Assembly (NCBI RefSeq): GCF_017347095.1
Contig: NZ_JADPRZ010000004.1
Location: 62,001 to 126,000, forward strand
DNA length: 64,000 nucleotides
Source of the DNA: Sporosarcina sp. E16_8
Lineage (GTDB): Bacteria; Bacillota; Bacilli; Bacillales_A; Planococcaceae
Reading direction: 5' to 3'
A model generated the notes under the pieces. It was given only the letters and a program-made list of their open reading frames with translations. It was not told where the DNA came from and ran no database searches. The translations under genes and the position numbers were made by a program. Shown piece by piece: positions 1-64,000 of the stretch. Numbering within the stretch: the first letter of the stretch is position 1; each line of letters opens with the position of its first letter.

Positions 1-31
1 ACGAGAAGATGAATAGAAGGGGAGAGGTTCG

Positions 32-1138
32 ATGGCAAAGTGGATGAAAAACGGATGGTTGCTATCGTTATTTGCGATAGCGCTAATCGTTGGTGCTTGT
101 TCTCCTAAAGAGACGGCGAAACCGGTAGTAGATGATAAAAAGCCTGAAGAAGTAGCTGCAGTTAATCCTTCGGGTGATTTGGCACCCCTTGAAAAACGTG
201 CAAAAGTTGTCATTGCGGAAGACGGCGCTGCGTCTGGTGCGGGATTCTATATTGCAAAAGAGAGAGGATACTTTGAAGACTATAATATTGAAGTAGAGTT
301 TGCTCAGTTTGCAAACAGCGATGACATGCTTCCAGCGTTAGCAGCTGGGGAAGTGGATATTGCAGGTGGTGTTTCCACTGCATCGTTCTTTAATGCGATT
401 GGTCAAGGTATTGATGTGAAAATTATTGCGGATAAAGGACATAACGTGCCAGGCAAGTCGTATTTCACACTTGTTATAGGTAATCATATGGTTGACGTAA
501 TAAAAGAGTATAAAGATCTTAAAGGGAAGAAAGTTGGCGTATCATCACACAACTCGATTGATGAATATATTTTTGAGGAAATGATTAAATACGCCGGATT
601 GACAAAGGATGACGTCGAATTTGTCCTTATGAGCGATTTTGGTAGTATGCTCGGTGCAATCAGTAACGGAACAATTGACGCAGCTGTTAATATTGAACCG
701 CTCATCGCAACTGGCGTAGAAAAAGGATTCCATGTTCGATTTGGAGACACGACTGATTTTGCGCCGGAGTCCCAAATTGCAATGGTGTTAGGCTCGCCTC
801 AATTCATGGCCGAAGAGCAAGATATATCGTTGCGATTCATGGCCGCTTATTTGAAAGGTGTGCGTGATTACAACGATGGATTTATCAAAGGCGAAGGAAA
901 AGATAAGATAATCGACATAATGACGAAGCATACAGCGTTGAAAGACCCGGCGCTTTGGGAGAAAGTGAACGTCACCGGTCTCGATCCAGATGGGAAGATG
1001 TTCATCGACGATATTAAAAAGCAATATGACGCGTACAAAGCAAATGGTGCTATCCGTGGTGAGATTGATTTTGATAAAGCGATAGATACCTCGATAACGG
1101 AAAAAGCGGTCGAGGCGATTGGTGAATATAAGCGGTGA
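32..1138 (+). CDS. ABC transporter substrate-binding lipoprotein, NMT1/SsuA-like
   Basis: This protein probably captures a small organic substrate outside the membrane for an ABC importer. It has a lipoprotein signal with a lipobox ending in GAC near residue 23, then an acidic linker, then a periplasmic-binding fold of the NMT1/THI5/SsuA type. Typical family segments are visible: GFYIAKERGYFEDYNIEVEF, ALAAGEVDIAGG, and DLKGKKVGVSSHNS. The start ATG follows GGGGAG. No permease or ATPase gene lies downstream, so partners may be upstream of the window. The substrate (nitrate, sulfonate, thiamine precursor or other) cannot be read from sequence alone. Class is confident, substrate is not. Confidence 0.85.
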   Translation: MAKWMKNGWLLSLFAIALIVGACSPKETAKPVVDDKKPEEVAAVNPSGDLAPLEKRAKVVIAEDGAASGAGFYIAKERGYFEDYNIEVEFAQFANSDDMLPALAAGEVDIAGGVSTASFFNAIGQGIDVKIIADKGHNVPGKSYFTLVIGNHMVDVIKEYKDLKGKKVGVSSHNSIDEYIFEEMIKYAGLTKDDVEFVLMSDFGSMLGAISNGTIDAAVNIEPLIATGVEKGFHVRFGDTTDFAPESQIAMVLGSPQFMAEEQDISLRFMAAYLKGVRDYNDGFIKGEGKDKIIDIMTKHTALKDPALWEKVNVTGLDPDGKMFIDDIKKQYDAYKANGAIRGEIDFDKAIDTSITEKAVEAIGEYKR

Positions 1139-1191
1139 TCACCGTAATTAATATGATGTAAGAGTTGACAGCTCTAAATAAAAACCCTTTC

Positions 1192-1218
1192 AGAGCTAGT
1201 GATTTTAGCTCTTTTTTT
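1192..1218 (+). terminator. Rho-independent terminator after the substrate-binding lipoprotein
   Basis: The arms AGAGCTA and TAGCTCT form a 7-bp stem around a 7-nt loop and are followed directly by a run of T. The site lies 54 bases after the lipoprotein stop codon. Confidence 0.7.
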
Positions 1219-1511
1219 GTATCTTCCTATCAGGGTTGCACTTATTTATGGATCCAACCCTAGAAGGAACATCATCGCATTTCGACATTCTAAATGCTAA
1301 ACTAAAAGTAGCTATAAATGTTGAAATATTGAATATGGCGTATAAATTAAGCGTAGGCGCCTTGCAAGGGGTAGCCGGAGCCATAAGACTGGCAGCGCAG
1401 CAGTCATGCTTATGGCGGGAGGTATCCGCAAAGTGCCAAAGCATTATTCAATGGAATCATTAACTCAACCTATATAGAACATTCTCGTACCTAAACAAAG
1501 GAGATAGAAGG
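1219..1511. repeat. Gene-poor interval with a possible dispersed intergenic repeat
   Basis: No convincing gene is seen here. From about 1350 to 1440 the bases are GC-richer than their surroundings. They contain GGCGCC followed by the inverted arms GCCATAAG (1380-1387) and CTTATGGC (1409-1416). This resembles intergenic repeats of Planococcaceae genomes, but that is recalled, not tested. A 75-codon open frame crosses the interval and shows no recognisable family or good ribosome binding site. Confidence 0.35.
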
Positions 1512-2174
1512 TTGAAACTACTCATAAAAGTGCTAGTGTTTTTAGTCTTAGCCATTATATTAACGAAGTTACCAATCGCCGGTAAATACTTCGCTGTTGC
1601 AAATACACTAATTCATGAGGTAGGCCATCAACTGGCCAGTATACTAACTTTTGGTAAGGCGCATGAAATCCATTTATTTTCAAATACAGAGGGAGTGGCT
1701 TATTCGAGTCATCAATTTTGGATAGGTAAGTTCATCACAGGGTTAGCGGGATATGTTTTTTCTTCATTTATGGCATGTACTTTCTTCTTCCTTATTTACA
1801 AAGGACGTTATTCGATGGTGATTTACATTTTATTAGCCATCTTGGGAATCAGTTTACTATTTTGGGTTAGAAACGTATACGGTTTTTTCTGGATCATTAC
1901 CTTTACCGCGGCATTCGTATGGTTACTTTGGAAAGCTGAAGGCCTGATTATTGAATACGTTGTTCTATTTCTGGTTTCCGTTATTTTTATAGAATCCATT
2001 ACATCGGCGTTTGAGATTATGTATATAAGTTTTAAAACGCCATTACAAGCAGGAGATGCAACTAGTCTGGCTGGACTAACTCGTTTGATCCCTGCCCAAG
2101 CTTGGGGAATACTTTTCTTTGTCCAAGCTTTATATTTTGGATGGTTAGCCATGAGGAAATTTAAACCCACCTAA
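1512..2174 (+). CDS. M50-family-like integral membrane metallopeptidase
   Basis: This is a 220-residue membrane protein with about six hydrophobic segments. Near residue 36 it carries IHEVGHQ, the HExxH zinc-binding motif of site-2 (M50B) proteases, placed just after the first membrane helix as is usual for that group. The start is TTG, eight bases after AAAGGAG, and the first residues form a membrane anchor. It stands alone, with a bidirectional terminator between it and the next, convergent gene. Function is inferred: peptide-bond cleavage within the membrane of an unknown substrate. A second zinc-ligand motif is not obvious, so activity is unproven. Confidence 0.7.
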   Translation: MKLLIKVLVFLVLAIILTKLPIAGKYFAVANTLIHEVGHQLASILTFGKAHEIHLFSNTEGVAYSSHQFWIGKFITGLAGYVFSSFMACTFFFLIYKGRYSMVIYILLAILGISLLFWVRNVYGFFWIITFTAAFVWLLWKAEGLIIEYVVLFLVSVIFIESITSAFEIMYISFKTPLQAGDATSLAGLTRLIPAQAWGILFFVQALYFGWLAMRKFKPT

Positions 2175-2210
2175 TACCCTGAACATACTAGCGTCTCAAT
2201 CCGAAGTGAA

Positions 2211-2252
2211 AAATAGCCTCCCGAGTGAAATTTTAACTTTGGGAGGCTATTT
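2211..2252. terminator. Bidirectional terminator between convergent genes
   Basis: AAATAGCCTCCC and GGGAGGCTATTT form a perfect 12-bp stem with an 18-nt loop. The minus strand reads into TATTTTT, so it ends the EmrE-type transporter gene, and it can also stop the protease transcript. Confidence 0.8.
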
Positions 2253-2256
2253 CTTG

Positions 2257-3213
2257 TTAAGTTATTTTCTCCTGTTTCATCACCGATGTTTGCAAACTAT
2301 GCAATACCATTCCTGTAATGATTACTGCGATGCCAACTAAAGAAAGCGTACCGGGCAGTGCAATACCGAGAATCATCATTTCGCCAAGAATAACAAAAAT
2401 AAGCTGTGTTGACTGTGTTGCTTCCACAGCTGCGAGTTTGCCTTGATCTCCCCGTACGCGGTCGGTTGCCATGAAGAATAAGGTTGTAGCGATGACTCCC
2501 GAACTGATACCAACGATGAACGACTGGCCAAGCTGACTCATAGAAGGGGGTCCGACCGTCCATAACGCATAGAATGAAAAGGCAATCCAAACGGGAATTG
2601 TCATAAGGGTCATACCAAGCACTCGTTGAAACGTATCGAGTCGACCACCAAGAAGCTCCATCATTTTACGGTTGCCAAGCGGGTAGGCGAACGCTGCCAA
2701 AACAACTGGAATGATGCCAAGCAGCAACGTACGCGGTTCAACGCTTTGGGCGTGCGGGATTTGGATAAGTACGACACCAGCAAAAATAATAAGTGTAATA
2801 CCAAGTGAGATTAGCGGAATCTTTTGCCGAACCTTTTTTTCACCGTCTAGCGTTTTCACAATCAACGTGAAAAAAGGTGCCAGCAGGATACCGGCCACAA
2901 TTGTCAATTGCCATGTGCCAGCAAGAAGCCACCCTGGACTGTAAGCTGCCGCGTAAGTAAGTGGTGCGTAGAATAAGACAAAGGCCGTTAAGCTCCAGAT
3001 GAAAAATGGGGCAGGTTTACGGACGAATTCCTGCATCACTTCACCAAGCCCTTTGCGGTAAGCAACGATAGCGAATAAAAAAGGTACCATAAAGAAATAG
3101 CGAAGGGAGGCGCTCCAAAGCCAGCTTCCTCCCGATAATTCCATAGATCTGTTCAAAATGAATGTCACCGCGAAAAAAATGGAGGAAAGGACACCAATCC
3201 AAATTTCCCTCAT
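2257..3213 (-). CDS. EmrE-type multidrug/metabolite transporter, DMT superfamily
   Basis: This is a 318-residue protein with ten predicted membrane helices, fitting the ten-helix branch of the drug/metabolite transporter superfamily (the multidrug resistance efflux family, PF13536). The N-terminal half contains the typical ILNRSMELSGGSWLWSASLR segment. It would export or import a small molecule across the plasma membrane, but the substrate cannot be told from sequence. The ATG is preceded by AAAGGGGG on the minus strand. It is co-directional with pepT upstream (18-base gap), so both may be co-transcribed. Confidence 0.8.
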   Translation of the reverse strand: MREIWIGVLSSIFFAVTFILNRSMELSGGSWLWSASLRYFFMVPFLFAIVAYRKGLGEVMQEFVRKPAPFFIWSLTAFVLFYAPLTYAAAYSPGWLLAGTWQLTIVAGILLAPFFTLIVKTLDGEKKVRQKIPLISLGITLIIFAGVVLIQIPHAQSVEPRTLLLGIIPVVLAAFAYPLGNRKMMELLGGRLDTFQRVLGMTLMTIPVWIAFSFYALWTVGPPSMSQLGQSFIVGISSGVIATTLFFMATDRVRGDQGKLAAVEATQSTQLIFVILGEMMILGIALPGTLSLVGIAVIITGMVLHSLQTSVMKQEKIT

Positions 3214-3231
3214 AGGCTATCCCCCTTTTAT

Positions 3232-4458
3232 TTAGGCGCGTTCTTCAAAAAGTTTCACGGCTTCAATGATGACATTTGTCGCTTTTACCATATTATCCAC
3301 TGAAATATATTCGTATTTCCCATGATAATTTTCTCCACCTGTGAAGATGTTAGGCGTTGGCATACCCATATACGACAATTGGGAACCATCTGTACCGCCG
3401 CGTACGGGTACGATGTTCGGTTCAATAGTGAGGTTTTTGAATGCATCGGACATGATATCAACTATTTCCATGACAGGTTCAATTTTTTCACCCATATTGA
3501 AGTATTGGTCTTCGATTTCGAGTGTGACTGCGTTCTCGCCGTACTTTTTCTTCAGCTTATTAGCAGTTTCGATCATCAGCTGTTTTCTGTCTTTGAAGGT
3601 TTCACGGTCGAAATAGCGGATGATATAGCCAAGTGTAGTTTCTTCAGTGGAACCGTTGAACTGCATAAGATGAACAAATCCTTCGTAGCCATCGGTTTTC
3701 TCAGGAATTTCATTTGCCGGCATTGCCGCCTGGAATTGATTGGCGAGTAAAACGGAGTTGACCATTTTATCTTTCGCAGAACCAGGGTGAACGCTGACAC
3801 CGTGGAATGTAACTTTAGCAGCCGCTGCGTTGAAGCTTTCATATTGCAATTCTCCAAGTGGTCCACCATCCATTGTATAAGCGTATTTGGCGCCGAATTT
3901 TGCGACATCAAATTTATGTGGTCCACGCCCGATTTCTTCGTCTGGTGTGAAGGCGATACGCAGTTTACCATGTTTTATGTCTGGGTTCGCAATCAAATAC
4001 TCCATCGCTGTAACGATTTCAGCAATCCCCGCTTTATCATCCGCGCCAAGAAGTGTTGTCCCGTCCGTTGTAATAAGCGTGTGACCGATATAGTTTTTCA
4101 GTTCAGGAAAAGAATTTACTGTCATTATTGTGCTGGCGTTCAGTTGTAGATCATTGCCGTCGTAGTTGTCGATGCGCTGTGGCTTGACATTTTTTCCGGT
4201 GTAATCAGTCGTCGTGTCAACATGTGCAAGAAATCCGATGACAGGTACGTCACGGTCCGTATTGGCAGGCAGTGTTGCGAATAAATAGCCGTTGTCGTCG
4301 AGTGTAATGTCTTCCATTCCAATAGTGGTTAGTTCTTTTTGTAATTCGTGCAGAAGGTCCCATTGACCCGGTGTTGAAGGCGTCAAAGAGCTTCCAGCAT
4401 CTGATTGTGTGTCAATTTTTGCATAACGTATTAGACGTTCGATTAGTTTTTCTTTCAT
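3232..4458 (-). CDS. pepT: Peptidase T (tripeptide aminopeptidase)
   Basis: This is a cytoplasmic M20-family zinc aminopeptidase that removes the N-terminal residue of tripeptides. The 408-residue length matches the family. Zinc-site motifs are present: [14 protein letters not shown] early, [15 protein letters not shown] in the centre, and [15 protein letters not shown] with the catalytic glutamate pair. The [20 protein letters not shown] segment near the C-terminus is diagnostic of PepT. The ATG lies 11 bases after GGAGG. It is followed closely by the EmrE-type transporter gene. Identification is secure; cellular role is peptide turnover. Confidence 0.95.
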
Positions 4459-4493
4459 AGTTAATAATTCCTCCTAATAAAGTGCTGATTCCC

Positions 4494-5156
4494 CTATCTT
4501 ATCAGATTGCTCCGGTTTACGGAATACTTTACAATCCGACTTCCAATGCTGGATGCTATGAAAATTTGCGCCGCGTAATACGTCAACATAACGAATGCCT
4601 CGCGGTATGGAATTTCGTAAACGAATCGATCGATTGCAAGAATGGAATCTGAGAATATGAATAGCAATGCTCCAATGATAGCGAGCTTCATTCTCGTGCG
4701 AATAGCCATCCAACCCATCATTAAAATAATACTAATGTAGGCGGTAATGGCAATGCCGAGAAAGGTTTGGCCAGCAGAAAATTGTGAACCGGCAATCCAA
4801 ATAGCCATGCCTGTACCGTAGAGAAGGAGAGGAGCGGCGGCCCATATAGGCACGGTCTTTTTTGCAACATGATTAAAAGCAAAGATATAAAAAATGTGAC
4901 CAATGAAGAAGGTGATAAGTCCGGGTAAGAACCAATAGATGACGCCATCGGCAATCATGCAGACGAAGAGTCCACCAATGACGATCCGTTTGTATCTACG
5001 GGATAATAGGGGTCTTGTCGTTTGCGCAAATAGGATAATAAGTACCATGGGAATCAGTTTCATTAAAGTTTTGAAGCCGACTGGATCAGTGGGGATGAAG
5101 AATATATGGATGATACCCATTGCGATAATTGCAATAAGTAGTAGATTTCTAATCAT
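4494..5156 (-). CDS. Lysoplasmalogenase family membrane protein (YhhN/TMEM86)
   Basis: This 220-residue protein has eight hydrophobic segments and the layout of the YhhN family (PF07947). Known members hydrolyse the vinyl-ether bond of lysoplasmalogens. It contains paired acidic membrane positions such as FSDSILAIDRF, typical for the family. A start ATG is preceded by GGGGG. Plasmalogens are rare in aerobic Bacillales, so the true substrate is open. It lies just upstream of pepT in the same orientation but has its own ribosome binding site. Confidence 0.75.
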   Translation of the reverse strand: MIRNLLLIAIIAMGIIHIFFIPTDPVGFKTLMKLIPMVLIILFAQTTRPLLSRRYKRIVIGGLFVCMIADGVIYWFLPGLITFFIGHIFYIFAFNHVAKKTVPIWAAAPLLLYGTGMAIWIAGSQFSAGQTFLGIAITAYISIILMMGWMAIRTRMKLAIIGALLFIFSDSILAIDRFVYEIPYREAFVMLTYYAAQIFIASSIGSRIVKYSVNRSNLIR

Positions 5157-5273
5157 TAGGACAACCCCCTTTTCTACTACGTTTTCGGGGGATGGGTAGA
5201 GAAACCCTTTTTAGGTTGTGTAGATTTCAGAAATTGTCGTCCAGTTTCAATAGGCATACATAAAAGGGCATAG

Positions 5274-5308
5274 AAAAAAGGCATCGCTTTAAGCGCAAAT
5301 GCCTTTTT
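5274..5308 (-). terminator. Terminator after the DUF2187 gene
   Basis: On the minus strand, AAAAAGGCAT and ATGCCTTTTTT pair around a loop that itself contains GCGCTT/AAGCG. A T-rich tail follows. It lies 12 bases after the stop of the small gene at 5320-5541. Confidence 0.65.
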
Positions 5309-5319
5309 CTTGCTATTTA

Positions 5320-5541
5320 TTATACGATTGAGTAATTCTTATGTGAAACAACAGTAAGATTTGACGCGGCGCCAATAAGTTCGGCGTCCTTCGATGAGAT
5401 TTCAACAATGACGGAGTTCTCAAGTATTTTAAAAATAGTACCATTTACTTCGTGTTCATTACGGACAAATGAAATTTCTTCGTCGATTCTGCGCGCTGCG
5501 ACAAAATCCGATACTTCTTTTTCCCTGCGTGGAAAAGCCAT
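5320..5541 (-). CDS. Small DUF2187 (YkvS-like) protein
   Basis: This is a 73-residue soluble protein beginning MAFPRREKEV. It resembles the YkvS/DUF2187 family: a short KOW-like beta fold with a segment reading NEHEVNGTIFKILENSVIVE. The function of the family is unknown. The start chosen is the ATG seven bases after a GGGGG stretch; an upstream in-frame ATG exists but overlaps that ribosome binding site. It is a single-gene unit with its own terminator. Family assignment is from remembered sequence character. Confidence 0.7.
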   Translation of the reverse strand: MAFPRREKEVSDFVAARRIDEEISFVRNEHEVNGTIFKILENSVIVEISSKDAELIGAASNLTVVSHKNYSIV

Positions 5542-5777
5542 TTGAATTCCCCCTATCATCCATTCTCATCTTGCCATCTAGTTAAAGAGTACTTCGGGGA
5601 AACCCGTAGCAACAAGTAGATGAAGATGGAAAACAACTAAACGTAAACGATAACACAGATGTTGTCTACTATTAGTATACCATATTTTAACGAAATTTGC
5701 AGGGTAGCAGACTTTGTTAGCTATTTAAATAACAGTGCTTAAGTTCAAAACTTTGTAGCATACTAAAAACAAAGAGG

Positions 5778-5804
5778 TTGACATTATACCTGTAGGGGTA
5801 TAAT
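5778..5804 (+). promoter_or_regulatory. Promoter and operator for the persulfide-response operon
   Basis: A TTGACA (5778-5783) and a TATAAT (5799-5804) flank 15 bases. Within and over the -10 lies an inverted repeat, ATTATACC (5783-5790) and GGTATAAT (5797-5804), with a 6-base centre. Its 14-base core TACCTGTAGGGGTA recurs at 6138 and 6998. A CsoR/CstR-type repressor bound here would cover the -10 and block transcription of its own gene. Confidence 0.75.
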
Positions 5805-5840
5805 GTGTGAGTATAGCTTAAATAAAAGGAAGTGATGGGC

Positions 5841-6104
5841 ATGGTATACGATGACAAAGTGAAAAATAGGCTAAAACGGATTGAGGGTCAAATCAAAGGT
5901 ATTTTAAAAATGATGGATGATAATAAAGATTGTAAAGAAGTAATTACGCAATTGTCAGCCTCGCGTTCAGCTATAGATAGAACGATTGGTGTTATTGTCA
6001 GCTCCAATCTAATTGAATGTATACAACAAATGGATGACAGTGATCCAAGAACACAAGAGGATATTGTAAAAGAAGCAGTAGACCTACTAGTTAAGAGTCA
6101 ATGA
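5841..6104 (+). CDS. cstR: CstR-type persulfide-sensing repressor (CsoR/DUF156 family)
   Basis: This is an all-helical cytoplasmic repressor of the CsoR/RcnR family. Counting from the ATG at 5841, cysteines fall at positions 31 and 60, as in the persulfide sensor CstR. Residue 56, four before Cys60, where copper-sensing CsoR has histidine, is asparagine here. The RxEGQIKGI signature is present. It heads an operon of sulfur-transfer genes, as B. subtilis yrkD does. Three candidate operators are present in the operon. Reactive sulfur should crosslink the two cysteines and release DNA; this is inferred from the family. Two earlier in-frame starts (GTG 5832, ATG 5835) sit too close to the ribosome binding site. 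Confidence 0.88.
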   Translation: MVYDDKVKNRLKRIEGQIKGILKMMDDNKDCKEVITQLSASRSAIDRTIGVIVSSNLIECIQQMDDSDPRTQEDIVKEAVDLLVKSQ

Positions 6105-6137
6105 AATAATGGACTCTTTTCTTTTTAACGCATAATA

Positions 6138-6151
6138 TACCCTGTGGGGTA
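6138..6151 (+). promoter_or_regulatory. Second CstR-type operator, upstream of the DsrE gene
   Basis: TACCCTGTGGGGTA matches the 14-base core at 5787 and 6998, with arms TACCC and GGGTA. It lies 21 bases before the DsrE start codon and just after the repressor gene. Confidence 0.7.
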
Positions 6152-6172
6152 CAAAAAGAGAGGGAGATTTGA

Positions 6173-6652
6173 TTGTCTGAAACGAAAAGAACCACCATTG
6201 TATTATTCAGTGGAGATTATGATAAAGCTATGGCGGCGTACATCATTGCAAATGGTGCTGCAGCTTATGATCACCAAGTAACGATTTTTCATACATTCTG
6301 GGGATTGAATGCACTTCGAAAAGACGAACTAGTCCCAGTAAAAAAAGGCTTGCTAGAAAAAGTATTTGGCAAAATGATGCCACGAGGTGCAGATAAGATG
6401 GGTATTTCCAACATGAACTTTGCTGGAATGGGTCCTAAAATGATTAAACATGTCATAAAAAAGCACAACGCGATGACACTACCACAACTGATTGAACTCG
6501 CTGAAGAACAAGATATAAAACTTGTCGCCTGTACAATGACGATGGATCTTCTAGGCTTACAGCAGAAAGAATTGATGGATGGCATCCAGTACGGCGGAGT
6601 TGCTGCTTATCTTGGGGATGCTCAAGAAGGCAATGTAAACTTATTTATTTAA
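6173..6652 (+). CDS. yrkE: DsrE/DsrF-like sulfur carrier protein (YrkE-like)
   Basis: This is a 159-residue cytoplasmic protein of the DsrE/DsrF/DsrH-like family, which carries persulfide sulfur between partner proteins. The candidate sulfur-carrying Cys120 lies in VACTMTMDLLGL, a typical context. The start is TTG after GAGGGAG; no ATG is well placed. It follows the CstR gene after 68 bases containing an operator, and precedes a rhodanese gene by 25 bases. Gene order matches B. subtilis yrkE-yrkF-yrkH-yrkI-yrkJ, with one extra rhodanese inserted. Exact partners are inferred. Confidence 0.85.
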   Translation: MSETKRTTIVLFSGDYDKAMAAYIIANGAAAYDHQVTIFHTFWGLNALRKDELVPVKKGLLEKVFGKMMPRGADKMGISNMNFAGMGPKMIKHVIKKHNAMTLPQLIELAEEQDIKLVACTMTMDLLGLQQKELMDGIQYGGVAAYLGDAQEGNVNLFI

Positions 6653-6677
6653 AATTTTAAAAGATGGAGGGTTTAAA

Positions 6678-6974
6678 ATGATTGAAATAACACCATTAGA
6701 AGTTCTGAAAAAGTTAAATACGAACGAAGCAATTCACCTGATTGACGTGCGGGAAGTGGATGAAGTGAAAGAAGGGAAAATACCACAAGCAATTCATATT
6801 CCGCTCGGATTATTGGAATTCCGTATGCATGAATTGGATAAAAATAGTGAGTACACAATGGTGTGCCGTTCAGGTGGACGTAGTGGAAGAGCCACACAAT
6901 TGCTAGAGGGACACGGATTTAAAGTAGTGAACATGGTTGGCGGTATGAATGACTGGGAAGGTTCAGTGGAATAA
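6678..6974 (+). CDS. Single-domain rhodanese sulfurtransferase
   Basis: This is a 98-residue one-domain rhodanese. The active-site loop CRSGGRSG places the catalytic cysteine at residue 63, and the DVREVDEVKEGKIPQAIHIPL segment is the usual CH2A-like motif. It should accept a sulfane sulfur as a cysteine persulfide and pass it on. The ATG follows GGAGG. It lies between the DsrE gene and a TusA-rhodanese gene, separated from the latter by 58 bases that contain a third operator. Confidence 0.92.
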   Translation: MIEITPLEVLKKLNTNEAIHLIDVREVDEVKEGKIPQAIHIPLGLLEFRMHELDKNSEYTMVCRSGGRSGRATQLLEGHGFKVVNMVGGMNDWEGSVE

Positions 6975-6997
6975 CCCTATTTTTTTATATTAAATTA

Positions 6998-7011
6998 TAC
7001 CCATACGGGCA
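6998..7011 (+). promoter_or_regulatory. Third CstR-type operator
   Basis: TACCCATACGGGCA has the same 14-base spacing as the two earlier sites, with one mismatch in the right arm. It lies 21 bases before the TusA-rhodanese start, the same distance as the second site has to its gene. Confidence 0.6.
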
Positions 7012-7032
7012 TGAGTAAAGGGAGAAGATGAC

Positions 7033-7599
7033 ATGATAAAAACTGATTTTATTCTTGACGCAAAAGGAATGGCTTGTCCAATGCCAATCGTCAAAACGAG
7101 AAAGATTATGAAAGAAATGGAACCGGGAAATGTGTTGGAAGTGCAGGCGACTGATAAAGGATCTACGGCAGATTTAAAAGCATGGGCTGAGGGTTCTGGA
7201 CATTATTACCTCGGCACGACTGAAGAAGCAGGAGTTCTTACGCATTATGTACGGAAATCAGGCGACGAAGAACAAGTTGAGAAAAAACATCCACACATCG
7301 TGTCGAATGAACAACTCAAAGCCATTTTAGAGGAGAATCGTGAAGTGCTTGTGCTCGATGTTCGTGAATCGGCAGAATATGCATTCAATCATATTCCAGG
7401 GGCTAAGTCTTTGCCGCTTGGTGACCTTGAAAGTGAACTCGGGAATTTGGATAAAGAAGCGGAAATTTACGTCGTATGCCGAACAGGAAATCGCAGTGAT
7501 ATAGCATCTCGGAAAGTTGCTGAAGCCGGATTTTTAAAAGTGAAAAACGTTGTGCCTGGCATGAGTGAATGGAATGGACCAACAGAAAAGATTGTGTAA
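7033..7599 (+). CDS. yrkF: TusA-rhodanese fusion sulfurtransferase (YrkF-like)
   Basis: Residues 1-75 form a TusA/SirA domain with Cys15 in GMACPMPIV. Residues 85-188 form a rhodanese domain with the catalytic loop CRTGNRS at Cys149. Both cysteines are present, so sulfur could move from one domain to the other. The fusion matches B. subtilis YrkF and is related to staphylococcal CstA. It is followed after a few bases by the metallo-beta-lactamase gene. Role in reactive-sulfur relay is inferred from family and operon. Confidence 0.9.
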   Translation: MIKTDFILDAKGMACPMPIVKTRKIMKEMEPGNVLEVQATDKGSTADLKAWAEGSGHYYLGTTEEAGVLTHYVRKSGDEEQVEKKHPHIVSNEQLKAILEENREVLVLDVRESAEYAFNHIPGAKSLPLGDLESELGNLDKEAEIYVVCRTGNRSDIASRKVAEAGFLKVKNVVPGMSEWNGPTEKIV

Positions 7600-7632
7600 T
7601 GAATGAATGAAATTACTAGAGGGGGTATACAA

Positions 7633-8760
7633 ATGACGGTTCAACCAATGACGGCAAGTACAATAGCGAAAAAAGTAGTGAATCAAGAGCCTTTTTTCAT
7701 TTTAGACGTGCGTAATGAAGATGCATTTGTGGATTGGAAAATTGAAGGAGACAACATTCAGCATCTCAATATCCCTTATTTTGATTTACTAGATGGGGTT
7801 GAAGAAATTATGGGTCAGCTTCCTACGGATCAAGATATTGTCGTTGTCTGCGCAAAAGAAGGCTCTTCCATTATGGTTGGGGAAATGATTGCGGAAGAAG
7901 GACGCACGGTTCATTACTTACAAGGTGGGATGAAGGCTTGGAGTGAACATTTGGAGCCAGTGAAAATTGGTGACTTGAAAGACGGCGGGGAGCTGTATCA
8001 GTTCGTGCGAATTGGCAAAGGTTGTTTGTCGTACATGATCGTTTCGAACGGGGAAGCAGCAATTGTTGACGCGACGCGGATGACCGATGTATTCATCGAT
8101 TTCGCGAAAATGTTGGATGTCAAAATCACGCATATTTTGGATACACATCTCCATGCGGATCATATTTCAGGAGGCCGTAAAATTGCAGAAGCCGTAAATG
8201 GGACGTACTGGTTGCCTCCAAAAGATGCCGGTGAAGTGTTATTTGCTTATGAGTCATTGGAAGAGGGGCGAACGATAACAATTGGTAATACGACGATTGC
8301 CATTCAACCTTTGTATACACCAGGGCATACAATTGGATCTACATCATTCATAGTAGATGACACGTATTTACTTTCAGGCGATATCTTATTCATCGATTCA
8401 ATCGGACGCCCCGACCTTGCCGGTTTAGCCGAAGATTGGGTTGGCGATTTGCGGGAGTCGTTGTACAAACGCTATAAAGAATTGTCAGCAGAATTGATTG
8501 TTCTTCCTGCACACTTCATGATTATAGAAGAATTCAATAGCGATGGTAGTGTTTCTGGAAAACTAGGTACATTATTCGCAGAAAATCACGGTTTGAATAT
8601 TGAAAGTGAAGTAGAATTCAGAGAAATGGTAACAGGTAATTTACCACCACAACCGAATGCTTACCAGCAAATCCGTGAAACTAATATGGGCAAAATAACG
8701 CCTGATGAAGAAACACAACGTGAAATGGAAATCGGACCAAATCGTTGTGCGGTTAGATAA
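7633..8760 (+). CDS. yrkH: Rhodanese-metallo-beta-lactamase protein, probable persulfide dioxygenase (YrkH-like)
   Basis: An N-terminal rhodanese domain (residues 1-110, candidate Cys73 in VVCAKEGSS) is followed by a metallo-beta-lactamase domain with HLHADH at 172-177 and later metal ligands in YTPGHTIGS and SGDILF. ETHE1- and CstB-type enzymes with this fold oxidise protein or thiol persulfides to sulfite with iron. Here the rhodanese precedes the hydrolase domain, the reverse of CstB, and matches YrkH. The start chosen is the ATG at 7633 after AGAGGGGG; an upstream in-frame ATG at 7603 lacks a ribosome binding site. Sulfite formed could leave through the TauE-type protein encoded downstream. 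Confidence 0.87.
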
Positions 8761-8788
8761 TTTATTAAAAAACGAGGAGAGATTATGA

Positions 8789-9016
8789 ATGAAATCAAAC
8801 AAAGTATTAGACGCTAAAGGGTTGGCTTGTCCTATGCCGGTTGTACGTGCAAGAAAAGTGATGAAGGAAATGGAAACAGGTGAAGTGTTGGAAATTCTTG
8901 CGACAGATAAAGGATCCGTTGCAGATTTAGCTGCATGGTCGAAGTCGGGTGGTCATGACTTAGTGAAGCATACGGAAGAGGCTGGCGTATTTACATTTTG
9001 GATTCAAAAAGGTTAA
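8789..9016 (+). CDS. yrkI: TusA family sulfur carrier (YrkI-like)
   Basis: This is a 75-residue TusA/SirA protein with the conserved LACPMPVV motif (Cys14). It is very similar to the TusA half of the fusion protein at 7033, sharing segments such as CPMPxVxxRKxMKEME and EVLEILATDKGS, which suggests duplication. The start ATG at 8789 lies eight bases after AGGAGA; another ATG at 8785 is out of frame. It acts as a small cytoplasmic sulfur shuttle. A short hairpin follows before the exporter gene. Confidence 0.92.
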   Translation: MKSNKVLDAKGLACPMPVVRARKVMKEMETGEVLEILATDKGSVADLAAWSKSGGHDLVKHTEEAGVFTFWIQKG

Positions 9017-9026
9017 TTTAAAATGG

Positions 9027-9060
9027 AAGGGTATCTGCTTGTAGGATACCCTTTCTCCTT
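9027..9060 (+). terminator. Hairpin between the TusA gene and the exporter gene
   Basis: AAGGGTATC (9027-9035) and GATACCCTT (9045-9053) form a 9-bp stem followed by TCTCCTTTT. It could be a partial terminator that lowers expression of the last gene of the operon. Confidence 0.55.
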
Positions 9061-9076
9061 TTGAAAGGAGGACGGT

Positions 9077-9853
9077 GTGGTGGATTTCGCGTTTATTGTC
9101 ACGATATTTTTAATTGGATTTGTGGGTTCGTTTGTTTCCGGAATGGTTGGGATAGGCGGCTCAATTATCAAGTATCCGATGCTGTTATATATTCCGCCCC
9201 TTCTTGGCGTTGCGGTCTTTACCGCTCATGAAGTATCCGGAATAAGTGCAATTCAAGTCTTTTTTGCAACAATTTCAGGTGTATGGGCATACCGTAAAAG
9301 CGGTTTGATAAATAAATCATTGGTTCTGTACATGGGTTCTAGTATTTTAGTGGGTAGTTTCATCGGTGGATACGGCTCGACTCTATTATCGGAAGGTGCT
9401 ATCAACCTGGTCTACGGTATATTGGCAACAATCGCTGCGATTATGATGTTCATCCCTAAAAAAGGACTGGATGACATTCCTGTCGATCAAGTTACATTCA
9501 ATAAATGGTTAGCGGCAGTGTTGTCATTCGTTGTTGGTATTGCAGCAGGAATTGTTGGAGCCGCGGGAGCATTTATCCTAGTACCTATTATGCTAGTTGT
9601 TTTGAAGATTCCTACGCGAATGACGATTGCGACGTCACTCGCCATTACGTTTATTTCTTCCATAGGTTCGACAATCGGGAAAGTTGCGACCGATCAAGTG
9701 TTGTATGGACCTGCTGCCGTTATGATTGTTGCGAGTATCATAGCAGCACCTATTGGGGCGAAAATTGGTCAAAAAATGAATACGAAAGTACTTCAATGGT
9801 TATTGGCACTTCTTATTTTGGGGACTGCTATTAAAATATGGTTGGATTTTTAA
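9077..9853 (+). CDS. yrkJ: TauE/SafE family sulfite exporter-like permease (YrkJ-like)
   Basis: This is a 258-residue membrane protein with eight predicted helices and two TauE/SafE repeat halves, visible as [21 protein letters not shown] near the N-terminus and [14 protein letters not shown] at the start of the second half. Family members move sulfite, sulfoacetate or thiosulfate. Placement at the end of the persulfide operon suggests export of sulfite or thiosulfate made by the dioxygenase. The start is GTG after AAAGGAGG, with a second GTG codon immediately after it. Confidence 0.87.
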
Positions 9854-9863
9854 CAACAAATAG

Positions 9864-9903
9864 AATCCGGTATCGCTCATTATGTAGGCGATGCCGGATT
9901 TTA
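9864..9903 (+). terminator. Terminator of the persulfide operon
   Basis: AATCCGGTATCGC and GCGATGCCGGATT form a 13-bp stem with one G-T pair and an 11-nt loop, followed by TT. It lies between two convergent genes and may serve both. Confidence 0.75.
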
Positions 9904-9914
9904 AGTGTTCATTA

Positions 9915-10538
9915 CTATTTCTTTTTAAATAAAATTGAAACCCGCTTCTCGCTACGCTCTTTCATCCGCTGGAAATTCTCGAGATGTTTCCAAATAGCGA
10001 TTGCAAATAACAAAGTTGCTATCACGACGGGCCAGTATCCTTCTGCCAATACCGCCATCGCGATGAGCGTCACATAGAGCATCAGCACACCAAACACGAG
10101 AAAGTCTGTTACTAGCGCCACGACGACAAACAATGCAAAGCCAATGAGTCCAACTTGCCAGTCGATGGCAAGCAGTACACCAATTATTGTCGCGGTTCCT
10201 TTCCCGCCGTTAAAGTTCATGTAAAACGGGAAGTTATGCCCAATCACGGCTGCAGCAGCAGTAAGGAATAAAAGTAAAGACACAAAGACTTCTGGAAGTG
10301 CTGCGTTTTCTGTGAAATAACGCACAAGTAAGACAGCGGCCGCACCTTTTCCGATATCAATTACTGCAACAAGTGCGCCGAATTTCTTCCCAAGAACAAT
10401 GGTCGCATTCGAAGCACCGGCATTTTTCACACCAGTTTCTTTCAAATTAACGCCGGATATTTTCTGCGCGATAACTGACCCATGTAGACATCCGACTGCA
10501 TATCCCCAGAAGAGCATACCTACAACCCACAACCACAT
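9915..10538 (-). CDS. plsY: Glycerol-3-phosphate acyltransferase family protein, PlsY-like
   Basis: PlsY is a membrane enzyme that moves an acyl group from acyl-phosphate to glycerol-3-phosphate, the first acylation step of phospholipid synthesis. The 207-residue protein has the expected five to seven membrane helices. The three PlsY loop motifs are recognisable: the GS with KNAGASNA region, DIGKGA, and GHNFPFY with NGGKG. The first motif usually has a proline context (NPGxxN) and is altered to NAGASNA here. That change suggests a paralogue, so the main plsY may lie elsewhere. Confidence 0.78.
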   Translation of the reverse strand: MWLWVVGMLFWGYAVGCLHGSVIAQKISGVNLKETGVKNAGASNATIVLGKKFGALVAVIDIGKGAAAVLLVRYFTENAALPEVFVSLLLFLTAAAAVIGHNFPFYMNFNGGKGTATIIGVLLAIDWQVGLIGFALFVVVALVTDFLVFGVLMLYVTLIAMAVLAEGYWPVVIATLLFAIAIWKHLENFQRMKERSEKRVSILFKKK

Positions 10539-10621
10539 ATCAAGTTCCTCCTAAAATAGCGATAGGTTAAGTGTAACATTCTATATAGACACAAGTTTCA
10601 GAAGTATTGTTTAATAAACTA

Positions 10622-10651
10622 TTGACAAAGTATTAAGATATCTACTATACT
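10622..10651 (+). promoter_or_regulatory. Promoter of the SAM riboswitch transcript
   Basis: TTGACA (10622-10627) and TATACT (10646-10651) are separated by 18 bases. They lie about 32 bases before the S-box aptamer, as expected for a sigma-A promoter driving the leader. Confidence 0.75.
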
Positions 10652-10682
10652 ATGTCACAAGATGGAAAACTGAATATCACAA

Positions 10683-10854
10683 ACTCTTATCAAGAGCGGC
10701 GGAGGGAATAGGCCCTGCGATGCCCGGCAACCAGCGAGTGACAAACTTGCAAAGGTGCTACTTCCTACAGATTCGTGCGAACGGTCTGAAAGATAAGGGG
10801 AGGAATAAGCGAAAGCGTAACCCTCTTCTTAAGCGAAGGGGGTTATTTTTTATT
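10683..10854 (+). ncRNA. SAM-I (S-box) riboswitch with terminator
   Basis: The leader shows the classic S-box core: ACTCTTATCAAGAGCGG, then GGAGGGAATAGGCCCTG, then GATGCCCGGCAACC. It ends in an intrinsic terminator with arms AACCCTCTTC (10819-10828) and GAAGGGGGTT (10835-10844) followed by ATTTTTTATT. When S-adenosylmethionine binds, the terminator forms and the metY-metX-hom operon is switched off. The P1 stem, kink-turn region and conserved GGCAACC are all present. Confidence 0.95.
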
Positions 10855-10924
10855 CCGAAAATACCCCTAACGCCTCCGTACATCACACTCATATCCATCT
10901 AAAAAAACTCTGGAGGTAATGACT

Positions 10925-12214
10925 TTGACAAAACTTCAACCCGAAACACTTCTTCTACACGGTGGACAAAAACCGGATCCCGTAACTGGTTCACGCGCAG
11001 TTCCAATTCATAGAACCACATCTTTTGTATTCCGTGATACAGAACATGCCCAAAAACTATTTGCGCTACAAGAAGCAGGCAATATCTATACACGTATCAC
11101 AAACCCGACCGTTGCCGTATTTGAAGAGCGTATTGCACTTCTTGAAGGCGGTACCGCTGCAGTTGCATTGTCATCTGGCATGGCAGCTATTGCGTTCTCC
11201 ATTTTGAACGTTGCAGGGGCCGGAGATGAAATTATTGCAGCAAGCAATTTGTACGGGGGTACGTATAATCTATTCGCCACTACGCTTCCGCGTTACGGCA
11301 TTAATGTGAAATTTGTCGACCCAACGGATCCAGAAAACTTCCGCGCAGTAATCACAGATAAAACAAAAGCCATATTCGCAGAAACAATTGGTAACCCGGG
11401 TCTTCATGTTCTTGATATTGAAGCGGTTGCGGACATTGCGCATGAAAACGGCCTTCCACTTCTTATAGATAGCACGTTTGCATCTCCGTATGGTTCGAAT
11501 CCTATCGAGTTTGGTGCGGATGTTGTCATCCATTCTGCTACAAAATGGATTGGTGGGCATGGGACGACAATCGGTGGAGTTGCTGTCGATGCGGGTACAT
11601 TTGATTGGACACAAGGTAGGTTCCCTGGCTTCACAGAGCCAGATGCATCATATCATGGCCTTCGTTACGGAATTGATACAGCGGCAGCGGCGTTTGCGAC
11701 TAAACTACGCGTTCAACTCTTGCGTGACTTCGGGCCTTGCTTAGATCCGGATAGTGCATTCAACTTCCTACAAGGACTTGAAACGTTGCATCTGCGTGTG
11801 ACAAGGCATAATGAAAATGCCGTTAAGGTAGCGGAGTTCTTGAAGAAACATCCTTCTGTTGAATGGGTAACATATACAGGCAACGAAGATCACCCATCTT
11901 ATGACCTTGCGAAAAAGTACTTGAAAAACGGTTTCGGTTCCATTATTGTATTTGGTATTAAAGGTGGACGCGATGCAGGCCGAAATGTAATTGATAACGT
12001 TAAGATCTGGTCGCATGTTGCGAACGTTGGGGATGCAAAATCGCTGATTATTCATCCTGCTTCAACGACGCATCAGCAACTAGGACCTGAAGATTTGAAA
12101 AAGTCGGGCGTAACAGAAGAATTGATCAGACTATCGGTTGGGCTTGAATCTGTAGAAGATATTATTGCAGACCTTGCACAAGCGATTGAGCTAGCAGTAC
12201 CAGTAACGGTATGA
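10925..12214 (+). CDS. metY: O-acetylhomoserine sulfhydrylase (homocysteine synthase)
   Basis: This PLP enzyme joins O-acetylhomoserine and sulfide to make homocysteine. It belongs to the Cys/Met metabolism PLP family in the long (about 430-residue) MetY class. The PLP lysine lies in [12 protein letters not shown], and the [20 protein letters not shown] opening is typical. The TTG at 10925 is eight bases after GGAGG; the ATG at 10919 would be only two bases from it, so I prefer TTG. It is the first gene behind the SAM riboswitch and is followed by metX and hom. The three genes form a homoserine-to-homocysteine route. Confidence 0.93.
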
Positions 12215-12244
12215 TTTTAGGGTAACAGGAAGGGCGTGACAATC

Positions 12245-13111
12245 GTGAAGACGGGAATTGTAGAAATCGGTAACATGACATTGGAATCCGGTGTCGTCTT
12301 AGAAAATGTACAGCTTGCTTATGAAAGAAAAGGCAGTCTGGATAGACCGATCGTCTTAGTTTGTCATGCCTTGACAGGAAATCATGTGACAGTTGGAACG
12401 GATGAAAACCCGGGTTGGTGGAGCGGGCTTGTTGGCCGAGTGAAAAGTATCGATACGAACGGGTTAACAGTCATATCTTTTAACGCACTTGGCGGAAGTA
12501 ACGGGTCAACAGGACCGTTAGCTGTTAATCCAGCCACGGGTGAGTTTTATAGGAATTTATTTCCGGAAGTAACAATCCGCGATATGGTGCACGCGGAACG
12601 GAGAGCGTTGGCAGAACTGGGTGTCAATCGATTACGGGCGGTCATCGGCGGTTCGCTTGGTGGCATGCGTGTACTTGAATGGGGCATTTTGTATCCCGAG
12701 GATATGGATATTCTATTTCCAATGGCCGTGACGCCGCAATCAACTAAAATAGGGAGCAGACAGTCTCCTTTTGGAAATAGCAGAAATGACATGGAGAGTT
12801 TCTATCCCTTAATCCGTGCCATGAATACACATGATATCGGCCGTGATCGGGGGGGCATTGAACTAGCTTCCAGCCGGATAGCTGCAAAAGTAGTGGCCTT
12901 TGCGTTTACGCACGATCCGATGTGTCCGACGGAAGAAACTCGAACTTTTGTCCATATGATTCCTAATTCAATCTATTGTTTGGTCAATACAAAAAATGGC
13001 CATGAAAGCTTTTTAACGGAATTTGAAAAATGGGGACTTGTCATCAACCAGTCCATGGAGGTGGCGGTATGCCGTCAATCAAAGTTGCTCTACTTGGCTT
13101 CGGCACTGTAG
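12245..13111 (+). CDS. metX: MetX-like homoserine O-acetyltransferase with a shortened lid
   Basis: This alpha/beta-hydrolase should acylate homoserine for MetY. The nucleophile serine is in GGSLGGM, the acid appears in FTHDPMCPTEE, and the histidine in NGHESFL. HALTGNHVTVGTDENPGWW is diagnostic of MetX. At about 288 residues it is short for the family (roughly 320-380). About 50 residues of the helical lid between the fifth and sixth core strands, normally containing an RQAI...GL..AR..G..TYRS pattern, are missing in frame. The gene overlaps hom by 43 bases. GTG at 12245 lies better behind AGGAAGG than GTG at 12236. The triad suggests a working fold, but substrate handling may differ. Confidence 0.75.
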   Translation: MKTGIVEIGNMTLESGVVLENVQLAYERKGSLDRPIVLVCHALTGNHVTVGTDENPGWWSGLVGRVKSIDTNGLTVISFNALGGSNGSTGPLAVNPATGEFYRNLFPEVTIRDMVHAERRALAELGVNRLRAVIGGSLGGMRVLEWGILYPEDMDILFPMAVTPQSTKIGSRQSPFGNSRNDMESFYPLIRAMNTHDIGRDRGGIELASSRIAAKVVAFAFTHDPMCPTEETRTFVHMIPNSIYCLVNTKNGHESFLTEFEKWGLVINQSMEVAVCRQSKLLYLASAL

Positions 13112-14055
13112 GTGAAGGGATTTATAGGATTTTGAATGAAAGAAAAGAAGAGATTAAACGAGAAACCGGCTGTGTAATCGATATCGTTTCTATCTTGGTT
13201 CGGGATAAGGCGAAAGAACGTCTAGCGACACCTGGAACGAGGATAACGGACGACATTCAGGAAGTTTTGTCAAATCCGGACATAGATTTCATCTTTGAGG
13301 CGATTGTTGGGGAGGAGCCCGCTTATACGTATCTTTCGGAAGCGGTAGAAAAAGGTTTTCATGTTATAACAGCGAATAAGACGATGTTTGCGAAACATGG
13401 TCCAGCGTTGCTAAAGCATGCGAAGTTCCGCAGAGTTAACTTTGGTTACGAAGCAACGACAGCGGGCGGTGTACCGATTATCCGTACAGTGACAAACTTA
13501 TTACTGACAGATCGAGTGCGACGAATTCGAGGCGTTTTGAATGGTACTTCCAACTTTATCTTGACGAAGATGCGGAACGAAGGAATACCATTTAAAGCCG
13601 CACTTCATGAAGCGCAGGCGCTTGGTTATGCGGAAGCAGATCCAACGGACGATATAAGTGGCAAAGATGCCTTTCGGAAACTGATGATTTTGAGCGCACT
13701 TGCATTTGGTAGCCAACCAAATTGGCAAGACGTTCCGGTTGTCGGGATTGACAGGGTTACCATTGAAGACGTTTCGGATGCATCTAAGGCTAAACTTCGC
13801 TATCGACATGTCGCTGAAATTTTGATTGATGAAAAGGGACTATTACACGGAAGTGTGGGGCCGGTACTAATTGGTCCAGAACATCCGCTATATGGTGTTG
13901 ATGGCGTAAATAATGCAATCATTGTTGAAACTGATTATCTTGGTGCGCTCACACTTGTTGGTCCGGGCGCAGGTATGTATCCAACGGCAAGTGCAATGGT
14001 TGGAGACTTTCTCCAAATGATTGGGAAACATGAAAAAGTTCTTGTTACTAGTTAA
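13069..14055 (+). CDS. hom: Homoserine dehydrogenase without ACT domain
   Basis: This enzyme reduces aspartate semialdehyde to homoserine with NAD(P)H. The Rossmann motif GFGTVGEGIY is at the N-terminus, and the catalytic region GVLNGTSNFILTKM and GYAEADPTDDISGKDA is intact. The protein is 328 residues and stops where the C-terminal ACT domain of the common 430-residue Bacillus enzyme would begin, so threonine feedback is probably absent. The ATG at 13069 follows GGAGG; an upstream in-frame ATG at 13030 lies inside metX. Placement behind the SAM riboswitch suggests a copy dedicated to methionine synthesis. Confidence 0.92.
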   Translation: MPSIKVALLGFGTVGEGIYRILNERKEEIKRETGCVIDIVSILVRDKAKERLATPGTRITDDIQEVLSNPDIDFIFEAIVGEEPAYTYLSEAVEKGFHVITANKTMFAKHGPALLKHAKFRRVNFGYEATTAGGVPIIRTVTNLLLTDRVRRIRGVLNGTSNFILTKMRNEGIPFKAALHEAQALGYAEADPTDDISGKDAFRKLMILSALAFGSQPNWQDVPVVGIDRVTIEDVSDASKAKLRYRHVAEILIDEKGLLHGSVGPVLIGPEHPLYGVDGVNNAIIVETDYLGALTLVGPGAGMYPTASAMVGDFLQMIGKHEKVLVTS

Positions 14056-14056
14056 G

Positions 14057-14088
14057 AAAAAGCGATTCCATATATGGAATCGCTTTTT
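14057..14088. terminator. Perfect palindromic bidirectional terminator
   Basis: A 32-base perfect palindrome with arms starting AAAAAGCGATTCCAT and ending in TTTTT lies between the convergent hom and BCCT genes. Both strands give a stem followed by T, so it can end both transcripts. Confidence 0.9.
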
Positions 14089-14093
14089 GGTCA

Positions 14094-15584
14094 TTATTTT
14101 AATTTCATTAACTTTAATTCGGCTTTCAATGCTTTGATCAACGCGACAACCATGAGCAGCATGACGAAAGAGAAAGGTAAAGCTGCGATAATAATCGTGT
14201 TTTGCAAGGCGGATAGGCCGTTGACAGATAGTAAAATAAGCGCAATTGTCGATTGAATAACGCCCCAAATGAGCTTTACATTATTCGGTGGCGTCAATGA
14301 ACCGTTGGTTGATTGCATACCGAGGACAAAAGTTGCTGAATCCGCTGATGTGATGAAGAATGAAACAATCAATAAAATCGCACAAATGGATATGATGAAC
14401 GACAAAGGCATCACATTGAACATTTCAAAAATAGTTAGTTCTGTTTTTGGTATCGTTAAGTCGACAAGTCCTTTTTTCTGAATATCAATCGCTGTCGAAC
14501 CAAACGCTGTAAACCAGAAAGTAACAAGAAGTGTAGGGGCAGCAAGTACGCCAATCATAAACTCCCTTATTGTCCGCCCTTTTGAAATACGAGCAATGAA
14601 CATACTGACAAACGGTGCCCAAGCAATCCACCATGCCCAGTAGAAAATTGTCCAACCGTCGAGCCATTGCCGATCAGTAGAATCAAGAGGTGCCGTGCCG
14701 AAACTCATTTGAATGAGGTTTGAAAAGTAGCCGCCAAATGAATCGGTGAACATATTGAAAATGAGCAATGTCGGTCCTAGTACAACGATAAATCCAAGAA
14801 GTGCTAGTGTAAGGACTAAGTTTGTGTTCGACAAATACTTGATACCTTTACTTAACCCAGACCATGCGGATATAACGAACAAGACCGTGATGACTGCAAT
14901 GATGACAAACTGTGAAAAGATAGATATCTCAATACCAAATAAGTAGTTGAGGCCTGCATTAATTTGAACAGCACCGAAGCCGAGAGATGTAGCGACGCCG
15001 AATGCTGTCGCAAAAACAGCGAGTACATCAACGAGAGTCCCCCACGGACCAAGCATTTTTTTACCGAATATCGGCTTCAATGTTGCTGAAATTAATCCCG
15101 GTTCTCCTTTGCGGAACTGGAAGAAGGCTAGAGATAGTGCAGTAACTCCGTACATGGCCCATATGTGGATACCCCAGTGGAAGAAAGACTGACGTAAGGA
15201 TTCTTTAAAGGCGGCATCCGTATTGGGATCTTCCGAAGCAGGGCTGATTGCAAAGTGAGATAACGGTTCAGCGGCACCATAAAAGACGAGGCCGATTCCC
15301 ATCCCGGCAGAGAACAGCATGGCAACCCATGTAACTGTTGAAAACTGCGGACGGTCCGTATCTTTTCCAAGTCGGATTTTTCCGTATGGACTGACGATAA
15401 AATAGAAACTTAGTGCTAACATAAATGACATGAGTAGCATATAGTACCAACCAAAAGACGACGCAACGAAGTCTTTGGCGTTAGTTGTGACAGCAGCGAA
15501 ATGTTCGGGTGCTAACGCGCCATACCCGACGGTCAAAATAATCAGACCAATTGTGATGTAAAAGACATTTGAAATTTTCTTCAT
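14094..15584 (-). CDS. opuD: BCCT family osmoprotectant transporter (OpuD-like)
   Basis: This is a sodium-coupled betaine/choline/carnitine transporter of the plasma membrane. The 496-residue protein has twelve predicted helices. The substrate-site tryptophan box is visible as IFYWAWWIAWAPFVSMFIARIS, and GMGIGLVFYGAAEPL matches the sodium-site helix. Glycine betaine is the most likely substrate, but choline or carnitine cannot be excluded. The ATG follows GAGGGGG on the minus strand. It is a single-gene unit. Osmoprotectant genes recur in the window (gbsAB, OpuAC-like, opuC). Confidence 0.9.
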   Translation of the reverse strand: MKKISNVFYITIGLIILTVGYGALAPEHFAAVTTNAKDFVASSFGWYYMLLMSFMLALSFYFIVSPYGKIRLGKDTDRPQFSTVTWVAMLFSAGMGIGLVFYGAAEPLSHFAISPASEDPNTDAAFKESLRQSFFHWGIHIWAMYGVTALSLAFFQFRKGEPGLISATLKPIFGKKMLGPWGTLVDVLAVFATAFGVATSLGFGAVQINAGLNYLFGIEISIFSQFVIIAVITVLFVISAWSGLSKGIKYLSNTNLVLTLALLGFIVVLGPTLLIFNMFTDSFGGYFSNLIQMSFGTAPLDSTDRQWLDGWTIFYWAWWIAWAPFVSMFIARISKGRTIREFMIGVLAAPTLLVTFWFTAFGSTAIDIQKKGLVDLTIPKTELTIFEMFNVMPLSFIISICAILLIVSFFITSADSATFVLGMQSTNGSLTPPNNVKLIWGVIQSTIALILLSVNGLSALQNTIIIAALPFSFVMLLMVVALIKALKAELKLMKLK

Positions 15585-15742
15585 AATTCCCCCTCGTGTA
15601 ACTGGTAATTTAGAAACAGCTTCTTACTATACTAGTAAAGTGCTTTTAAAGCAATCAATTGGTGTATTTAGTATTTCCGTTTATAGAGGTTTTTAATCTT
15701 TTTCCGAAATTACACGGAATGATAACCCATTTCAAATGAAAT

Positions 15743-15780
15743 AAACCCGGCTGAAAGTCCGCAGACTTTCAGCCGGGTTT
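15743..15780 (-). terminator. Strong terminator after the small helix-turn-helix gene
   Basis: AAACCCGGCTGAAAGTC and GACTTTCAGCCGGGTTT form a perfect 17-bp stem with a 4-nt loop. The stem begins directly at the stop codon of the minus-strand gene at 15781. Confidence 0.85.
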
Positions 15781-16011
15781 TCAATCTTCGTCTTTAATGT
15801 CACGATCGGGTGGGATCGGTTCGTTCCGCCATTCGTCGATTTGGTGTTTCAACATTTCGAGTTGTTCCAGATAGAGGCCAAACTGATCTTTATTAATGAG
15901 AAATTGTTCGCCATCATGGACGGAACGGATACGACCTTCCCGCACGTACTTCTCTACTTGTTCGACGGGCATGCTGAGATGTTCAGCGGTTTCTTGGATT
16001 GAGACATACAT
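15781..16011 (-). CDS. Small excisionase-type helix-turn-helix DNA-binding protein
   Basis: This 76-residue protein begins MYVSIQETAEHLSMPVEQVEKYVREGRIRSVHDGEQ. That is the winged helix of the excisionase/MerR-like helix-turn-helix family (HTH_17): helix pair, then a short hairpin wing. The last 30 residues are an acidic, proline-containing tail. No phage or integrase gene is adjacent, so it is unlikely to be a working excisionase. It has its own strong terminator. The target is unknown. Confidence 0.75.
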   Translation of the reverse strand: MYVSIQETAEHLSMPVEQVEKYVREGRIRSVHDGEQFLINKDQFGLYLEQLEMLKHQIDEWRNEPIPPDRDIKDED

Positions 16012-16082
16012 GGTATACAGCTCCTTAAAAAAACCCCGCTCTATTTCAATCGTAAACGGTGAAATGGAGAGGATGGGTTATA

Positions 16083-16583
16083 TTAAATCAGTTTTTCGAA
16101 GTTTAGACGTTTATTCAAAGCAATCATGATCGGAATTCCAATTGCCATGACAACGAATTCGCCGATAGCAAGTGTCAGATATATGATAAGGAACGGCAAT
16201 CCGTGGAATTCTGGAATATCTGCAAAAAGGCTAAGTTGAAATGCAATAATAATCATTAAAATTGTAAAAGTGACTGTGTTAAATAGCATTCTTTTGAAGA
16301 TGCTCTTAATGAATTTTGCGGAAAAAATCGTTATCGATAGAGCAAGTGCTGAATGAAGTACTCCAAAAATAATATCAACTGCAATTGGTGAAAAGAGCAA
16401 GTTAGCGACAAATACACCAATTATAATTCCGAAAATATATTTTTTATTGAAAACGACAAGATGGTTGAAAACTTCTGAAATACGGAATTGAATGAGGGTG
16501 AATCCAAATGGTGCGATTAAAAATGTGACAGCAACATATAAGGCCGCAATAATACCGTTTGTTGTTAATGTTTTTATTTTCAT
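16083..16583 (-). CDS. queT: QueT family queuosine-precursor transporter
   Basis: QueT proteins (PF06177) are small S-components of energy-coupling-factor importers, thought to bring in queuosine precursors such as preQ1. The 166-residue protein has about six membrane helices and the family signature APFGFTLIQFRISEVFNHL near residue 25. A preQ1-I type aptamer overlaps its ribosome binding site, which supports the substrate. The ATG lies nine bases after AGGAGG. The EcfA and EcfT partners are not in the window. Confidence 0.88.
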   Translation of the reverse strand: MKIKTLTTNGIIAALYVAVTFLIAPFGFTLIQFRISEVFNHLVVFNKKYIFGIIIGVFVANLLFSPIAVDIIFGVLHSALALSITIFSAKFIKSIFKRMLFNTVTFTILMIIIAFQLSLFADIPEFHGLPFLIIYLTLAIGEFVVMAIGIPIMIALNKRLNFEKLI

Positions 16584-16592
16584 TATTCATTT

Positions 16593-16632
16593 CCTCCTAG
16601 TTTTTTTAGCGTGGGATGGTTGACGAACCACG
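16593..16632 (-). ncRNA. PreQ1-I riboswitch overlapping the queT ribosome binding site
   Basis: On the minus strand, CGTGG pairs with CCACG around TTCGTCAACCATC. It is followed by CT and the A-rich tail AAAAAAACTA, then directly AGGAGG. This is the layout of the type I preQ1 aptamer (short P1 stem, TTC-containing loop, A-rich strand, pseudoknot with the 3' end). Because the 3' end touches the ribosome binding site of queT, control should be at translation. Confidence 0.82.
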
Positions 16633-16822
16633 TGTTGAAAAGCCTGCAATACAGTGTATCATAGTGTTTTTGATTCGTACATGCCAATATGTAGGGGGGG
16701 AAGGAAATAAAGGGAAAGAACTATAACCTGTAATAAAGGATATAGCTCTTATTATTGTTATAAAATAAAGTCGAATAGCTTTGATTTAATGACATTTTGT
16801 ATGTTGAATTAACTCAACGGGT

Positions 16823-17158
16823 CTAAAGGTTTGCTCGCTTTTTCGTCCAGTTCCGAATGGCAATAATGACATCCTTTAATGCCATGCCAATTGCTGTGAG
16901 TTCATATTCGACTTTCTTGGCGGAAGATTCAAGATGTTTTTTTGTTATTAGGCCTTCCTTAACTAATTCATTCAGCCGTTCGGTCAGAAGTCGATCTGAT
17001 ATTCCTGGAATGGCTTCAGCTATTTCATGAAAACGCTTCGGTCCGGACATCAATGTATAAATAATTATCCCCGTCCATCTTTTACCGATAAATTCGATGG
17101 TATCGTGAAAGTTACTGCAGATATGTGGTAACTTTTCGCAATCGTATGGTCGGTCCAC
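16823..17158 (-). CDS. HxlR family transcriptional regulator (YodB/HypR-like)
   Basis: This is a 111-residue winged-helix regulator of the HxlR type, with core GKRWTGIIIYTLMSGPKRFHEIAEAI and the recognition region GISDRLLTERLNELVKEGLI. Two cysteines sit in the N-terminal CEKLPHIC stretch. In YodB and HypR an N-terminal cysteine senses quinones or disulfide stress. The gene is divergent from a nitroreductase, the same pairing as yodB-yodC. Two palindromes lie between the two genes. Sensing of electrophiles is inferred from this context. Confidence 0.85.
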   Translation of the reverse strand: MDRPYDCEKLPHICSNFHDTIEFIGKRWTGIIIYTLMSGPKRFHEIAEAIPGISDRLLTERLNELVKEGLITKKHLESSAKKVEYELTAIGMALKDVIIAIRNWTKKRANL

Positions 17159-17226
17159 TAGTAAAACCTCCAGTCTACCTCATCTTTCATTCATCTTAAC
17201 ATGAATCGTTAGTGTTGACATAACAA

Positions 17227-17243
17227 ACTTACTAATGGTAAGT
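17227..17243 (+). promoter_or_regulatory. HxlR-type operator box 1
   Basis: ACTTACTAATGGTAAGT is an inverted repeat with arms ACTTAC and GTAAGT and a 5-base centre. It lies just downstream of a TTGACA (17215-17220), placing it over the core promoter of the nitroreductase gene. Confidence 0.75.
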
Positions 17244-17254
17244 TAAATTCAATG

Positions 17255-17271
17255 ACTTACTAATAGTAAGT
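17255..17271 (+). promoter_or_regulatory. HxlR-type operator box 2
   Basis: ACTTACTAATAGTAAGT repeats box 1 with a single change in the centre. The two centres are 28 bases apart. It lies 22 bases before the nitroreductase start codon. Confidence 0.75.
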
Positions 17272-17292
17272 TGATTAAGAGGAGGCAATACG

Positions 17293-17922
17293 ATGACAAC
17301 GACATTGGATTCAAACTTATATAGTGTAATGAACGCAAGAAAATCAGTAAGGGTGTTTGATACGAACGCTACAATCGCAAAAGAGGAAATTGTAGAAATG
17401 CTAAAATTGGCTACAATCGCTCCTTCATCCAGCAACCTACAATCTTGGAGCTTTATCGTTTTTCAAGACGCAGAATTGAAGAAGGAACTGAAAACAATTG
17501 CCAATAATCAAGCCGCCGTCGAGGATTCATCTGCTGTTATTGCGGTCTTGGGGAATATCGACGCGTATAAGAAAGTGGAACAAATTTACACACAAAACGT
17601 TGCAGAAGGACATATGGATGATTCTATTAAGGATTTCACAATTGCCAGTACGAATGCAGTTTATCCAAATATGCCAAGAGAGGTAAGAGCGAACATTGCT
17701 TCTTTTGATGCAGGACTTGTTTCTATGCAATTGATGTTGATTGCTAAAGAAAAAGGCTATGATACTTTACCGATGGGTGGCTTTGATAAAGTGAAATTTG
17801 CTGAGAGATTCGACCTTTCCGCTGATCAATTCCCAGTTGTACTGATTGCCTTAGGTAAGGCTGCTGCCCCGGCATACGGGTCCTCGCGCTTGCCTTTAGA
17901 TGAGGTTGTACGTTTTATATAA
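17293..17922 (+). CDS. NAD(P)H nitroreductase family protein (YodC-like)
   Basis: This is a 209-residue FMN-dependent oxidoreductase of the nitroreductase fold. Family segments include NARKSVRVFDTNA (phosphate-binding arginines), LATIAPSSSNLQSWSFIVF, GLVSMQLMLIAKEKGYDTLPMGGFD and the C-terminal SSRLPLDEV. The ATG follows AGGAGG. It is divergent from an HxlR regulator and carries two operator boxes, so it is probably induced by electrophiles such as quinones or diamide. A terminator follows. Confidence 0.88.
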   Translation: MTTTLDSNLYSVMNARKSVRVFDTNATIAKEEIVEMLKLATIAPSSSNLQSWSFIVFQDAELKKELKTIANNQAAVEDSSAVIAVLGNIDAYKKVEQIYTQNVAEGHMDDSIKDFTIASTNAVYPNMPREVRANIASFDAGLVSMQLMLIAKEKGYDTLPMGGFDKVKFAERFDLSADQFPVVLIALGKAAAPAYGSSRLPLDEVVRFI

Positions 17923-17932
17923 GAATATCCTT

Positions 17933-17964
17933 GCCCGAAATGCTAGCTGTTTCGGGCTTTTTTT
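17933..17964 (+). terminator. Terminator after the nitroreductase gene
   Basis: GCCCGAAA (17933-17940) and TTTCGGGC (17950-17957) form an 8-bp stem with a 9-nt loop, followed by seven T. Confidence 0.9.
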
Positions 17965-17971
17965 ATATATG

Positions 17972-18074
17972 CATGTTTATCGTAGGTGAGCGACTGTAAA
18001 TCGAACATCATGGACAGGTGTTTGTGGTGCTACTTGGCGTGATTCTTGAATTGACGTTGAGTGGGAGAGGAAAG
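17972..18074 (+). pseudogene. Remnant of the 3' end of an EamA-type transporter gene
   Basis: About 100 bases match the last part of the intact EamA gene at 23595-24479 (around 24365-24460). Shared blocks include GTAGGTGAGCGACTG and TTGACGTTGAGTGG. The reading frame has a stop right after the first block. The rest of the gene is absent, so this is a leftover of a lost or partly duplicated transporter. It is followed by a 36-base palindrome. Confidence 0.75.
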
Positions 18075-18100
18075 TTGTACAGGTGGCGGTGGTCGAACAA

Positions 18101-18136
18101 AAAAACAAGGCCCATAAGCTTATGGGCCTTGTTTTT
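18101..18136. terminator. Perfect palindromic terminator behind the transporter remnant
   Basis: A 36-base perfect palindrome with outer arms AAAAACAAGGCCCATA and TATGGGCCTTGTTTTT is centred on AAGCTT. It was probably the terminator of the lost transporter gene. Confidence 0.8.
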
Positions 18137-18235
18137 GAATGTTCAATAGTTGCATTTCACTTTAATTTGGAATGAAAAATAGTGTGACTCATGTTTTTGA
18201 AAAAGATAAGAAAGTATACGTTTTTCACCTTGGAC

Positions 18236-18322
18236 TAGTGTCTAAGTGCTAGACGCCTGAAGGCTCATTTGCTAGGAGTTACGCCGCTCCGCCTTATGCC
18301 TGTCAGGTCTTAAACGGCGCCT
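18236..18322. repeat. Possible dispersed intergenic repeat
   Basis: A GC-rich stretch between gbsB and the transporter remnant contains CTAGACGCCTGAAGG, GCCGCTCCGCCTTATGCC and GGCGCC. On the minus strand it shares a GGCGCC ... GGCATAAG arrangement with 1350-1416. No coding potential is seen. The assignment as a repeat family member is inference from character, not from alignment. Confidence 0.35.
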
Positions 18323-18346
18323 TGTGCTTTTCATGTTTGTGTATAT

Positions 18347-19558
18347 TCACAAGGTCTTAGGTACTAGATTATAACAACGTTTGTATATCCATTCGTAATC
18401 TTTGACTGATAGATCGCGAGGATTACCAATTGTTTGTGGGTCCGTCATTGCTGCTTTGGCAAGGCGTGGAATCATATCTTCTGAGACACCTTGTTCCTTT
18501 AACGAGGGAATATCCATATCTTCCACAAGTTTATATACTTTATTTACCGCTGCTTTCGCTGCTTCCTCGATTGTCATCTGGGATGTATTGATACCTAAAG
18601 CTTGAGCAATGCGTGCAAAGCGTTCTGGATTGCCCTTCCAATTGAATTCCATCACGGGACCTAGCATCCAAGAGACACATTGACCATGTGGCACGTTTAT
18701 AATACCGCCAAGTGTTTGTGCCATTGCATGTGCTGCGCCAGCAGATTCACTACCGTATGAAAGTCCAGCGAGCATTGCGGCCTGCGCCATACCGTACCTA
18801 GCTTCAATGTCGGCTCCATCCGCATATGCTCGATGAATATAATTCGCCACGTACTCAATTGCCAACAGCGCGACAGCATCGGTTACTGGTTGAGCATATT
18901 TCATTGTGTAACATTCAATTGCGTGAGAAAGGGCGTCAATACCTGTCATTGCCGTGACATGTGGTGGCATTGAAGTGTGAAGTTCAGGGTCTATAATCGT
19001 TAAGTGTGCCGCGATAAGTGGACCACCAGTATTAAATTTAAATTCACGTTCTTCATCAGTGATGACAGCCCATTGTGTCACTTCAGAACCTGTGCCGGCC
19101 GTTGTTGGAATCGTTGTTAATGGGGGAATACGGTTTACTAATGGTTTTTTTCCATCAGCAGCTTCGTATTCTAAAACTGATGCGTTATGTGCTATTTCAA
19201 CACCAATTGCTTTTGCCGTATCCATTGAACTACCACCGCCAACTGCGACAAGGCCATTACATTTATTCTTTTTATAAAGTTTAGACCCTTCATTGACAAC
19301 TCTTATAGGTGGGTTCGCTTCGACTTGATTGAAGAGTACGACTTCAACTCCAGCTGCCGCTAGGGACTTCTCTACTGATGTTGTCATTCCTGCATTGTAA
19401 ATACCTGGGTCAGTAACGAGTAGTATCTTGGTAACACCGAGGCTTTTAATTTCATTACCCGCATATTTAATGATACCAATTCCGTGTTTGATAATTGTTG
19501 GAACTTCAAAAGATTGCATTATCGTCATTTGTTCAAATTTCATATTCATACCTGCCAT
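18347..19558 (-). CDS. gbsB: Iron-containing alcohol dehydrogenase, choline dehydrogenase (GbsB)
   Basis: GbsB oxidises choline to betaine aldehyde with NAD+. This 403-residue type III alcohol dehydrogenase has the nucleotide-binding GGGSSMDTAKA motif, the TTAGTGSEVT segment, and the metal-ligand histidine region GIDALSHAIECYTM and AAHAMAQTLGGIINVPHGQ. It lies 55 bases behind gbsA and near gbsR, the same set as in B. subtilis. That context, more than the protein itself, points to choline. The start follows GGGGG with a 10-base gap. Confidence 0.88.
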   Translation of the reverse strand: MAGMNMKFEQMTIMQSFEVPTIIKHGIGIIKYAGNEIKSLGVTKILLVTDPGIYNAGMTTSVEKSLAAAGVEVVLFNQVEANPPIRVVNEGSKLYKKNKCNGLVAVGGGSSMDTAKAIGVEIAHNASVLEYEAADGKKPLVNRIPPLTTIPTTAGTGSEVTQWAVITDEEREFKFNTGGPLIAAHLTIIDPELHTSMPPHVTAMTGIDALSHAIECYTMKYAQPVTDAVALLAIEYVANYIHRAYADGADIEARYGMAQAAMLAGLSYGSESAGAAHAMAQTLGGIINVPHGQCVSWMLGPVMEFNWKGNPERFARIAQALGINTSQMTIEEAAKAAVNKVYKLVEDMDIPSLKEQGVSEDMIPRLAKAAMTDPQTIGNPRDLSVKDYEWIYKRCYNLVPKTL

Positions 19559-19613
19559 AATAATATTGCCCCCTACTAATTTTTATCAACTTAATCGTCT
19601 GTTACTATTTTGT

Positions 19614-21101
19614 TTATTTAAACCAGTTTACTGGTTCTGGTTTTGTGTTTTGGTAAATATGTTTTACTTCTGTATATTCTTCTAATCCAGTTTTACCTAA
19701 CTCACGTCCGATACCTGATTGTTTATATCCACCCCAAGGAGCTTGCGCAAAGTATGGATGAAAATCGTTAATCCAAACGGTCCCCATTCGTAATTGACTA
19801 GCTACTCGTTCCGCTTTTAGTATATCTCTGGACCAAACAGCGCCAGCAAGACCATAAATAGTATCATTTGCTAATGAAATGACTTCTTCCTCGCTAGAAA
19901 AGCGTTCAATTGTTAAGACAGGACCAAATACTTCTTCTTGAACAATCCGCATATTAGCTGTACATTCTGTGAAAATAGTTGGGAGATAGAAGAAGCCGTT
20001 TGCGAGTGAGGGATCTGTTGGTCGTCCACCACCAATTATTAGTTTTGCTCCCTCTTCTTTTCCGATTTCCACATATTTTTCAATTTTACTGCGCTGTTCT
20101 GCCGAAATCATTGGACCCGATTGCGTATGTACATCAAAGCCATCTCCAAGTTTTATTCGCTTAACACGTTCTACTAATTTATCGACAAACCAATCATGAA
20201 TCTCGTCTTCAACCAGCAACCGAGCACCCGCTGAGCAGACTTGGCCAGCGTGGAAGTAAACAGCGTTTAATGCCTGATCTACAGCCGTATCTAGATCACT
20301 ATCGGCAAAAACGATATTAGGGTTTTTTCCTCCAAGCTCTAATGCGATTTTCTTCAAGTTACCACTAGCCGAAGCCATAATGTTTTTGCCTGTTTCAATA
20401 CCACCTGTAAAAGAAATTAGATCAACAAGTGGGCTATCTGCCATCGCCTGTCCAACACTGTGACCTGGTCCGAGTACTAAGTTAAATACGCCTTTTGGAA
20501 CATTGGCTTCTTCAATTAATTCGGTAATTTTAACTGTCGTTAAAGGTGTGATTTCACTAGGCTTCAAGACAATCGTATTACCAGCAGCAAGCGCCGGTGC
20601 AATTTTCCATGACGCCTGTAGTAGGGGATAGTTCCAAGGTAAGATTAAGGAAGTAACGCCAACAGGTTCCCGAACAACCCTACTCATTGAATTAGGATTA
20701 GGTGATTCAATGAGTTCGCCTCCATTCTTATCAGCCAGCCCGGCAAAGTAGCGAAATACTTCTGCGATATCCACCATATCGGCTTTACTTTCTATTAGTG
20801 TTTTTCCGGTATCTAATGTTTCTAGCATAGCTAATTCATCTTGGTCTCGTTCAATGAATGCTGCAATCTTATAGAGAAGTTTTCCACGTTCGTTTGCAGG
20901 TGTAGCCGCCCAACTACCCTGATCGAAGGTTTTTCTAGCGACGAGTATCGCCGTGTTTGCATCATCTGCATTTCCTTCAGTAGCAGTAGTGATAACCTTC
21001 TGATTATATGGATTGATAATTTCCCGGGTTTCTCGTGATTTTGCTACAACCCAATTACCATCTATATACATTTTCTGAATAGCGATCATCTTAATAACCA
21101 C
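19614..21101 (-). CDS. gbsA: Betaine-aldehyde dehydrogenase
   Basis: This enzyme oxidises betaine aldehyde to glycine betaine with NAD+. The 495-residue protein has the aldehyde dehydrogenase landmarks: LILPWNYPLLQASWKIAPALAAGN, GGIETGKNIMA, the catalytic glutamate in LELGGKNPNIVF, and the catalytic cysteine in FHAGQVCSAGARL. It is the first gene of gbsAB. A 20-base perfect palindrome lies 25 bases before its start codon and is a likely GbsR site. Product glycine betaine is an osmoprotectant. Confidence 0.93.
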   Translation of the reverse strand: MVIKMIAIQKMYIDGNWVVAKSRETREIINPYNQKVITTATEGNADDANTAILVARKTFDQGSWAATPANERGKLLYKIAAFIERDQDELAMLETLDTGKTLIESKADMVDIAEVFRYFAGLADKNGGELIESPNPNSMSRVVREPVGVTSLILPWNYPLLQASWKIAPALAAGNTIVLKPSEITPLTTVKITELIEEANVPKGVFNLVLGPGHSVGQAMADSPLVDLISFTGGIETGKNIMASASGNLKKIALELGGKNPNIVFADSDLDTAVDQALNAVYFHAGQVCSAGARLLVEDEIHDWFVDKLVERVKRIKLGDGFDVHTQSGPMISAEQRSKIEKYVEIGKEEGAKLIIGGGRPTDPSLANGFFYLPTIFTECTANMRIVQEEVFGPVLTIERFSSEEEVISLANDTIYGLAGAVWSRDILKAERVASQLRMGTVWINDFHPYFAQAPWGGYKQSGIGRELGKTGLEEYTEVKHIYQNTKPEPVNWFK

Positions 21102-21126
21102 TCCTTTGTATTTAGTTCGTTAAGTT

Positions 21127-21146
21127 CGTTAAATTTAAATTTAACG
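21127..21146 (-). promoter_or_regulatory. Candidate GbsR operator upstream of gbsA
   Basis: CGTTAAATTTAAATTTAACG is a perfect 20-base palindrome located 25 bases upstream of the gbsA start codon. It lies between gbsA and the divergent gbsR gene, closer to gbsA. Binding by GbsR is inferred from position only. Confidence 0.55.
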
Positions 21147-21368
21147 TTGATGACAATCATTAATGTAACATAAAGAATAATTAATGTAAATATATTGGGT
21201 TTTTTAAAGAGTATGAAGAAAAAATCCTTATTAAAACATGCAAAGTATAAGGTTCTCTATTTTTAAAGTAATTAGATTTCAATTTAGCATCTATCCTAGC
21301 TATTTGAGTATTAAGGGTGTAAAATATATATTTAACAAAGGTTCTTTAGGGAAAGGAGAATAATACAG

Positions 21369-21935
21369 ATGTCCCCACAATTAAAAAAAGATGAAGTTGC
21401 ATTAGCGTCAATAGAAAATGCAAAACAAACAATCATCGGTGCGATTGCTGAAACGATGGATTTATATGGTGTCACTCCTTCAGCGGGGCGCCTTTATGGC
21501 ACGATGTATATTGAAGGTGAAATGACACTGGATCAAATGAAAGACCGTCTAGGAATGACCAAACCAAGTATGAGTACTGCGGTTAAAAAACTACGGAGTA
21601 ATGGAATGGTACAAAAAACATGGGAAAAGGGATCGAGGAGGGAACATTTTGTAGCAGAGTCAAATTTCTTTAAATCATTCATCACTTTTTATTGTAAAAA
21701 GTGGGAACGTGAAGTAGAGATGAATGTAACAGCAATTGATGATGCGGAGAAAGAGCTTGAAGCAATTATCAATAATGATCAAGTGAGTCGTGGTATTAGA
21801 GAATATGCAGGGAATTTAAATAATCAAATTCGTGAATCCAAAAGTTATTACAATTGGTTGACTCGGCTGATTGACTTGATTGAGTCGGGAGAGATATTTA
21901 CATATTTACCAATAGAAGATATTGAAAAAGAATAA
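21369..21935 (+). CDS. gbsR: GbsR-type choline-responsive repressor
   Basis: GbsR is a MarR-like winged-helix repressor that senses choline and controls gbsAB and choline uptake genes. The 188-residue protein matches the family in length. It shows GVTPSAGRLYGTMYIEGEMTLDQM followed by the helix-turn-helix GMTKPSMSTAVKKLRSNGMV. It is divergent from gbsAB. The ATG follows AAAGGAG. A lipoprotein gene starts 37 bases after its stop codon, so both are probably co-transcribed. Confidence 0.9.
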   Translation: MSPQLKKDEVALASIENAKQTIIGAIAETMDLYGVTPSAGRLYGTMYIEGEMTLDQMKDRLGMTKPSMSTAVKKLRSNGMVQKTWEKGSRREHFVAESNFFKSFITFYCKKWEREVEMNVTAIDDAEKELEAIINNDQVSRGIREYAGNLNNQIRESKSYYNWLTRLIDLIESGEIFTYLPIEDIEKE

Positions 21936-21972
21936 AGGGAAAATGCGTTACCATCAACCAAGGGGGATAATA

Positions 21973-22896
21973 GTGAGAAATTCAAGAAAAAGTAGTAGTT
22001 TGTTAAGTCTAATAAGTATATTTGTAGTTGCAATTATATTGTCGGCATGCGGAAGTAATGAGAAAAGCGTGAATGAATCGGATGATAAAAAGAATCAGCT
22101 TGGAGAGAAAAAGATTACGATACCTTACGTATCTTGGGCAACAGAAATTGGAAGTAATCATGTGATAAAAGAGGTACTTGAGAGTGTCGGCTATGACGTG
22201 ACTTTGAAAGAAGTTAATACAGGCGCGATGTATATTGCTGTAGCGGATGGGTCGGCTGATGCGATGATTTCAGCATGGCTTCCATATACAGACGTAAGTT
22301 ATTGGGAAAAGTTTGAGGATGAATTAGTAGATTTAGGTCCTAACCTAAAAGAAGCGCCGTTAGGCTTAGTTGTGCCTAGTTATGTAGAAATCGATTCCAT
22401 TGAAGAGATGAAAGAAAATGCTAATTCCGTTGGAGAAGCGACTGGTTGGACGATCACTGGGATTGATCCAGGCGCGGGCCAGATGCAAATTACTGAGGAA
22501 GCAATGAAGGAATATGGCTTAGATAACTGGACATTAAAAGCCACCAGTGACGCGATAATGATGGCTGCATTAGACAGGGCAATAAAGAAAAAAGAAGATA
22601 TTATCGTGACGCTCTGGTCTCCACACTGGGCATTTAAAGAATATGACTTGAAATATCTAAAAGATCCGAAAGGCGTATTTGGAGAGCCGGATGATATTCG
22701 TACACTTACCCGCAAAGGTCTAGAACAGGATTCGCCGGCAGCCTACCAAATTTTGAATCAATTCGAGTGGGACAAAGAGCATTTGGAAGCTGTAATGGTC
22801 AATATTTTTAATGGAACAGACCCTGAAAAAGCAGCTAAAGAATTTGTTGAGAATAATGAGGAACTAGTTAAGAAATGGACAAAAGGCGTGCAATAA
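21973..22896 (+). CDS. OpuAC-like glycine betaine/choline-binding lipoprotein
   Basis: This is a 307-residue lipoprotein with lipobox LSAC and the OpuAC/ProX-type fold (PF04069). Several tryptophan contexts that could hold a quaternary ammonium group are visible: PYVSWATEIGS, AWLPYTDVSYW and TLWSPHWAFKEY. The start is GTG at 21973, six bases after AGGGGG; the longer frame from 21922 overlaps gbsR. No ATPase or permease gene adjoins it. Co-transcription with gbsR suggests binding of choline or betaine, either for a transporter encoded elsewhere or for sensing. Confidence 0.83.
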   Translation: MRNSRKSSSLLSLISIFVVAIILSACGSNEKSVNESDDKKNQLGEKKITIPYVSWATEIGSNHVIKEVLESVGYDVTLKEVNTGAMYIAVADGSADAMISAWLPYTDVSYWEKFEDELVDLGPNLKEAPLGLVVPSYVEIDSIEEMKENANSVGEATGWTITGIDPGAGQMQITEEAMKEYGLDNWTLKATSDAIMMAALDRAIKKKEDIIVTLWSPHWAFKEYDLKYLKDPKGVFGEPDDIRTLTRKGLEQDSPAAYQILNQFEWDKEHLEAVMVNIFNGTDPEKAAKEFVENNEELVKKWTKGVQ

Positions 22897-22974
22897 AGTT
22901 ACTTATTATTACACATCTGTTGATTAAATATTTATTTGCATAAAATACTGGTAGGAAGGGCTTGATAACCTCCA

Positions 22975-23395
22975 TTTTTTACTGGACTATTTTTGGCCCG
23001 CTTACGGCTAACTATTCATGTCAGATGTACAGAGGGGTCCTAGTGTGGTTAGAAGTGACGGAGTCACTTCTAGCCACACTATTTTCAGTAATCCTGTTGC
23101 GAATAGTTGCCTGTCGCGAACCTACACTATTCAAGTGGAAAATGCAATTGTTTTGGAAGAAAAGAATAGATGACTTTCTATAGAGAGTGTAAGTGCCCGA
23201 AGATACAATTTCAGGCACTCTAGTACGTTGTACAATGTGTTCCTTGCTTACTTTTAGCAAAGATTATTCATGTAATCATGTGATGTATTATAGAAGTCAT
23301 TCAATCCAAAGCGATGCAATAGCGCAACTATACAAGTAGTGGGCAGGGGGTGATCAAGATACTCGCTGGATACTTTTGGTTAATCAACAGACGTG
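22975..23395 (+). repeat. Left arm of a 420-bp inverted repeat carrying a structured element (copy A)
   Basis: This non-coding block is repeated in inverse orientation at 27679-28346, once a 249-bp insert there is removed (421 versus about 419 bases). Its core runs from hairpin 1 to hairpin 2. Hairpin 1 (23043-23079) has 17-base arms and a GGA loop. Hairpin 2 (23193-23218) has 9-base arms and the loop GATACAAT. The 113-base spacer includes GTCGCG and GAAAAGAATAG. The arms differ between copies in a compensating way. No transposase is nearby. It could be a small RNA, a miniature transposon or both. Confidence 0.85.
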
Positions 23396-23460
23396 TTATT
23401 ATTAGACTGTACATACAAGGATGTTTTGTAGTGCTGTTCATTAATAGACGTTGACTAATA

Positions 23461-23502
23461 AAGACACACAATCCTTTAGCTAAAGGATTGTGTGTCTTTT
23501 GA
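23461..23502 (+). terminator. Perfect palindrome with T tail
   Basis: A 38-base perfect palindrome, with outer arms AAGACACACAATCCTTT and AAAGGATTGTGTGTCTT, runs into TT. It lies just past the left inverted-repeat arm and before the EamA gene. No gene directly upstream needs it, so it may end transcription of the repeat element. Confidence 0.65.
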
Positions 23503-23594
23503 GCATCCAGTAAGGTGGGGGGATATGTACGAGTTAAGGTGTTGGAACAATCTGTTTGTATGGTATCTTCTATATAGAGAAAGAGGGGATAACT

Positions 23595-24479
23595 GTGTCA
23601 CAGCGTATTTCATATTTATTCGTACTAGTAGGAGCGATACTTTGGGGAACGACCGGCACCGCACAGACGTTTATGCCACAAACAATCCACCCATTGGCAG
23701 TGGGGGCATCGAGGCTTGCTATAGGTGGTTTTTCATTACTAGTTATTTTGCTCATTATGCGTAAAATCGATTTTCGAAATTGGCCGTGGAAATCTACGCT
23801 GTACGCAGCTATATCAATGGCTATTTTTCAATATTTATTTTTTTCCTCTGTCAGATTGACGGGAGTTGCTATAGGCACGGTCGTCACAATCGGAAGTGCT
23901 CCCGTTTTTTCCGGAATCATTGAATGGTTATTATTGAAGCGCCGTCCGACCCGGGTGTGGATCATGGCGACAGCACTTGCAATTATAGGATGTGCACTGC
24001 TCTTTTTAAATAAAGATGGAATCGTTGTCAATCCAGTGGGAATCGCGATGTCACTTGGAGCTGGATTGTTGTTTGCCTTTTATACCCTCGTCAATAAAGA
24101 CGTACTAGACAAGGTGGATGCTGTGCCTGCTGTTGCGGTTATCTTTTCGATGAGTGCGATAATGCTTCTGCCATTTTTGTTTTTATTCGAAACGGAAGGG
24201 CTTATGACTGGGCGTGGAATATCTGTCGTGTTGTATCTTGGGATCGTTACAACCAGTGTGGCATATATCCTATTTTCTGCCGGATTGAAACGGATACCTT
24301 CATCGTCAGCCGTAACGCTGTCACTTGCTGAACCGCTGACTGCTGCTATATTGAGTGTAATTGTTGTAGGTGAGCGACTGAATGGAACGTCGTGGGCAGG
24401 TATTGCGATGTTGCTTGGTGGAATTCTTGTGTTGACGTTGAGTGGTAGGAAGATGAAGAAATCTAATTTACTTACTTAA
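23595..24479 (+). CDS. EamA/DMT superfamily transporter
   Basis: This is a 294-residue membrane protein with ten predicted helices arranged as two EamA repeats. The first repeat starts YLFVLVGAILWGTTGTAQTF; the second ends LTAAILSVIVVGERLNGTSWAGIAMLLGGIL, the usual end of an EamA domain. The substrate is unknown. The GTG start at 23595 is six bases after AAGAGGGG. A remnant of a close homologue lies at 17972. The gene sits inside the region bracketed by the 420-bp inverted repeat. Confidence 0.85.
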   Translation: MSQRISYLFVLVGAILWGTTGTAQTFMPQTIHPLAVGASRLAIGGFSLLVILLIMRKIDFRNWPWKSTLYAAISMAIFQYLFFSSVRLTGVAIGTVVTIGSAPVFSGIIEWLLLKRRPTRVWIMATALAIIGCALLFLNKDGIVVNPVGIAMSLGAGLLFAFYTLVNKDVLDKVDAVPAVAVIFSMSAIMLLPFLFLFETEGLMTGRGISVVLYLGIVTTSVAYILFSAGLKRIPSSSAVTLSLAEPLTAAILSVIVVGERLNGTSWAGIAMLLGGILVLTLSGRKMKKSNLLT

Positions 24480-24488
24480 TTGGCACTG

Positions 24489-24521
24489 GGCCTTCCTGTA
24501 ATTATAGGAAGGCCTATTTTT
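24489..24521 (+). terminator. Terminator after the EamA gene
   Basis: GGCCTTCCT and AGGAAGGCC form a 9-bp stem with an 8-nt loop, followed by TATTTTT. Confidence 0.85.
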
Positions 24522-24619
24522 GACTATCTTAAGACTTTCTTCATAATTACAGTTGGTAAATGTTAAGATTTGGCGGGTACAATTGGTATCATAGAGTTAA
24601 GAAAAGCGAGGTGCGGAAG

Positions 24620-25309
24620 ATGGCGAAGTTCACAGTGCTTGTAGCGGATGACGATCAGGATATCCGTGACGGGATTGAAATTTATTTGAAAAATGAAGGA
24701 TACGACGTACTAAAGGCCGCGGATGGCAAAGAGGCGCTGGAGTTATTGGAGGCGAACGACGTCCATCTTCTCATTCTCGACATTATGATGCCGAACATGG
24801 ATGGTATCACAGCAACATTCAAAATTAGGGAAGTGCGCAATATCCCGATTATCATGTTAAGTGCAAAAGCGGAGGACTCTGATAAAATTCACGGTTTGTC
24901 CGTTGGCGCTGATGATTATGTAACCAAACCGTTCCATCCAATGGAGTTGATGGCGCGGGTGAAGTCACAATTACGTCGCTATATTCAATTTGGTACGTAT
25001 GACGGTCAGAAAAAAATTGAAGTTGACGGTCTTGTTCTTGATGAAGAAGCAAAGGAAATAACAGTCGAGGGCGATGTTGTGAAGCTGACGCCCATTGAGT
25101 ACAAAATTACAGAATTGCTGATGAAAAATGCGGGGCGCGTGTTTTCCATCAATGAAATCTATGAACGCGTCTGGAACGAGGCGGCGTACAATGCTGAAAA
25201 TATTGTTGCTGTCCATATACGTAAAATTCGTGAAAAAATCGAAGCAGATCCAAAAAATCCGAGATATGTGAAGGTGGTGTGGGGCATTGGTTACAAAATC
25301 GAAAAATGA
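24620..25309 (+). CDS. OmpR/PhoB-family response regulator
   Basis: The receiver domain (residues 1-120) has the acidic pair DDDQD, the phosphorylatable aspartate in LLILDIMMPNMDG, and the lysine in DDYVTKPFHP. A winged-helix DNA-binding domain follows (about 130-229) and ends NPRYVKVVWGIGYKIEK. The ATG at 24620 fits the family start MAKFTVLVADDD; upstream codons in the frame are not coding. It is co-transcribed with a small membrane ORF, which overlaps its last codons, and then with the sensor kinase. The signal is unknown. Confidence 0.92.
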   Translation: MAKFTVLVADDDQDIRDGIEIYLKNEGYDVLKAADGKEALELLEANDVHLLILDIMMPNMDGITATFKIREVRNIPIIMLSAKAEDSDKIHGLSVGADDYVTKPFHPMELMARVKSQLRRYIQFGTYDGQKKIEVDGLVLDEEAKEITVEGDVVKLTPIEYKITELLMKNAGRVFSINEIYERVWNEAAYNAENIVAVHIRKIREKIEADPKNPRYVKVVWGIGYKIEK

Positions 25310-25463
25310 TTACGCTGCTTTTTGGTCAATCCTTGCAATTGTTATTGGGGCATTAAGTATTGGTTATTGTTTCTCCCACATCATCGATTTAGTTGGTAAT
25401 GGTGTGGAACGTTCTAGTCGGGCCATCGCCCAATTAAACAGGCTAATTAAAGGAGGCGTTTAA
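25287..25463 (+). CDS. Small membrane protein between response regulator and kinase
   Basis: This open frame of 58 codons starts at TTG 25287, behind AAGGTGGTGTGGGG. It overlaps the last 23 bases of the response regulator gene and stops two bases before the kinase ATG. The product has one hydrophobic helix (AAFWSILAIVIGALSIGYCF) and a polar tail, VERSSRAIAQLNRLIKGGV, that looks amphipathic. The kinase ribosome binding site lies within its last codons, as is typical of translational coupling. I do not recognise a family. It may modulate the kinase; this is inference from layout. Confidence 0.6.
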   Translation: MVTKSKNDYAAFWSILAIVIGALSIGYCFSHIIDLVGNGVERSSRAIAQLNRLIKGGV

Positions 25464-25465
25464 CG

Positions 25466-27658
25466 ATGAAGAGTAATAAATCGCCCCTACTATTATGGGT
25501 TTTACTAGTTTCGTTATTTTTAATAGCGCTTAATTCAACCGTGCAGGCTGATCTACAGAATATCGGGAAAAGTTATGTCAATTCGGAAGTTTTTAAAGCT
25601 AATATGGATACTTTTTATCAAAATATCGGTCCAACCACTTTGAATCCGATTAATATGGAAGAAGCAGAAAAAACGATTCCGGTAGCGAAGTCGGAAATTG
25701 AAGCACACCGCAACAGATTCGGAACCATGTCTGAGCAAATATCCAACATCCAAGACCAATATGTCGATCGGATTGCAGATGCAAAAGAGTCGAAAAATGA
25801 AGAGCTGAAAGCCGTATTAATTAAAGAGCGGGACACGAAACTGGATGATATTCGTCAAAATTTTGAAAGTGATGAACATGTAGAGGCAAAAATTAGGACT
25901 AAAAAAGCAGCTATGCTGAAAGGCTATTTGAATGAAAACCTTAGGTTAGAAATTGATGAGTTTCCAGTTTTTTACGAACTAGTAGATACCAAAACAGGGG
26001 AAAAGTTTTCATATGGCGATATGTTTTCCCACGCCGCCTATAAGAAGGTATTTGATGGGGGAAATGGTTATTTAAAAGCTTCGTCTATTCCTGTAGATAG
26101 GGATTTAACTTTTATGCGTGATGATGAAATCGAACTGACTAGGGATGACATGTTGTCAATCAGCAATCCGACACGAACATTCGAAGGCGAAGTCATCGTC
26201 TCGAAAGATGCATTGAAAGATGGGTTACTCAGTCACCAGATAAAGCAATATAACCAAGACAGATATTTTACGTTTGTTCTTTGGTTAGTTGGTGCAATTG
26301 CGTTGGCCGTAGTATTCACAAAGCTTCAGTTTAAAAAAGGGTGGGTTACGGAAAACGACTGGGCTATTAAATATAGCCACCTTAAAATTGATATGAAAGT
26401 AGGTTTGCTGGGTGTATCTACTATTGCAATGTATGCAGTATTAAATATCGTTTCAAACAGATTTCGTTATTTCTATTTTATAAACGTGAGTGCGTGGGTA
26501 ATGAACATAATTCAGTTCGGCTTTTTACTGTTGTTCTTATTGGCAGTTGTATTCCAGCTCGTTAATTTCATTGAACGGCTAAGACTTAAAGGAATGCTTG
26601 AAAAGGACATTGCGGACAGTTATACAGTGAGCTTCTTCAAGGCTTTTCATGATATGTTCTTGAAAAAGTCAATCGGTGTTCAAACGTTCATTTTACTTAT
26701 CGGCTTTTTCCTTGCCGGGATAGGGTTCGTAGTCGTATTTCTTATGCCAGTATCTTTAATACTCTACATCCCAGCCGTCCTGTTTCTGGGCTTGCCTGCA
26801 CTTTACATGTTAGTGAAGCGGTCAGCGTATTTAAACCGGATCATTGTTGCTACGGAGGCGATGGCAGCAGGACGTCTTCATGAAGAGATAAAGGTAGAAG
26901 GAAAATCACCACTTGCCGAACACGCAAATAATTTGAATAACTTGCGCGAAGGTGTTCATGTCTCAATGACTGAACAAGCGAAAAGTGAACGCTTAAAAAC
27001 AGAATTGATTACAAATGTCAGCCATGATCTTCGCACGCCATTGACATCAATTATTACGTATACGGATCTCCTGAAAAAGGAAGACATTACAGCTGAAGAA
27101 CGTACAAAGTATGTAGATATTTTAGACAAAAAATCACAGCGTTTGAAGACCTTAATCGAGGATTTATTCGAAGTATCGAAAATGGCGAGCGGTAACTTGG
27201 AACTAAACAAACAGCGCGTTGATATGACGCAATTACTACAGCAAGCCCTTGCGGAGCACGAGGAAGAAATCTCGAAATCAGGGCTGGACTTTAGGGTGAA
27301 TTTCCCTGAATCGGCACTCGTTGCCTATGTGGATGGAAAAAGATGGTGGCGTGTTTTAGATAACTTGATTGTCAATGCCATTAAGTACACATTGCCGGGT
27401 ACCCGCGTCTATATTACGCTTCGAAAAGTAGGTGATACAGCCGAATTCATCGTGAAAAATGTGACGAAGTATGAGCTCGGTGAAAATACCGACGAATTAT
27501 TTGAACGCTTTAAACGGGCGGATACATCACGCCATACAGATGGTTCAGGACTTGGCCTTGCAATTGCGCAATCCATCGTTGATTTGCATAATGGGAATAT
27601 GAAAATCGAAGTAGATGGGGATTTATTCAAAGTAACGGTCGTCGTGGCGGTGGTTTAA
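25466..27658 (+). CDS. Membrane sensor histidine kinase with large N-terminal sensing region
   Basis: This is a 730-residue kinase. A first helix (8-28) is followed by an extracellular region of about 235 residues with a coiled-coil-like stretch (about 75-140). Then come five or so membrane helices between 270 and 450, and a linker. The dimerisation domain has the phospho-histidine in NVSHDLRTPLTSII (about residue 520), and the ATP-binding domain has NLIVNAIKYT and DGSGLGLAIAQSIVDLHNG. It is paired with the regulator at 24620. The size and multi-helix core resemble VanS-like kinases of Bacillales with extra domains. The ligand is unknown. Confidence 0.9.
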   Translation: MKSNKSPLLLWVLLVSLFLIALNSTVQADLQNIGKSYVNSEVFKANMDTFYQNIGPTTLNPINMEEAEKTIPVAKSEIEAHRNRFGTMSEQISNIQDQYVDRIADAKESKNEELKAVLIKERDTKLDDIRQNFESDEHVEAKIRTKKAAMLKGYLNENLRLEIDEFPVFYELVDTKTGEKFSYGDMFSHAAYKKVFDGGNGYLKASSIPVDRDLTFMRDDEIELTRDDMLSISNPTRTFEGEVIVSKDALKDGLLSHQIKQYNQDRYFTFVLWLVGAIALAVVFTKLQFKKGWVTENDWAIKYSHLKIDMKVGLLGVSTIAMYAVLNIVSNRFRYFYFINVSAWVMNIIQFGFLLLFLLAVVFQLVNFIERLRLKGMLEKDIADSYTVSFFKAFHDMFLKKSIGVQTFILLIGFFLAGIGFVVVFLMPVSLILYIPAVLFLGLPALYMLVKRSAYLNRIIVATEAMAAGRLHEEIKVEGKSPLAEHANNLNNLREGVHVSMTEQAKSERLKTELITNVSHDLRTPLTSIITYTDLLKKEDITAEERTKYVDILDKKSQRLKTLIEDLFEVSKMASGNLELNKQRVDMTQLLQQALAEHEEEISKSGLDFRVNFPESALVAYVDGKRWWRVLDNLIVNAIKYTLPGTRVYITLRKVGDTAEFIVKNVTKYELGENTDELFERFKRADTSRHTDGSGLGLAIAQSIVDLHNGNMKIEVDGDLFKVTVVVAVV

Positions 27659-27678
27659 CAAATAGATATACAATAATA

Positions 27679-28346
27679 CATGTCTATTTATTAACCAAAC
27701 ATAACCAGCAAGTAACTTGATCACACATTGGTTCTACATGTATAGTTGCATTTTGATTGCTTTGGGATTGAACGACTACTATAGAATTACCCAGATGTCT
27801 GGATGTGTAGGGATGCGACTTTGTCGCATCCCTACACAGTTTTCCCGGTATTCCTATGGTGGTCCTTCATCCGTCGCGCTCCAAATGAATAAGTACAAAA
27901 GTGCTGAAACTTTTTGGGACGAAAGAATAGTGGGGTAACTACCCGGATAAAAGCCGCCAAAGATGCAATTTTGGCGGCTGATGCTTTCTCTATGGTTTTT
28001 TCTCTTTTATTAAAGAAGTGTCACTTTCTATAAGGTATCACACGATTATATGCATACTCTTTGCTAGAAGTAAGCAAGGAACGCATTGTACAACGTGCAA
28101 GAGTGCCCGAAATTGCATCTTCGGGCACTTACACTCTCTATAGAAAGTCATCTACTCTTTTCTTTCCAAACAACTGCACTTTTCACTTGAATAGTGTAGG
28201 AACGCGACAGGCAACTATTTACAACAGGATGACTTAAAAAAGTGTGTCTAGAAGTGATTGAGTCGCTTCTAGACACACTAGGACCCCCTCAGTAAATCTG
28301 TCATGAATAGTTAGCCGTAAGCGTGCCGGAAATAGTCCAGTGAAAA
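27679..28346 (-). repeat. Right arm of the 420-bp inverted repeat (copy B), interrupted by copy C
   Basis: The outer part, 27679-27783, matches the minus strand of 23290-23395. The inner part, 28023-28346, matches the minus strand of 22975-23297. Copy B hairpins are at 28103-28128 (perfect 9-bp stem, loop GATGCAAT in the element orientation) and 28242-28278 (17-base arms). The two are again 113 bases apart. Copy C lies between the two parts. No gene is found from 27659 to 28442; a 73-codon frame here reads through hairpin C and is not credible. Confidence 0.85.
27784..28032 (+). mobile_element. Structured element copy C, apparently inserted in the right repeat arm
   Basis: Hairpin 1 (27805-27837) has perfect 15-base arms starting GTGTAGGG with a TTT loop. 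Hairpin 2 (27952-27979) has perfect 10-base arms with the loop GATGCAAT. The distance between hairpins is 114 bases. The spacer shares GTCGCG, AAAAGTGC and GAAAGAATAG with copies A and B. The element interrupts the inverted-repeat arm between ACTACTATA (27775-27783) and ACTTTCTATA (28023-28032). These may be an imperfect target duplication. No protein is encoded, so mobility would need a helper. Confidence 0.65.
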
Positions 28347-28350
28347 TAAT

Positions 28351-28403
28351 AAGCTGTACGCAACGCCCTTATACGGAGGGGGATGCGTACAGCTTTATTT
28401 TTT
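28351..28403 (+). terminator. Strong terminator at the edge of the repeat arm
   Basis: AAGCTGTACGCA (28351-28362) and TGCGTACAGCTT (28384-28395) form a perfect 12-bp stem with a structured 21-nt loop, followed by TATTTTTTT. It begins directly where homology to the left repeat arm ends. Confidence 0.85.
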
Positions 28404-28442
28404 TAGAATATGGATACTAAGCTTGTTTTTCTGCAGTCTTAT

Positions 28443-29087
28443 TCAATAGAAGTACATGATATAAACACCGATGAGTAGTACGCCAATATCCGCACACATA
28501 TGAATCGTCCAAGAGGGCAAAATTGTTCCGCTTTTTTCATTGGCAAGTTGAAAGATAACTCCGCCGACCCAGAGCCCTGTCACAGCGAGTATAAGAAGAG
28601 CTGGGTTGAACCACGGAAGAAAAATCGTGATATGATAAATGGCAAACAGGAATGATGGTAAAATAAACCGAATAAGGGACTTGCCAACAAGGTTTGGCAA
28701 CAGACCGCGGAAGTAAAATTCCTCTAACATCGAATTGCCGAATAGTATATAGAGGGCGATGAACGGGAATGTAGTTGTCGTTATACCTGCGCTAGCAAGG
28801 TCAGCTAGAAGTGCAGCAATGTCTATGAAGGGCTGTAAGAAGATGAACGCGACAATGATAAACCCCATGATTGCAACCCCAGAACCAATCGCGGTCATCA
28901 TGCTTTTTCGATCAGTTTGGCGCAAACGTAAGAATGGGAATCCCACCTTGCGGAATAAAATGAGTGGGAGGATTAGGAAAAGAATCATTTTCGCCATTGT
29001 CTTCCATATGTACGCAACTTCTACTGATTGATCAATCCACAGTAAAAAAGCGATGCTCAATAACGATAAAACAATTCCCCGTATCAT
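28443..29087 (-). CDS. CPBP family intramembrane protease
   Basis: This is a 214-residue membrane protein with about seven helices. It carries the CPBP/Abi motif 1 as MLEEFYFRGLLPN (EExxxR), motif 2 around FAIYHITIFLPW (histidine) and a later histidine in WTIHMCADIG. Such proteins are Rce1-like proteases, and some act in bacteriocin immunity or processing. The start ATG lies seven bases after GGAGG; an upstream extension of 34 codons lacks a start signal. No bacteriocin gene adjoins it, so its role here is open. Confidence 0.83.
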   Translation of the reverse strand: MIRGIVLSLLSIAFLLWIDQSVEVAYIWKTMAKMILFLILPLILFRKVGFPFLRLRQTDRKSMMTAIGSGVAIMGFIIVAFIFLQPFIDIAALLADLASAGITTTTFPFIALYILFGNSMLEEFYFRGLLPNLVGKSLIRFILPSFLFAIYHITIFLPWFNPALLILAVTGLWVGGVIFQLANEKSGTILPSWTIHMCADIGVLLIGVYIMYFY

Positions 29088-29173
29088 AGTAGAACCTCCA
29101 ATCACTGATTCAGTATTGGACGACTCAATAATGTATAAAGTTTCATGGAAATAAATAAAATGGAAATATAGAA

Positions 29174-29198
29174 AGGGAGCGCTTTTCAAGCGCTCCCT
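29174..29198 (-). terminator. Terminator after the YjcZ gene
   Basis: AGGGAGCGCTT and AAGCGCTCCCT form a perfect 11-bp stem with a 3-nt loop. The minus strand continues as TTCTATATTT. It lies 54 bases after the stop of the small gene. Confidence 0.7.
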
Positions 29199-29252
29199 AA
29201 GAAAAGATATAATACTAGCAAGTGCCTGGTACTTGATGCCTAACAGCCTTAA

Positions 29253-29351
29253 TTAACCAATAAAGCAAGCACCAATAATAATTAACAGGATGAAAAGCAC
29301 AATAATTAACGCAAACGAGCTTCCGCCCTCAGATCCCCCGTATTGACCCAT
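29253..29351 (-). CDS. YjcZ family small sporulation protein
   Basis: This 32-residue peptide reads MGQYGGSEGGSSFALIIVLF followed by ILLIIIGACFIG. It is the glycine-rich start plus a single membrane helix typical of the YjcZ family found in spore-formers. AAGGAG lies eight bases before the ATG. On the minus strand a CATAnnnT sequence about 40 bases upstream would fit a sporulation sigma factor -10, but the -35 is unclear. The function of the family is not known beyond association with sporulation. Confidence 0.85.
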   Translation of the reverse strand: MGQYGGSEGGSSFALIIVLFILLIIIGACFIG

Positions 29352-29699
29352 TGTCAACACTCCTTTCATGAATGGTCTAATTTAACTTATGCGAATAGAT
29401 TACTAGGCTCTAAGGACAAACGCCTTTACGTCTGCTGAAAAAATAGTTACTTCAGGTCATTTAGAGGAATAAGTTAACAAGATAAGAATGTGGCTAGACG
29501 GGTAATTGGAGTGGACACTCTGCTGTTTTAGATGCGATTCTACTTGCTTTTTTGATGAAATATGGTGTATCATTAATTTAAATTATGGGAATCGAACCAC
29601 TATTCGGGAAAGTAGTGGGCATCCATTAGGTGCGCCGTTACCGAAGTGGAAAGGCCGTACTCTGAATTGCTATTCGAAGAAGGAGGATTAATAGTTGCT
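29352..29699. other. Intergenic region between YjcZ and the disordered-protein gene
   Basis: About 350 bases hold no recognisable gene. The minus-strand promoter for the YjcZ gene must lie in the first 60 bases. Two short open frames on the plus strand (near 29506 and 29600) show no family character. The 3' part contains GGAGG at 29682, used by the next gene. Confidence 0.5.
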
Positions 29700-30023
29700 A
29701 TGACAAAATCAGATGGTAAGTACCCAAACAAAGAAGATCTCGAACCGAAAGTGAAAGGGGCAGCTAGTTCCGATGAGCTTCCACTCGCGGATCCATCCGA
29801 TTCGAATACATCGGATGCCTTTAGAAAAAACACCTTGGACAAAACTGGTGAGAACGAACAGTCGGCATATGGAACATACAAAACGGACACGGGTTATAAT
29901 AAGCCAAAGTTGGATGAACAATATCCATCAGGTGAAAAACAAAAAGAAGACAGCAAGTTTGATCAAGAAACACACGATAAATGGAATGAAGAGAAACCGA
30001 ATGAGGATCCATTTAAACCATAA
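29700..30023 (+). CDS. Hypothetical disordered acidic protein
   Basis: This 107-residue protein is highly charged and lacks hydrophobic segments. It is rich in Asp, Glu, Lys, Ser, Pro and Asn and starts MTKSDGKYPNKEDLEPK. It is probably intrinsically disordered, and I do not recognise a family. The ATG at 29700 is about 14 bases after GGAGG, which is long; the frame stays open upstream to 29646, but that region reads unlike protein. Composition and location near a sporulation gene would fit a spore or stress protein, but this is a guess. Confidence 0.55.
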   Translation: MTKSDGKYPNKEDLEPKVKGAASSDELPLADPSDSNTSDAFRKNTLDKTGENEQSAYGTYKTDTGYNKPKLDEQYPSGEKQKEDSKFDQETHDKWNEEKPNEDPFKP

Positions 30024-30106
30024 CTTAGTAGCGGTCGTTCCTTTTGGAGCGATCGTTTTGATTTGTCGATAAGATGCGATAGAGTTGCAGAGAAGTAAAG
30101 AAAGGA

Positions 30107-30577
30107 ATGATTATCATCGAAACGGTGAATCAGTTAAAATTCACACGTATTTATACACTTGGACGTCTTGTAAAGTCAAAAGAAGAAGCTTGGGACGCAC
30201 AACCGACGGGATTCAATAATACGATTCGTTGGAATGCGGGCCATATTTTTGTGACGATGGAAACACTCGTTCAAAAAGCAATGGAAGGTTATGAACCTGT
30301 TCATCCTGAATGGATCCCTCTCTTTGTGTCGGGATCAGGACCTAACGATTGGCAAGTAGGAAGTGTCCCATCAACAGACGAGCTCCTCGCAGCCTTAGAG
30401 GCACAACCAGAGCGTGTCATTAAAGCGCTCGAAGGCAATCAGCACAATACATTACAAGAACCGATGTCAATTGGGCCCTTGCATACGATGGCAACAGTTG
30501 AGGCGGTCGTTCAATTTGCAGTGTGGCATGAAGGCGTTCATGCAGGCATGATTAATGCATTGAACCGCTTGGCGTAA
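30107..30577 (+). CDS. DinB family protein
   Basis: This is a 156-residue four-helix-bundle protein of the DinB/YfiT-like superfamily. The metal-binding histidines can be placed in WNAGHIFV (first helix pair) and WHEGVHAGM (last helix). Members include thiol-dependent transferases, often for bacillithiol, and many of unknown role. The ATG directly follows AAAGGA, an unusually close spacing, so the true start could be a nearby ATT or ATC codon. It is followed by a terminator shared with the convergent liaR operon. Confidence 0.82.
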   Translation: MIIIETVNQLKFTRIYTLGRLVKSKEEAWDAQPTGFNNTIRWNAGHIFVTMETLVQKAMEGYEPVHPEWIPLFVSGSGPNDWQVGSVPSTDELLAALEAQPERVIKALEGNQHNTLQEPMSIGPLHTMATVEAVVQFAVWHEGVHAGMINALNRLA

Positions 30578-30597
30578 GAATAATTCATTAAGAAAAT

Positions 30598-30648
30598 AAG
30601 CAGTCATCATACATCAGGTATAGTCTGACGTGTGATGACTGCTTTTTA
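30598..30648. terminator. Bidirectional terminator between dinB-like and lia genes
   Basis: AAGCAGTCATCA and TGATGACTGCTT form a perfect 12-bp stem. An inner ATCAG/CTGA pairing lies in the loop, and a T run follows on the plus strand. Confidence 0.8.
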
Positions 30649-31278
30649 ATTCACTAAATCATGCTTAAACGCATAAATAACTGCTTGTGTTCGGTCTTGC
30701 ACTTCTAGTTTAGCTAATAGATTGCTAACATGCGTCTTCACTGTTTTCAGGGCAATAAATAAATCATCAGCGATTTCCTGATTCGTTTTACCTTTGGCGA
30801 GGTGCAATAAAACTTCGAGTTCACGTTCCGTCAACTCATCATGGGGTTGCCGTTCATTGCCCGCTCGCATTTTGAGCATCATTTTTGTTGTGACTTCAGG
30901 TTCCAAAACCGTTTGTCCTTTCAATGTTTCACGGATGGCTTCGGCAATTCGCTTCGCATTCGATGTTTTCAAAATATAACTGATTGCGCCTGCTTCGAGT
31001 GCTGGATACACTTTGTCATCATCTAGAAAACTAGTCACGATAACGATTTTTGCTTCAGGCCACTCCTTAATAATTGCGGCAGTTGCTTCGGCACCGTTCA
31101 TTTCCGGCATGACCATATCCATTAAGATAATATCGGGTCGTAACTCAAGTGCTTTTTCAACGGCTTCGCGCCCATTTACCGCTTCACCGATGACTTCCAT
31201 ATCGGGCTGAATCTGAAGGTAAGCCGATACTCCGATTCGCACCATTTCGTGGTCATCCACTAATAGAATCTTGATCAT
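30646..31278 (-). CDS. liaR: LiaR/VraR-type response regulator
   Basis: LiaR activates genes in response to envelope damage. The receiver domain starts IKILLVDDHEMVRIGV and has the phospho-aspartate in DIILMDMVMPEMNG. The C-terminal LuxR-type helix-turn-helix is ELTEREVLHLAKGKTNQEIA-like (ELTERELEVLLHLAKGKT). The ATG at 31278 lies nine bases after AAGGAG. It overlaps liaS and is the last gene of the pspA-liaFSR operon. LiaS should phosphorylate it. Confidence 0.93.
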   Translation of the reverse strand: MIKILLVDDHEMVRIGVSAYLQIQPDMEVIGEAVNGREAVEKALELRPDIILMDMVMPEMNGAEATAAIIKEWPEAKIVIVTSFLDDDKVYPALEAGAISYILKTSNAKRIAEAIRETLKGQTVLEPEVTTKMMLKMRAGNERQPHDELTERELEVLLHLAKGKTNQEIADDLFIALKTVKTHVSNLLAKLEVQDRTQAVIYAFKHDLVN

Positions 31279-32299
31279 GAAGTTCATCTCCTTTTCGAGC
31301 AGGTAATTTCACCTCTACTATTGTTCCTTGTGAGGGGACGGAAACGATTTTGCATGTTCCGCCAATTTCAATTGCACGTTCTTTTACGTTTTGAAGCCCA
31401 TATGAGCCGCCTTTTCCGTCACTATCTTTGAATCCGACACCATTATCTTGGACACGGAAAATCGCGAGTCCATCTCGTTCCACGAATAGCACATCGACCT
31501 CTGTGGCTTGTGCGTGGCGCAATGTGTTGGATAAGGTTTCCTGTGCAATTCGGAATAAATGATCTTCCGCACCTTTTGATAATGTAACTTCTTCTAAGCG
31601 AAATCGAATATCGAATAGCACTTTTTCTCTCAATTCAATTAATAGTTCTTCAAGTCCTTCTGCGAGTGATTTATTGTTCAAAGCTGCCGGTCGTAAATGA
31701 AGGAGCAATGCACGCATTTCTAGTTGCGCCTGTTGAACGATTCGCTCGACTTGGAGTACGGGTTTTTGTGCTATAGCGACTTCGTTATTTTCCGTAATAG
31801 CGGATAATAGCATCGATGCGGCGAACAGTTGCTGGGATACAGAATCATGCAGTTCGCGTGCAAGCCGCTGTCGTTCTTGTATAATTCGTTCTTGGATCAG
31901 CTTATCTTGAGCCTCCGCACGCTCATCGATAATCCGTTGCAGACTTTTTCGCTGCGTATGAATAACAGTTGACACCGTTCCGATTGCTCGATCCATGCGT
32001 GGAGAAAACTTCACATTTGAATCGAGATTTTTTTCAGTGTCGATCAACCCCGTTAACCTTTGTTCAATCGCTTTTTCTTTTGAACTTCCTAAGAAATGTG
32101 TCCAAATGGCAATACCCCAAGCCAAAACAAGGGTAGTATTCAAAATCCACCAACCAAGCGGAACTTCCGCAAATTTCAAATTGTAAAATGCAAACCAAAT
32201 TTCCTCTAAAGGCAACCCAGTAATAAAATAGAAGTATACCGCGGCAATTATGGTAAATAGAAACGATAAAAAAAGTCCACGTCCGATGACTGCCTTCAT
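31253..32299 (-). CDS. liaS: LiaS/VraS-type sensor histidine kinase
   Basis: This is a 348-residue kinase with two N-terminal membrane helices (about 8-30 and 50-70) and a short extracellular loop, the intramembrane-sensing layout of LiaS. The HisKA_3 domain has the phospho-histidine in RLARELHDSVSQQLFA. The HATPase region has NTLRHAQATEV and VQDNGVGF. The start ATG overlaps the liaF stop codon (ATGA), showing tight coupling. It senses cell-wall or membrane stress together with LiaF. Confidence 0.93.
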   Translation of the reverse strand: MKAVIGRGLFLSFLFTIIAAVYFYFITGLPLEEIWFAFYNLKFAEVPLGWWILNTTLVLAWGIAIWTHFLGSSKEKAIEQRLTGLIDTEKNLDSNVKFSPRMDRAIGTVSTVIHTQRKSLQRIIDERAEAQDKLIQERIIQERQRLARELHDSVSQQLFAASMLLSAITENNEVAIAQKPVLQVERIVQQAQLEMRALLLHLRPAALNNKSLAEGLEELLIELREKVLFDIRFRLEEVTLSKGAEDHLFRIAQETLSNTLRHAQATEVDVLFVERDGLAIFRVQDNGVGFKDSDGKGGSYGLQNVKERAIEIGGTCKIVSVPSQGTIVEVKLPARKGDELHDQDSISG

Positions 32300-32997
32300 T
32301 TTCGTGTCACCTCGATATCTCCGCCCCAAGTGGAAAGTGTAATGATAAGTTCAGGGGACTCAGCTGATTTCCCTTCATAACTATCTTTCATATGGAGCGA
32401 CTCATTAATGAGCCGTTTTCGGTAGGTATCGAATAGCTTAGCATCACCGATTAATGTCGTGTAATGAATGCGTACGGGGATTTCGTAAGGCAATTCAATC
32501 TTGATTTTCCCAATACCTTGCCTAACGGAGATTAAAGAAGTCCCTTTTGGTAGCACTGTATCCGTGACATCGATGTGAATATCACCAAAGAGTCCTTGGA
32601 TATGGATATCCTCCCACTCATAAGACGAAAAAGGGGATGACTGGACGGAAAAAAATTTGTTTTTCCATATTCCGTTGGGTGTTTCTCGCTGGAGATCTTT
32701 GAAAGGACGCATGATTTCCTCTGACGGCACACCTTTCCATAATCTCACAAGGACGTAGACGATAACGGTGAAAATGAGCACCCGTAAACTCCACAATGTG
32801 AAAAGCGCCATTGCGATAAAAAACAGGCCTGGTAAAAACAGCAGCTTCGAGCGTTTCCGCAAACCGTAATAAATAAGTCCGGCACCAAGAAGGACGAACA
32901 CGATATTGCCATTATGAAAGAAAGCCGCCTCAACAAAAATGAGCAGCAGGAAAGTGAGTCCCCAAAATGTGATTTTGTTCGTATCGATTCGTTTCAT
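32296..32997 (-). CDS. liaF: LiaF-type inhibitor of the LiaRS system
   Basis: LiaF keeps LiaS inactive without stress. The 233-residue protein has four membrane helices in the first 90 residues. It ends in a soluble beta-rich domain that includes HIQGLFGDIHIDVTDTVLP and ISVRQGIGKIKIELPYEIPV, typical of the LiaF C-terminal (DUF2154) domain. The ATG lies nine bases after AGGAGG. The gene overlaps liaS by four bases and follows pspA, the classic gene order. Confidence 0.92.
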   Translation of the reverse strand: MKRIDTNKITFWGLTFLLLIFVEAAFFHNGNIVFVLLGAGLIYYGLRKRSKLLFLPGLFFIAMALFTLWSLRVLIFTVIVYVLVRLWKGVPSEEIMRPFKDLQRETPNGIWKNKFFSVQSSPFSSYEWEDIHIQGLFGDIHIDVTDTVLPKGTSLISVRQGIGKIKIELPYEIPVRIHYTTLIGDAKLFDTYRKRLINESLHMKDSYEGKSAESPELIITLSTWGGDIEVTRK

Positions 32998-33120
32998 CTT
33001 GTTATTCCTCCTTCTTGAGGTCAGATTATCTGTCAGTAAGGATAGTATGGAAGCAGGTACGCAACCTAAGTAAGCCGCGTTCTGCGGCGATGATTGCATA
33101 CCTGCATCCTACAGTCTATT

Positions 33121-33759
33121 TTACACAATATCTACTTCTTTTGCGGATTCTTTCTCTAATATCCCAAGGCGGCGGTCCATAGATGACGTTTCGTACTCAC
33201 GTTCAATCTTCCCACCAAGGTTTTCGATATACTTTTTCATATCTCCAACTGACGCCATTTTACTGTCTGCATTTTCAGGAGAGATGACTTGGTCCATGCG
33301 ATGATGCGCGCGCGTTACGTTCTCCTTGCCCATTAATTGCAGCTGACGTACTTTCATGTCTTTTACTTTATGTTTCATTTCCTCGAATTTACGTTCCAGT
33401 GAAATCAATTCATAAGCCGTTTCCATAACACTCTCCGAAAGTTCCGCTGCACGCGTATCGTACGCAGCGATTTCCTCCTCGGCAAATGCGACTAAGTCTT
33501 CTTCACCTGCAGTTTTTGCAAGTTCGAGCTGACTGCGGCGTTTGTCGGCCATCATTTCTGCTTCTGCCAATTCTTTCTGCAGTTCTGTTTTTAGTTTACT
33601 TTGACGTTCAAGTAATTTGCCGATTGAATCGGTCTGCTTTTCTGCCTCGCGGATGTATTGATTCAACATGGCGATTGGATTTTTGCTTTCTTTTTTGTCG
33701 AGCACCGTGTGAAGATCTGCTTGTACCGAGTATTTAAATCGATTCCAAAGTGAGTTCAT
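33121..33759 (-). CDS. pspA: PspA/IM30 family phage-shock protein (LiaH-like)
   Basis: PspA-type proteins form large rings or rods on the inner membrane face and stabilise damaged membranes. The 212-residue protein is almost wholly coiled coil, beginning MNSLWNRFKYSVQADLHTVLDKKE and continuing NPIAMLNQYIREAE, the usual start. The ATG lies eight bases after GAGGAGG; the longer frame has no start signal. It lies between a small membrane protein gene and liaF, so it is both a target and a neighbour of the Lia system. Confidence 0.92.
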   Translation of the reverse strand: MNSLWNRFKYSVQADLHTVLDKKESKNPIAMLNQYIREAEKQTDSIGKLLERQSKLKTELQKELAEAEMMADKRRSQLELAKTAGEEDLVAFAEEEIAAYDTRAAELSESVMETAYELISLERKFEEMKHKVKDMKVRQLQLMGKENVTRAHHRMDQVISPENADSKMASVGDMKKYIENLGGKIEREYETSSMDRRLGILEKESAKEVDIV

Positions 33760-33775
33760 AGTTAGTTCCTCCTCA

Positions 33776-34126
33776 TTATTTTGTGATTTCATTCCACTGA
33801 CGTTCGAAGTTAACGAATGGATCGTTGGTGGCTTTATTGATGATGTTACTATTTTCTGTACCATGCCATTTACGCCAAGCGTACAGAACACCCACTACAG
33901 CAATGATTCCGATGAATGCTGGTACATTTGCAATTGCTGTTAACAAGCCAATGACAAGTACACCTCCCCAGAACAATTTCGAGATTGTAGAAGTGCTCTT
34001 TCTAAAGTAATGGAACCCCGCGTATGCAATCAATGCTGAAAATGCAAGTGCGAGAAGTGAGCCGAGATTCGCGATCGCAACGATTGCCGCTGTAATACCG
34101 AGTGCTGCAAGACCTAGTTTTTTCAT
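33776..34126 (-). CDS. PspA-associated small membrane protein
   Basis: This 116-residue protein has about four hydrophobic helices (from MKKLGLAALGITAAIVAIANL to GIIAVVGVLYAWRKW) and a polar C-terminus ending FVNFERQWNEITK. A gene of this type often precedes pspA in lia-like operons of Bacillales and Listeria and may anchor PspA at the membrane, much as LiaI does. I cannot name the family with certainty. It is the first gene of the operon, and AGGAGG is well placed. Confidence 0.7.
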   Translation of the reverse strand: MKKLGLAALGITAAIVAIANLGSLLALAFSALIAYAGFHYFRKSTSTISKLFWGGVLVIGLLTAIANVPAFIGIIAVVGVLYAWRKWHGTENSNIINKATNDPFVNFERQWNEITK

Positions 34127-34155
34127 TTGTTGTTCCTCCTTTCGTTTGTAGCTTA

Positions 34156-34183
34156 ATCTTATAACGATTTCCGGCTCGTCCAA
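34156..34183 (-). promoter_or_regulatory. Candidate promoter of the pspA-lia operon
   Basis: On the minus strand TTGGAC (34183-34178) and TAAGAT (34161-34156) are 16 bases apart, about 30 bases upstream of the first start codon. It resembles a sigma-A promoter. No clear LiaR box was identified. Confidence 0.45.
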
Positions 34184-34526
34184 ACGGGCGCTAAGCGGAT
34201 TTTCATCTAAGACTTGAGGCTGATTCGATCTAAGTCATACTAGATTTTGTAAGTGTTTTCATGTATTCTATAATTATAAGAAAAGTTAATTAATTTGAGT
34301 GACGAGGTATGGGAATATTGCTAGGACAGCAGTTCACATCGCAGGATTCCTAATACATGTCCCTGGTGTGACAATCGACTGGCAATGCGGATTGAGCCAG
34401 CGAGCTGTTCATTTTTCGTTACAAGTCATTCTGTCAGGGGATATGGATATCTACACATCAAGTGCTGATAAAGTTAATAATCTATTGATTTCCAAAGCGC
34501 ATGTTACACAAGAGGGGGCTTGGCCA

Positions 34527-35675
34527 TTGGCAAGATACAGATTTGAAACGGATGAGCACGTCATGTTTCGGGATTCGCTCCGGAAGTTTCTTCAGAAAGA
34601 AGCGATCCCATTCTACGATGCATGGGAAAAAGATCGGCTTATTCCAATCGCATTTTGGAGAAAACTCGCAGAGATGGGATTCCTCTGTCCGCAAGTAGAT
34701 GAAAAATACGGTGGGCTTGGTTTGGATTTCAGCTTCAGCGTTATTATCGGGGAAGAACTTGAGCGTGTAGGTGCGGGTCTCACGGGTGTAGGTTTGCACA
34801 ATGACATCGTTGTTCCATACATTGAATCATTTGGAACGAAGGAACAGAAGGCGCGTTGGCTACCCGGATGTGTAAGTGCTGACACGATTACTGCTCTTGC
34901 AATGACAGAGCCAGGGACAGGATCGGACTTGGCTAATATCTGGACGACTGCAATTAAAGACGGTGACCACTACGTCGTGAATGGTCAAAAGACGTTTATT
35001 ACAAACGGTATTAATGGAAACCTTATGCTTGTTGCTGTAAAAACCGACCCATATGCCGATCCAAAACATCGCGGCGTCAGTCTACTTATTATAGAAGAAG
35101 GAACGCCTGGATTCACGAAAGGTCGCAAACTCGATAAAGTAGGGCTACATTCGCAAGACACGGCAGAGTTGTTCTTTGAAGATTGCCGTGTTCCTGTAGC
35201 GAACCTGATCGGCGAAGAAGGAAAAGGATTCAGCTACATGATGGAAAAACTGCAGCAGGAACGGCTTGTTGTTGCGATAGCTGCACAGACGGCATCTGAA
35301 GACATGTTGGAAATGACATTGGCGTATGTAAAATCTCGAAAAGCATTTGATAAGACGATTGGTTCTTTCCAAAACACGCAGTTTAAACTTGCTGAAATTG
35401 CAACAAAAGTAGAAATTGGCAAGGCATTCCTAGAATCACTAATAGAAGATCATCTAGCGGGAAAAGACGTAGTCACGAAAGTATCGATGGCGAAATATTG
35501 GCTTACTGATACGGCGCGAGACATTTCGGCAGAGTGTATGCAATTGCACGGCGGATACGGTTATATGGAGGAATATAAAATTGCGAGGCGTTTCCGGGAT
35601 ATTCCTGTGGCATCAATTTACGCCGGGACGAATGAAATCATGAAAGTCATCATCGCTAAAAATATGGGTTTGTAG
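34527..35675 (+). CDS. Acyl-CoA dehydrogenase
   Basis: This FAD flavoenzyme performs the first oxidation step of acyl-CoA breakdown. Starting at TTG 34527 (eight bases after AGAGGGGG) gives 382 residues, the normal family length. The open frame upstream would add 76 residues that look non-coding. Motifs include ALAMTEPGTGSDLANIWTTA and GGYGYMEEYKIARRFRDIPV, and the catalytic glutamate region near the end is YAGTNEIMK. An acyl-CoA ligase gene follows after about 250 bases, suggesting a joint role in fatty or branched acid use. Confidence 0.9.
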   Translation: MARYRFETDEHVMFRDSLRKFLQKEAIPFYDAWEKDRLIPIAFWRKLAEMGFLCPQVDEKYGGLGLDFSFSVIIGEELERVGAGLTGVGLHNDIVVPYIESFGTKEQKARWLPGCVSADTITALAMTEPGTGSDLANIWTTAIKDGDHYVVNGQKTFITNGINGNLMLVAVKTDPYADPKHRGVSLLIIEEGTPGFTKGRKLDKVGLHSQDTAELFFEDCRVPVANLIGEEGKGFSYMMEKLQQERLVVAIAAQTASEDMLEMTLAYVKSRKAFDKTIGSFQNTQFKLAEIATKVEIGKAFLESLIEDHLAGKDVVTKVSMAKYWLTDTARDISAECMQLHGGYGYMEEYKIARRFRDIPVASIYAGTNEIMKVIIAKNMGL

Positions 35676-35928
35676 AAATTATAGAAGCTTGAAGGACTAA
35701 TTTAGCTTCGTGTGGCATATTATCTTGCGGGACCATATGTGACGTATGTCTACGATTTCAAATCGCACTGATTATGTAAAAAAACTTAATCTACATATGT
35801 TGAACAAATGAATGCCTATAGTAATTGAGCGAAGGCGTCTTACAAAGGGGAGGAATCCACTAGCGCCTTAGCAAATTCAATGGGATTCTTTATAGCAACA
35901 TATATAACTGAAAAGGGGATTGACTAAT

Positions 35929-37551
35929 ATGATGCAAACACCACTTTTATTATCTTCCTTCATTAAAAGAGCAGAGCAATATTTTCCTAACAAACTAATT
36001 ATTTCACGAACAGGAGAAAGTACGATTCACCGAATACCTTATCGTGAGTTCGCAAAAAGAACGCGTAAACTGGCAGATGCCCTGACGAAACTCGGGATGG
36101 AGCACGGAACGAAAGTTGGAACGTTTGCTTGGAATCACCATCGACATTTGGAAGCATACTTCGGAGTGCCAGGAACAGGTGCCATTCTTCATATGGTGAA
36201 TATTAGATTATCGCCGGAACATATTGCGTACGTCATCAACCACGCGGAAGATGAAATCCTGCTTGTCGATGATAATCTGTTTCCGCATCTTGAAAAACTT
36301 GCGCCTTACCTGAAAACGGTTAAACATTATATCATCATGGGAGACAGCACTGAAATACCGGAGACATCTCTCGAAAATGTCCATTCGTATGAAGCGCTTC
36401 TCGCCGAAGCATCTGAAGACTTTGTATTCCCAGAAGATCTCGATGAAAATACGCCAGCAGGAATGTGCTACACATCCGCTACAACGGGCAATCCGAAAGG
36501 AGTCATCTATACTCATCGCGGACTTGTGCTGCATAGTTATGCGCTAGGACTAGCTGATGCCATGGGCCTATCAGAGAGGGATGTCATACTGCCGGTTGTA
36601 CCAATGTTCCATGTCAATGCATGGGGAATGCCATTCGCCGCGGTCTTTTTCGGAACAACGCAAGTCCTCCCAGGACCTGGCTTAAATCCGAAATTACTGC
36701 TGGACTTGATTGAGCAAGAGAAGGTGACTATAACAGCGGGAGTTCCAACAATTTGGCTCGCGGTGCTGAAGGAACAAGAACAGAATCCAAGAGACTTGTC
36801 ATCCCTTCGAGTCGTTGTAAGCGGTGGTTCAGCTTCACCAAAAGGATTGATTCGTGCATTCGAAGAAAAACTAGGCGTACCGTTCATCGTTGGCTATGGC
36901 ATGACCGAAACGTCGCCACTAGTCAGTCTATCTGTCTATTCATCAGGGATGGCCGATTTGACAATGGATGAGAAAATCGATGTCCGTGCACTTCAGGGCT
37001 TGCCAATGCCAGGTCTTGAAGTTCGTATTGTCAATGAAAACGGTGATGCGCCTTGGGATGGCAAAACAATGGGCGAATTAGCCATTCGGGGACCTTGGAT
37101 TGCAAGTGAATATTACAAGGATGAGCGGACAGCAGAAGCCTTCCGTGATGGCTGGCTATTCACGGGTGATATCGCAGTCATGACAGAATTCGGCTATCTT
37201 AAATTGATGGATCGGACAAAAGATTTGATCAAGAGTGGAGGCGAATGGATTTCGTCTGTTGACTTGGAGAATGCGCTGATGACGCATGAAGATGTTTTTG
37301 AAGCAGCAGTGATAGCAATACCGCATGAGAAATGGATTGAACGTCCACTTGCGTGTGTTGTTTTGAAAGAGGGGAAGGTTGCTGACGAAGAGATGAAACA
37401 GCGGTTGCTAACTTATTTGACAGGCCAGTTTGCTAAGTTATGGGTACCGGACGATATTATCTTCTTGGATGAAATCCCGAAAACTTCCGTTGGTAAATTC
37501 CTAAAAGCCTCATTACGTAATCAATTGACCGAACATTATCAGCAAGTGTAA
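35929..37551 (+). CDS. Long/medium-chain fatty acid-CoA ligase
   Basis: This AMP-forming enzyme activates a carboxylic acid to its CoA thioester. The 540-residue protein has the phosphate loop YTSATTGNPKGVIYTHRG, then GYGMTETSPLVSL, the WLFTGDIAV motif and the lysine-bearing C-terminus IPKTSVGKFLKASLR. It resembles the AlkK-like branch of medium-to-long-chain ligases. ATG 35929 is better spaced from AAAGGGG than TTG 35920. It follows an acyl-CoA dehydrogenase gene; the two would form the entry steps of beta-oxidation. Confidence 0.9.
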   Translation: MMQTPLLLSSFIKRAEQYFPNKLIISRTGESTIHRIPYREFAKRTRKLADALTKLGMEHGTKVGTFAWNHHRHLEAYFGVPGTGAILHMVNIRLSPEHIAYVINHAEDEILLVDDNLFPHLEKLAPYLKTVKHYIIMGDSTEIPETSLENVHSYEALLAEASEDFVFPEDLDENTPAGMCYTSATTGNPKGVIYTHRGLVLHSYALGLADAMGLSERDVILPVVPMFHVNAWGMPFAAVFFGTTQVLPGPGLNPKLLLDLIEQEKVTITAGVPTIWLAVLKEQEQNPRDLSSLRVVVSGGSASPKGLIRAFEEKLGVPFIVGYGMTETSPLVSLSVYSSGMADLTMDEKIDVRALQGLPMPGLEVRIVNENGDAPWDGKTMGELAIRGPWIASEYYKDERTAEAFRDGWLFTGDIAVMTEFGYLKLMDRTKDLIKSGGEWISSVDLENALMTHEDVFEAAVIAIPHEKWIERPLACVVLKEGKVADEEMKQRLLTYLTGQFAKLWVPDDIIFLDEIPKTSVGKFLKASLRNQLTEHYQQV

Positions 37552-38109
37552 GACTACAAAAAGGGGCCGTAACGGGTCCCTTTTTCATGTAATCAATTAA
37601 AGAATTTAACAGCGCGATATCCCGATACTTGAATAATTAACCAAATATCCGGTACTTTAGTGAATCGTATTTTTGTAACTTAGTATAAATATAACTCCCC
37701 AGACTATGCACCATATATATCTTGGTGAGTAGTGAATAACTAGAGTGATGATTGTGGAGAGATTGTTAACCGGGGAGTAAATTGTGGATATCTTTCTCCG
37801 AAATTCGATTAATAACCTAAAAAAAAGATTTTCGATAGAAAATTCTGAAACTATAAACATTTTCTCGAGTTATCAACTGACGACTGTTGATAACTTTGCT
37901 TTTTCTAAAGATATCAACAAAAACAGTAATACTCTAGTTGGGGATTTAGACGAGTATTACTGATCTAGAATCATAGTGATGGATTCTTTTGCATAAAATA
38001 ATCGATAAGAAAGGCAACTTCTTCTATAAAGGAACGTCCATTCATTTCACGGAGTCAGTTTGCACTTGCATTCGGTATTTAGTAAAGTAATAGTTGGTGG
38101 GGGCGTAGC
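37552..38109. other. AT-rich intergenic region with DnaA-box-like repeats
   Basis: No gene is supported in this 558-base stretch. A weak hairpin with a T tail (about 37559-37586) may end the ligase transcript. Between 37780 and 37925 there are four sequences one or two mismatches from the DnaA box TTATCCACA: TGTGGATAT, TTATCAACT, TGTTGATAA and ATATCAACA. No dnaA, dnaN or rep gene adjoins them, so this is not the chromosomal origin. They may be chance in AT-rich DNA. Confidence 0.4.
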
Positions 38110-38721
38110 GTGGAAAATTGGATTACTGAATTTATGGATCAGTTTGGCTATTTTGGTGTGTTTTTATTAATCATGATTGAGAATGTGTTTCCACCGATAC
38201 CATCTGAAGTTATTTTGACATTCGGCGGATTCATGACGACGTATTCAGATATGACCCGATTAGGCGTCATTATTGCGGCGACTGTCGGATCGGTTATTGG
38301 AGCGATGATTTTGTATAGTATAGGGTTATTTCTCGATGTGGTACGCCTTGAGAAAATTGTCGATCGGTGGGGTGGCATTTTACGTCTTACACGAAAAGAC
38401 ATCCACAAGGCGGATGCATGGTTCGACAAATATGGTCCGTGGACAGTCCTGCTCTGCCGCCTAGTTCCACTAATCCGGAGCTTAATCTCGATTCCAGCAG
38501 GTATGTCGAATATGAATTTCCCGCTATTCATTTTACTTACAACAATCGGTAGTCTAATCTGGAACACGGCACTTGTTACGATCGGCGCAGCAGTCGGCGA
38601 CAATTGGCAATCGATCGTCCATTATATGGACATCTATTCGAACATTGCGTACGCACTGCTAGCAATTAGCGGTATAGCGATTTGTATTTGGTATAGTCGC
38701 TTCCGTAGAAAGAGAGTGTAA
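38110..38721 (+). CDS. DedA family membrane protein
   Basis: This is a 203-residue protein with the DedA (SNARE-associated/VTT) fold. The first segment has FGVFLLIMIENVFPPIPSEV, then a re-entrant region, and DKYGPWTVLLCRLVPLIRSLISIPAG is the signature with conserved arginines. DedA proteins act as lipid scramblases; some recycle undecaprenyl phosphate. The GTG start follows GGGGGCG. The next gene, uppP, starts 7 bases after its stop, so the pair probably handles undecaprenyl phosphate supply. Confidence 0.9.
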   Translation: MENWITEFMDQFGYFGVFLLIMIENVFPPIPSEVILTFGGFMTTYSDMTRLGVIIAATVGSVIGAMILYSIGLFLDVVRLEKIVDRWGGILRLTRKDIHKADAWFDKYGPWTVLLCRLVPLIRSLISIPAGMSNMNFPLFILLTTIGSLIWNTALVTIGAAVGDNWQSIVHYMDIYSNIAYALLAISGIAICIWYSRFRRKRV

Positions 38722-38728
38722 GTAACTT

Positions 38729-39556
38729 ATGGAATTATTTGATTTGATTAAAGCGTTAATACTTGGATTTGTTGAAGGTATGACGGAGTTCGCACCTGTA
38801 TCTTCGACGGGTCACTTGATCATTGTCGACGATATGTGGCTGAAAACAGAAGATTTTTTAGGTAAATATCCCGCGATTACATTTAAGATTGTTATCCAGC
38901 TAGGATCGATTTTAGCGGTTGTAGTCGTATTTTGGAAACGTCTTTTCAGCCTAGTCGGTCTTTATAAGATTGATGGTGAAAAGGTGAATTCACGTTTCAA
39001 TTTAGGGCATGTCATTATCGGTATGCTTCCGGCTGTCATTCTTGGATTTGCGTTTAAAGATCTGATTGATGATTATTTATTCGGAGTAGAAACGGTTATT
39101 TTTGCCTTGGTGGCAGGGGCGATTCTTATGATTGTCGCTGACAAATTTGGCCCCAAAAAACCGACAGTACAAACGTTGGACCAAATAACATACAAGCAGG
39201 CATTCACAGTCGGTCTCGTCCAATGTCTGTCGCTATGGCCAGGATTTTCGCGCTCAGGCGCCACGATTTCGGGCGGTGTGCTGTTTGGTATGAACCATCG
39301 AACGGCGGCAGATTTCACGTTCATAATGGCTGTTCCGATTATGATGGGCGCAAGCCTCGTATCGGTTTTGAAAAACTGGGAGTACCTGTCGATGGATAAT
39401 CTGTCGTTTTACATCGTCGGATTCATCAGTGCATTCGTCTTTGCGCTTATCTCAATTCGCTTTTTCTTGAAGCTCATCTCGCGGATTAAGCTTGTACCGT
39501 TTGCAATTTACCGACTTATATTGGCGGCTGTATTAGCGGTTATTGTATTTTTATAA
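38729..39556 (+). CDS. uppP: Undecaprenyl-diphosphatase
   Basis: UppP (BacA) removes a phosphate from undecaprenyl diphosphate at the outer membrane face to recycle the cell-wall lipid carrier. The 275-residue protein shows both active-site motifs: GFVEGMTEFAPVSSTGHLII near the start and WPGFSRSGATISGG in the middle. Eight membrane helices are expected. It is tightly linked to the dedA gene. A broken, mosaic second copy with the same terminator lies at 44640-45042. Confidence 0.95.
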   Translation: MELFDLIKALILGFVEGMTEFAPVSSTGHLIIVDDMWLKTEDFLGKYPAITFKIVIQLGSILAVVVVFWKRLFSLVGLYKIDGEKVNSRFNLGHVIIGMLPAVILGFAFKDLIDDYLFGVETVIFALVAGAILMIVADKFGPKKPTVQTLDQITYKQAFTVGLVQCLSLWPGFSRSGATISGGVLFGMNHRTAADFTFIMAVPIMMGASLVSVLKNWEYLSMDNLSFYIVGFISAFVFALISIRFFLKLISRIKLVPFAIYRLILAAVLAVIVFL

Positions 39557-39563
39557 GAATTTG

Positions 39564-39602
39564 AAACGACTCCTGCATATTGGTTTGCGGGAGTCGTTTT
39601 TT
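39564..39602 (+). terminator. Terminator after uppP
   Basis: AAACGACTCCTGC and GCGGGAGTCGTTT form a 13-base stem (one mismatch at the fourth inner pair) followed by TTTT. A near-identical copy follows the uppP pseudogene at 45000. Confidence 0.9.
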
Positions 39603-39609
39603 GCTTTTA

Positions 39610-40137
39610 GTAACTATTATAAGAAAAACTTACCCGGATTCAGTAAGTTTTTTGGATCTAGCAGCTGTTTCATCTGCTTCATTACCTCGAGGGTCTCTTC
39701 ATGTTAGGCTTGCTGAAACTTACGCTTACCTAGACCCAAACCATGTTCACCTGTACAACTGCCTCCGACTTCGATTGCTACCTCTTCTTACACCCCAGAT
39801 TACGTTCCATCAAATTCAAAAAACAGCGAGTGGGCTACGGGTATATCCTAGCCCACGTAGGCATTGACTGTCTCACTGCTTTTATCCTCGACAAGCTCCA
39901 TGCGTAATACGGGGATACCGCTTTGTAAAATCATTGTTGGGGCTCTCCGACACTACCTCAAGATTCAACACTTGATCACGCATGGAACCATATTTTACAG
40001 TGGTTGTTCCACTGGTATTTGTCGCAATCATTCCCCCGATTATCCAGGCAGAAACCACTGCCGAGGAAGGTATGTAGTTTGTTTTGTGAACTCGATAGTA
40101 AGAACTATCCGCAAGAAAAATAGAAGATTGCACTCAT
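39610..40137 (-). pseudogene. glcD: Decayed glycolate/lactate oxidase FAD subunit gene (glcD-like)
   Basis: On the minus strand, translated pieces match FAD-linked oxidases of the GlcD family. One piece (about 40090-39990) reads IGGMIATNTSGTTTVKYGSM with a following RDQVLNLEVV. The end (about 39790-39615) gives EEVAIEVGGSCTGEHGLGLG with KRKFQQA and then LLDPKNLLNPGKFFL. The middle of the roughly 450-residue protein is missing and several stops and frame breaks occur. It is a non-functional remnant. Plus-strand open frames over it are shadows. Confidence 0.85.
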
Positions 40138-40223
40138 CCCATTAACTAATTAAATGAAAATTAAAACTTGACTTTTAATTTGGACATGGTAACATTCAAA
40201 ACAATCACTTTCGCGCGAAGGTA

Positions 40224-40252
40224 TTGACAACTATTAAAAAATTAAATTAATT
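40224..40252 (+). promoter_or_regulatory. Candidate promoter of the T-box leader
   Basis: TTGACA (40224-40229) and TTAATT (40247-40252) are 17 bases apart. Transcription would start about 40259, at the first base of T-box stem I. A second TTGACT/TAACAT pair lies at 40168-40195. Confidence 0.5.
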
Positions 40253-40257
40253 ATACA

Positions 40258-40466
40258 TGAGAGATGGTCCAGTAATTATATTGTGAGCAGCAACAAGAGA
40301 CTGAATGGTAGGTGTGAATTCAGGCAACAATATGTATGAAGTACGCCATTCGATATTCTCAACTACTAATGAAGTGGATGACCGGTCCAAAACCGGCCAT
40401 CAATTAGGGTGGTAACGCGGAGAGCATCTTCGTCCCTTTCCAAGGGATTGAAGGGGCTTTTTTTTG
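40258..40466 (+). ncRNA. T-box riboswitch with probable tyrosine specifier
   Basis: Stem I has ATGG, then AGTA, then ATATTGT on the 5' side, matched by ACAATAT, GTATGAA, G, TAC, G and CCAT on the 3' side. The order GAA-G-codon and the AGTA opposite it place the specifier as TAC (40342-40344), a Tyr codon. The T-box AGGGTGGTAACGCGG is at 40406-40420. The terminator (about 40432-40466) ends in eight T. Uncharged tRNA-Tyr should allow read-through into the TRAP-TAXI and pheA genes downstream. Confidence 0.88.
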
Positions 40467-40724
40467 TACCCATTTTGTCTAGCCCAGCCGCATTAGTAGT
40501 GGCAATAGCATCCATAACGAACGTTAGTATTCTTCAATTTGGATAAGTGTCTCATTTGCCGATTTTGTTCTCTATCTTGAACTTGTTATTAATTTGTTAT
40601 GGTCTTATCAAAAAAAACGTACCGTAAGTTGAAAGGTGAATGGTTTATCTACCTAAGAATATACTTGTTTTAGATTGACTAGTTAATCCTAAGTGAGCTA
40701 TTTCGGGGGAAATGGAGGCGGAAA
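40467..40724. other. Interval between the T-box terminator and the TRAP permease gene
   Basis: About 258 bases separate the T-box terminator from the first gene, much more than usual for a T-box leader. No open frame with a family signal is seen. It may hold a second promoter or the scar of a lost first gene. Confidence 0.4.
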
Positions 40725-42656
40725 ATGAATAAGGAAAATGAAATAGGTGTTCAACTTGTTGAAAATGTCGATAGCGAATTCCGATTTCGGAAATACGTTG
40801 GAAAAACAGCTGTAGTAGTATCAACATTAGCTATTATTTGGTCGATTTTTCAGCTCATCGCTGCCGGTACAGGGGCACTTAATGCGATTACCCTTCGAGG
40901 ATGGCATATTTTATTTATGTTAGTGTTAGTGTTTTTATTATATCCCGCACGAAAAGAAAGGAGTGGGACACTTCGCCGCCCAACCATAGTTGACATGATA
41001 TGTGTGAGCTTAAGTGTCCTTGCGTTTGGATATTTATTAATTAGTTATAAAGAGATTGTACTTCGCGGAGGCTATTTACTCACAATAGACTATGTATTTG
41101 GCGCTATCGGAATTGTAATGATTTTCGAGGCAGCTCGGAGAGTTGTTGGTAACCTTGCGATTCTCGCATTAATTTTTTTATTATATAATTTTTTTGGTGA
41201 AATCGTTCCAGGATCTTTTGGGCATAGTGGATTTAGTTTGAAAAGAGTGATAGATTACCTGTTTTGGGGTAGTGAAGGCATATTTGGAATTGCAGTAGGC
41301 GTTTCAGCTACATTTGTCTTTTTATTTATTTTGTTCGGGGCATTCCTGAAAATAAGTGGATTTAGCCAGTTTATCAATGATTTGTCATTAACAATTGCTG
41401 GTCGCTCTCCAGGTGGCCCGGCTAAAGTAGCTGTCATTGCTAGTTGTTTAATGGGAATGATTAATGGAAGTGCACTCGCAAATGTAGCGACTACCGGAAC
41501 AATAACGATACCTTTGATGAAAAAGACTGGATATAAACCACAGTTTGCTGCAGCGGTAGAAGCAGTTGCGTCTACTGGTGGCCAGTTTGCACCACCTATT
41601 ATGGGGGCAGTTGGATTCGTAATGGCTGAATACCTCGGTGTTCCTTACACAACCGTACTTATTGCAGCGATTATACCAGCTTTACTTTATTATGTAACAC
41701 TAATCATGGTTGTTCATTTTGAAGCAAAACGTTTAGGGTTAAGAGGTCTTTCTAAAGAGAATATTCCAAATGTCTTTGAGGTTCTGAAGAAACAAGGGCA
41801 TTTATCATTACCACTTATTGTTCTAATGGTTATGTTGTTCAAGGGATATACGCCTGTTTATGCAGCTGTATTTTCGATTATAGCTTGTGTAGTTGCGAGT
41901 TGGGCGCGAAAAGATACACGAATGGGCATCAGAAAGATTTTACAAGCACTTGAGGAGGGGGCGAGAGGAGCACTTGGTGTAGCTGTGGCCTGCGCTATTG
42001 TTGGGGTAATTATCGGGACGGTTTCATTAACAGGTATTGGTTTGACTTTTGGCTACACGATTATGGCAAGCGCTAATGAGAGTTTACTTATTGCAAGCCT
42101 CCTTGTAATGCTGATGAGTATTGTTCTAGGCATGGGTGTACCTGGAGTGGCAGCTTACATTATTGTTGCCACAGTAGGTGCGCCGGTTCTGATAAATCTA
42201 GGTGTAGCGCCACTAGCTGCTCATATGTTCGTGTTGATATATGCTTGTTTGTCTAACATTACGCCACCAGTTGCATTAGCCTCATATGTGGCGGCAGGAA
42301 TCGCAAACACGAACCAACACCAAGTCTCAATGATAGCAATGCGATTGGGTATAACCGGATTTTTACTCCCGTTCTTCTTTATCTATGAACCGGCATTACT
42401 TCTAGGGGAAGAGGCGTATACAAAGAGTATTATTCCTGTATTAACGGCCTTAGTGGGTACCGTTTCATTAGCAGCTGGTTTACAAGGTTGGCTACTAAAA
42501 GGGGCAACAGTTATTCAAAGGATTATTTTAATAGTAGTAGGGCTGCTAATGATTGCGCCTGGAATTGTGACAGATGGAATAGGTATTTGCTTCTTGTTAA
42601 TTGTTGTTATCTGGCAAAGGTTAACAATGAGAATGACTAAAGAAGTGAAAGTATAG
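40725..42656 (+). CDS. TRAP transporter fused permease (TAXI type, 4TM-12TM)
   Basis: This is a 643-residue membrane protein in which the small and large TRAP membrane subunits are fused, the form used with TAXI binding proteins. The large-subunit signatures are clear: FGAFLKISGFSQFINDLSL, MGMINGSALANVATTGTITI and GVPGVAAYIIVATVGAPVL. It uses an ion gradient to import an organic acid or amino acid. GGAGGCGG is five bases before the ATG. The binding protein gene follows after 53 bases. Control by a T-box points to an amino-acid-related substrate. Confidence 0.9.
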   Translation: MNKENEIGVQLVENVDSEFRFRKYVGKTAVVVSTLAIIWSIFQLIAAGTGALNAITLRGWHILFMLVLVFLLYPARKERSGTLRRPTIVDMICVSLSVLAFGYLLISYKEIVLRGGYLLTIDYVFGAIGIVMIFEAARRVVGNLAILALIFLLYNFFGEIVPGSFGHSGFSLKRVIDYLFWGSEGIFGIAVGVSATFVFLFILFGAFLKISGFSQFINDLSLTIAGRSPGGPAKVAVIASCLMGMINGSALANVATTGTITIPLMKKTGYKPQFAAAVEAVASTGGQFAPPIMGAVGFVMAEYLGVPYTTVLIAAIIPALLYYVTLIMVVHFEAKRLGLRGLSKENIPNVFEVLKKQGHLSLPLIVLMVMLFKGYTPVYAAVFSIIACVVASWARKDTRMGIRKILQALEEGARGALGVAVACAIVGVIIGTVSLTGIGLTFGYTIMASANESLLIASLLVMLMSIVLGMGVPGVAAYIIVATVGAPVLINLGVAPLAAHMFVLIYACLSNITPPVALASYVAAGIANTNQHQVSMIAMRLGITGFLLPFFFIYEPALLLGEEAYTKSIIPVLTALVGTVSLAAGLQGWLLKGATVIQRIILIVVGLLMIAPGIVTDGIGICFLLIVVIWQRLTMRMTKEVKV

Positions 42657-42709
42657 CAGAATTAAAGTACTGAAGAACTAGATTTTCTATCATGAGAGGG
42701 TGTTTGCCA

Positions 42710-43717
42710 ATGGTTAAGAACAGTTGGAAGAAAATTATGTTGATAGGTGTGTTAGCAATGATCACTATACTTGCTAGTGCTTGTGGAAGCGATGGTACTG
42801 AAGAAACAGAAGGGGGGAAATCCTCTAAACCAGTGCAGTTGAATTTCCCAACCGCATCAACGACAGGAACAATTTATCCACTTGGCGCAGCAATGGCTAA
42901 TTTATGGGGAAAAGAAGTCCAGGGTGTTCGTGTAAATGCCCAAGCTTCAAATGGCGGCGTCGATAATCTAAATTTGATGAAAAACGGTGAAGCCCATATT
43001 TCCTTTGCAACAACGGGTATCATTTGGGAAGCCTATAACGGTGAAAGAAGTTTTAAAGATCGCCAATATAAAGACGTTCGAATCGTTGCGGGGCTTTATT
43101 ATAATCCCAATCAATTTGTGGTTCGAAAAGATGCAGGAATTAAATCAATTTCAGATTTAAAAGGAAAGCGCTTTGCACCAGGAGCAGTAGGAAGTACACC
43201 TGAGGTAGAATCCAGTATCATTTTACCGGAATACGGAATCGGGTATCCAGATGACATTAAAGAAAACTTTGTTGGGTTCACAGAAGCCATCGATTTAATG
43301 AGGAATAAACAAATCGATGGTGCATTGATTCAAGCAGGACTACCGACGGCAGCAGTTACAGAAATGACATCTACTGCGGATGGTGTATTGATTGGAATTG
43401 AACCGGAAGTCCGTAAATCATTAATGGAAACTTATCCGTGGTATTCAGAAGTAACGATTCCAAGTGGAACATATGAAAATCAAAAAGAAGATATCGATAC
43501 ATTAGCTATTAAAATGGTATTAATGGCAGACGCTTCAGTAGATGATGATACTATTTATGAATTGACAAAAGCTTTTTGGGAAAATATCGATAGTTTGAAA
43601 TCTGCCCATGCAATTGTTAACCAAATGAATATAGATGAGGCGGTAACAGAACTCGCTGATATTCCAATTCATAGTGGGGCAGAACGTTACTATAAAGAAA
43701 TTGGTATTTTAAAGTAG
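42710..43717 (+). CDS. TAXI family TRAP solute-binding lipoprotein
   Basis: This is a 335-residue exported protein with lipobox ILASAC and the TAXI family pattern: NFPTASTTGTIYPLGAAMANLW and later SDLKGKRFAPGAVGSTPEVESS. It should deliver its ligand to the fused permease encoded just upstream. Known TAXI proteins bind glutamate-like or dicarboxylate ligands, so the ligand here is open; operon context suggests something aromatic. ATG 42710 is nine bases after AGAGGG; a frame start at 42692 is poorly placed. Confidence 0.9.
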   Translation: MVKNSWKKIMLIGVLAMITILASACGSDGTEETEGGKSSKPVQLNFPTASTTGTIYPLGAAMANLWGKEVQGVRVNAQASNGGVDNLNLMKNGEAHISFATTGIIWEAYNGERSFKDRQYKDVRIVAGLYYNPNQFVVRKDAGIKSISDLKGKRFAPGAVGSTPEVESSIILPEYGIGYPDDIKENFVGFTEAIDLMRNKQIDGALIQAGLPTAAVTEMTSTADGVLIGIEPEVRKSLMETYPWYSEVTIPSGTYENQKEDIDTLAIKMVLMADASVDDDTIYELTKAFWENIDSLKSAHAIVNQMNIDEAVTELADIPIHSGAERYYKEIGILK

Positions 43718-43766
43718 AATTTTTTTTTAGAAGGAAAGACGTCATGTCTAAAAAGGCAGGTGTTAG

Positions 43767-44636
43767 ATGATGAAGGGAAATAAGAAAAGTATTGGATATC
43801 TTGGACCCACGGGCACGTTTACGGAGCTAGCGGTAAATGCCCTATTTCCAAATAGACAATCGGTGAGTTTGCAGGGATATTCTTCAATCCAAGCATGTTT
43901 GCTAGCAGCTCGTCAGATAGAAACCAATTATACTGTTGTTCCAATTGAAAACTCGATTGGCGGATCTGTAGATATGACACTCGATTGGCTCATTAATGAA
44001 ATTAATGTACCCATTCAGGCCGAGGTACGATTACCGATACATCACGAATTATTAGCAAACCAATCACAATCATCAACTCATAATTATGAGGTTGTTTATG
44101 GACATCCTCAGGCATTAAAACAATGCAATCAGTATTTGCAAGATTTCTACCCCGATATTGAGCAACGTGCGACTGATAGTTCCGCGCTAGCAGCTAAGAT
44201 TATCTCTGAAAATCCTGATGAAGCGTGGCTTGCTATCGCAAATTTCGTTGCCAAAGATATTTATGGGTTATTGGAAATAAAGAAAAATATTGAAAATAAC
44301 ATAATGAATATGACTCGTTTTATTGTACTGGGATATGAGGAATTAATGCTTCCTGAAGATAGTATGAAATCTTCGATAATAGTGTCTTTTCCAGAGAAAA
44401 AATTGATGATGCTTCATAAAGTTCTAGCTATTATTGATTACTGGGGGATTACACCGACAAAGATTGAGTCAGTACCTATGAAAACAGAACTGGGTGAATA
44501 CGTTTTCTTAATTGATATTGATACAACAAATGTATTATCTAGTTATTTACGGGCTTGTTCTGATATACGTGACTTAAATTGTAAACTTCGGCAATTGGGA
44601 ACGTATCCAGTATTAACAGCAGACATTGGATATTGA
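43767..44636 (+). CDS. pheA: Prephenate dehydratase with degenerate feedback motifs
   Basis: PheA turns prephenate into phenylpyruvate, toward phenylalanine. The 289-residue protein has the catalytic core, including YLGPTGTFTELAVNALF, VVPIENSIGGSVDMTLDWL and the conserved TRF in NNIMNMTRFIVLG. The C-terminal ACT domain is present, but its Phe-binding motifs are altered. GALV reads LMML, and ESRP reads ESVP. Loss of the arginine suggests weak or no feedback inhibition. It is the last gene behind the T-box. A main pheA may lie elsewhere. Confidence 0.88.
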   Translation: MMKGNKKSIGYLGPTGTFTELAVNALFPNRQSVSLQGYSSIQACLLAARQIETNYTVVPIENSIGGSVDMTLDWLINEINVPIQAEVRLPIHHELLANQSQSSTHNYEVVYGHPQALKQCNQYLQDFYPDIEQRATDSSALAAKIISENPDEAWLAIANFVAKDIYGLLEIKKNIENNIMNMTRFIVLGYEELMLPEDSMKSSIIVSFPEKKLMMLHKVLAIIDYWGITPTKIESVPMKTELGEYVFLIDIDTTNVLSSYLRACSDIRDLNCKLRQLGTYPVLTADIGY

Positions 44637-44639
44637 TTA

Positions 44640-45042
44640 TCCAATTCGATTAAGTAGGATCTGTGACTTGAGCTATGTCGATGATATGTGGCTTAGAATA
44701 GAGGAGTTCCTTGGGAAATATCCTGTAATCACATTAAAGATTGTGATTCAGTTAGGTTCGATATTTTCGGTTGTTGCTGTATTTTTGAAGCGTTTATGTA
44801 GTTTAGTTGGATTTAATAAAATTGATAGTGAAAAGATGAATTCACGTTTCAATTTAGGGCCTGTCATTATCGTTTTACATCGTCGGATTCATTAGCGCAT
44901 TCATCTTTGCGCTTATCTCACGCGTTAAGCTTGTACCGTTTGCAATTTACCGACTTATATTGGCGGCTGTGTTAGCGGTTATTGTATTTTATAAGAATTT
45001 GAAACGACTCCTGCACATTGGTGTGCGGGAGTCGTTTTTTGC
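44640..45042 (+). pseudogene. uppP: Broken, mosaic second copy of uppP with its terminator
   Basis: The 5' part (44660-44870) matches the intact uppP over residues about 25-95 with clear divergence (for example VDDMWLRIEEFLGKYPVITL). The 3' part (44871-44990) is nearly identical to the end of the intact gene and continues into the same terminator (45001-45040). The middle of the gene is deleted at a GTCATTATCG/TTTACATCG junction, and a second small deletion removes 25-30 bases near CTTATCTCA. The start is also missing. It cannot make a working enzyme. Confidence 0.88.
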
Positions 45043-45065
45043 TTTAGAAATTGTATGCGTGTCAA

Positions 45066-45806
45066 TCAATTACTATTAGAACCAAGTTTCTCCGAAACCC
45101 GCTTACCTGTTTCCATAGCTTTTTCAATAAGGTAATCCATTCGGCTGTCAGTCAGATTAAAACTGACGACGCCTATACTGATAGCGCTAATTACTTCCCC
45201 GAATCCATCCCTAACTGCCACTGCTACAGAAGTAGTTCCTGCTGTCCTCTCTCCGTGACTTATTGCGTAGCCAAGCTTTTTTATCTTTTTCAGTGTTATT
45301 TGAAATTCGGCCAGTTGTTCCTGAGGCAGGAGACTCTTTAAAACAACCAATGACTTGGAAGAAGGCATATTGGCAAGCATCGCTTTATTTGCTGCACCGA
45401 TATGCATTGGAATGCGTAACCCAAGTTGGTCATAAATTCGGATTGTGTTATTAGGACTGTCAATTCTCTCTAAAATGATCGATTCTGATCCTGCAGGTCG
45501 ACTGAGATAAACACTTTCATCTACTTCCTGACTTAAACGCTCCAGCTCAGGCCTAATTTTACTGATGTAGTCCATAGAATCATAAACTTGTAAACCGTAC
45601 TCCAGCCATATCGTACCGAGCCGATAGCATTTGGTACGTTCGTCCTGTTCTACCATGCCTTGTTTAATCATCGCTTTCAGTAATCTATGCATCGTGCTAA
45701 TAGGTAAATCGCATTGTTTAGTGAGATCGGATATAGATACTCCAGTTTCAGCTGTGTGCGTTGCAAGGGCGTTAGCCACGGACATGGCACGGTCAATTGA
45801 TTGCAT
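45066..45806 (-). CDS. IclR family transcriptional regulator
   Basis: This is a 246-residue regulator. The N-terminal winged helix (residues 5-65) reads ETGVSISDLTKQCDLPISTM followed by HRLLKAMIKQGMV, and the C-terminal effector domain contains LGLRIPMHIGAANKAMLA and the late SIGVVSFNL segment. It is divergent from the DDAH-type operon, and two IclR-type palindromes lie in front of that operon. It probably senses an arginine-related metabolite and controls the operon; this is inferred from layout. Confidence 0.88.
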   Translation of the reverse strand: MQSIDRAMSVANALATHTAETGVSISDLTKQCDLPISTMHRLLKAMIKQGMVEQDERTKCYRLGTIWLEYGLQVYDSMDYISKIRPELERLSQEVDESVYLSRPAGSESIILERIDSPNNTIRIYDQLGLRIPMHIGAANKAMLANMPSSKSLVVLKSLLPQEQLAEFQITLKKIKKLGYAISHGERTAGTTSVAVAVRDGFGEVISAISIGVVSFNLTDSRMDYLIEKAMETGKRVSEKLGSNSN

Positions 45807-45925
45807 TTATAACACCGCCTGTCATTTAAATAACTGTTAAACATTTAATATCTTAAAAAAGTAGTTTTTATTATTCTAAATACATTGACATTGTATCACG
45901 AAAAGAATATATTTTACATATAAAC

Positions 45926-45942
45926 TTTCCGTTGAACGGAAA
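45926..45942 (+). promoter_or_regulatory. IclR-type operator 1
   Basis: TTTCCGTTGAACGGAAA is a perfect 17-base palindrome around a central G. It lies 34 bases before the first DDAH gene and between it and the divergent IclR gene. Confidence 0.7.
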
Positions 45943-45944
45943 CG

Positions 45945-45963
45945 TTTTCCACAATGCGGAAAA
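45945..45963 (+). promoter_or_regulatory. IclR-type operator 2
   Basis: TTTTCCACAATGCGGAAAA has 6-base arms around a 7-base centre, the same spacing of TTTCC and GGAAA as operator 1. The two centres are 20 bases apart, so two dimers could bind one DNA face. It touches the ribosome binding site of the next gene. Confidence 0.65.
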
Positions 45964-45975
45964 GGGGCGTAAGAG

Positions 45976-46848
45976 ATGACGTATTGTTCATCAATGTATA
46001 GATCATTAGAGCAGGTTATTGTGAAACATCCAAAAGAAGCCTTTAGAAATCAAAGCCATCTGGCAGATGAATGGAGAAACTTTAATTATCTTGAGGAACC
46101 GGATTTTGAAGAAGCTGTTCGTGAGTTCCAAAATTTTATATCAATCCTTGAAATGCATGTTTCACAAATTGATTATCTACCGGCTTCATCCGAAGTTGGA
46201 ATGGATTCATTGTACGCGCATGACCCTGTTAAGTTTACACCGGCAGGGGCAATCATTTTGAAATCCGGTAAAACGCTTAGACAACCGGAAGCCGCAGTAT
46301 ATAAAGAGTTTCTTACGAATAGAAGTATTCCGGTTATCGGCGAGTTGACGGGAGATGCGGTGTCAGATGGAGGCGATATCATTTGGTTGGATGACAGGAC
46401 GATTGTCGTAGGCCGAGGATACCGTACGAACGATGAAGCGATCAGGCAACTTAAAGAAATGACAGCCGATTTTGTCGATGAATTCATTGTTGTTCAACTG
46501 CCGCATGACCAAGGAGAAGCAGAATGTCTTCATCTGATGTCGTTCATCAGCATGGTCGATCATGATCTGGCAGTCGTACATTCACCATTAATGCCGGTGT
46601 TTTTCCGACAATTATTGATTGAACGAGGAATCCAGTTAATCGAAGTACCGAAAGATGAATATGACACACTCGGCTGTAACGTGTTGGCGCTAGCACCACG
46701 AACTTGCGTAATCGTTTCTGGTAACGCTTCCACGAAAAAACAATTGCTCGATGCGGGAGCGACCGTCTATGAATATAAAGGCGAAGAAATCAGCGTAAAA
46801 GGGACGGGCGGACCGACGTGTTTGACATCTCCCGTTGTTAGAAACTAA
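45976..46848 (+). CDS. DDAH-type amidinohydrolase 1 (guanidino-group modifying superfamily)
   Basis: This is a 290-residue enzyme of the arginine deiminase/dimethylargininase superfamily. The beta-propeller landmarks are present: DSLYAHDPVKFTPAGAII, SDGGDIIWLDDRTIVVGRGYRTN, a catalytic histidine in AECLHLMSFISM, and the catalytic cysteine near the C-terminus in GGPTCLTSPVV. It likely hydrolyses arginine, methylated arginine or a related guanidine to citrulline and an amine. GGGG lies 11 bases before the ATG. It is first in a four-gene operon under IclR-type sites. Confidence 0.83.
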   Translation: MTYCSSMYRSLEQVIVKHPKEAFRNQSHLADEWRNFNYLEEPDFEEAVREFQNFISILEMHVSQIDYLPASSEVGMDSLYAHDPVKFTPAGAIILKSGKTLRQPEAAVYKEFLTNRSIPVIGELTGDAVSDGGDIIWLDDRTIVVGRGYRTNDEAIRQLKEMTADFVDEFIVVQLPHDQGEAECLHLMSFISMVDHDLAVVHSPLMPVFFRQLLIERGIQLIEVPKDEYDTLGCNVLALAPRTCVIVSGNASTKKQLLDAGATVYEYKGEEISVKGTGGPTCLTSPVVRN

Positions 46849-46868
46849 ATAATTAGGAGTGAATGGAT

Positions 46869-47630
46869 ATGTTTGAAAATATAATTGTAAAAACACCTGG
46901 GAAAAGTTATTTGAATGGATTAACGACATCAAATCTTGGGAAACCGGTATTTGAACCATTATTGGAACAGCACAAATTATACGTAGAAGCATTGGAGAAA
47001 TGCGGTGTTACGGTTACTCAACTGCCAGCGAGCGAAGAATTTCCGGACTCAACGTTTGTGGAAGATGCGGCGGTGCTGACATCCGATTTCGCAGTTATTA
47101 CAAATCCGGGTGCGGAATCACGGAACGGTGAAATAAAAGAGATTGAATCTGTACTAAAAGGATTTTACGATAAATTCTATTATATTAAATCACCTGGCAC
47201 ATTGGACGGCGGAGATGTTCTTCAAGCAGAAAATCACTTTTATATTGGTATTTCTGAACGGACGAATCCAGAAGGTGCACGCCAATTGAAAGAAATTTTG
47301 GAACAAGAAGGAAATGAAGCAACGATCATTCCATTAAAAGAGTTTTTCCACTTAAAAACTGGAATCGCTTATCTTGGAGATAATCGGATGGTCGTAGCGG
47401 GAGAATTTATAAATCATCCAGCATTCGAGTCATATGAAAAAATCATCATAGACCAGGAAGATGAGTATTCTGCAAACTGTATCCGAGTCAATGACTATGT
47501 AATTATCCCAAAAGGGTATGAGAAAACAAAACGTAAGTTTAATGAAGCGGGCTATAAAACAATCGAACTTGAAATGTCTGAAGTACAAAAGCATGACGGC
47601 GGATTGAGTTGTCTGTCGTTACGGTTTTAA
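46869..47630 (+). CDS. DDAH-type dimethylargininase 2
   Basis: This is a 253-residue protein much closer to classic dimethylarginine dimethylaminohydrolase than its neighbour. It shows FENIIVKTPGKSYLNGLTTS, DSTFVEDAAVLTSDFAVITN, LDGGDVLQ, ISERTNPEGARQL, the histidine in FFHLKTGIAY and the cysteine in DGGLSCLSLRF at the very end. It should produce citrulline from methylated arginine. ATG 46869 is nine bases after AGGAG; ATG 46863 is too close. The presence of two different family members side by side suggests two substrates. Confidence 0.88.
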   Translation: MFENIIVKTPGKSYLNGLTTSNLGKPVFEPLLEQHKLYVEALEKCGVTVTQLPASEEFPDSTFVEDAAVLTSDFAVITNPGAESRNGEIKEIESVLKGFYDKFYYIKSPGTLDGGDVLQAENHFYIGISERTNPEGARQLKEILEQEGNEATIIPLKEFFHLKTGIAYLGDNRMVVAGEFINHPAFESYEKIIIDQEDEYSANCIRVNDYVIIPKGYEKTKRKFNEAGYKTIELEMSEVQKHDGGLSCLSLRF

Positions 47631-47678
47631 TAGACTGAGGAAATAATAAATACGTGGGGAAACAGGGGAGGATACTTT

Positions 47679-49097
47679 ATGTCAAACAATAGGGAACAAG
47701 CGCAAGATAATCTATTAAAACGTTCCATGAAAAGTCGCCATTTATTTATGCTTTCTCTAGGAGGGGTAATTGGAACGGGCTTGTTCTTGAATGTTGGCTA
47801 CACCATCAATCAGGCCGGTGCAGGCGGGGCTATGATAGGCTATTTAATAGGTGGTCTAATTTTGTATATGGTTATGGTCTGTCTTGGGGAATTGGCTGTT
47901 CATATGCCAGTGACAGGCTCTTTCCAAGCATATGCATCACGTTACATCAGTCCTTCTGCCGGTTTTTCACTTGGCTGGATGTATTTTGTAGGTTCTGCCG
48001 CTACGGCGGGAGTCGAATTTACTGCTGCGGGAATCCTTATGCAACATTGGTTCCCGAATACTCCGATTTGGATTTGGTGTTTTGTATTCATGATTCTCTT
48101 ATTCTCGTTAAATGCATTGTCTACGAGAGGGTTTGCAGAAGCAGAGTTTTGGTTCGCGGGTATTAAAGTTGTTGCGGTAGTCCTTTTCATCATCATTGGA
48201 ATAGCAGCAATTTTTGGATTCATTCCAATGGATGGCCGTTCAACTCCGTTTTTAGCGAATTTAGCTCCGACCGGACTGTTTCCCGCTGGGATTGCAATTA
48301 TATTTGTTACAATGATGAATGTCATTTTTTCCTATCAAGGTTCTGAGTTGGTAGGAATTGCAGCAGGAGAAACGGAAGACCCTGAAAAGAATATACCTAT
48401 AGCAATCCGGACGATACTTGTTAGGATTATCGTTTTCTATATTGCTTCTATTGTAGTGTTATCGGCTATTTTTCCAGCATCGGAGCTTGGCTTGCTCGCG
48501 AGTCCATTCGTAACGCTAATGGAGGTAACAGGAGTACCGTATGCTGCTGGTATTATGAACTTTGTCATTTTAACGGCGATTTTGTCGGTTGGGAACTCCT
48601 GTTTATACGCTTCCACGCGTCTTCTATGGGCAATGGCGAATGATGGGATGGCACCTAAAATATTCGGACGCCTTTCGAAAAGAAAAGTTCCACTTACGGC
48701 CTTGCTCTTTACAATGTCATTCTCTCTTTTGTCTTTATTAACAAGTGTGATGGAAGCTGATACTGTATTCATTTTGCTAATGTCCATTGCGGGTATTTCT
48801 GTTACGATTTCATGGATGGGAATTGCATTTTCTCAATTCATGTTCCGTCGTCATTATTTGAAGGCGGGTGGAAAATTGGAGGACCTGAAATATAAAGTCC
48901 CTTTCTATCCTTATGTTCCATTGTTCTGTATTGTATTTTGTCTTCTCATCCTCGTCTTTTTAGCATTCGATCCAACGCAGCGAATCGGTCTTTACTACGG
49001 AGTTGGATTCTTTGTCGCATGCATGTTGTTTTATAAGTTAAGATTGGAAAAAGCAAGCAAAAGTGTAGTTGACATTGAAGTGAAAATACTAGAATAA
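47679..49097 (+). CDS. APC superfamily amino-acid permease
   Basis: This is a 472-residue transporter with twelve predicted helices of the amino-acid/polyamine/organocation superfamily. It starts with the family signature SLGGVIGTGLFLNVGYTINQAGAGG and has FSYQGSELVGIAAGETEDPEKNIP in the sixth helix region, typical of the amino-acid transporter (AAT) branch. Placed between DDAH enzymes and a RocB-like peptidase, it probably imports arginine, citrulline or methylarginine. Substrate is inferred from context only. Confidence 0.87.
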   Translation: MSNNREQAQDNLLKRSMKSRHLFMLSLGGVIGTGLFLNVGYTINQAGAGGAMIGYLIGGLILYMVMVCLGELAVHMPVTGSFQAYASRYISPSAGFSLGWMYFVGSAATAGVEFTAAGILMQHWFPNTPIWIWCFVFMILLFSLNALSTRGFAEAEFWFAGIKVVAVVLFIIIGIAAIFGFIPMDGRSTPFLANLAPTGLFPAGIAIIFVTMMNVIFSYQGSELVGIAAGETEDPEKNIPIAIRTILVRIIVFYIASIVVLSAIFPASELGLLASPFVTLMEVTGVPYAAGIMNFVILTAILSVGNSCLYASTRLLWAMANDGMAPKIFGRLSKRKVPLTALLFTMSFSLLSLLTSVMEADTVFILLMSIAGISVTISWMGIAFSQFMFRRHYLKAGGKLEDLKYKVPFYPYVPLFCIVFCLLILVFLAFDPTQRIGLYYGVGFFVACMLFYKLRLEKASKSVVDIEVKILE

Positions 49098-49109
49098 AGG
49101 AGAATTACC

Positions 49110-50747
49110 ATGAATCAATTACTATGGGGCACACCCTCTACACTTCGTTCACTGTTATGTGAACTTGTTAGCTGGGATAGCCGTACGTTAACAGAAGGGG
49201 AAAATACATTTGCTCCAAAATTAGAGGCAAAATTAAATGAATTAGCGTATTTCATAAATAACCCGAATCAGTTGGCACTTCACGATGCGGGCCTTGGTCG
49301 TCAAGCTGTCACTGCTTTGTACAAGCATCCTGAAGCGACAGAAACGATTGTTCTTATAAGTCACTTCGATACCGTATGGACTGAAGAATATGGTGTGTTG
49401 GAGCCGTTCGCATTTTATCCGGAGATGCTGACGAAAATGTTGTCTGAACCCCAGCATAATGCTGATCTTCCAGAGGATGCGCGCATCGACCTGGAGACTG
49501 GGAATTACCTGTTTGGTCGAGGCACAATGGATATGAAAATGGGGCTTGCGCTTCATATGCAACTCATTGAAAAAGCCAGTGTTGAGAAATGGCCAATCAA
49601 TCTATTATTAACAACGGTTCCTGATGAAGAGGTAAACTCAGCGGGCATGCGTGCTGCAGTGGCGGAGCTTGTTCGTATTCGTGAGGAGCAAGGGTTAACG
49701 TATAAACTATTTTTAAATAGCGAGCCATCGTTTTCTCAAAACCCAACGGATATTGCTGAATATGTCTACTCGGGTACCATCGGGAAAATCATGCCCGCTG
49801 CATTGTTCTATGGCAAAGAAACGCATGTCGGTGAGCCAATGAAAGGCATGACTGCAAACTATATTGCTTCGTATCTGACGCAACGGATGGAATGGAACGA
49901 ATTATTCCGAGAGACGGTTCTCGGAGAAAGCACGCCGCTGCCGGTTTCACTGCAACAAAAAGATTTGAAGCTTCAATACTCGACGCAGACGCCTTACCGC
50001 GCAGTGGCATTATATAATGTTTTCCTTATGAAGCGTACGGCATCAGAAGTGATGGATTTATTCGAACAAGTGGCTCTCGAGGCAATGTCAGCGTGCAACG
50101 ATAGCTACAAAATCATTTGTGAACGAGAGCAAGTGAAGGGTGTAGGGGAAGTGAACGTTTTGCGTTATGAGCAGCTCCTTGAACATGCTTTGATAAAATT
50201 AGGGGCTAAGGAAGTTGACCGCTTGAAGCAAGAAGTACTCCATAATGAAGAGTGGGACGATCGTGAAAAGTCGCTTCGAATCGTCGATAGCCTGATGATT
50301 CAGTGCCAGGAACTTGCGCCTTCAACTGTCCTTCTCTACGCACCGCCTTACTATCCAGCAATTAACTCGTCGGATAACCCGCTTGTCATCCAGTCGATTG
50401 AATTGATGAAGAAAACAGCAGAAACATTCAACAATACAGTCGAACAGATCCATTACTTCAATGGTATCTGCGACCTAAGTTATGTTAACTACGACGATGA
50501 CGCAAATGGCTGGGCTGCATTCGAAAGAAATACGCCGGTATGGGGCGAAACGTATAGCATTCCATTCACTGAGATGGCCCAGTTGAAAGCTCCCGTTCTC
50601 AATGTAGGTCCGTTTGGGAAAGACGCACATCAACGAACAGAGCGTTTACACGTTGACAGTGCTTTCGTTGAAATGCCTGTTATGTTGGAAACGCTCGTGA
50701 AAAGCATGTGTGTCACGATTGAAAGCCTGGAAACATGCACAGGCTAA
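49110..50747 (+). CDS. rocB: M20-family peptidase, RocB-like
   Basis: This is a 545-residue M20 metallopeptidase related to RocB, which accompanies arginine degradation genes in Bacillus; the exact reaction of RocB is not established. Metal-site motifs: LISHFDTVWTEEYG, GRGTMDMKMGLALH, and TVPDEEVNSAG with the catalytic glutamate. An insert near the end, FNGICDLSYVNYDDDANGW, is typical of RocB-like proteins. It begins 12 bases after the permease stop and ends the operon. Its presence supports an arginine-derived substrate for the whole set. Confidence 0.82.
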   Translation: MNQLLWGTPSTLRSLLCELVSWDSRTLTEGENTFAPKLEAKLNELAYFINNPNQLALHDAGLGRQAVTALYKHPEATETIVLISHFDTVWTEEYGVLEPFAFYPEMLTKMLSEPQHNADLPEDARIDLETGNYLFGRGTMDMKMGLALHMQLIEKASVEKWPINLLLTTVPDEEVNSAGMRAAVAELVRIREEQGLTYKLFLNSEPSFSQNPTDIAEYVYSGTIGKIMPAALFYGKETHVGEPMKGMTANYIASYLTQRMEWNELFRETVLGESTPLPVSLQQKDLKLQYSTQTPYRAVALYNVFLMKRTASEVMDLFEQVALEAMSACNDSYKIICEREQVKGVGEVNVLRYEQLLEHALIKLGAKEVDRLKQEVLHNEEWDDREKSLRIVDSLMIQCQELAPSTVLLYAPPYYPAINSSDNPLVIQSIELMKKTAETFNNTVEQIHYFNGICDLSYVNYDDDANGWAAFERNTPVWGETYSIPFTEMAQLKAPVLNVGPFGKDAHQRTERLHVDSAFVEMPVMLETLVKSMCVTIESLETCTG

Positions 50748-50762
50748 TATGACTGGAAAGTG

Positions 50763-50797
50763 GAGACCTTCGGAAATAATGAAGGTCTCTATTTTTT
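50763..50797 (+). terminator. Terminator of the DDAH-rocB operon
   Basis: GAGACCTTC and GAAGGTCTC form a perfect 9-bp stem with a 9-nt loop, followed by TATTTTTT. Confidence 0.88.
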
Positions 50798-50842
50798 GTC
50801 TTAATCTGTTAAGATGAAAGAAAAAGTGGTAGGTGCATTGGT

Positions 50843-51550
50843 ATGAATGAGCAGATCTTAATCATCGAAGACGAAGAAAGTATCGCACGTGTCCTTCAGC
50901 TCGAGCTGGAGTTTGAGGGATATGGAACGGGTATTGCACACACAGGGCCAGATGGGCTTATTAAATATCGTGAACAACAGTGGGATCTTGTTCTGTTAGA
51001 TCTTATGTTACCCGGTTTGAATGGGTTAGACGTATTACGACGGATTCGAGCAACAGAGGCAGACACGCCTGTCATTTTATTGACAGCGAAAAGCGACGTT
51101 GAAGATAAGGTGGCGGGGCTTGACCTCGGGGCGAACGATTATGTGACGAAACCTTTTGAAATCGATGAATTACTTGCAAGGATTCGATCGGCGCTTAGAT
51201 TCTCGAAGCCTGCGGAGCCTGTAGAAACAAAGGACGAATACCTTCTCGAGTTCGCTGGATTGTCGCTTCACGAACAAACGCGTGATGTGACAAGAAATGG
51301 CCGTTCCATTGAATTAACACCGCGGGAGTACGACCTTTTACTTCATTTGCTGAAACACCCAAACCAAGTGTTGTCACGTGAACAGTTGCTCGATGCCGTT
51401 TGGGGATTCGATTATTACGGTGATACAAACGTTGTGGATGTGTACATCCGATATGTTCGGAAGAAAATCGAACAAGGGGAAAAAAGCACGCTTATCCAAA
51501 CGATACGGGGTGTTGGTTATGTTTTAAAGGAGCAGGTTAATGAAGCTTAA
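50843..51550 (+). CDS. ykoG: OmpR-family response regulator (YkoG-like)
   Basis: This is a 235-residue regulator. The receiver domain starts MNEQILIIEDEESIARVLQL and has the phospho-aspartate in DLVLLDLMLPGLNG. The winged helix covers the last 100 residues and ends IQTIRGVGYVLKEQ. The kinase gene overlaps its end by 11 bases. With two PepSY genes downstream, the set matches B. subtilis ykoGHIJ in content. The signal is unknown. Confidence 0.88.
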   Translation: MNEQILIIEDEESIARVLQLELEFEGYGTGIAHTGPDGLIKYREQQWDLVLLDLMLPGLNGLDVLRRIRATEADTPVILLTAKSDVEDKVAGLDLGANDYVTKPFEIDELLARIRSALRFSKPAEPVETKDEYLLEFAGLSLHEQTRDVTRNGRSIELTPREYDLLLHLLKHPNQVLSREQLLDAVWGFDYYGDTNVVDVYIRYVRKKIEQGEKSTLIQTIRGVGYVLKEQVNEA

Positions 51551-52883
51551 AACAAAGATTCACTTTTTCTCAACACTACTCATGCTCGTTATCCTCGCAC
51601 TGACGAACATTGGAATATATTTTCTTTTCGAAAAGATCGCCTATGACACAGAATACAATCAGTTACGTACGCAAGCCGAAGAGCTCACCTCTTCTTTAAG
51701 TAAGATGACTGTTCAGAATGATCCAGCAACCGTATTACGTGCATATATACCGCCAAACGGAGCCGTTCGGATTATAGATACTACAGGTAAAGTGAAAGTA
51801 GCGGTTGAATCGGCAGAAGGAATTAAAAAGTACAATCCTTTTATAAAACCAGGGGAACGCTATTCAATCGGTGAATTTGACAACACACCGATACTCACGA
51901 TGCGCGAGCCAGTCATTTGGACAGATGGAAAAGTGGTTGAACTGCAAATAATCCAACTGCTTAGTGATGTAAAACACAATTTGAGCTTGCTCAAGCTTAT
52001 CCTCTTCGGAGTGACCCTTATTGCGATGATTCCCATAACGATTTCAAGCGTTGCGCTTGGTCGCATCGTAATCCACCCAATCGACAATCTCATTAAAACG
52101 ATGTCACAAAGCCGGAAAACGGGAACGTATGAGAAGATTGAGGTCCCAGCCGAAGGGAAAGACGAAATGGCTCAGATGGGTCATGAGTTCAACGATATGA
52201 TGGGGCAACTTGAGAGCAATTTTAAAAAACAAGAACAGTTCGTTTCCAACGCCTCGCACGAATTAAAAACGCCGCTAACTGTTATAGAAAGCTATGCGCG
52301 GCTCCTATCGAGACGCGGATTTGATGACCTTTCAGTTGCGGAGGAGGCAGTCGGGGCAATTCTTAGTGAGTCCGTTCGCATGAAGGATATGATTGAACAA
52401 ATGCTCCACCTTGCAAGAAATCAGGAACATGTAGCATTTGACTTTGAGGAAACGGCTATCAATTCATTGGTTGAAAAGACCTTACAGCCAATGCGCCAAG
52501 CACACGCAAGAGATTTCATCCTAGAAGGGAACGGTTCTGTGGTTGCGGTGACAGATGCTGAAAAGCTTAGGCAACTAGTATTCATTCTCCTCGATAATGC
52601 ACGGAAGTATAGCGAACGAGAAATTAAAACAACTATTTCAGGAAATGAAACTACTATTACTATTGCCGTTACTGACTATGGAAACGGTATCCCCGAAGAG
52701 GCCTTGCCGCACATTTTTGACCGATTCTACCGAGTTCATGAAGACAGAAACCGCAAAACAGGCGGAACTGGACTTGGGTTGGCAATTGCTAAAGAACTTG
52801 CAGATGGTCTTGGGGCAGAATTGAAACTTGAAAGTAGCGTAGGTGTGGGAACCACCTTCCGGATCATCATGCCGAAAAAATAG
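51540..52883 (+). CDS. ykoH: Sensor histidine kinase (YkoH-like)
   Basis: This is a 447-residue kinase with two membrane helices (about 8-30 and 150-172) around an extracellular domain of about 120 residues, then a HAMP linker. The phospho-histidine is in NASHELKTPLTVIES, and the ATP-binding domain has ILLDNARKYSE and GGTGLGLAIAKELADGLG. It overlaps the regulator gene and precedes PepSY-domain genes. The extracellular PepSY proteins might influence what this kinase senses; this is inference. Confidence 0.88.
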   Translation: MKLKTKIHFFSTLLMLVILALTNIGIYFLFEKIAYDTEYNQLRTQAEELTSSLSKMTVQNDPATVLRAYIPPNGAVRIIDTTGKVKVAVESAEGIKKYNPFIKPGERYSIGEFDNTPILTMREPVIWTDGKVVELQIIQLLSDVKHNLSLLKLILFGVTLIAMIPITISSVALGRIVIHPIDNLIKTMSQSRKTGTYEKIEVPAEGKDEMAQMGHEFNDMMGQLESNFKKQEQFVSNASHELKTPLTVIESYARLLSRRGFDDLSVAEEAVGAILSESVRMKDMIEQMLHLARNQEHVAFDFEETAINSLVEKTLQPMRQAHARDFILEGNGSVVAVTDAEKLRQLVFILLDNARKYSEREIKTTISGNETTITIAVTDYGNGIPEEALPHIFDRFYRVHEDRNRKTGGTGLGLAIAKELADGLGAELKLESSVGVGTTFRIIMPKK

Positions 52884-52939
52884 ATTCTCACCGATTTTTA
52901 ATGTTGGAATCGTATGATGATCGAAAGGAGGCGAGGAGT

Positions 52940-53635
52940 ATGCATTTTTTGAAAAAGCCATGGTTTATTCCATCCCTGTTAACCTTAGTACTTCTAACGG
53001 CGGGCGGATTTTATATAGGAAGTTTGATCAACAAACAGGAACCGATAGCGGTTGATGTTATTCGAACTCAGCTCGAAAACATGTACGGTGGAACCGTTGA
53101 CCGAATCTTAATAACGAACGGTGTCTATCAAGCAGAAATGACTCGAGGTGAAGCGGTTTATTCGGCTGAAGTCGATGCAGTGACGGGGAGTGTTTTGTCG
53201 CTTTCTCAGACTGGTGAATTGAAGGAAGAGATTCCAAATGTACTTACTGAATCTAAGGTGAGGGAGATTCTAGCGGGGAAATATAGCGGTGAAACGGAAC
53301 TGATTTCATTGAATACAGGTAGCGAAGACCCGATTTACGAGGTGAAGTTGTCGAAAGACCCGAAGTTTTCAAAAGTGACAGTCGACGCCATCACTGGGAA
53401 AATAATCGATGAAACCGTGAAGGAAACAACAGGGGAAAATGCGCTTATTACCAAGGAACAGGCGATTGCAATTGCACAAGCTCAACTAAAAGGTGAAGTA
53501 GATGACTTTTCTTATGTAAAATCGAACGATGGAGGCTACTACCTAATCGAAATCGAAGCAGCTGATGAGCGGGAAGGTACTTTCCAAATTCATGCGATTT
53601 CAGGAAAAATAATGTCAGTCACTTGGGATGACTAA
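52940..53635 (+). CDS. PepSY-domain membrane-anchored protein (YkoI-like)
   Basis: This is a 231-residue protein with one N-terminal membrane helix (residues about 8-30) and an extracellular part. That part contains repeated PepSY-type units, each ending in a strand pattern such as EVDAVTGSVLSLS, TVDAITGKIIDE and QIHAISGKIMSV. PepSY domains are thought to inhibit proteases or bind peptides. The start ATG at 52940 follows GGAGGCGAGGAG. It is the third gene of the two-component operon. Confidence 0.85.
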   Translation: MHFLKKPWFIPSLLTLVLLTAGGFYIGSLINKQEPIAVDVIRTQLENMYGGTVDRILITNGVYQAEMTRGEAVYSAEVDAVTGSVLSLSQTGELKEEIPNVLTESKVREILAGKYSGETELISLNTGSEDPIYEVKLSKDPKFSKVTVDAITGKIIDETVKETTGENALITKEQAIAIAQAQLKGEVDDFSYVKSNDGGYYLIEIEAADEREGTFQIHAISGKIMSVTWDD

Positions 53636-53722
53636 TCTCTCATCAAATTCTAATACTCCTCACAATGTCCTCTCATGTTCGCCGAGTAATATGAAGGTAA
53701 TAACAAAAGGAGGAGATACAAG

Positions 53723-54271
53723 ATGAAGAAATGGATGATGATTCCGGCATTAGCTGGCGTGCTTGTAATAGGTGGGGTTGCAATGGCTGGGAGCGCAGGA
53801 CAGAGTTTCGCGGCGACGCAAAAAGGTTTATTGACAATGGAGGAAGCGGAGGCAATTGCTTTAAAGTCAGTAAATGGAGATGTGACGAAAATCGAATTGG
53901 ACCGCGAAAAATCAGGTGCTACCTATGAAATTGAGATTAAATCTGGCGGTTTTGAATATGACCTCGATATCGATGCGAAAACAGGGGAAATATTACGCAC
54001 AGAAAAAGATAATGACAATGATGTTCTTGATAGCGACGATTCAGACGATAAAGTCATCGATCCCAATGGTAAATTTATAACAGAAAAAGCTGCTATCAAA
54101 ATTGCAATGAAACAAGCAAAAGGTACAGTAACAGAAGTTGAATTGGATGAAGATAATGGTCGTGTAATCTATGAAATCGAAATTCGAGATGGAAAATATG
54201 ACTACGATTTCGATATTGATGCAATTTCAGGTGAGGTTCTTAAGTTTGAAAAAGAACGCGATGACGATTGA
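53723..54271 (+). CDS. Secreted PepSY-domain protein with two repeats (YkoJ-like)
   Basis: This is a 182-residue exported protein. A signal peptide (1-30) ends in a SFAAT cleavage context, with no lipobox cysteine. Two PepSY repeats follow (about 33-92 and 112-180), each ending YDxDIDAxxGE. They are joined by a very acidic linker rich in Asp and Asn (DSDDSDDKV). The acidic linker could bind cations such as calcium. AGGAGG is well placed. An 87-base gap to the previous gene may hold its own promoter. Confidence 0.87.
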   Translation: MKKWMMIPALAGVLVIGGVAMAGSAGQSFAATQKGLLTMEEAEAIALKSVNGDVTKIELDREKSGATYEIEIKSGGFEYDLDIDAKTGEILRTEKDNDNDVLDSDDSDDKVIDPNGKFITEKAAIKIAMKQAKGTVTEVELDEDNGRVIYEIEIRDGKYDYDFDIDAISGEVLKFEKERDDD

Positions 54272-54277
54272 AGACAC

Positions 54278-54305
54278 GGGGCTGTTCCTGAACAGCCCTA
54301 TTTTT
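54278..54305 (+). terminator. Terminator after the PepSY gene
   Basis: GGGCTGTT (54278-54285) and AACAGCCC (54291-54298) form an 8-bp stem that continues one pair into the loop (C-G), followed by TATTTTT. Confidence 0.85.
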
Positions 54306-54320
54306 ATGGAGAAAAATGAT

Positions 54321-55055
54321 TTAAATTTCGTATACTTTCCCAACTTTGGCAAGTTCAGTAGGTCCATCATAAATGACGACAGCTGCATCAATAATTTCCT
54401 CGATATTTCCGTGCAATGGCAAGTGAGTTAACACAAGTTGTTTTACTCCCGCCAATTTTGCCAGTCTTCCAGCTTCGCTTCCGCCCATATGACCTGGTGC
54501 TTTTCCAACGTGTTCTTCATACAAATTCGCCTCGCTAATTAATAAATCTGCCCCTTGTGCGAAATCAATCAGTTCATCTCGCCATTCTGTATCTGCGGTG
54601 AGCACGACGGAATGGTCGCCAACGCAAAATTTCATTGCCAGGCAATAGACGGGATGTACCGTCCGGCAAAAGCTCACTTTAAATGGACCTATTTGAACGA
54701 TATCATCTTCTGAAATAGCAATGCCCACAGTCTGATCTTTGTACGAAAGTTTCTCGAAATTCTCTTGATCCTTAGTATGTCCATAAATCGGTAATGGGGG
54801 AGCTTGATCACCTAGATAGAAATTAATGATCCTGCTGAATTGTAGACTTCCGACATCGGCAATATGGTCTGCATGATAATGACTTATGACAACGGCGTTC
54901 AGTTTATCTAAAGGTAAATAGTTTTGCAATGAGGAAAGTACGCCACTGCCGCAATCAATGAGGCAATGAAAGTCATCGTGTTCGATCAAAAAAGACGATG
55001 TGGCGCTATTTGGTTTCGGGTATCCACCCCAGATACCGATTGGTGTTATTTTCAT
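54321..55055 (-). CDS. yhfI: Metallo-beta-lactamase fold hydrolase (YhfI-like)
   Basis: This is a 244-residue cytoplasmic hydrolase with the metal motif SHYHADHIAD (HxHxDH), a further aspartate in LTADTEW, and a late histidine in LTHLPLHG. It resembles the ribonuclease Z/YhfI group by the opening MKITPIGIWGGYPKPNSATSSFLIE and by length. The substrate is unknown. The ATG follows GAGGATTGTCC. It ends convergent with the PepSY gene. Confidence 0.82.
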   Translation of the reverse strand: MKITPIGIWGGYPKPNSATSSFLIEHDDFHCLIDCGSGVLSSLQNYLPLDKLNAVVISHYHADHIADVGSLQFSRIINFYLGDQAPPLPIYGHTKDQENFEKLSYKDQTVGIAISEDDIVQIGPFKVSFCRTVHPVYCLAMKFCVGDHSVVLTADTEWRDELIDFAQGADLLISEANLYEEHVGKAPGHMGGSEAGRLAKLAGVKQLVLTHLPLHGNIEEIIDAAVVIYDGPTELAKVGKVYEI

Positions 55056-55126
55056 TGGACAATCCTCCTCTTTGTTAATAAACCCTATTTAGGCGGTGAT
55101 CACACTTTATTCACCCATGAAGCTGG

Positions 55127-55930
55127 TCACAATTCGTATGCCCATTCCTCTTTCAAGATCAAGTATAGGACAAGCAAAGTGTTTTCTAAATCAAGGTGGC
55201 TTTTTCCTGCTATTTCTAATCCTAATTTAGGGAATAATAATCCAGCCATTTGTAGGGTGAGTTCAGATCTTTCGTTTGTTGGCAACTGCATGAGACGATT
55301 ACTATAGGTATTAATGAGGTTCCAATCTTTCTGGCTGATTGATTGCAAAGACCACTCATCAATGGTGAAATCGTCTTTCGCTAGGCCCCTCTCTATGAGT
55401 TCTTTTTCAATCGGTGAAAGCTTCTTCTTTCGTTTCGCTTTTCTCTCATGAACGACGATTGTGCCAGCTACAAGGTCCCCAATTCTTTTATGTGTTGGAT
55501 GGAAGAAAATCATCATGATGCCCAGAAAGTAACCTGCCGGTAAGCTATCAACAATCCGAAGAAAGTTACGAATGAAGCTAGATAAAAGTGTCAGACTATG
55601 ACCGTTTTCCTGAATGGCTCGAATCCCGATGATTCGCTTTCCGATCGTTTTCCCGCCTGAAAAGTATTCAAGGACGATAAAATACCCCGAGTTAATAATA
55701 AAGAGACCAACGATTGTAAGTCCAACTAGAAGGGAGTCCGTTCCTGCATAAGCTAATAGATCTAACTCGCCAGTAAAAAGGATAATAAGTGAAATAATGA
55801 TTAACACATTCACGACGAATAGAATAAGTTGGTCGATTATAAACGCTGTGGCTCTACTACCAAGACCCGCGAGCTGAAATTGAAGAGATACGAATTCCGG
55901 CGTTTTAATTCCTACTTGCTCTTGTTTCAC
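55127..55930 (-). CDS. RDD family membrane protein
   Basis: This is a 267-residue protein with an RDD domain (about 12-150). The RDD signature is here GLGSRATAFIIDQLILF, and the third helix region is SGGKTIGKRIIGIRAI. The C-terminal 100 residues are soluble. It is divergent from a SpoIIM-like gene and near MoxR/DUF58 genes, a grouping common in Firmicutes and Actinobacteria. The function of the group is not established; RDD proteins have been linked to ion transport in some bacteria. The start is GTG, eight bases after GAGG. Confidence 0.83.
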   Translation of the reverse strand: MKQEQVGIKTPEFVSLQFQLAGLGSRATAFIIDQLILFVVNVLIIISLIILFTGELDLLAYAGTDSLLVGLTIVGLFIINSGYFIVLEYFSGGKTIGKRIIGIRAIQENGHSLTLLSSFIRNFLRIVDSLPAGYFLGIMMIFFHPTHKRIGDLVAGTIVVHERKAKRKKKLSPIEKELIERGLAKDDFTIDEWSLQSISQKDWNLINTYSNRLMQLPTNERSELTLQMAGLLFPKLGLEIAGKSHLDLENTLLVLYLILKEEWAYEL

Positions 55931-56100
55931 AATGTTTTCCTCATTTCTAGTGGAGTTTTCATTTTATTACAAGTTTTTCAAATTCATCTGCTATACTTGT
56001 ATTTATATACATTGGCATACTATCTAGAAAACTCGAAGGCAAGCTAAGTCGAGACATTTTGGAAACCCCTTGAACCAATAAAAAACAAGAAGGTGACTAG

Positions 56101-57066
56101 ATGAATATAAAGCAATTTGTAAAGTTGCATCGTGATGATTGGAATCAGCTTGAAGATCTAGTATCAACCGTTCATAAAAGGAAATCCGGAATGACGGGTG
56201 CCACAATTGATCAATTTTACAGGTTCTATCAAAAAGTAAGTCAGAATCTATCTTACTCACAAACATATTTTCCTGAGGAAGAAGTAACACTTTACTTAAA
56301 TGGACTCGTTTCGAAATCGCATAATCTCTTATATAAAGACCAAATTTCAAGTATGAAACAAATTGGGCGTTTTTTAAGCACCACATTTATTCGTTTATTT
56401 ATGGAGCAATGGAAGTTTATCATTGTTGCAATGCTGTTATTTACGCTAGGTGGGGTAGGAAGCTTTTTCGCGGTTGTCAATGATCCGCAAACGTTACATG
56501 CGATCTTACCTGCACAAATAGCACAAGGTGTGAATCCTGAACAGTTGGGTAGCGCTGATGGTCAGGTTAATTCTTCGATGATGTCCGCCAGTATTATGAC
56601 AAATAATATCCAGGTAGGAATTTTGGCCTTTGCTGGTGGAATCACATTTGGCTTATTAACAGTCTATGTACTCATTTATAATGGTATCTTAGTGGGTGCT
56701 CTCGCTGGCTTGTTCTTTCATCATGGAAAATCATATGAGTTTTGGGCATATATCGTACCCCATGGAATGATTGAGCTTACAGCCATTTTCATCGCAGGTG
56801 GTGCTGGTCTATTAATGGGCTACAAGCTCTTTGTTCCAGGACAATTTTCCAGGGGCTATCAATTAAAGATACAGGCGCAACGTTCTGTCCAACTATTAAT
56901 AGGAACGATTCCTTTATTTGTGATTGCTGGATTGATCGAAGGCTTCATCACCCCAGCAGCGATTCCCTTGGCGGCGAAGTATATCGTTGCATGCATAACC
57001 GTATTTGGCTTAATTCTATATATAGTGATTGGCAGGGTATTACTAGCCAAAAGACAGCTTATATAA
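56101..57066 (+). CDS. SpoIIM-like (stage II sporulation protein M family) membrane protein
   Basis: This 321-residue protein has a soluble N-terminus (about 1-95) with FVKLHRDDWNQLEDL. Five or six membrane helices follow and match the SpoIIM/DUF95 family, seen in MTNNIQVGILAFAGGITFGL and HGMIELTAIFIAGGAGLLMG. True SpoIIM belongs to the engulfment machinery. This longer form, next to RDD, MoxR and DUF58 genes, belongs to a separate group of unknown role. It is divergent from the RDD gene and convergent with the DUF58 gene. Confidence 0.83.
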   Translation: MNIKQFVKLHRDDWNQLEDLVSTVHKRKSGMTGATIDQFYRFYQKVSQNLSYSQTYFPEEEVTLYLNGLVSKSHNLLYKDQISSMKQIGRFLSTTFIRLFMEQWKFIIVAMLLFTLGGVGSFFAVVNDPQTLHAILPAQIAQGVNPEQLGSADGQVNSSMMSASIMTNNIQVGILAFAGGITFGLLTVYVLIYNGILVGALAGLFFHHGKSYEFWAYIVPHGMIELTAIFIAGGAGLLMGYKLFVPGQFSRGYQLKIQAQRSVQLLIGTIPLFVIAGLIEGFITPAAIPLAAKYIVACITVFGLILYIVIGRVLLAKRQLI

Positions 57067-58420
57067 GATTTCGATTCATGATATCGATATAATGGGAGAC
57101 CGCCACTACTGCAAGTTTGTCCTCACGGGCCTCAATCATTTGGAGGCCTTGCTTTTCCCATTTTAACTTCTCTTTTTTCTTGATTAAGACTTGCTGCTGG
57201 GCAATGCTTTTCTCCATCGCACTTCGAACGTCTACAGGCTCCTCATTGACTTTCTTCAATATCGCCACATCTTCAATTCCGATCATCAAAAACAAATGCC
57301 GTTGTCTAAGTCGCTGTAAGTATACTAGCGCACTTTCCTCATGAAGAAATGTGCGTACATCACTAAATAAGAGTAGCAAGCTTCGTTTCTTTTGCATCGT
57401 TTCCAAATAAGTGAGCACCGCCGCATAATTTGACTCTGCCGTATCGACTTTAAGATTGTAAATTGCCTGGAGAATTGTCTGTAAATGTGTCATGCCTTTT
57501 GCGGGTGGTACAAATGCTTTCACTTCTTTCGAAAATGCGACTATAGAGACATAATCTCCTTTTTTTAAAGCCGCTGCAGTCACTGTTAATGCGGCTTCCA
57601 GCGCTTTCTCAAGGCGATTTCCTATCGCCAGTTCCGAGCCCATCATTCGCCCACAGTCGATTAAAATCGTTACATACTTTCCGTGCTCAGGTTCATATTC
57701 GTTTGTCATCACTTCCTGTAGCTTCGCTGTTTGTCGCCAGTTGATCATCCGTGGATCATCACCGACAACGTAGTTTCTAATTTGGGCGAAATCTCCTACA
57801 CCACGTTGTTGCTTGCGAATTTTGGAGCCTTCATATAATAAAAAACGCTGGGCGTTCCCTAAATAGTGTTTTGTCTCTGTTAAATCGGGAATTACTTTTA
57901 CAGAATCGACTAATTCAACCGTCTGTTGCTTTGCCCACAAACCAAAACGACTTGTATAACGAAAGTAAAGCCGGTCAATTTCATACAATCCTCTAACGGG
58001 TGCATTTGTTTCGTATGTAACTAGACTTGTGGATGCCCTCGGAGCCTTCCCACGGAGAGGAAAAGGCCGCTTAAATGACTGAGGAATAGCATCCACTAGA
58101 AAAAAGCTAAGATCATGTTCGGATGTATTACTTACTTCAATCTCTACCGTATAGCTAAGATTCCGCTCTAGCTCTTTAGTGATTGTACGCCGAAAGCTCA
58201 GTTGATCTTTCTGTGGTGAATAAATTAAATCTAGTAAACTTACCAAAATAACACTGGCGTTTAGGGTAATGATTAAGGACCAAGTAAGATCGAGTAGGCT
58301 TCCAAGTACAATGACAAGCAACGAAAAAATTAGGTGCGTACTGAGTAATCGTTTCGTCGGTAAAATCCCCCTACCTTGGAACAGGAACCGAGCCCACAAG
58401 TTCTTCAATGATTTGGTCAA
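57059..58420 (-). CDS. DUF58 domain protein
   Basis: This is a 453-residue protein with two N-terminal membrane helices (about 25-65). Its DUF58 core begins GVGDFAQIRNYVVGDDPRMINWRQTAK and runs into a von Willebrand A-like fold with the metal site LIDCGRMMG. Such proteins are usually partnered by a MoxR ATPase and may be substrates or adaptors of it. The TTG start follows GGAGGG at eight bases and overlaps the MoxR gene by 50 bases, implying coupled translation. It is the last gene of the set. Confidence 0.85.
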   Translation of the reverse strand: MTKSLKNLWARFLFQGRGILPTKRLLSTHLIFSLLVIVLGSLLDLTWSLIITLNASVILVSLLDLIYSPQKDQLSFRRTITKELERNLSYTVEIEVSNTSEHDLSFFLVDAIPQSFKRPFPLRGKAPRASTSLVTYETNAPVRGLYEIDRLYFRYTSRFGLWAKQQTVELVDSVKVIPDLTETKHYLGNAQRFLLYEGSKIRKQQRGVGDFAQIRNYVVGDDPRMINWRQTAKLQEVMTNEYEPEHGKYVTILIDCGRMMGSELAIGNRLEKALEAALTVTAAALKKGDYVSIVAFSKEVKAFVPPAKGMTHLQTILQAIYNLKVDTAESNYAAVLTYLETMQKKRSLLLLFSDVRTFLHEESALVYLQRLRQRHLFLMIGIEDVAILKKVNEEPVDVRSAMEKSIAQQQVLIKKKEKLKWEKQGLQMIEAREDKLAVVAVSHYIDIMNRNLI

Positions 58421-59300
58421 CGGCCGCTCCCTCCATTTCTACATGTGGCGCTAATTGAATCCGATGCCTTAATGAAGGTTTCGCTACTATTTTAATATCA
58501 TCTGGCGTCACATAGTCTCGGCCTGCTAAGTAAGCCCATGCTTGACATGCCTTTCCAATCGAAATTGCTGCTCTCGTACTCGCCCCAAAACGGATTGACT
58601 CCGTTTCCCGTGTCTTTCTGACAATCTGCATAATGTAATCTAGCACGCCATCCCCAATCGTCACACGTTGAATTTCTTTTCTGATTGTCAAAAATGCCTC
58701 CATATCTAGCACGGGAGTAACAAGGCTTGTGTCAAAACTTTTTTCGAGTACTTGTTTAAGCACACTTTTTTCTTCCGCAAATGAAGGGAAATCAATTTTC
58801 AGCTTAAATAAAAAACGATCTTGTTGGGCTTCAGGCAGGGGATACGTTCCTTCAAATTCAATCGGATTTTGTGTCGCGACAACAAAAAATATATCTGGTA
58901 ATGGAAACGTATTTCCTTGAATGGTTACTTGCTGTTCTTCCATCGCTTCTAAAAGTGCTGCTTGCGTTTTTGCTGGTGTCCGGTTAATTTCATCTGCCAA
59001 AAGGATATTGGTAAATACAGGTCCTTTTAGCGTTTCAAACGTTCCTTCTTTCATGTTGTAGATCATACTTCCGGTAATATCACTTGGGAGTAAGTCCGGC
59101 GTAAACTGAATTCGACGAAAGCTTCCCCCAAGAAGATCAGCGAGTGTTCTCACCATCTGTGTTTTCCCAGTACCCGGAACTCCTTCGAGTAGGACATGTC
59201 CACCGGATAAAACGGCCGATAATAAAAGCCTGAGATTGGTGTTTTGACCTAAAATGCGTTCTTCATATTTTTCCAATAAAGTTAAAACTTGTGCTCTCAT
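58371..59300 (-). CDS. MoxR family AAA+ ATPase
   Basis: This is a 309-residue cytoplasmic AAA+ ATPase acting as a chaperone for metal-binding or membrane complexes. Walker A is LLEGVPGTGKTQMVRTLA, and Walker B is NILLADEINRTPAKTQAALLEAM. Sensor 1 is FFVVATQNPIEFEGTYPLPEAQQDRF, and a lid domain follows. It overlaps both neighbours by a few to 50 bases. The whole set is DUF(GDPD-like)-DUF4129-DUF4350-MoxR-DUF58. Confidence 0.93.
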   Translation of the reverse strand: MRAQVLTLLEKYEERILGQNTNLRLLLSAVLSGGHVLLEGVPGTGKTQMVRTLADLLGGSFRRIQFTPDLLPSDITGSMIYNMKEGTFETLKGPVFTNILLADEINRTPAKTQAALLEAMEEQQVTIQGNTFPLPDIFFVVATQNPIEFEGTYPLPEAQQDRFLFKLKIDFPSFAEEKSVLKQVLEKSFDTSLVTPVLDMEAFLTIRKEIQRVTIGDGVLDYIMQIVRKTRETESIRFGASTRAAISIGKACQAWAYLAGRDYVTPDDIKIVAKPSLRHRIQLAPHVEMEGAAVDQIIEELVGSVPVPR

Positions 59301-60430
59301 CCTTCTTCAACCTCTTTCCTGATTTGCTCTAGTCTTTTAGACCATAACAAGTATTCCTGCTTGCTCACTTTGCTCTTTTCTAACAAATCAGCCAAACCAT
59401 TTAGTAGGGAGTGAATTTCACCCTGTTGCAAATGTGGCCACTTTCGTTCGAACTGCGTAGTGAGATCCCGCCATTCTTGATGAGAGGGAATTCTCCAATG
59501 TTCTTGCAGCAAATTCAAAACATAAGTAGCTTGAATAACTAACGAATCATGATAACGATGCCCTCTAATATACCAGGCAGCCAATGCTTTTATTCCTTCA
59601 TCACTGAAGCGAACTGTTTCTTCTCTTGCAATGAAAACTGGACCGAATCGCTTACCATGGTGCCACAGCCAAAGAATAGCCAAAAGGGCCCCTTGAATCA
59701 TTAACAATAAAAACCACCGCGGATAGATGGTCAAAATGGTCGTGGCATTCTTTACATCATGTATGTATTCATCAAACAAAATGATTTTGCTATCCTCGTC
59801 ATTTAGAAGTGTTAAAACGAGCGCAATATGATCTTCAGTAACTATTTCTCCGTTCGTAATCCATCTTGGTGAATTAGCTACAATCAAATGACCCTCGCCA
59901 ACTACTCGCTTTAATGCGATAGTGCCTGCGTCATCAGACAGTAAGATTTCATCTTGAGCATTTTCTAGAAGCCTAACTTGGCTAGTTACTTCAGTATTAG
60001 TACGATAATTAGCACCTGCTGGATCAAACACATCTACTGAGTCAGTTTCCATGAGTTCTGCTTCTAATCCAAACATCCCTTTCGGATTTTCTTTAAACAA
60101 AAGGATTGTATTTCCTGCTTCCATATAGCGGGTGTAGCTGTCTAATTCCGCACTGTTAGGTGTAAAGTATGGTTCGACCATAACGAGTAGTTGGTTTTCT
60201 GAATTGATTGGTAATTGGCTTGGGGGATCGGACCATATTTTGACGACATCCTTATGATTCAGTACATATGTATAAAGTGCCTTCACACCTGTAGGAGAAG
60301 GGGAGTCAGAAGCATACACTGGAAACTCTTTTGGGTTTCCTTGGACTAAGACATAGCGTGAAAACATCAGCACAGTCAAAATAATTACTAGCCATGCCCA
60401 TACTTTTTTATTTGCTATTGGGTTCTGCAA
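59297..60430 (-). CDS. DUF4350 domain protein
   Basis: This is a 377-residue protein with an N-terminal membrane helix (about 10-28) and a second near residue 240. Between them lies an extracytoplasmic GATase-like domain of the DUF4350 type (YASDSPSPTGVKALYTYVLN, then ILLFKENPKGMFGLEAE). A cytoplasmic tail of about 120 helical residues follows. The function is unknown. The start is TTG after AGGAGGAAGG. It overlaps the MoxR gene by four bases, which supports a shared complex. Confidence 0.8.
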   Translation of the reverse strand: MQNPIANKKVWAWLVIILTVLMFSRYVLVQGNPKEFPVYASDSPSPTGVKALYTYVLNHKDVVKIWSDPPSQLPINSENQLLVMVEPYFTPNSAELDSYTRYMEAGNTILLFKENPKGMFGLEAELMETDSVDVFDPAGANYRTNTEVTSQVRLLENAQDEILLSDDAGTIALKRVVGEGHLIVANSPRWITNGEIVTEDHIALVLTLLNDEDSKIILFDEYIHDVKNATTILTIYPRWFLLLMIQGALLAILWLWHHGKRFGPVFIAREETVRFSDEGIKALAAWYIRGHRYHDSLVIQATYVLNLLQEHWRIPSHQEWRDLTTQFERKWPHLQQGEIHSLLNGLADLLEKSKVSKQEYLLWSKRLEQIRKEVEEG

Positions 60431-60466
60431 TCTATCTTCCTTCCTCCTTTCTCCTGACCACTTTGT

Positions 60467-61096
60467 TTATTCATCCGTTCCACCTAGGTATTTCATGACT
60501 TCCTTCTGAAACTGAACGTAGTCCTCTTTCTGTACTTCTCGCTCTCCATATGTAGCTTCATCGAAAAAGTAGGAGAGATGTTGAAATTGATTTGCTGATT
60601 GTTGATTTACTTTCTTTAACTCTTCATAATACTCCCAGTTGGTTTTCCAAATTCTCGCTTCTAGCCATTCTTTTTCATGGAAATAAAGAAGCAAAGCTAA
60701 AAATAGATGACGAGTAGCTGAAGAGAGCTTTTCCAAGCCCTCCTGTTTCATAGCTTCGGTTACATGCATTTGATACGACCAATCAATTTCCTTTGTTGAC
60801 TGAAGCGGAGATGTCTCACGGAACTTCCTTTTAGAACTACGATTACGTACAACAAAAAATAGTACTGTTCCCATTAATAGAAGAATCATAACAATAACAA
60901 TCGTCAAAATCGGTCCAGCCAATATTCCAGTTGTTTTGATTGCGGGAAACAACTGGTCCAATTGATCTGCAATCCAGTTTTTAGCTTTTTCCAACCAAAT
61001 CGAAAATAGACTACTGGGCTGATCACTATAAGTCGTATACTCAGTTTCGTTTAAAATCTTTTCGAGTTCATCTCTTGCGTCATCTACATTATCCAT
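60467..61096 (-). CDS. DUF4129 domain protein
   Basis: This is a 209-residue protein with a short extracellular start, one or two membrane helices (about 60-85), and a C-terminal helical domain. The latter contains ATRHLFLALLLYFHEKEWLEARIWKTNWEY, the DUF4129 core. DUF4129 proteins recur beside MoxR and DUF58 genes. No catalytic residues are evident. It lies 24 bases downstream of the large membrane protein gene and 36 upstream of the DUF4350 gene. Confidence 0.8.
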   Translation of the reverse strand: MDNVDDARDELEKILNETEYTTYSDQPSSLFSIWLEKAKNWIADQLDQLFPAIKTTGILAGPILTIVIVMILLLMGTVLFFVVRNRSSKRKFRETSPLQSTKEIDWSYQMHVTEAMKQEGLEKLSSATRHLFLALLLYFHEKEWLEARIWKTNWEYYEELKKVNQQSANQFQHLSYFFDEATYGEREVQKEDYVQFQKEVMKYLGGTDE

Positions 61097-61120
61097 AGAT
61101 TATCACCTTCGATTGTTTCA

Positions 61121-62026
61121 TTATTGAACCACGTTATAATCATCAATCATTTCTTTTAAATCGTCTGCATCATGCCTTACTTTTAAATCTAGGTACATCA
61201 CTGCATAGCCAACAGAGAAAATCATTGTCGTAAATATACTCGCCAGGGATACAATCATCGAAAGCAGCACACTACTTCCTAGGAATATACCGAAAGTTAA
61301 TTCAATTGTGATACTAATGACGCCAATAATTAAAGAAAAAATAATATAGAGGCCTATTAATGGCCACCCACGCTTACGAGTTAGTCTCCAACTTCTTGTG
61401 AAACCTGGTGAACCTTCACCGAGTACTGCAGATCCGAGATAAAAGCTCCAACGAGTTAACAGGTAGGCAACACCGATAGCAAGTGCTAGGAATAGGATAA
61501 TCCCTAAAACAATTCCAACAGTTGCAGAAGTGGCAAGGGAGCTTATTAGTGAAAACACTAAAATAAACACAGGAATCAAGATCAAGCCAAATATTATCAA
61601 AGAAAATAAGATGCTACTACCAATAATTGGGCCGTATCGTGAAAAAGCTTGTTTAATGACAGAACCAATGGTGTACGTTTCATTTTTTCTTATCCGATTA
61701 ACGACTAATAAAGTGGCTGCTGAAGCGACTGGAAATAAGAAGAAACTAGTAATTCCTACAAGAGCAGTTCCAAGATCTGAGCCTAGACCTGTGGATTCCG
61801 CTCCCTCGAAGCTTGAAATTATTTTTTCATACCAAGCTTCACCAGCTCCAAGTTCTCTGAAAAAGCCGACTCCTGAAGCTAGACTAATCAATGCTTGAAC
61901 CAAATAAATTGGACCCATAAAAATTAGAGAAATAAAGAACAAGTCCCGAAACTTGTTTTTACTCAAACTAAACGTCAGGTCAAGGATTTCACCAAATCCT
62001 TTTGGCTTATTAAGTCTTTCATTCAT
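61121..62026 (-). CDS. Multi-helix membrane protein heading the MoxR/DUF58 operon
   Basis: This 301-residue protein has about six membrane helices and a soluble acidic C-terminus (RHDADDLKEMIDDYNVV). It begins NERLNKPKGFGEILDLTFSLSKNKFRDLF, the amphipathic start of the membrane domain seen in glycerophosphoryl diester phosphodiesterase-like (YckC/DUF7544-like) proteins, without any phosphodiesterase domain. The ATG at 62026 is nine bases after AAGGAG. It is the first gene of the set. Role unknown. Confidence 0.75.
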   Translation of the reverse strand: MNERLNKPKGFGEILDLTFSLSKNKFRDLFFISLIFMGPIYLVQALISLASGVGFFRELGAGEAWYEKIISSFEGAESTGLGSDLGTALVGITSFFLFPVASAATLLVVNRIRKNETYTIGSVIKQAFSRYGPIIGSSILFSLIIFGLILIPVFILVFSLISSLATSATVGIVLGIILFLALAIGVAYLLTRWSFYLGSAVLGEGSPGFTRSWRLTRKRGWPLIGLYIIFSLIIGVISITIELTFGIFLGSSVLLSMIVSLASIFTTMIFSVGYAVMYLDLKVRHDADDLKEMIDDYNVVQ

Positions 62027-62142
62027 TCTAGTCATCTCCTTAAAATTCTCATATTTACTAGTCTAACACTATTTAGCTAGCCGATGTTTCATTGAATAGG
62101 AGAAACATTTAGAAAGGCGCGTTTAGTCTCAGCTTTTAAGCA

Positions 62143-62175
62143 AAAAAAATAAGCACCGTTAAAGGCGCTTATTTC
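62143..62175 (-). terminator. Terminator of the opuC-type operon
   Basis: On the minus strand AAATAAGCGCC and GGTGCTTATTT form an 11-bp stem (one G-T pair) with a 6-nt loop, followed by TTTTT. It lies 26 bases after the stop of the binding-protein gene. Confidence 0.85.
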
Positions 62176-62200
62176 CGACTGCATGTTCAAACCCAGTGTT

Positions 62201-63091
62201 TTATTTCTTTTCAATTAACCCTGCTTCAATAAGGAATTCTTCTGCGACTTTTTCAACCATCTGGCCTTCATTGTCGACTTTTGCATTCATTTTCTGCATC
62301 GTATCTTCGTTAATCGTGCCTTCAAGCATTTTGAGTAATTCTTCAATTTCAGGATACTCTTTCAGTGCTTCTTTCCTTACAAGCGGGAGTGCATGGTACG
62401 GTGGGAAGAAAGATTGGTCATCTTCCAGTACGCGCAGGTCGTACATTTGTAACTGTCCGTCCGTCGTATACGAGTTAATAACGTCAACTTCACCAGCGTT
62501 AATGGAACGGTACATAATACCATGGTCCATCCCTTTAACTTCTTTGAAGTCAAGATCATATGCTTTTTGGAATCCAGGTAATCCATCCGGCCGGTCGATG
62601 AATTCGAATACCGCACCTAATATGAAGTCCTCCGAAACTTTAGCAAAGTCACTAAATGTCACTAGGCCGAGTTCTTCTGCTATTGGTTCGTCCACTGCAA
62701 GTGTATACGTATTGTTGAAACCAAATGTGTTGAAAGCAATCATGCCATCCTTATCGACGAGCCGTTTCGTCGCGGCTAATGTTTCGTCCGCCGTCCCGGG
62801 TTCTTCATGATAATAGGTAAGGACGATTGTCCCTGTATAGTCGGGTATAACGTCGATAAGACCGTCCAACATGGCTTTCCATACGACGCTGGACCCACCA
62901 AGGTTTTCTTTGTAAATGACGTCAATATCAGTTTTGTTTTCAATCAATTGGCCCATGACGTGTGACAATATGATGCTTTCCGTATTGTTACGAGAACCGA
63001 GAGTCAGGGAATCTTTTTCGATGAAAATACATCCTGACAGCAGGCTTGCAACAAGTATTGATGAAATCACTAATTTGAATTTATTTTTCAT
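62201..63091 (-). CDS. opuCC: Osmoprotectant ABC transporter substrate-binding lipoprotein (OpuCC/OpuBC-like)
   Basis: This is a 297-residue lipoprotein (lipobox LLSGC) of the OpuBC/OsmF-type fold. It should bind glycine betaine, choline, carnitine or similar. Family segments include TLGSRNNTESIILSHVMGQL, DVIPDYTGTIVLTYYH and EVDVINSYTTDGQL. The ATG at 63091 follows AAAGGA. A strong terminator follows directly, so there is no second permease gene (opuCD) after it. Confidence 0.9.
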   Translation of the reverse strand: MKNKFKLVISSILVASLLSGCIFIEKDSLTLGSRNNTESIILSHVMGQLIENKTDIDVIYKENLGGSSVVWKAMLDGLIDVIPDYTGTIVLTYYHEEPGTADETLAATKRLVDKDGMIAFNTFGFNNTYTLAVDEPIAEELGLVTFSDFAKVSEDFILGAVFEFIDRPDGLPGFQKAYDLDFKEVKGMDHGIMYRSINAGEVDVINSYTTDGQLQMYDLRVLEDDQSFFPPYHALPLVRKEALKEYPEIEELLKMLEGTINEDTMQKMNAKVDNEGQMVEKVAEEFLIEAGLIEKK

Positions 63092-63093
63092 TG

Positions 63094-63747
63094 TTACTTC
63101 AATCCTTTCGGTGTCGTCCAACGTTCAATTCCACCGAAGAGCGTTTCCAGGATAATCGCTAAGATTGCCGCCGGGATTGCCCCAAGTAAGATCAGGCCAT
63201 CAATTCCGCGTGTGATACCGAGGAAGATGAAATCACCGAGTCCACCCGCTCCAATGAAGGCTGCAAGTGTTGCTGTACCGACATTAATAACGGCAGCTGT
63301 ACGTATTCCGGCCATAATAACAGGAATCGCAAGAGGGAGTTCCACTTTTAACAGGATTTGCATGCTTGTCATACCCATCCCTTTTGCTGCTTCAGTGGTA
63401 GCTTTATCGACGTCTTTAATACCTGTGTAGGTATTGCGAATTATCGGTAGCAATGAATAAAGGAATAACGCAGCAATTGCTGTTTTCACACCGATTCCGA
63501 AAATCGGTATCATGAAACCAAGCAAAGCAAGACTTGGAATTGTCTGCATGACGCCTGCGCCGCCAAGTACGATTGTCGTGAGTTTCGGAACGCGCGTAAT
63601 CAAAATACCTAGAAAAATACCGAGAACGATGGCGATAAGCATTGAGAAGAAGACGAGTTGAATATGGACGGATGTCGCTTCAAGCACTTCTTTCCACCGC
63701 ATTTGTGTTTGTTCAACGAGTTGTTGCCAAATATTTAAGTTATTCAT
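63094..63747 (-). CDS. opuCB: Osmoprotectant ABC transporter permease (OpuCB-like)
   Basis: This is a 217-residue inner-membrane permease with five or six helices. It has the BPD_transp_1 signature EAAKGMGMTSMQILLKVELPLAIPVIMAG, the EAA loop that contacts the ATPase. Its N-terminus, HIQLVFFSMLIAIVLGIFLG, and the length match OpuCB/OpuBB. The start ATG at 63747 follows GGAGG and overlaps the ATPase stop codon by four bases. It stops two bases before the binding protein start. Confidence 0.92.
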   Translation of the reverse strand: MNNLNIWQQLVEQTQMRWKEVLEATSVHIQLVFFSMLIAIVLGIFLGILITRVPKLTTIVLGGAGVMQTIPSLALLGFMIPIFGIGVKTAIAALFLYSLLPIIRNTYTGIKDVDKATTEAAKGMGMTSMQILLKVELPLAIPVIMAGIRTAAVINVGTATLAAFIGAGGLGDFIFLGITRGIDGLILLGAIPAAILAIILETLFGGIERWTTPKGLK

Positions 63748-64000
63748 TGGATATCCTCCATTTCTGTCCACTGACTGGACATGGCGGATAACAGTGAACC
63801 TCGTGTAACGACGCCAACTAATTTTTGTGTTATATCGACAATCGGGATTATGCCGTAAGGTGCTTCACCCATCATGACAATGGCATCTTTAGCCGTTGCG
63901 GTATCATAAAGGAATGGTTCCCGGGTCTGCATGATTTCCTCAATTGTTTTAATGTCATCTAATTTTTTTATAACGTCATATGCGGACACGACTCCAATTA
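63744..64000 (-). CDS. opuCA: Osmoprotectant ABC transporter ATPase, C-terminal part (OpuCA-like)
   Basis: Only the last 84 codons are in the window; the gene continues beyond base 64000. The visible part is a CBS domain: AYDVIKKLDDIKTIEEIM, then AKDAIVMMGEAPYGIIPIVD and VGVVTRGSLLSAM. CBS domains at the end of OpuCA/OpuAA-type ATPases act as ionic-strength or cyclic-di-AMP sensors. The gene overlaps opuCB by four bases, so the operon order is opuCA-opuCB-opuCC. Confidence 0.88.
   Translation of the reverse strand, partial: IGVVSAYDVIKKLDDIKTIEEIMQTREPFLYDTATAKDAIVMMGEAPYGIIPIVDITQKLVGVVTRGSLLSAMSSQWTEMEDIQ

Follow-up and report, generated by a model that had tools for sequence, protein, structure and literature searches.

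REPs contain hairpins, and Bacillus subtilis carries a 190-bp repeat that lies symmetrically about the origin, a repeat that we did not find in the open-access literature searched and on which no conclusion here depends. Type II bacterial MITEs, as set out in the accessible part of PMC10969869, carry terminal inverted repeats (TIRs) common to insertion sequences (IS) of the genus, are flanked by target duplications of equal length, contain no genes, reach many copies, produce deletion derivatives and measure 50–500 bp. According to the accessible text of PMC5371812, the orientation of IS200/IS605 elements follows replication. The bcr1–bcr18 repeats of Bacillus cereus are described in the available sections of PMC6542083 as dispersed, mobile-like repeats of 100–400 bp, with up to 130 copies of bcr1 and with mobility tied to TTTAT motifs.

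The element analysed here shares with type II MITEs its IS-type TIRs, equal-length duplications, lack of genes, many copies and deletion derivatives. It differs in its length, which at ~735 bp exceeds the range given in that part of PMC10969869, and in its interior, an inverted pair of modules of a kind that occurs without these ends in other genera. By description the module resembles the bcr repeats, as a dispersed, mobile-like repeat of Bacillales with a similar size and copy number, whereas TTTAT-linked mobility belongs to bcr and the available sections of PMC6542083 contain no statement on fork orientation that we saw. As an explanation of the whole, an IS4-ended MITE with an older module as its passenger, the same module standing as a fork-oriented solo repeat in the Psychrobacillus genome studied, is probably correct.

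Two decayed elements with IS4-family ends

An earlier note on the window, the whole 64,000-nucleotide stretch of Sporosarcina sp. E16_8 DNA that was analysed, described three copies (A, B and C) of a structured element. A covariance model of the module, run over the whole window, finds all three where they had been placed, with strong matches of 148–157 bits each: A at 23047–23218 on the plus strand, C at 27807–27978 on the plus strand (156.9 bits, E 2.5e-46) and B at 28103–28274 on the minus strand (148.4 bits, E 9.3e-44). Five further matches (E up to 0.1) score 18–40 bits and are taken for echoes of the palindromic hairpins. The three structures are all real, but they are neither independent nor equivalent. 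The window holds two decayed copies of one IS4-ended MITE-like element: B and C are the inverted halves of a single element (27679 to about 28347), while A belongs to the same type of element but has an internal deletion that removed its second half. The full-length element ends in an 18-bp inverted repeat (CACGTCTGTTGATTAACC), and its interior consists of two head-to-head copies of the module, each made up of hairpin 1, a spacer and hairpin 2 with the loop GATRCAAT. There are 26 copies of 700–760 bp.

Element A (22912–23395, plus strand, 484 bp) keeps module 1, which directly adjoins the right tail, where other copies have module 2 between. Its left TIR (CACATCTGTTGATTAAAT, 22912–22929, plus strand) shows 3 mismatches to the consensus, while its right TIR (23378–23395) is the exact consensus on the minus strand. 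The target-site duplication TTATTATTA is identical at 9/9 positions on the left (22903–22911) and right (23396–23404) of the element. Hairpin 1 of A (23041–23081, plus strand) has 19 pairs and, like that of C, a loop of 3 nt; with the TTTT that follows it is terminator-like for transcription coming from the left. Hairpin 2 of A (23192–23219, plus strand; loop GATACAAT) contains one mismatched pair. Copy A resembles 39 other scored places in its own genome and has no match in plasmid and phage collections.

Element B+C (27679–28347, minus strand) comprises B as module 1 and C as the inverted module 2, and matches positions 63–741 of the full element. Its module-1 end is missing (about 60 bp, including the TIR), and the remaining TIR (CATGTCTATTTATTAACC, 27679–27696, plus strand) carries 3 mismatches; of the two elements only A thus retains both flanks for a comparison of target duplications. 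On the plus strand, hairpin 1 of C (27804–27838) has the tip GCGAC-TTT-GTCGC and hairpin 2 of C (27952–27979) the loop GATGCAAT; on the minus strand lie hairpin 1 of B (28241–28279) and hairpin 2 of B (28102–28129), again with the loop GATGCAAT. No open reading frame of 80 aa or more overlaps A or B+C, and there is thus no transposase gene inside either.

Searched at up to 3 mismatches in the element's own genome, the 18-bp TIR has 47 + 43 matches and the reversed pattern 0 + 2. Duplications of 9 bp were assessed on 59 hand-picked bounded elements: 54 of MITE type, taken for their two recognisable ends from 145 rows of which many repeat one element, and five of IS type. The flanks match at 7/9 positions or more in 44/59 of these, including 21 at 9/9, and at fewer than 7/9 in 15/59; controls gave 0.8% for mismatched flanks and 0–4/59 for other offsets. 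One Psychrobacillus locus lacks the copy that is present at the orthologous locus of another genome.

Insertion sequences of the genus carry almost identical ends. The IS at G000:C25 encodes a 375-aa IS4-family DDE transposase and is flanked by the target duplication CCTTGATAG; the only IS of this type found in G000 (L081) differs from the MITE ends at 2–3/18 positions. Three 1301-bp relatives in G005 (L113–L115) match the 18-bp right end exactly and the left end with 2–3 mismatches, and two of the three have 9/9 duplications. The near-identical ends and 9-bp duplications of these IS copies ally the element with IS4-family insertion sequences (NF033592), from which it differs in having no transposase and, by eye, no likeness past the ends. 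An IS4-family transposase would accordingly be expected to move the element in trans, duplicating 9 bp of target, and the head-to-head pair of an older structured module would be a passenger captured by the IS4 ends. Of the two possibilities that the earlier note had offered, an RNA or a transposon substrate, the TIRs, duplications and IS4-family ends bear out the second. The same note had counted a match to a known MITE against its own reading; in kind the element is just that, MITE-like with IS4-family ends, and no published description or name for it was found in the open-access literature searched.

Conservation and covariation of the module

The module is present in at least 43/261 genomes of the family, all but one of them Sporosarcina, Paenisporosarcina or Psychrobacillus, at tens to over a hundred copies per genome; these counts are lower bounds, and at permissive E-values they include antisense echoes of the palindromic hairpins. 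It is part of a broader group of hairpin repeats dispersed through the three genera. A class scan outside the family gave weak matches (E 2.5e-6 to 2.5e-5) in 4/398 genomes, which were treated as chance. No Rfam family reaches its gathering score over the element, in keeping with the earlier statement that no named family could be recognised, and a permissive Rfam scan of three module loci returns only five sub-threshold matches, four of them to microRNA families. The near-constant hairpin spacing noted in the window extends to a wider set: hairpin 1 and the hairpin-2 loop lie 119–123 apart in 59 of the 77 instances, among 123 examined, with a well-scored hairpin 1.

The structure lies well outside what chance would give: measured against 20 dinucleotide shuffles per strand, the folds of one full copy have z = −16.4 and −11.9. 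RNAalifold finds a weak consensus (−93 kcal/mol) for 26 full-length copies. In a cross-genus alignment of 37 diverse modules (A1; 39 representatives from 135 instances, 2 dropped for length), whose members were first picked partly for paired stems, 97.5% of cells pair, against 74.3% when shuffled and 35–47% when slid. Compensated, two-sided changes occur in 16/21 base pairs across the three genera. Under a tree-aware null, calculated with our own script of R-scape type rather than with R-scape itself, 7/21 pairs are significant at E<0.05, 14/21 are not, and none of the other pairs tested is. The hairpins are thus conserved by structure more than by sequence, as had been proposed. When 26 copies are selected by their ends and length alone, two-sided changes appear in 8/16 and 7/15 pairs of hairpin 1; hairpin 2 is nearly invariant within the Sporosarcina MITE, so that the evidence for its covariation comes from the cross-genus alignment. 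In Paenisporosarcina hairpin 2 can be translated as AAEDAISAA, but a coding origin was rejected for the in-frame stops seen by eye in several copies.

Compensating change is not in itself proof of selection on RNA. Template switching or cruciform repair could copy one hairpin arm onto the other and keep palindromes perfect with no selection on the fold, which would make the covariation neutral. The hairpin-1 tips bear on this, as they are seen in both orientations: 100 GTGAC tips include TCC 27/GGA 7, TGC 21/GCA 1 and GTT 16/AAC 1, and 39 GCGAC tips include TTT 28/AAA 3 and GAA 2/TTC 2. Tip inversion is likely a mark of DNA-level arm exchange, and since the tips occur in reverse-complement pairs, arm copying at the DNA level could yield part of the covariation. 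Against a neutral origin, tips other than GGA that differ from TCC at all three positions are common too (GTT 16, tentatively attributed to another genus) and TTT occurs 5 times in GTGAC tips without any AAA. Moreover, arm copying leaves unexplained why the letters of the stems turn over between genera when the hairpin-2 loop, a GAAAGAATAG-like block and the distance between the hairpins remain constant. We regard it as possible, though somewhat unlikely, that the covariation is neutral.

Solo modules and replication-fork orientation

In Psychrobacillus G211 most modules stand alone, at an estimated roughly 120 copies, and the left end of the solo module is sharp and frequently comes after a stop codon. 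These copies have a preferred orientation relative to the replication fork (dnaA lies at base 22). Among the matches listed (75 of 150), 68/75 copies oppose the fork (p 7e-5). A subset of 38, every second listed row by position, gives 33/38 with the terminus set at 2.25 Mb (p 0.026; 32 or 33/38 with other choices of terminus), or 32/35 once three copies resembling IS4-ended ones are removed (p 0.005), and an unbiased 400-kb sample gives 11/11 (p 0.027). The reference for all of these p values is the 72% share of ORF bases oriented with the fork, a figure for open frames of 90 codons or more in which gene directions come from the frames and not from annotation. Of the 38 copies, two lie between a pair of IS4-type ends, a third carries one and 28 have none within 700 bp; 7 more have a single IS4-type end, as do 13/76 control windows.

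In three more genomes, 10/12 mapped copies, read by hand, agree with the fork-opposed orientation, and in Paenisporosarcina G154 19/29 copies among the matches listed oppose the fork, a weak bias. An orientation that follows replication, as in IS200/IS605-type elements, is thus found in G211 and weakly in G154. Clustering of G154 modules at 2.51–2.75 Mb had suggested an integron-like cassette array, a reading that was rejected because they sit between apparently ordinary chromosomal genes in a mixture of single, tandem and inverted arrangements.

Orientation also bears on whether the host keeps the hairpins as terminators that work in both directions; in each half of the MITE a T-run lies on the inner side of hairpin 1. 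Over 139 instances the 8 nt that follow hairpin 1 contain 4.8 T on average, hairpin 1 of A was scanned as terminator-like in a region with 8 terminator-like sites against 3.9 in shuffles, and 17/38 of the G211 copies lie in convergent gaps compared with 1/38 in divergent gaps. Terminators kept by the host should follow gene direction, however, yet the 33/38 oppose the fork while most ORF bases run with it, and in gaps whose flanking genes leave the orientation unexplained 18/21 still do so. We consider this role improbable.

A functional non-coding RNA or paired RNA gene, with the RNA fold under selection and the transposon ends incidental, appears still more doubtful. The constant loops and spacer motifs, the compensated stem changes across three genera and the very stable folds speak for it. 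It fits poorly with the head-to-head arrangement in the MITE, hence with no single transcript holding both modules in sense, with tens to over a hundred copies per genome, with promoter-like sites in 22800–28500 that are no more frequent than in shuffles (14 vs 15.0), with the varied gene directions flanking the 38 G211 copies, and with tip inversions that point to a DNA-level process.

It is very unlikely that a RAYT (Y1) transposase has spread the solo modules in the manner of REPs. In favour of this, one or two Y1 genes of about 190–220 aa occur in each of the four Psychrobacillus genomes searched with the Y1 family, the Y1 protein is matched in 18/19 genomes of that genus and IS200/IS605 elements have such an orientation bias (accessible text of PMC5371812). 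Against it, matches to the protein extend to 128/261 genomes of the family and 13 genera, most of them lacking modules; the Y1 gene is preceded by hairpins unlike those of the module; and a search around 11 Y1 loci with the module model gave no convincing match (best E 0.11). The absence of Y1 from the module-rich G000, G030, G065 and G013, with the lack of linkage, rules it out as a necessary partner. The module shares hairpins with REP/REPIN-RAYT systems and replication-following orientation with IS200/IS605 as described there, and differs from both in having no linked Y1 partner that we could find, a length of roughly 300 nt, variable stems and constant loops.

Returning to the fork-oriented solo repeat, the module would have inserted in one fork-relative orientation in the Psychrobacillus genome studied, and the likeliest route is an insertion process linked to the single-stranded DNA of the fork; the search for a partner enzyme of the solo module found none. 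We tentatively propose that it is an undescribed non-autonomous element of Planococcaceae with a single-stranded intermediate at the fork, its left end fixed at stop codons and its right ends ragged, recognised by hairpin shape and loop rather than by stem sequence, and that IS4 ends subsequently took up two modules in head-to-head arrangement. In a bolder version of this proposal, a retro-copied RNA would account for the right-end truncation, the fixed left end corresponding to its 3' end, and the element would be SINE-like.

Meaning of a module found both between IS4-type ends and alone

One structured repeat can occur alone, oriented relative to the fork, and also travel as passenger in a transposon that moves differently. 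Where hairpins are mobile, strong covariation is no proof of a functional RNA, since the same hairpins show tip inversion. The solo module provides a dense natural record of insertion direction, with an estimated 120 copies in one chromosome that nearly all oppose the fork, and this makes fork-coupled insertion in Gram-positive bacteria directly testable.

Two MITE copies in the window

A covariance model built from 37 diverse instances of the module (hairpin 1, spacer and hairpin 2 with loop GATRCAAT) recovers all three structures that an earlier note had described, where it had placed them: A at 23047–23218 and C at 27807–27978 on the plus strand, and B at 28274–28103 on the minus strand, all scoring 148–157 bits, with the next-best match in the window at 40 bits. 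No Rfam family matched at these hairpin sites. Elsewhere in the window a SAM riboswitch (10684–10799, plus strand), a PreQ1 riboswitch (16637–16591, minus strand) and a Bacillaceae-1 RNA (33050–33115, plus strand) scored at or above the Rfam gathering score.

The structures had been counted as three copies, a count that does not survive alignment. With A as query, the genome of origin yielded 89 matching pieces, scores being obtained for 40 of 76 initial candidates; a right-hand tail recurs there approximately 250–300 bp further out than in A. The alignment of 30 loci revealed a full copy of ~735 bp, arranged as inverted repeat, module 1, inverted module 2 and inverted repeat. Element A (22912–23395) has lost module 2, which accounts for the displaced tail, and a single minus-strand element (27679–28347) supplies both B, its module 1, and C, its module 2. 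The two copies lie less than 6 kb apart.

Allowing up to three mismatches, this genome contains the 18-bp end CACGTCTGTTGATTAACC 47 times forward and 43 times reverse, as against 0 and 2 for a reversed control pattern. Among 59 hand-picked elements with both ends recognisable, the flanking 9-mers match at seven or more positions in 44, at eight or more in 37 and at all nine in 21; seven matching positions are reached by 0.8% of mismatched-flank controls, and other offsets gave 0–4 of the 59. Element A carries TTATTATTA on both flanks, while the B and C element lacks its module-1 end, leaving no flank pair to compare. The genome also contains seven short TIR-bounded derivatives of 292–619 bp (loci L082, L083, L084, L085, L086, L123 and L127), six of which have flanks matching at seven or more of nine positions. 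Two Psychrobacillus genomes differ at an orthologous locus, with a copy in one and none in the other.

The genome of the window also has a 1258-bp element, nearly identical at its ends and flanked by a 9/9 duplication, that encodes a 375-residue DDE transposase matching the IS4 family (NF033592, E = 2.7e-59) and Pfam DDE_Tnp_1. Another Sporosarcina genome holds three 1301-bp relatives whose right end is the exact 18 bp of the MITE and whose left end is 2–3 mismatches off, with 9/9 duplications in two of the three. The window element is thus MITE-like with IS4-family ends, and we infer that it is mobilised in trans by an IS4-family transposase. Its hairpins are most likely passengers drawn from the module family. 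No published description of the element was found among the matches listed in the open-access literature.

Covariation and hairpin-1 tips

Compensating change had been taken to indicate selection on structure, and the compensated changes themselves are borne out. The two hairpins comprise 21 pairs in an alignment of 37 sequences and 189 columns, and 16 of these changed on both sides. Paired cells reach 97.5%, a figure inflated by instances having been found partly by their paired stems, compared with 74.3% when shuffled and 35–47% with partners slid. Against a tree-aware null of our own (60 simulated alignments), significance at E < 0.05 was reached by 7 of the 21 hairpin pairs and by no other pair among those tested. 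In a check set free of stem selection (26 full-length copies chosen by ends and length only), the two hairpin-1 stems of each MITE showed two-sided changes in 8/16 and 7/15 pairs. The corresponding values for hairpin 2 were 1/10 and 0/10; it hardly varies in the MITE and is therefore uninformative there, for or against. Folding of one full copy gave z-scores of −16.4 and −11.9 on the two strands.

What does not stand is covariation as proof of selection. The 3-base tips of hairpin 1 occur in both orientations: among GTGAC tips (n = 100), TCC 27 and GGA 7, TGC 21 and GCA 1, GTT 16 and AAC 1; among GCGAC tips (n = 39), TTT 28 and AAA 3, GAA 2 and TTC 2. The control within these counts is not clean, in that GTT is as distant from TCC as GGA is, yet commoner, which we would attribute, as a supposition, to another genus. 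Reverse-complement tips would be more simply accounted for if the tip had been inverted, through template switching or processing of a cruciform, than by three substitutions. Such a mechanism can also transfer a change between hairpin arms and, because such copying could produce changes on both sides, covariation is no proof of selection on the fold. Selection on the module fold is nevertheless likely, and the stronger argument for it is the constancy of loop, spacer block and spacing.

Distribution of element and module

The element was found in 7 of 61 genomes (its own included) and in 33 of 261 genomes of the Planococcaceae. The range of the module is wider: the covariance model places it in 43 of the 261, own genome included, comprising 15 Sporosarcina (two weak), 8 Paenisporosarcina, 19 Psychrobacillus and one weak case in a further genus, g42. 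When 398 genomes sampled across the class were scanned, strong matches were confined to the family, and four genomes beyond it gave matches at E = 2.5e-6 or weaker. In Psychrobacillus the core of the element matches and the sub-terminal parts do not, and several copies have IS4-type ends (L174, L175 and L177). No such ends were seen at the Paenisporosarcina loci checked (L186–L192 and L194–L200); in genome G154 of that genus the modules sit among apparently ordinary genes, singly, in tandem or inverted. At one G154 locus (L188, 3–282 and 691–969), two inverted modules, 78% complementary, surround a 400-bp stretch that seems, on reading, to code for a small cysteine-rich protein. Five further module loci (L261, L276, L277, L283 and L319) lie in records titled Arthrobacter beigongshangensis REN13 and have 38–43% G+C, which is low for Arthrobacter; that assembly is probably mislabelled or mixed.

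Solo modules and the replication fork

Psychrobacillus genome G211, with a main contig of 4.33 Mb and dnaA at base 22, abounds in modules standing alone, outside MITE ends; it has at least 150 model matches (all 150 scored candidates). Eleven copies fell within twenty 20-kb stretches sampled without bias, which extrapolates to ~120 per genome. Of the 75 matches listed, 68 are oriented against the fork when the terminus is set at half. So are the modules in 33 of 38 neighbourhoods (every second one of those 75) and 11/11 of the unbiased sample (p = 0.027 against the 72% of ORF bases that run with the fork). The 38 copies include 17 in convergent gaps and 1 in a divergent gap. Where gene direction cannot account for copy orientation, 18/21 are fork-opposed (convergent 14/17, tandem genes against the fork 4/4; binomial p = 0.0007). 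Leaving out three copies with an IS4-ended look (L416, L423 and L424) gives 32/35 overall (p = 0.005 against 72%) and 17/19 in the informative gaps (p = 0.0004). Read by hand against dnaA, the matches listed for three other Psychrobacillus genomes are fork-opposed in 4/4 (G221), 4/5 (G224) and 2/3 (G217) cases; the bias is weaker in Paenisporosarcina G154, at 19/29 among the matches listed.

The left end of the G211 solo module is sharp (TAAGAAAA...), and a stop codon falls at −15 to +19 of this boundary in 17 of 23 cases with a same-strand open frame of at least 90 codons whose end is 150 nt or less away. Right ends are ragged, and tails are shared between copies; at L429 the right-hand tail includes, ~200 bp from the module, an IS4-type inverted-repeat core, as if two element types nest or abut. 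By automatic classes, 12 of 73 copies have the left end intact and the right cut (4/11 in the unbiased sample and 8/62 in the neighbourhoods, one of these eight truncated by the limit of the retrieved sequence), 10 the reverse and 3 both ends cut. Reading of the rows assigns most of the ten to a diverged two-module type or a slightly late start, leaving one or two solo-type copies as genuine left cuts. Should this assignment be right, such polarity would be consistent with single-strand insertion from one end, or with a retro-copied RNA having its 3′ terminus at the left boundary; plain decay of a less constrained end may also account for it.

On this analysis, insertion of the solo module most likely took place into DNA that was single-stranded, close to forks. 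PMC5371812 describes orientation tracking replication for IS200/IS605, a feature shared with the solo module, and similar biases for other IS families with clamp-binding transposases; since several families show them, fork bias by itself cannot name the enzyme. A RAYT (Y1 transposase family) candidate for mover of the solo module failed. Psychrobacillus RAYT-like Y1 genes occur at L390, L391, L392 and L394, with the same two neighbour genes at L390 and L392 and a different hairpin (TTACTGGTGCCAGGCACCAGTAA or a close variant) upstream at L391, L392 and L394.

The MITE is a further member of an already known kind of element. The module, in which loops stay constant and stem sequences turn over, is a novel variation, present as solo copies that oppose the fork and again inside an IS4-ended element.
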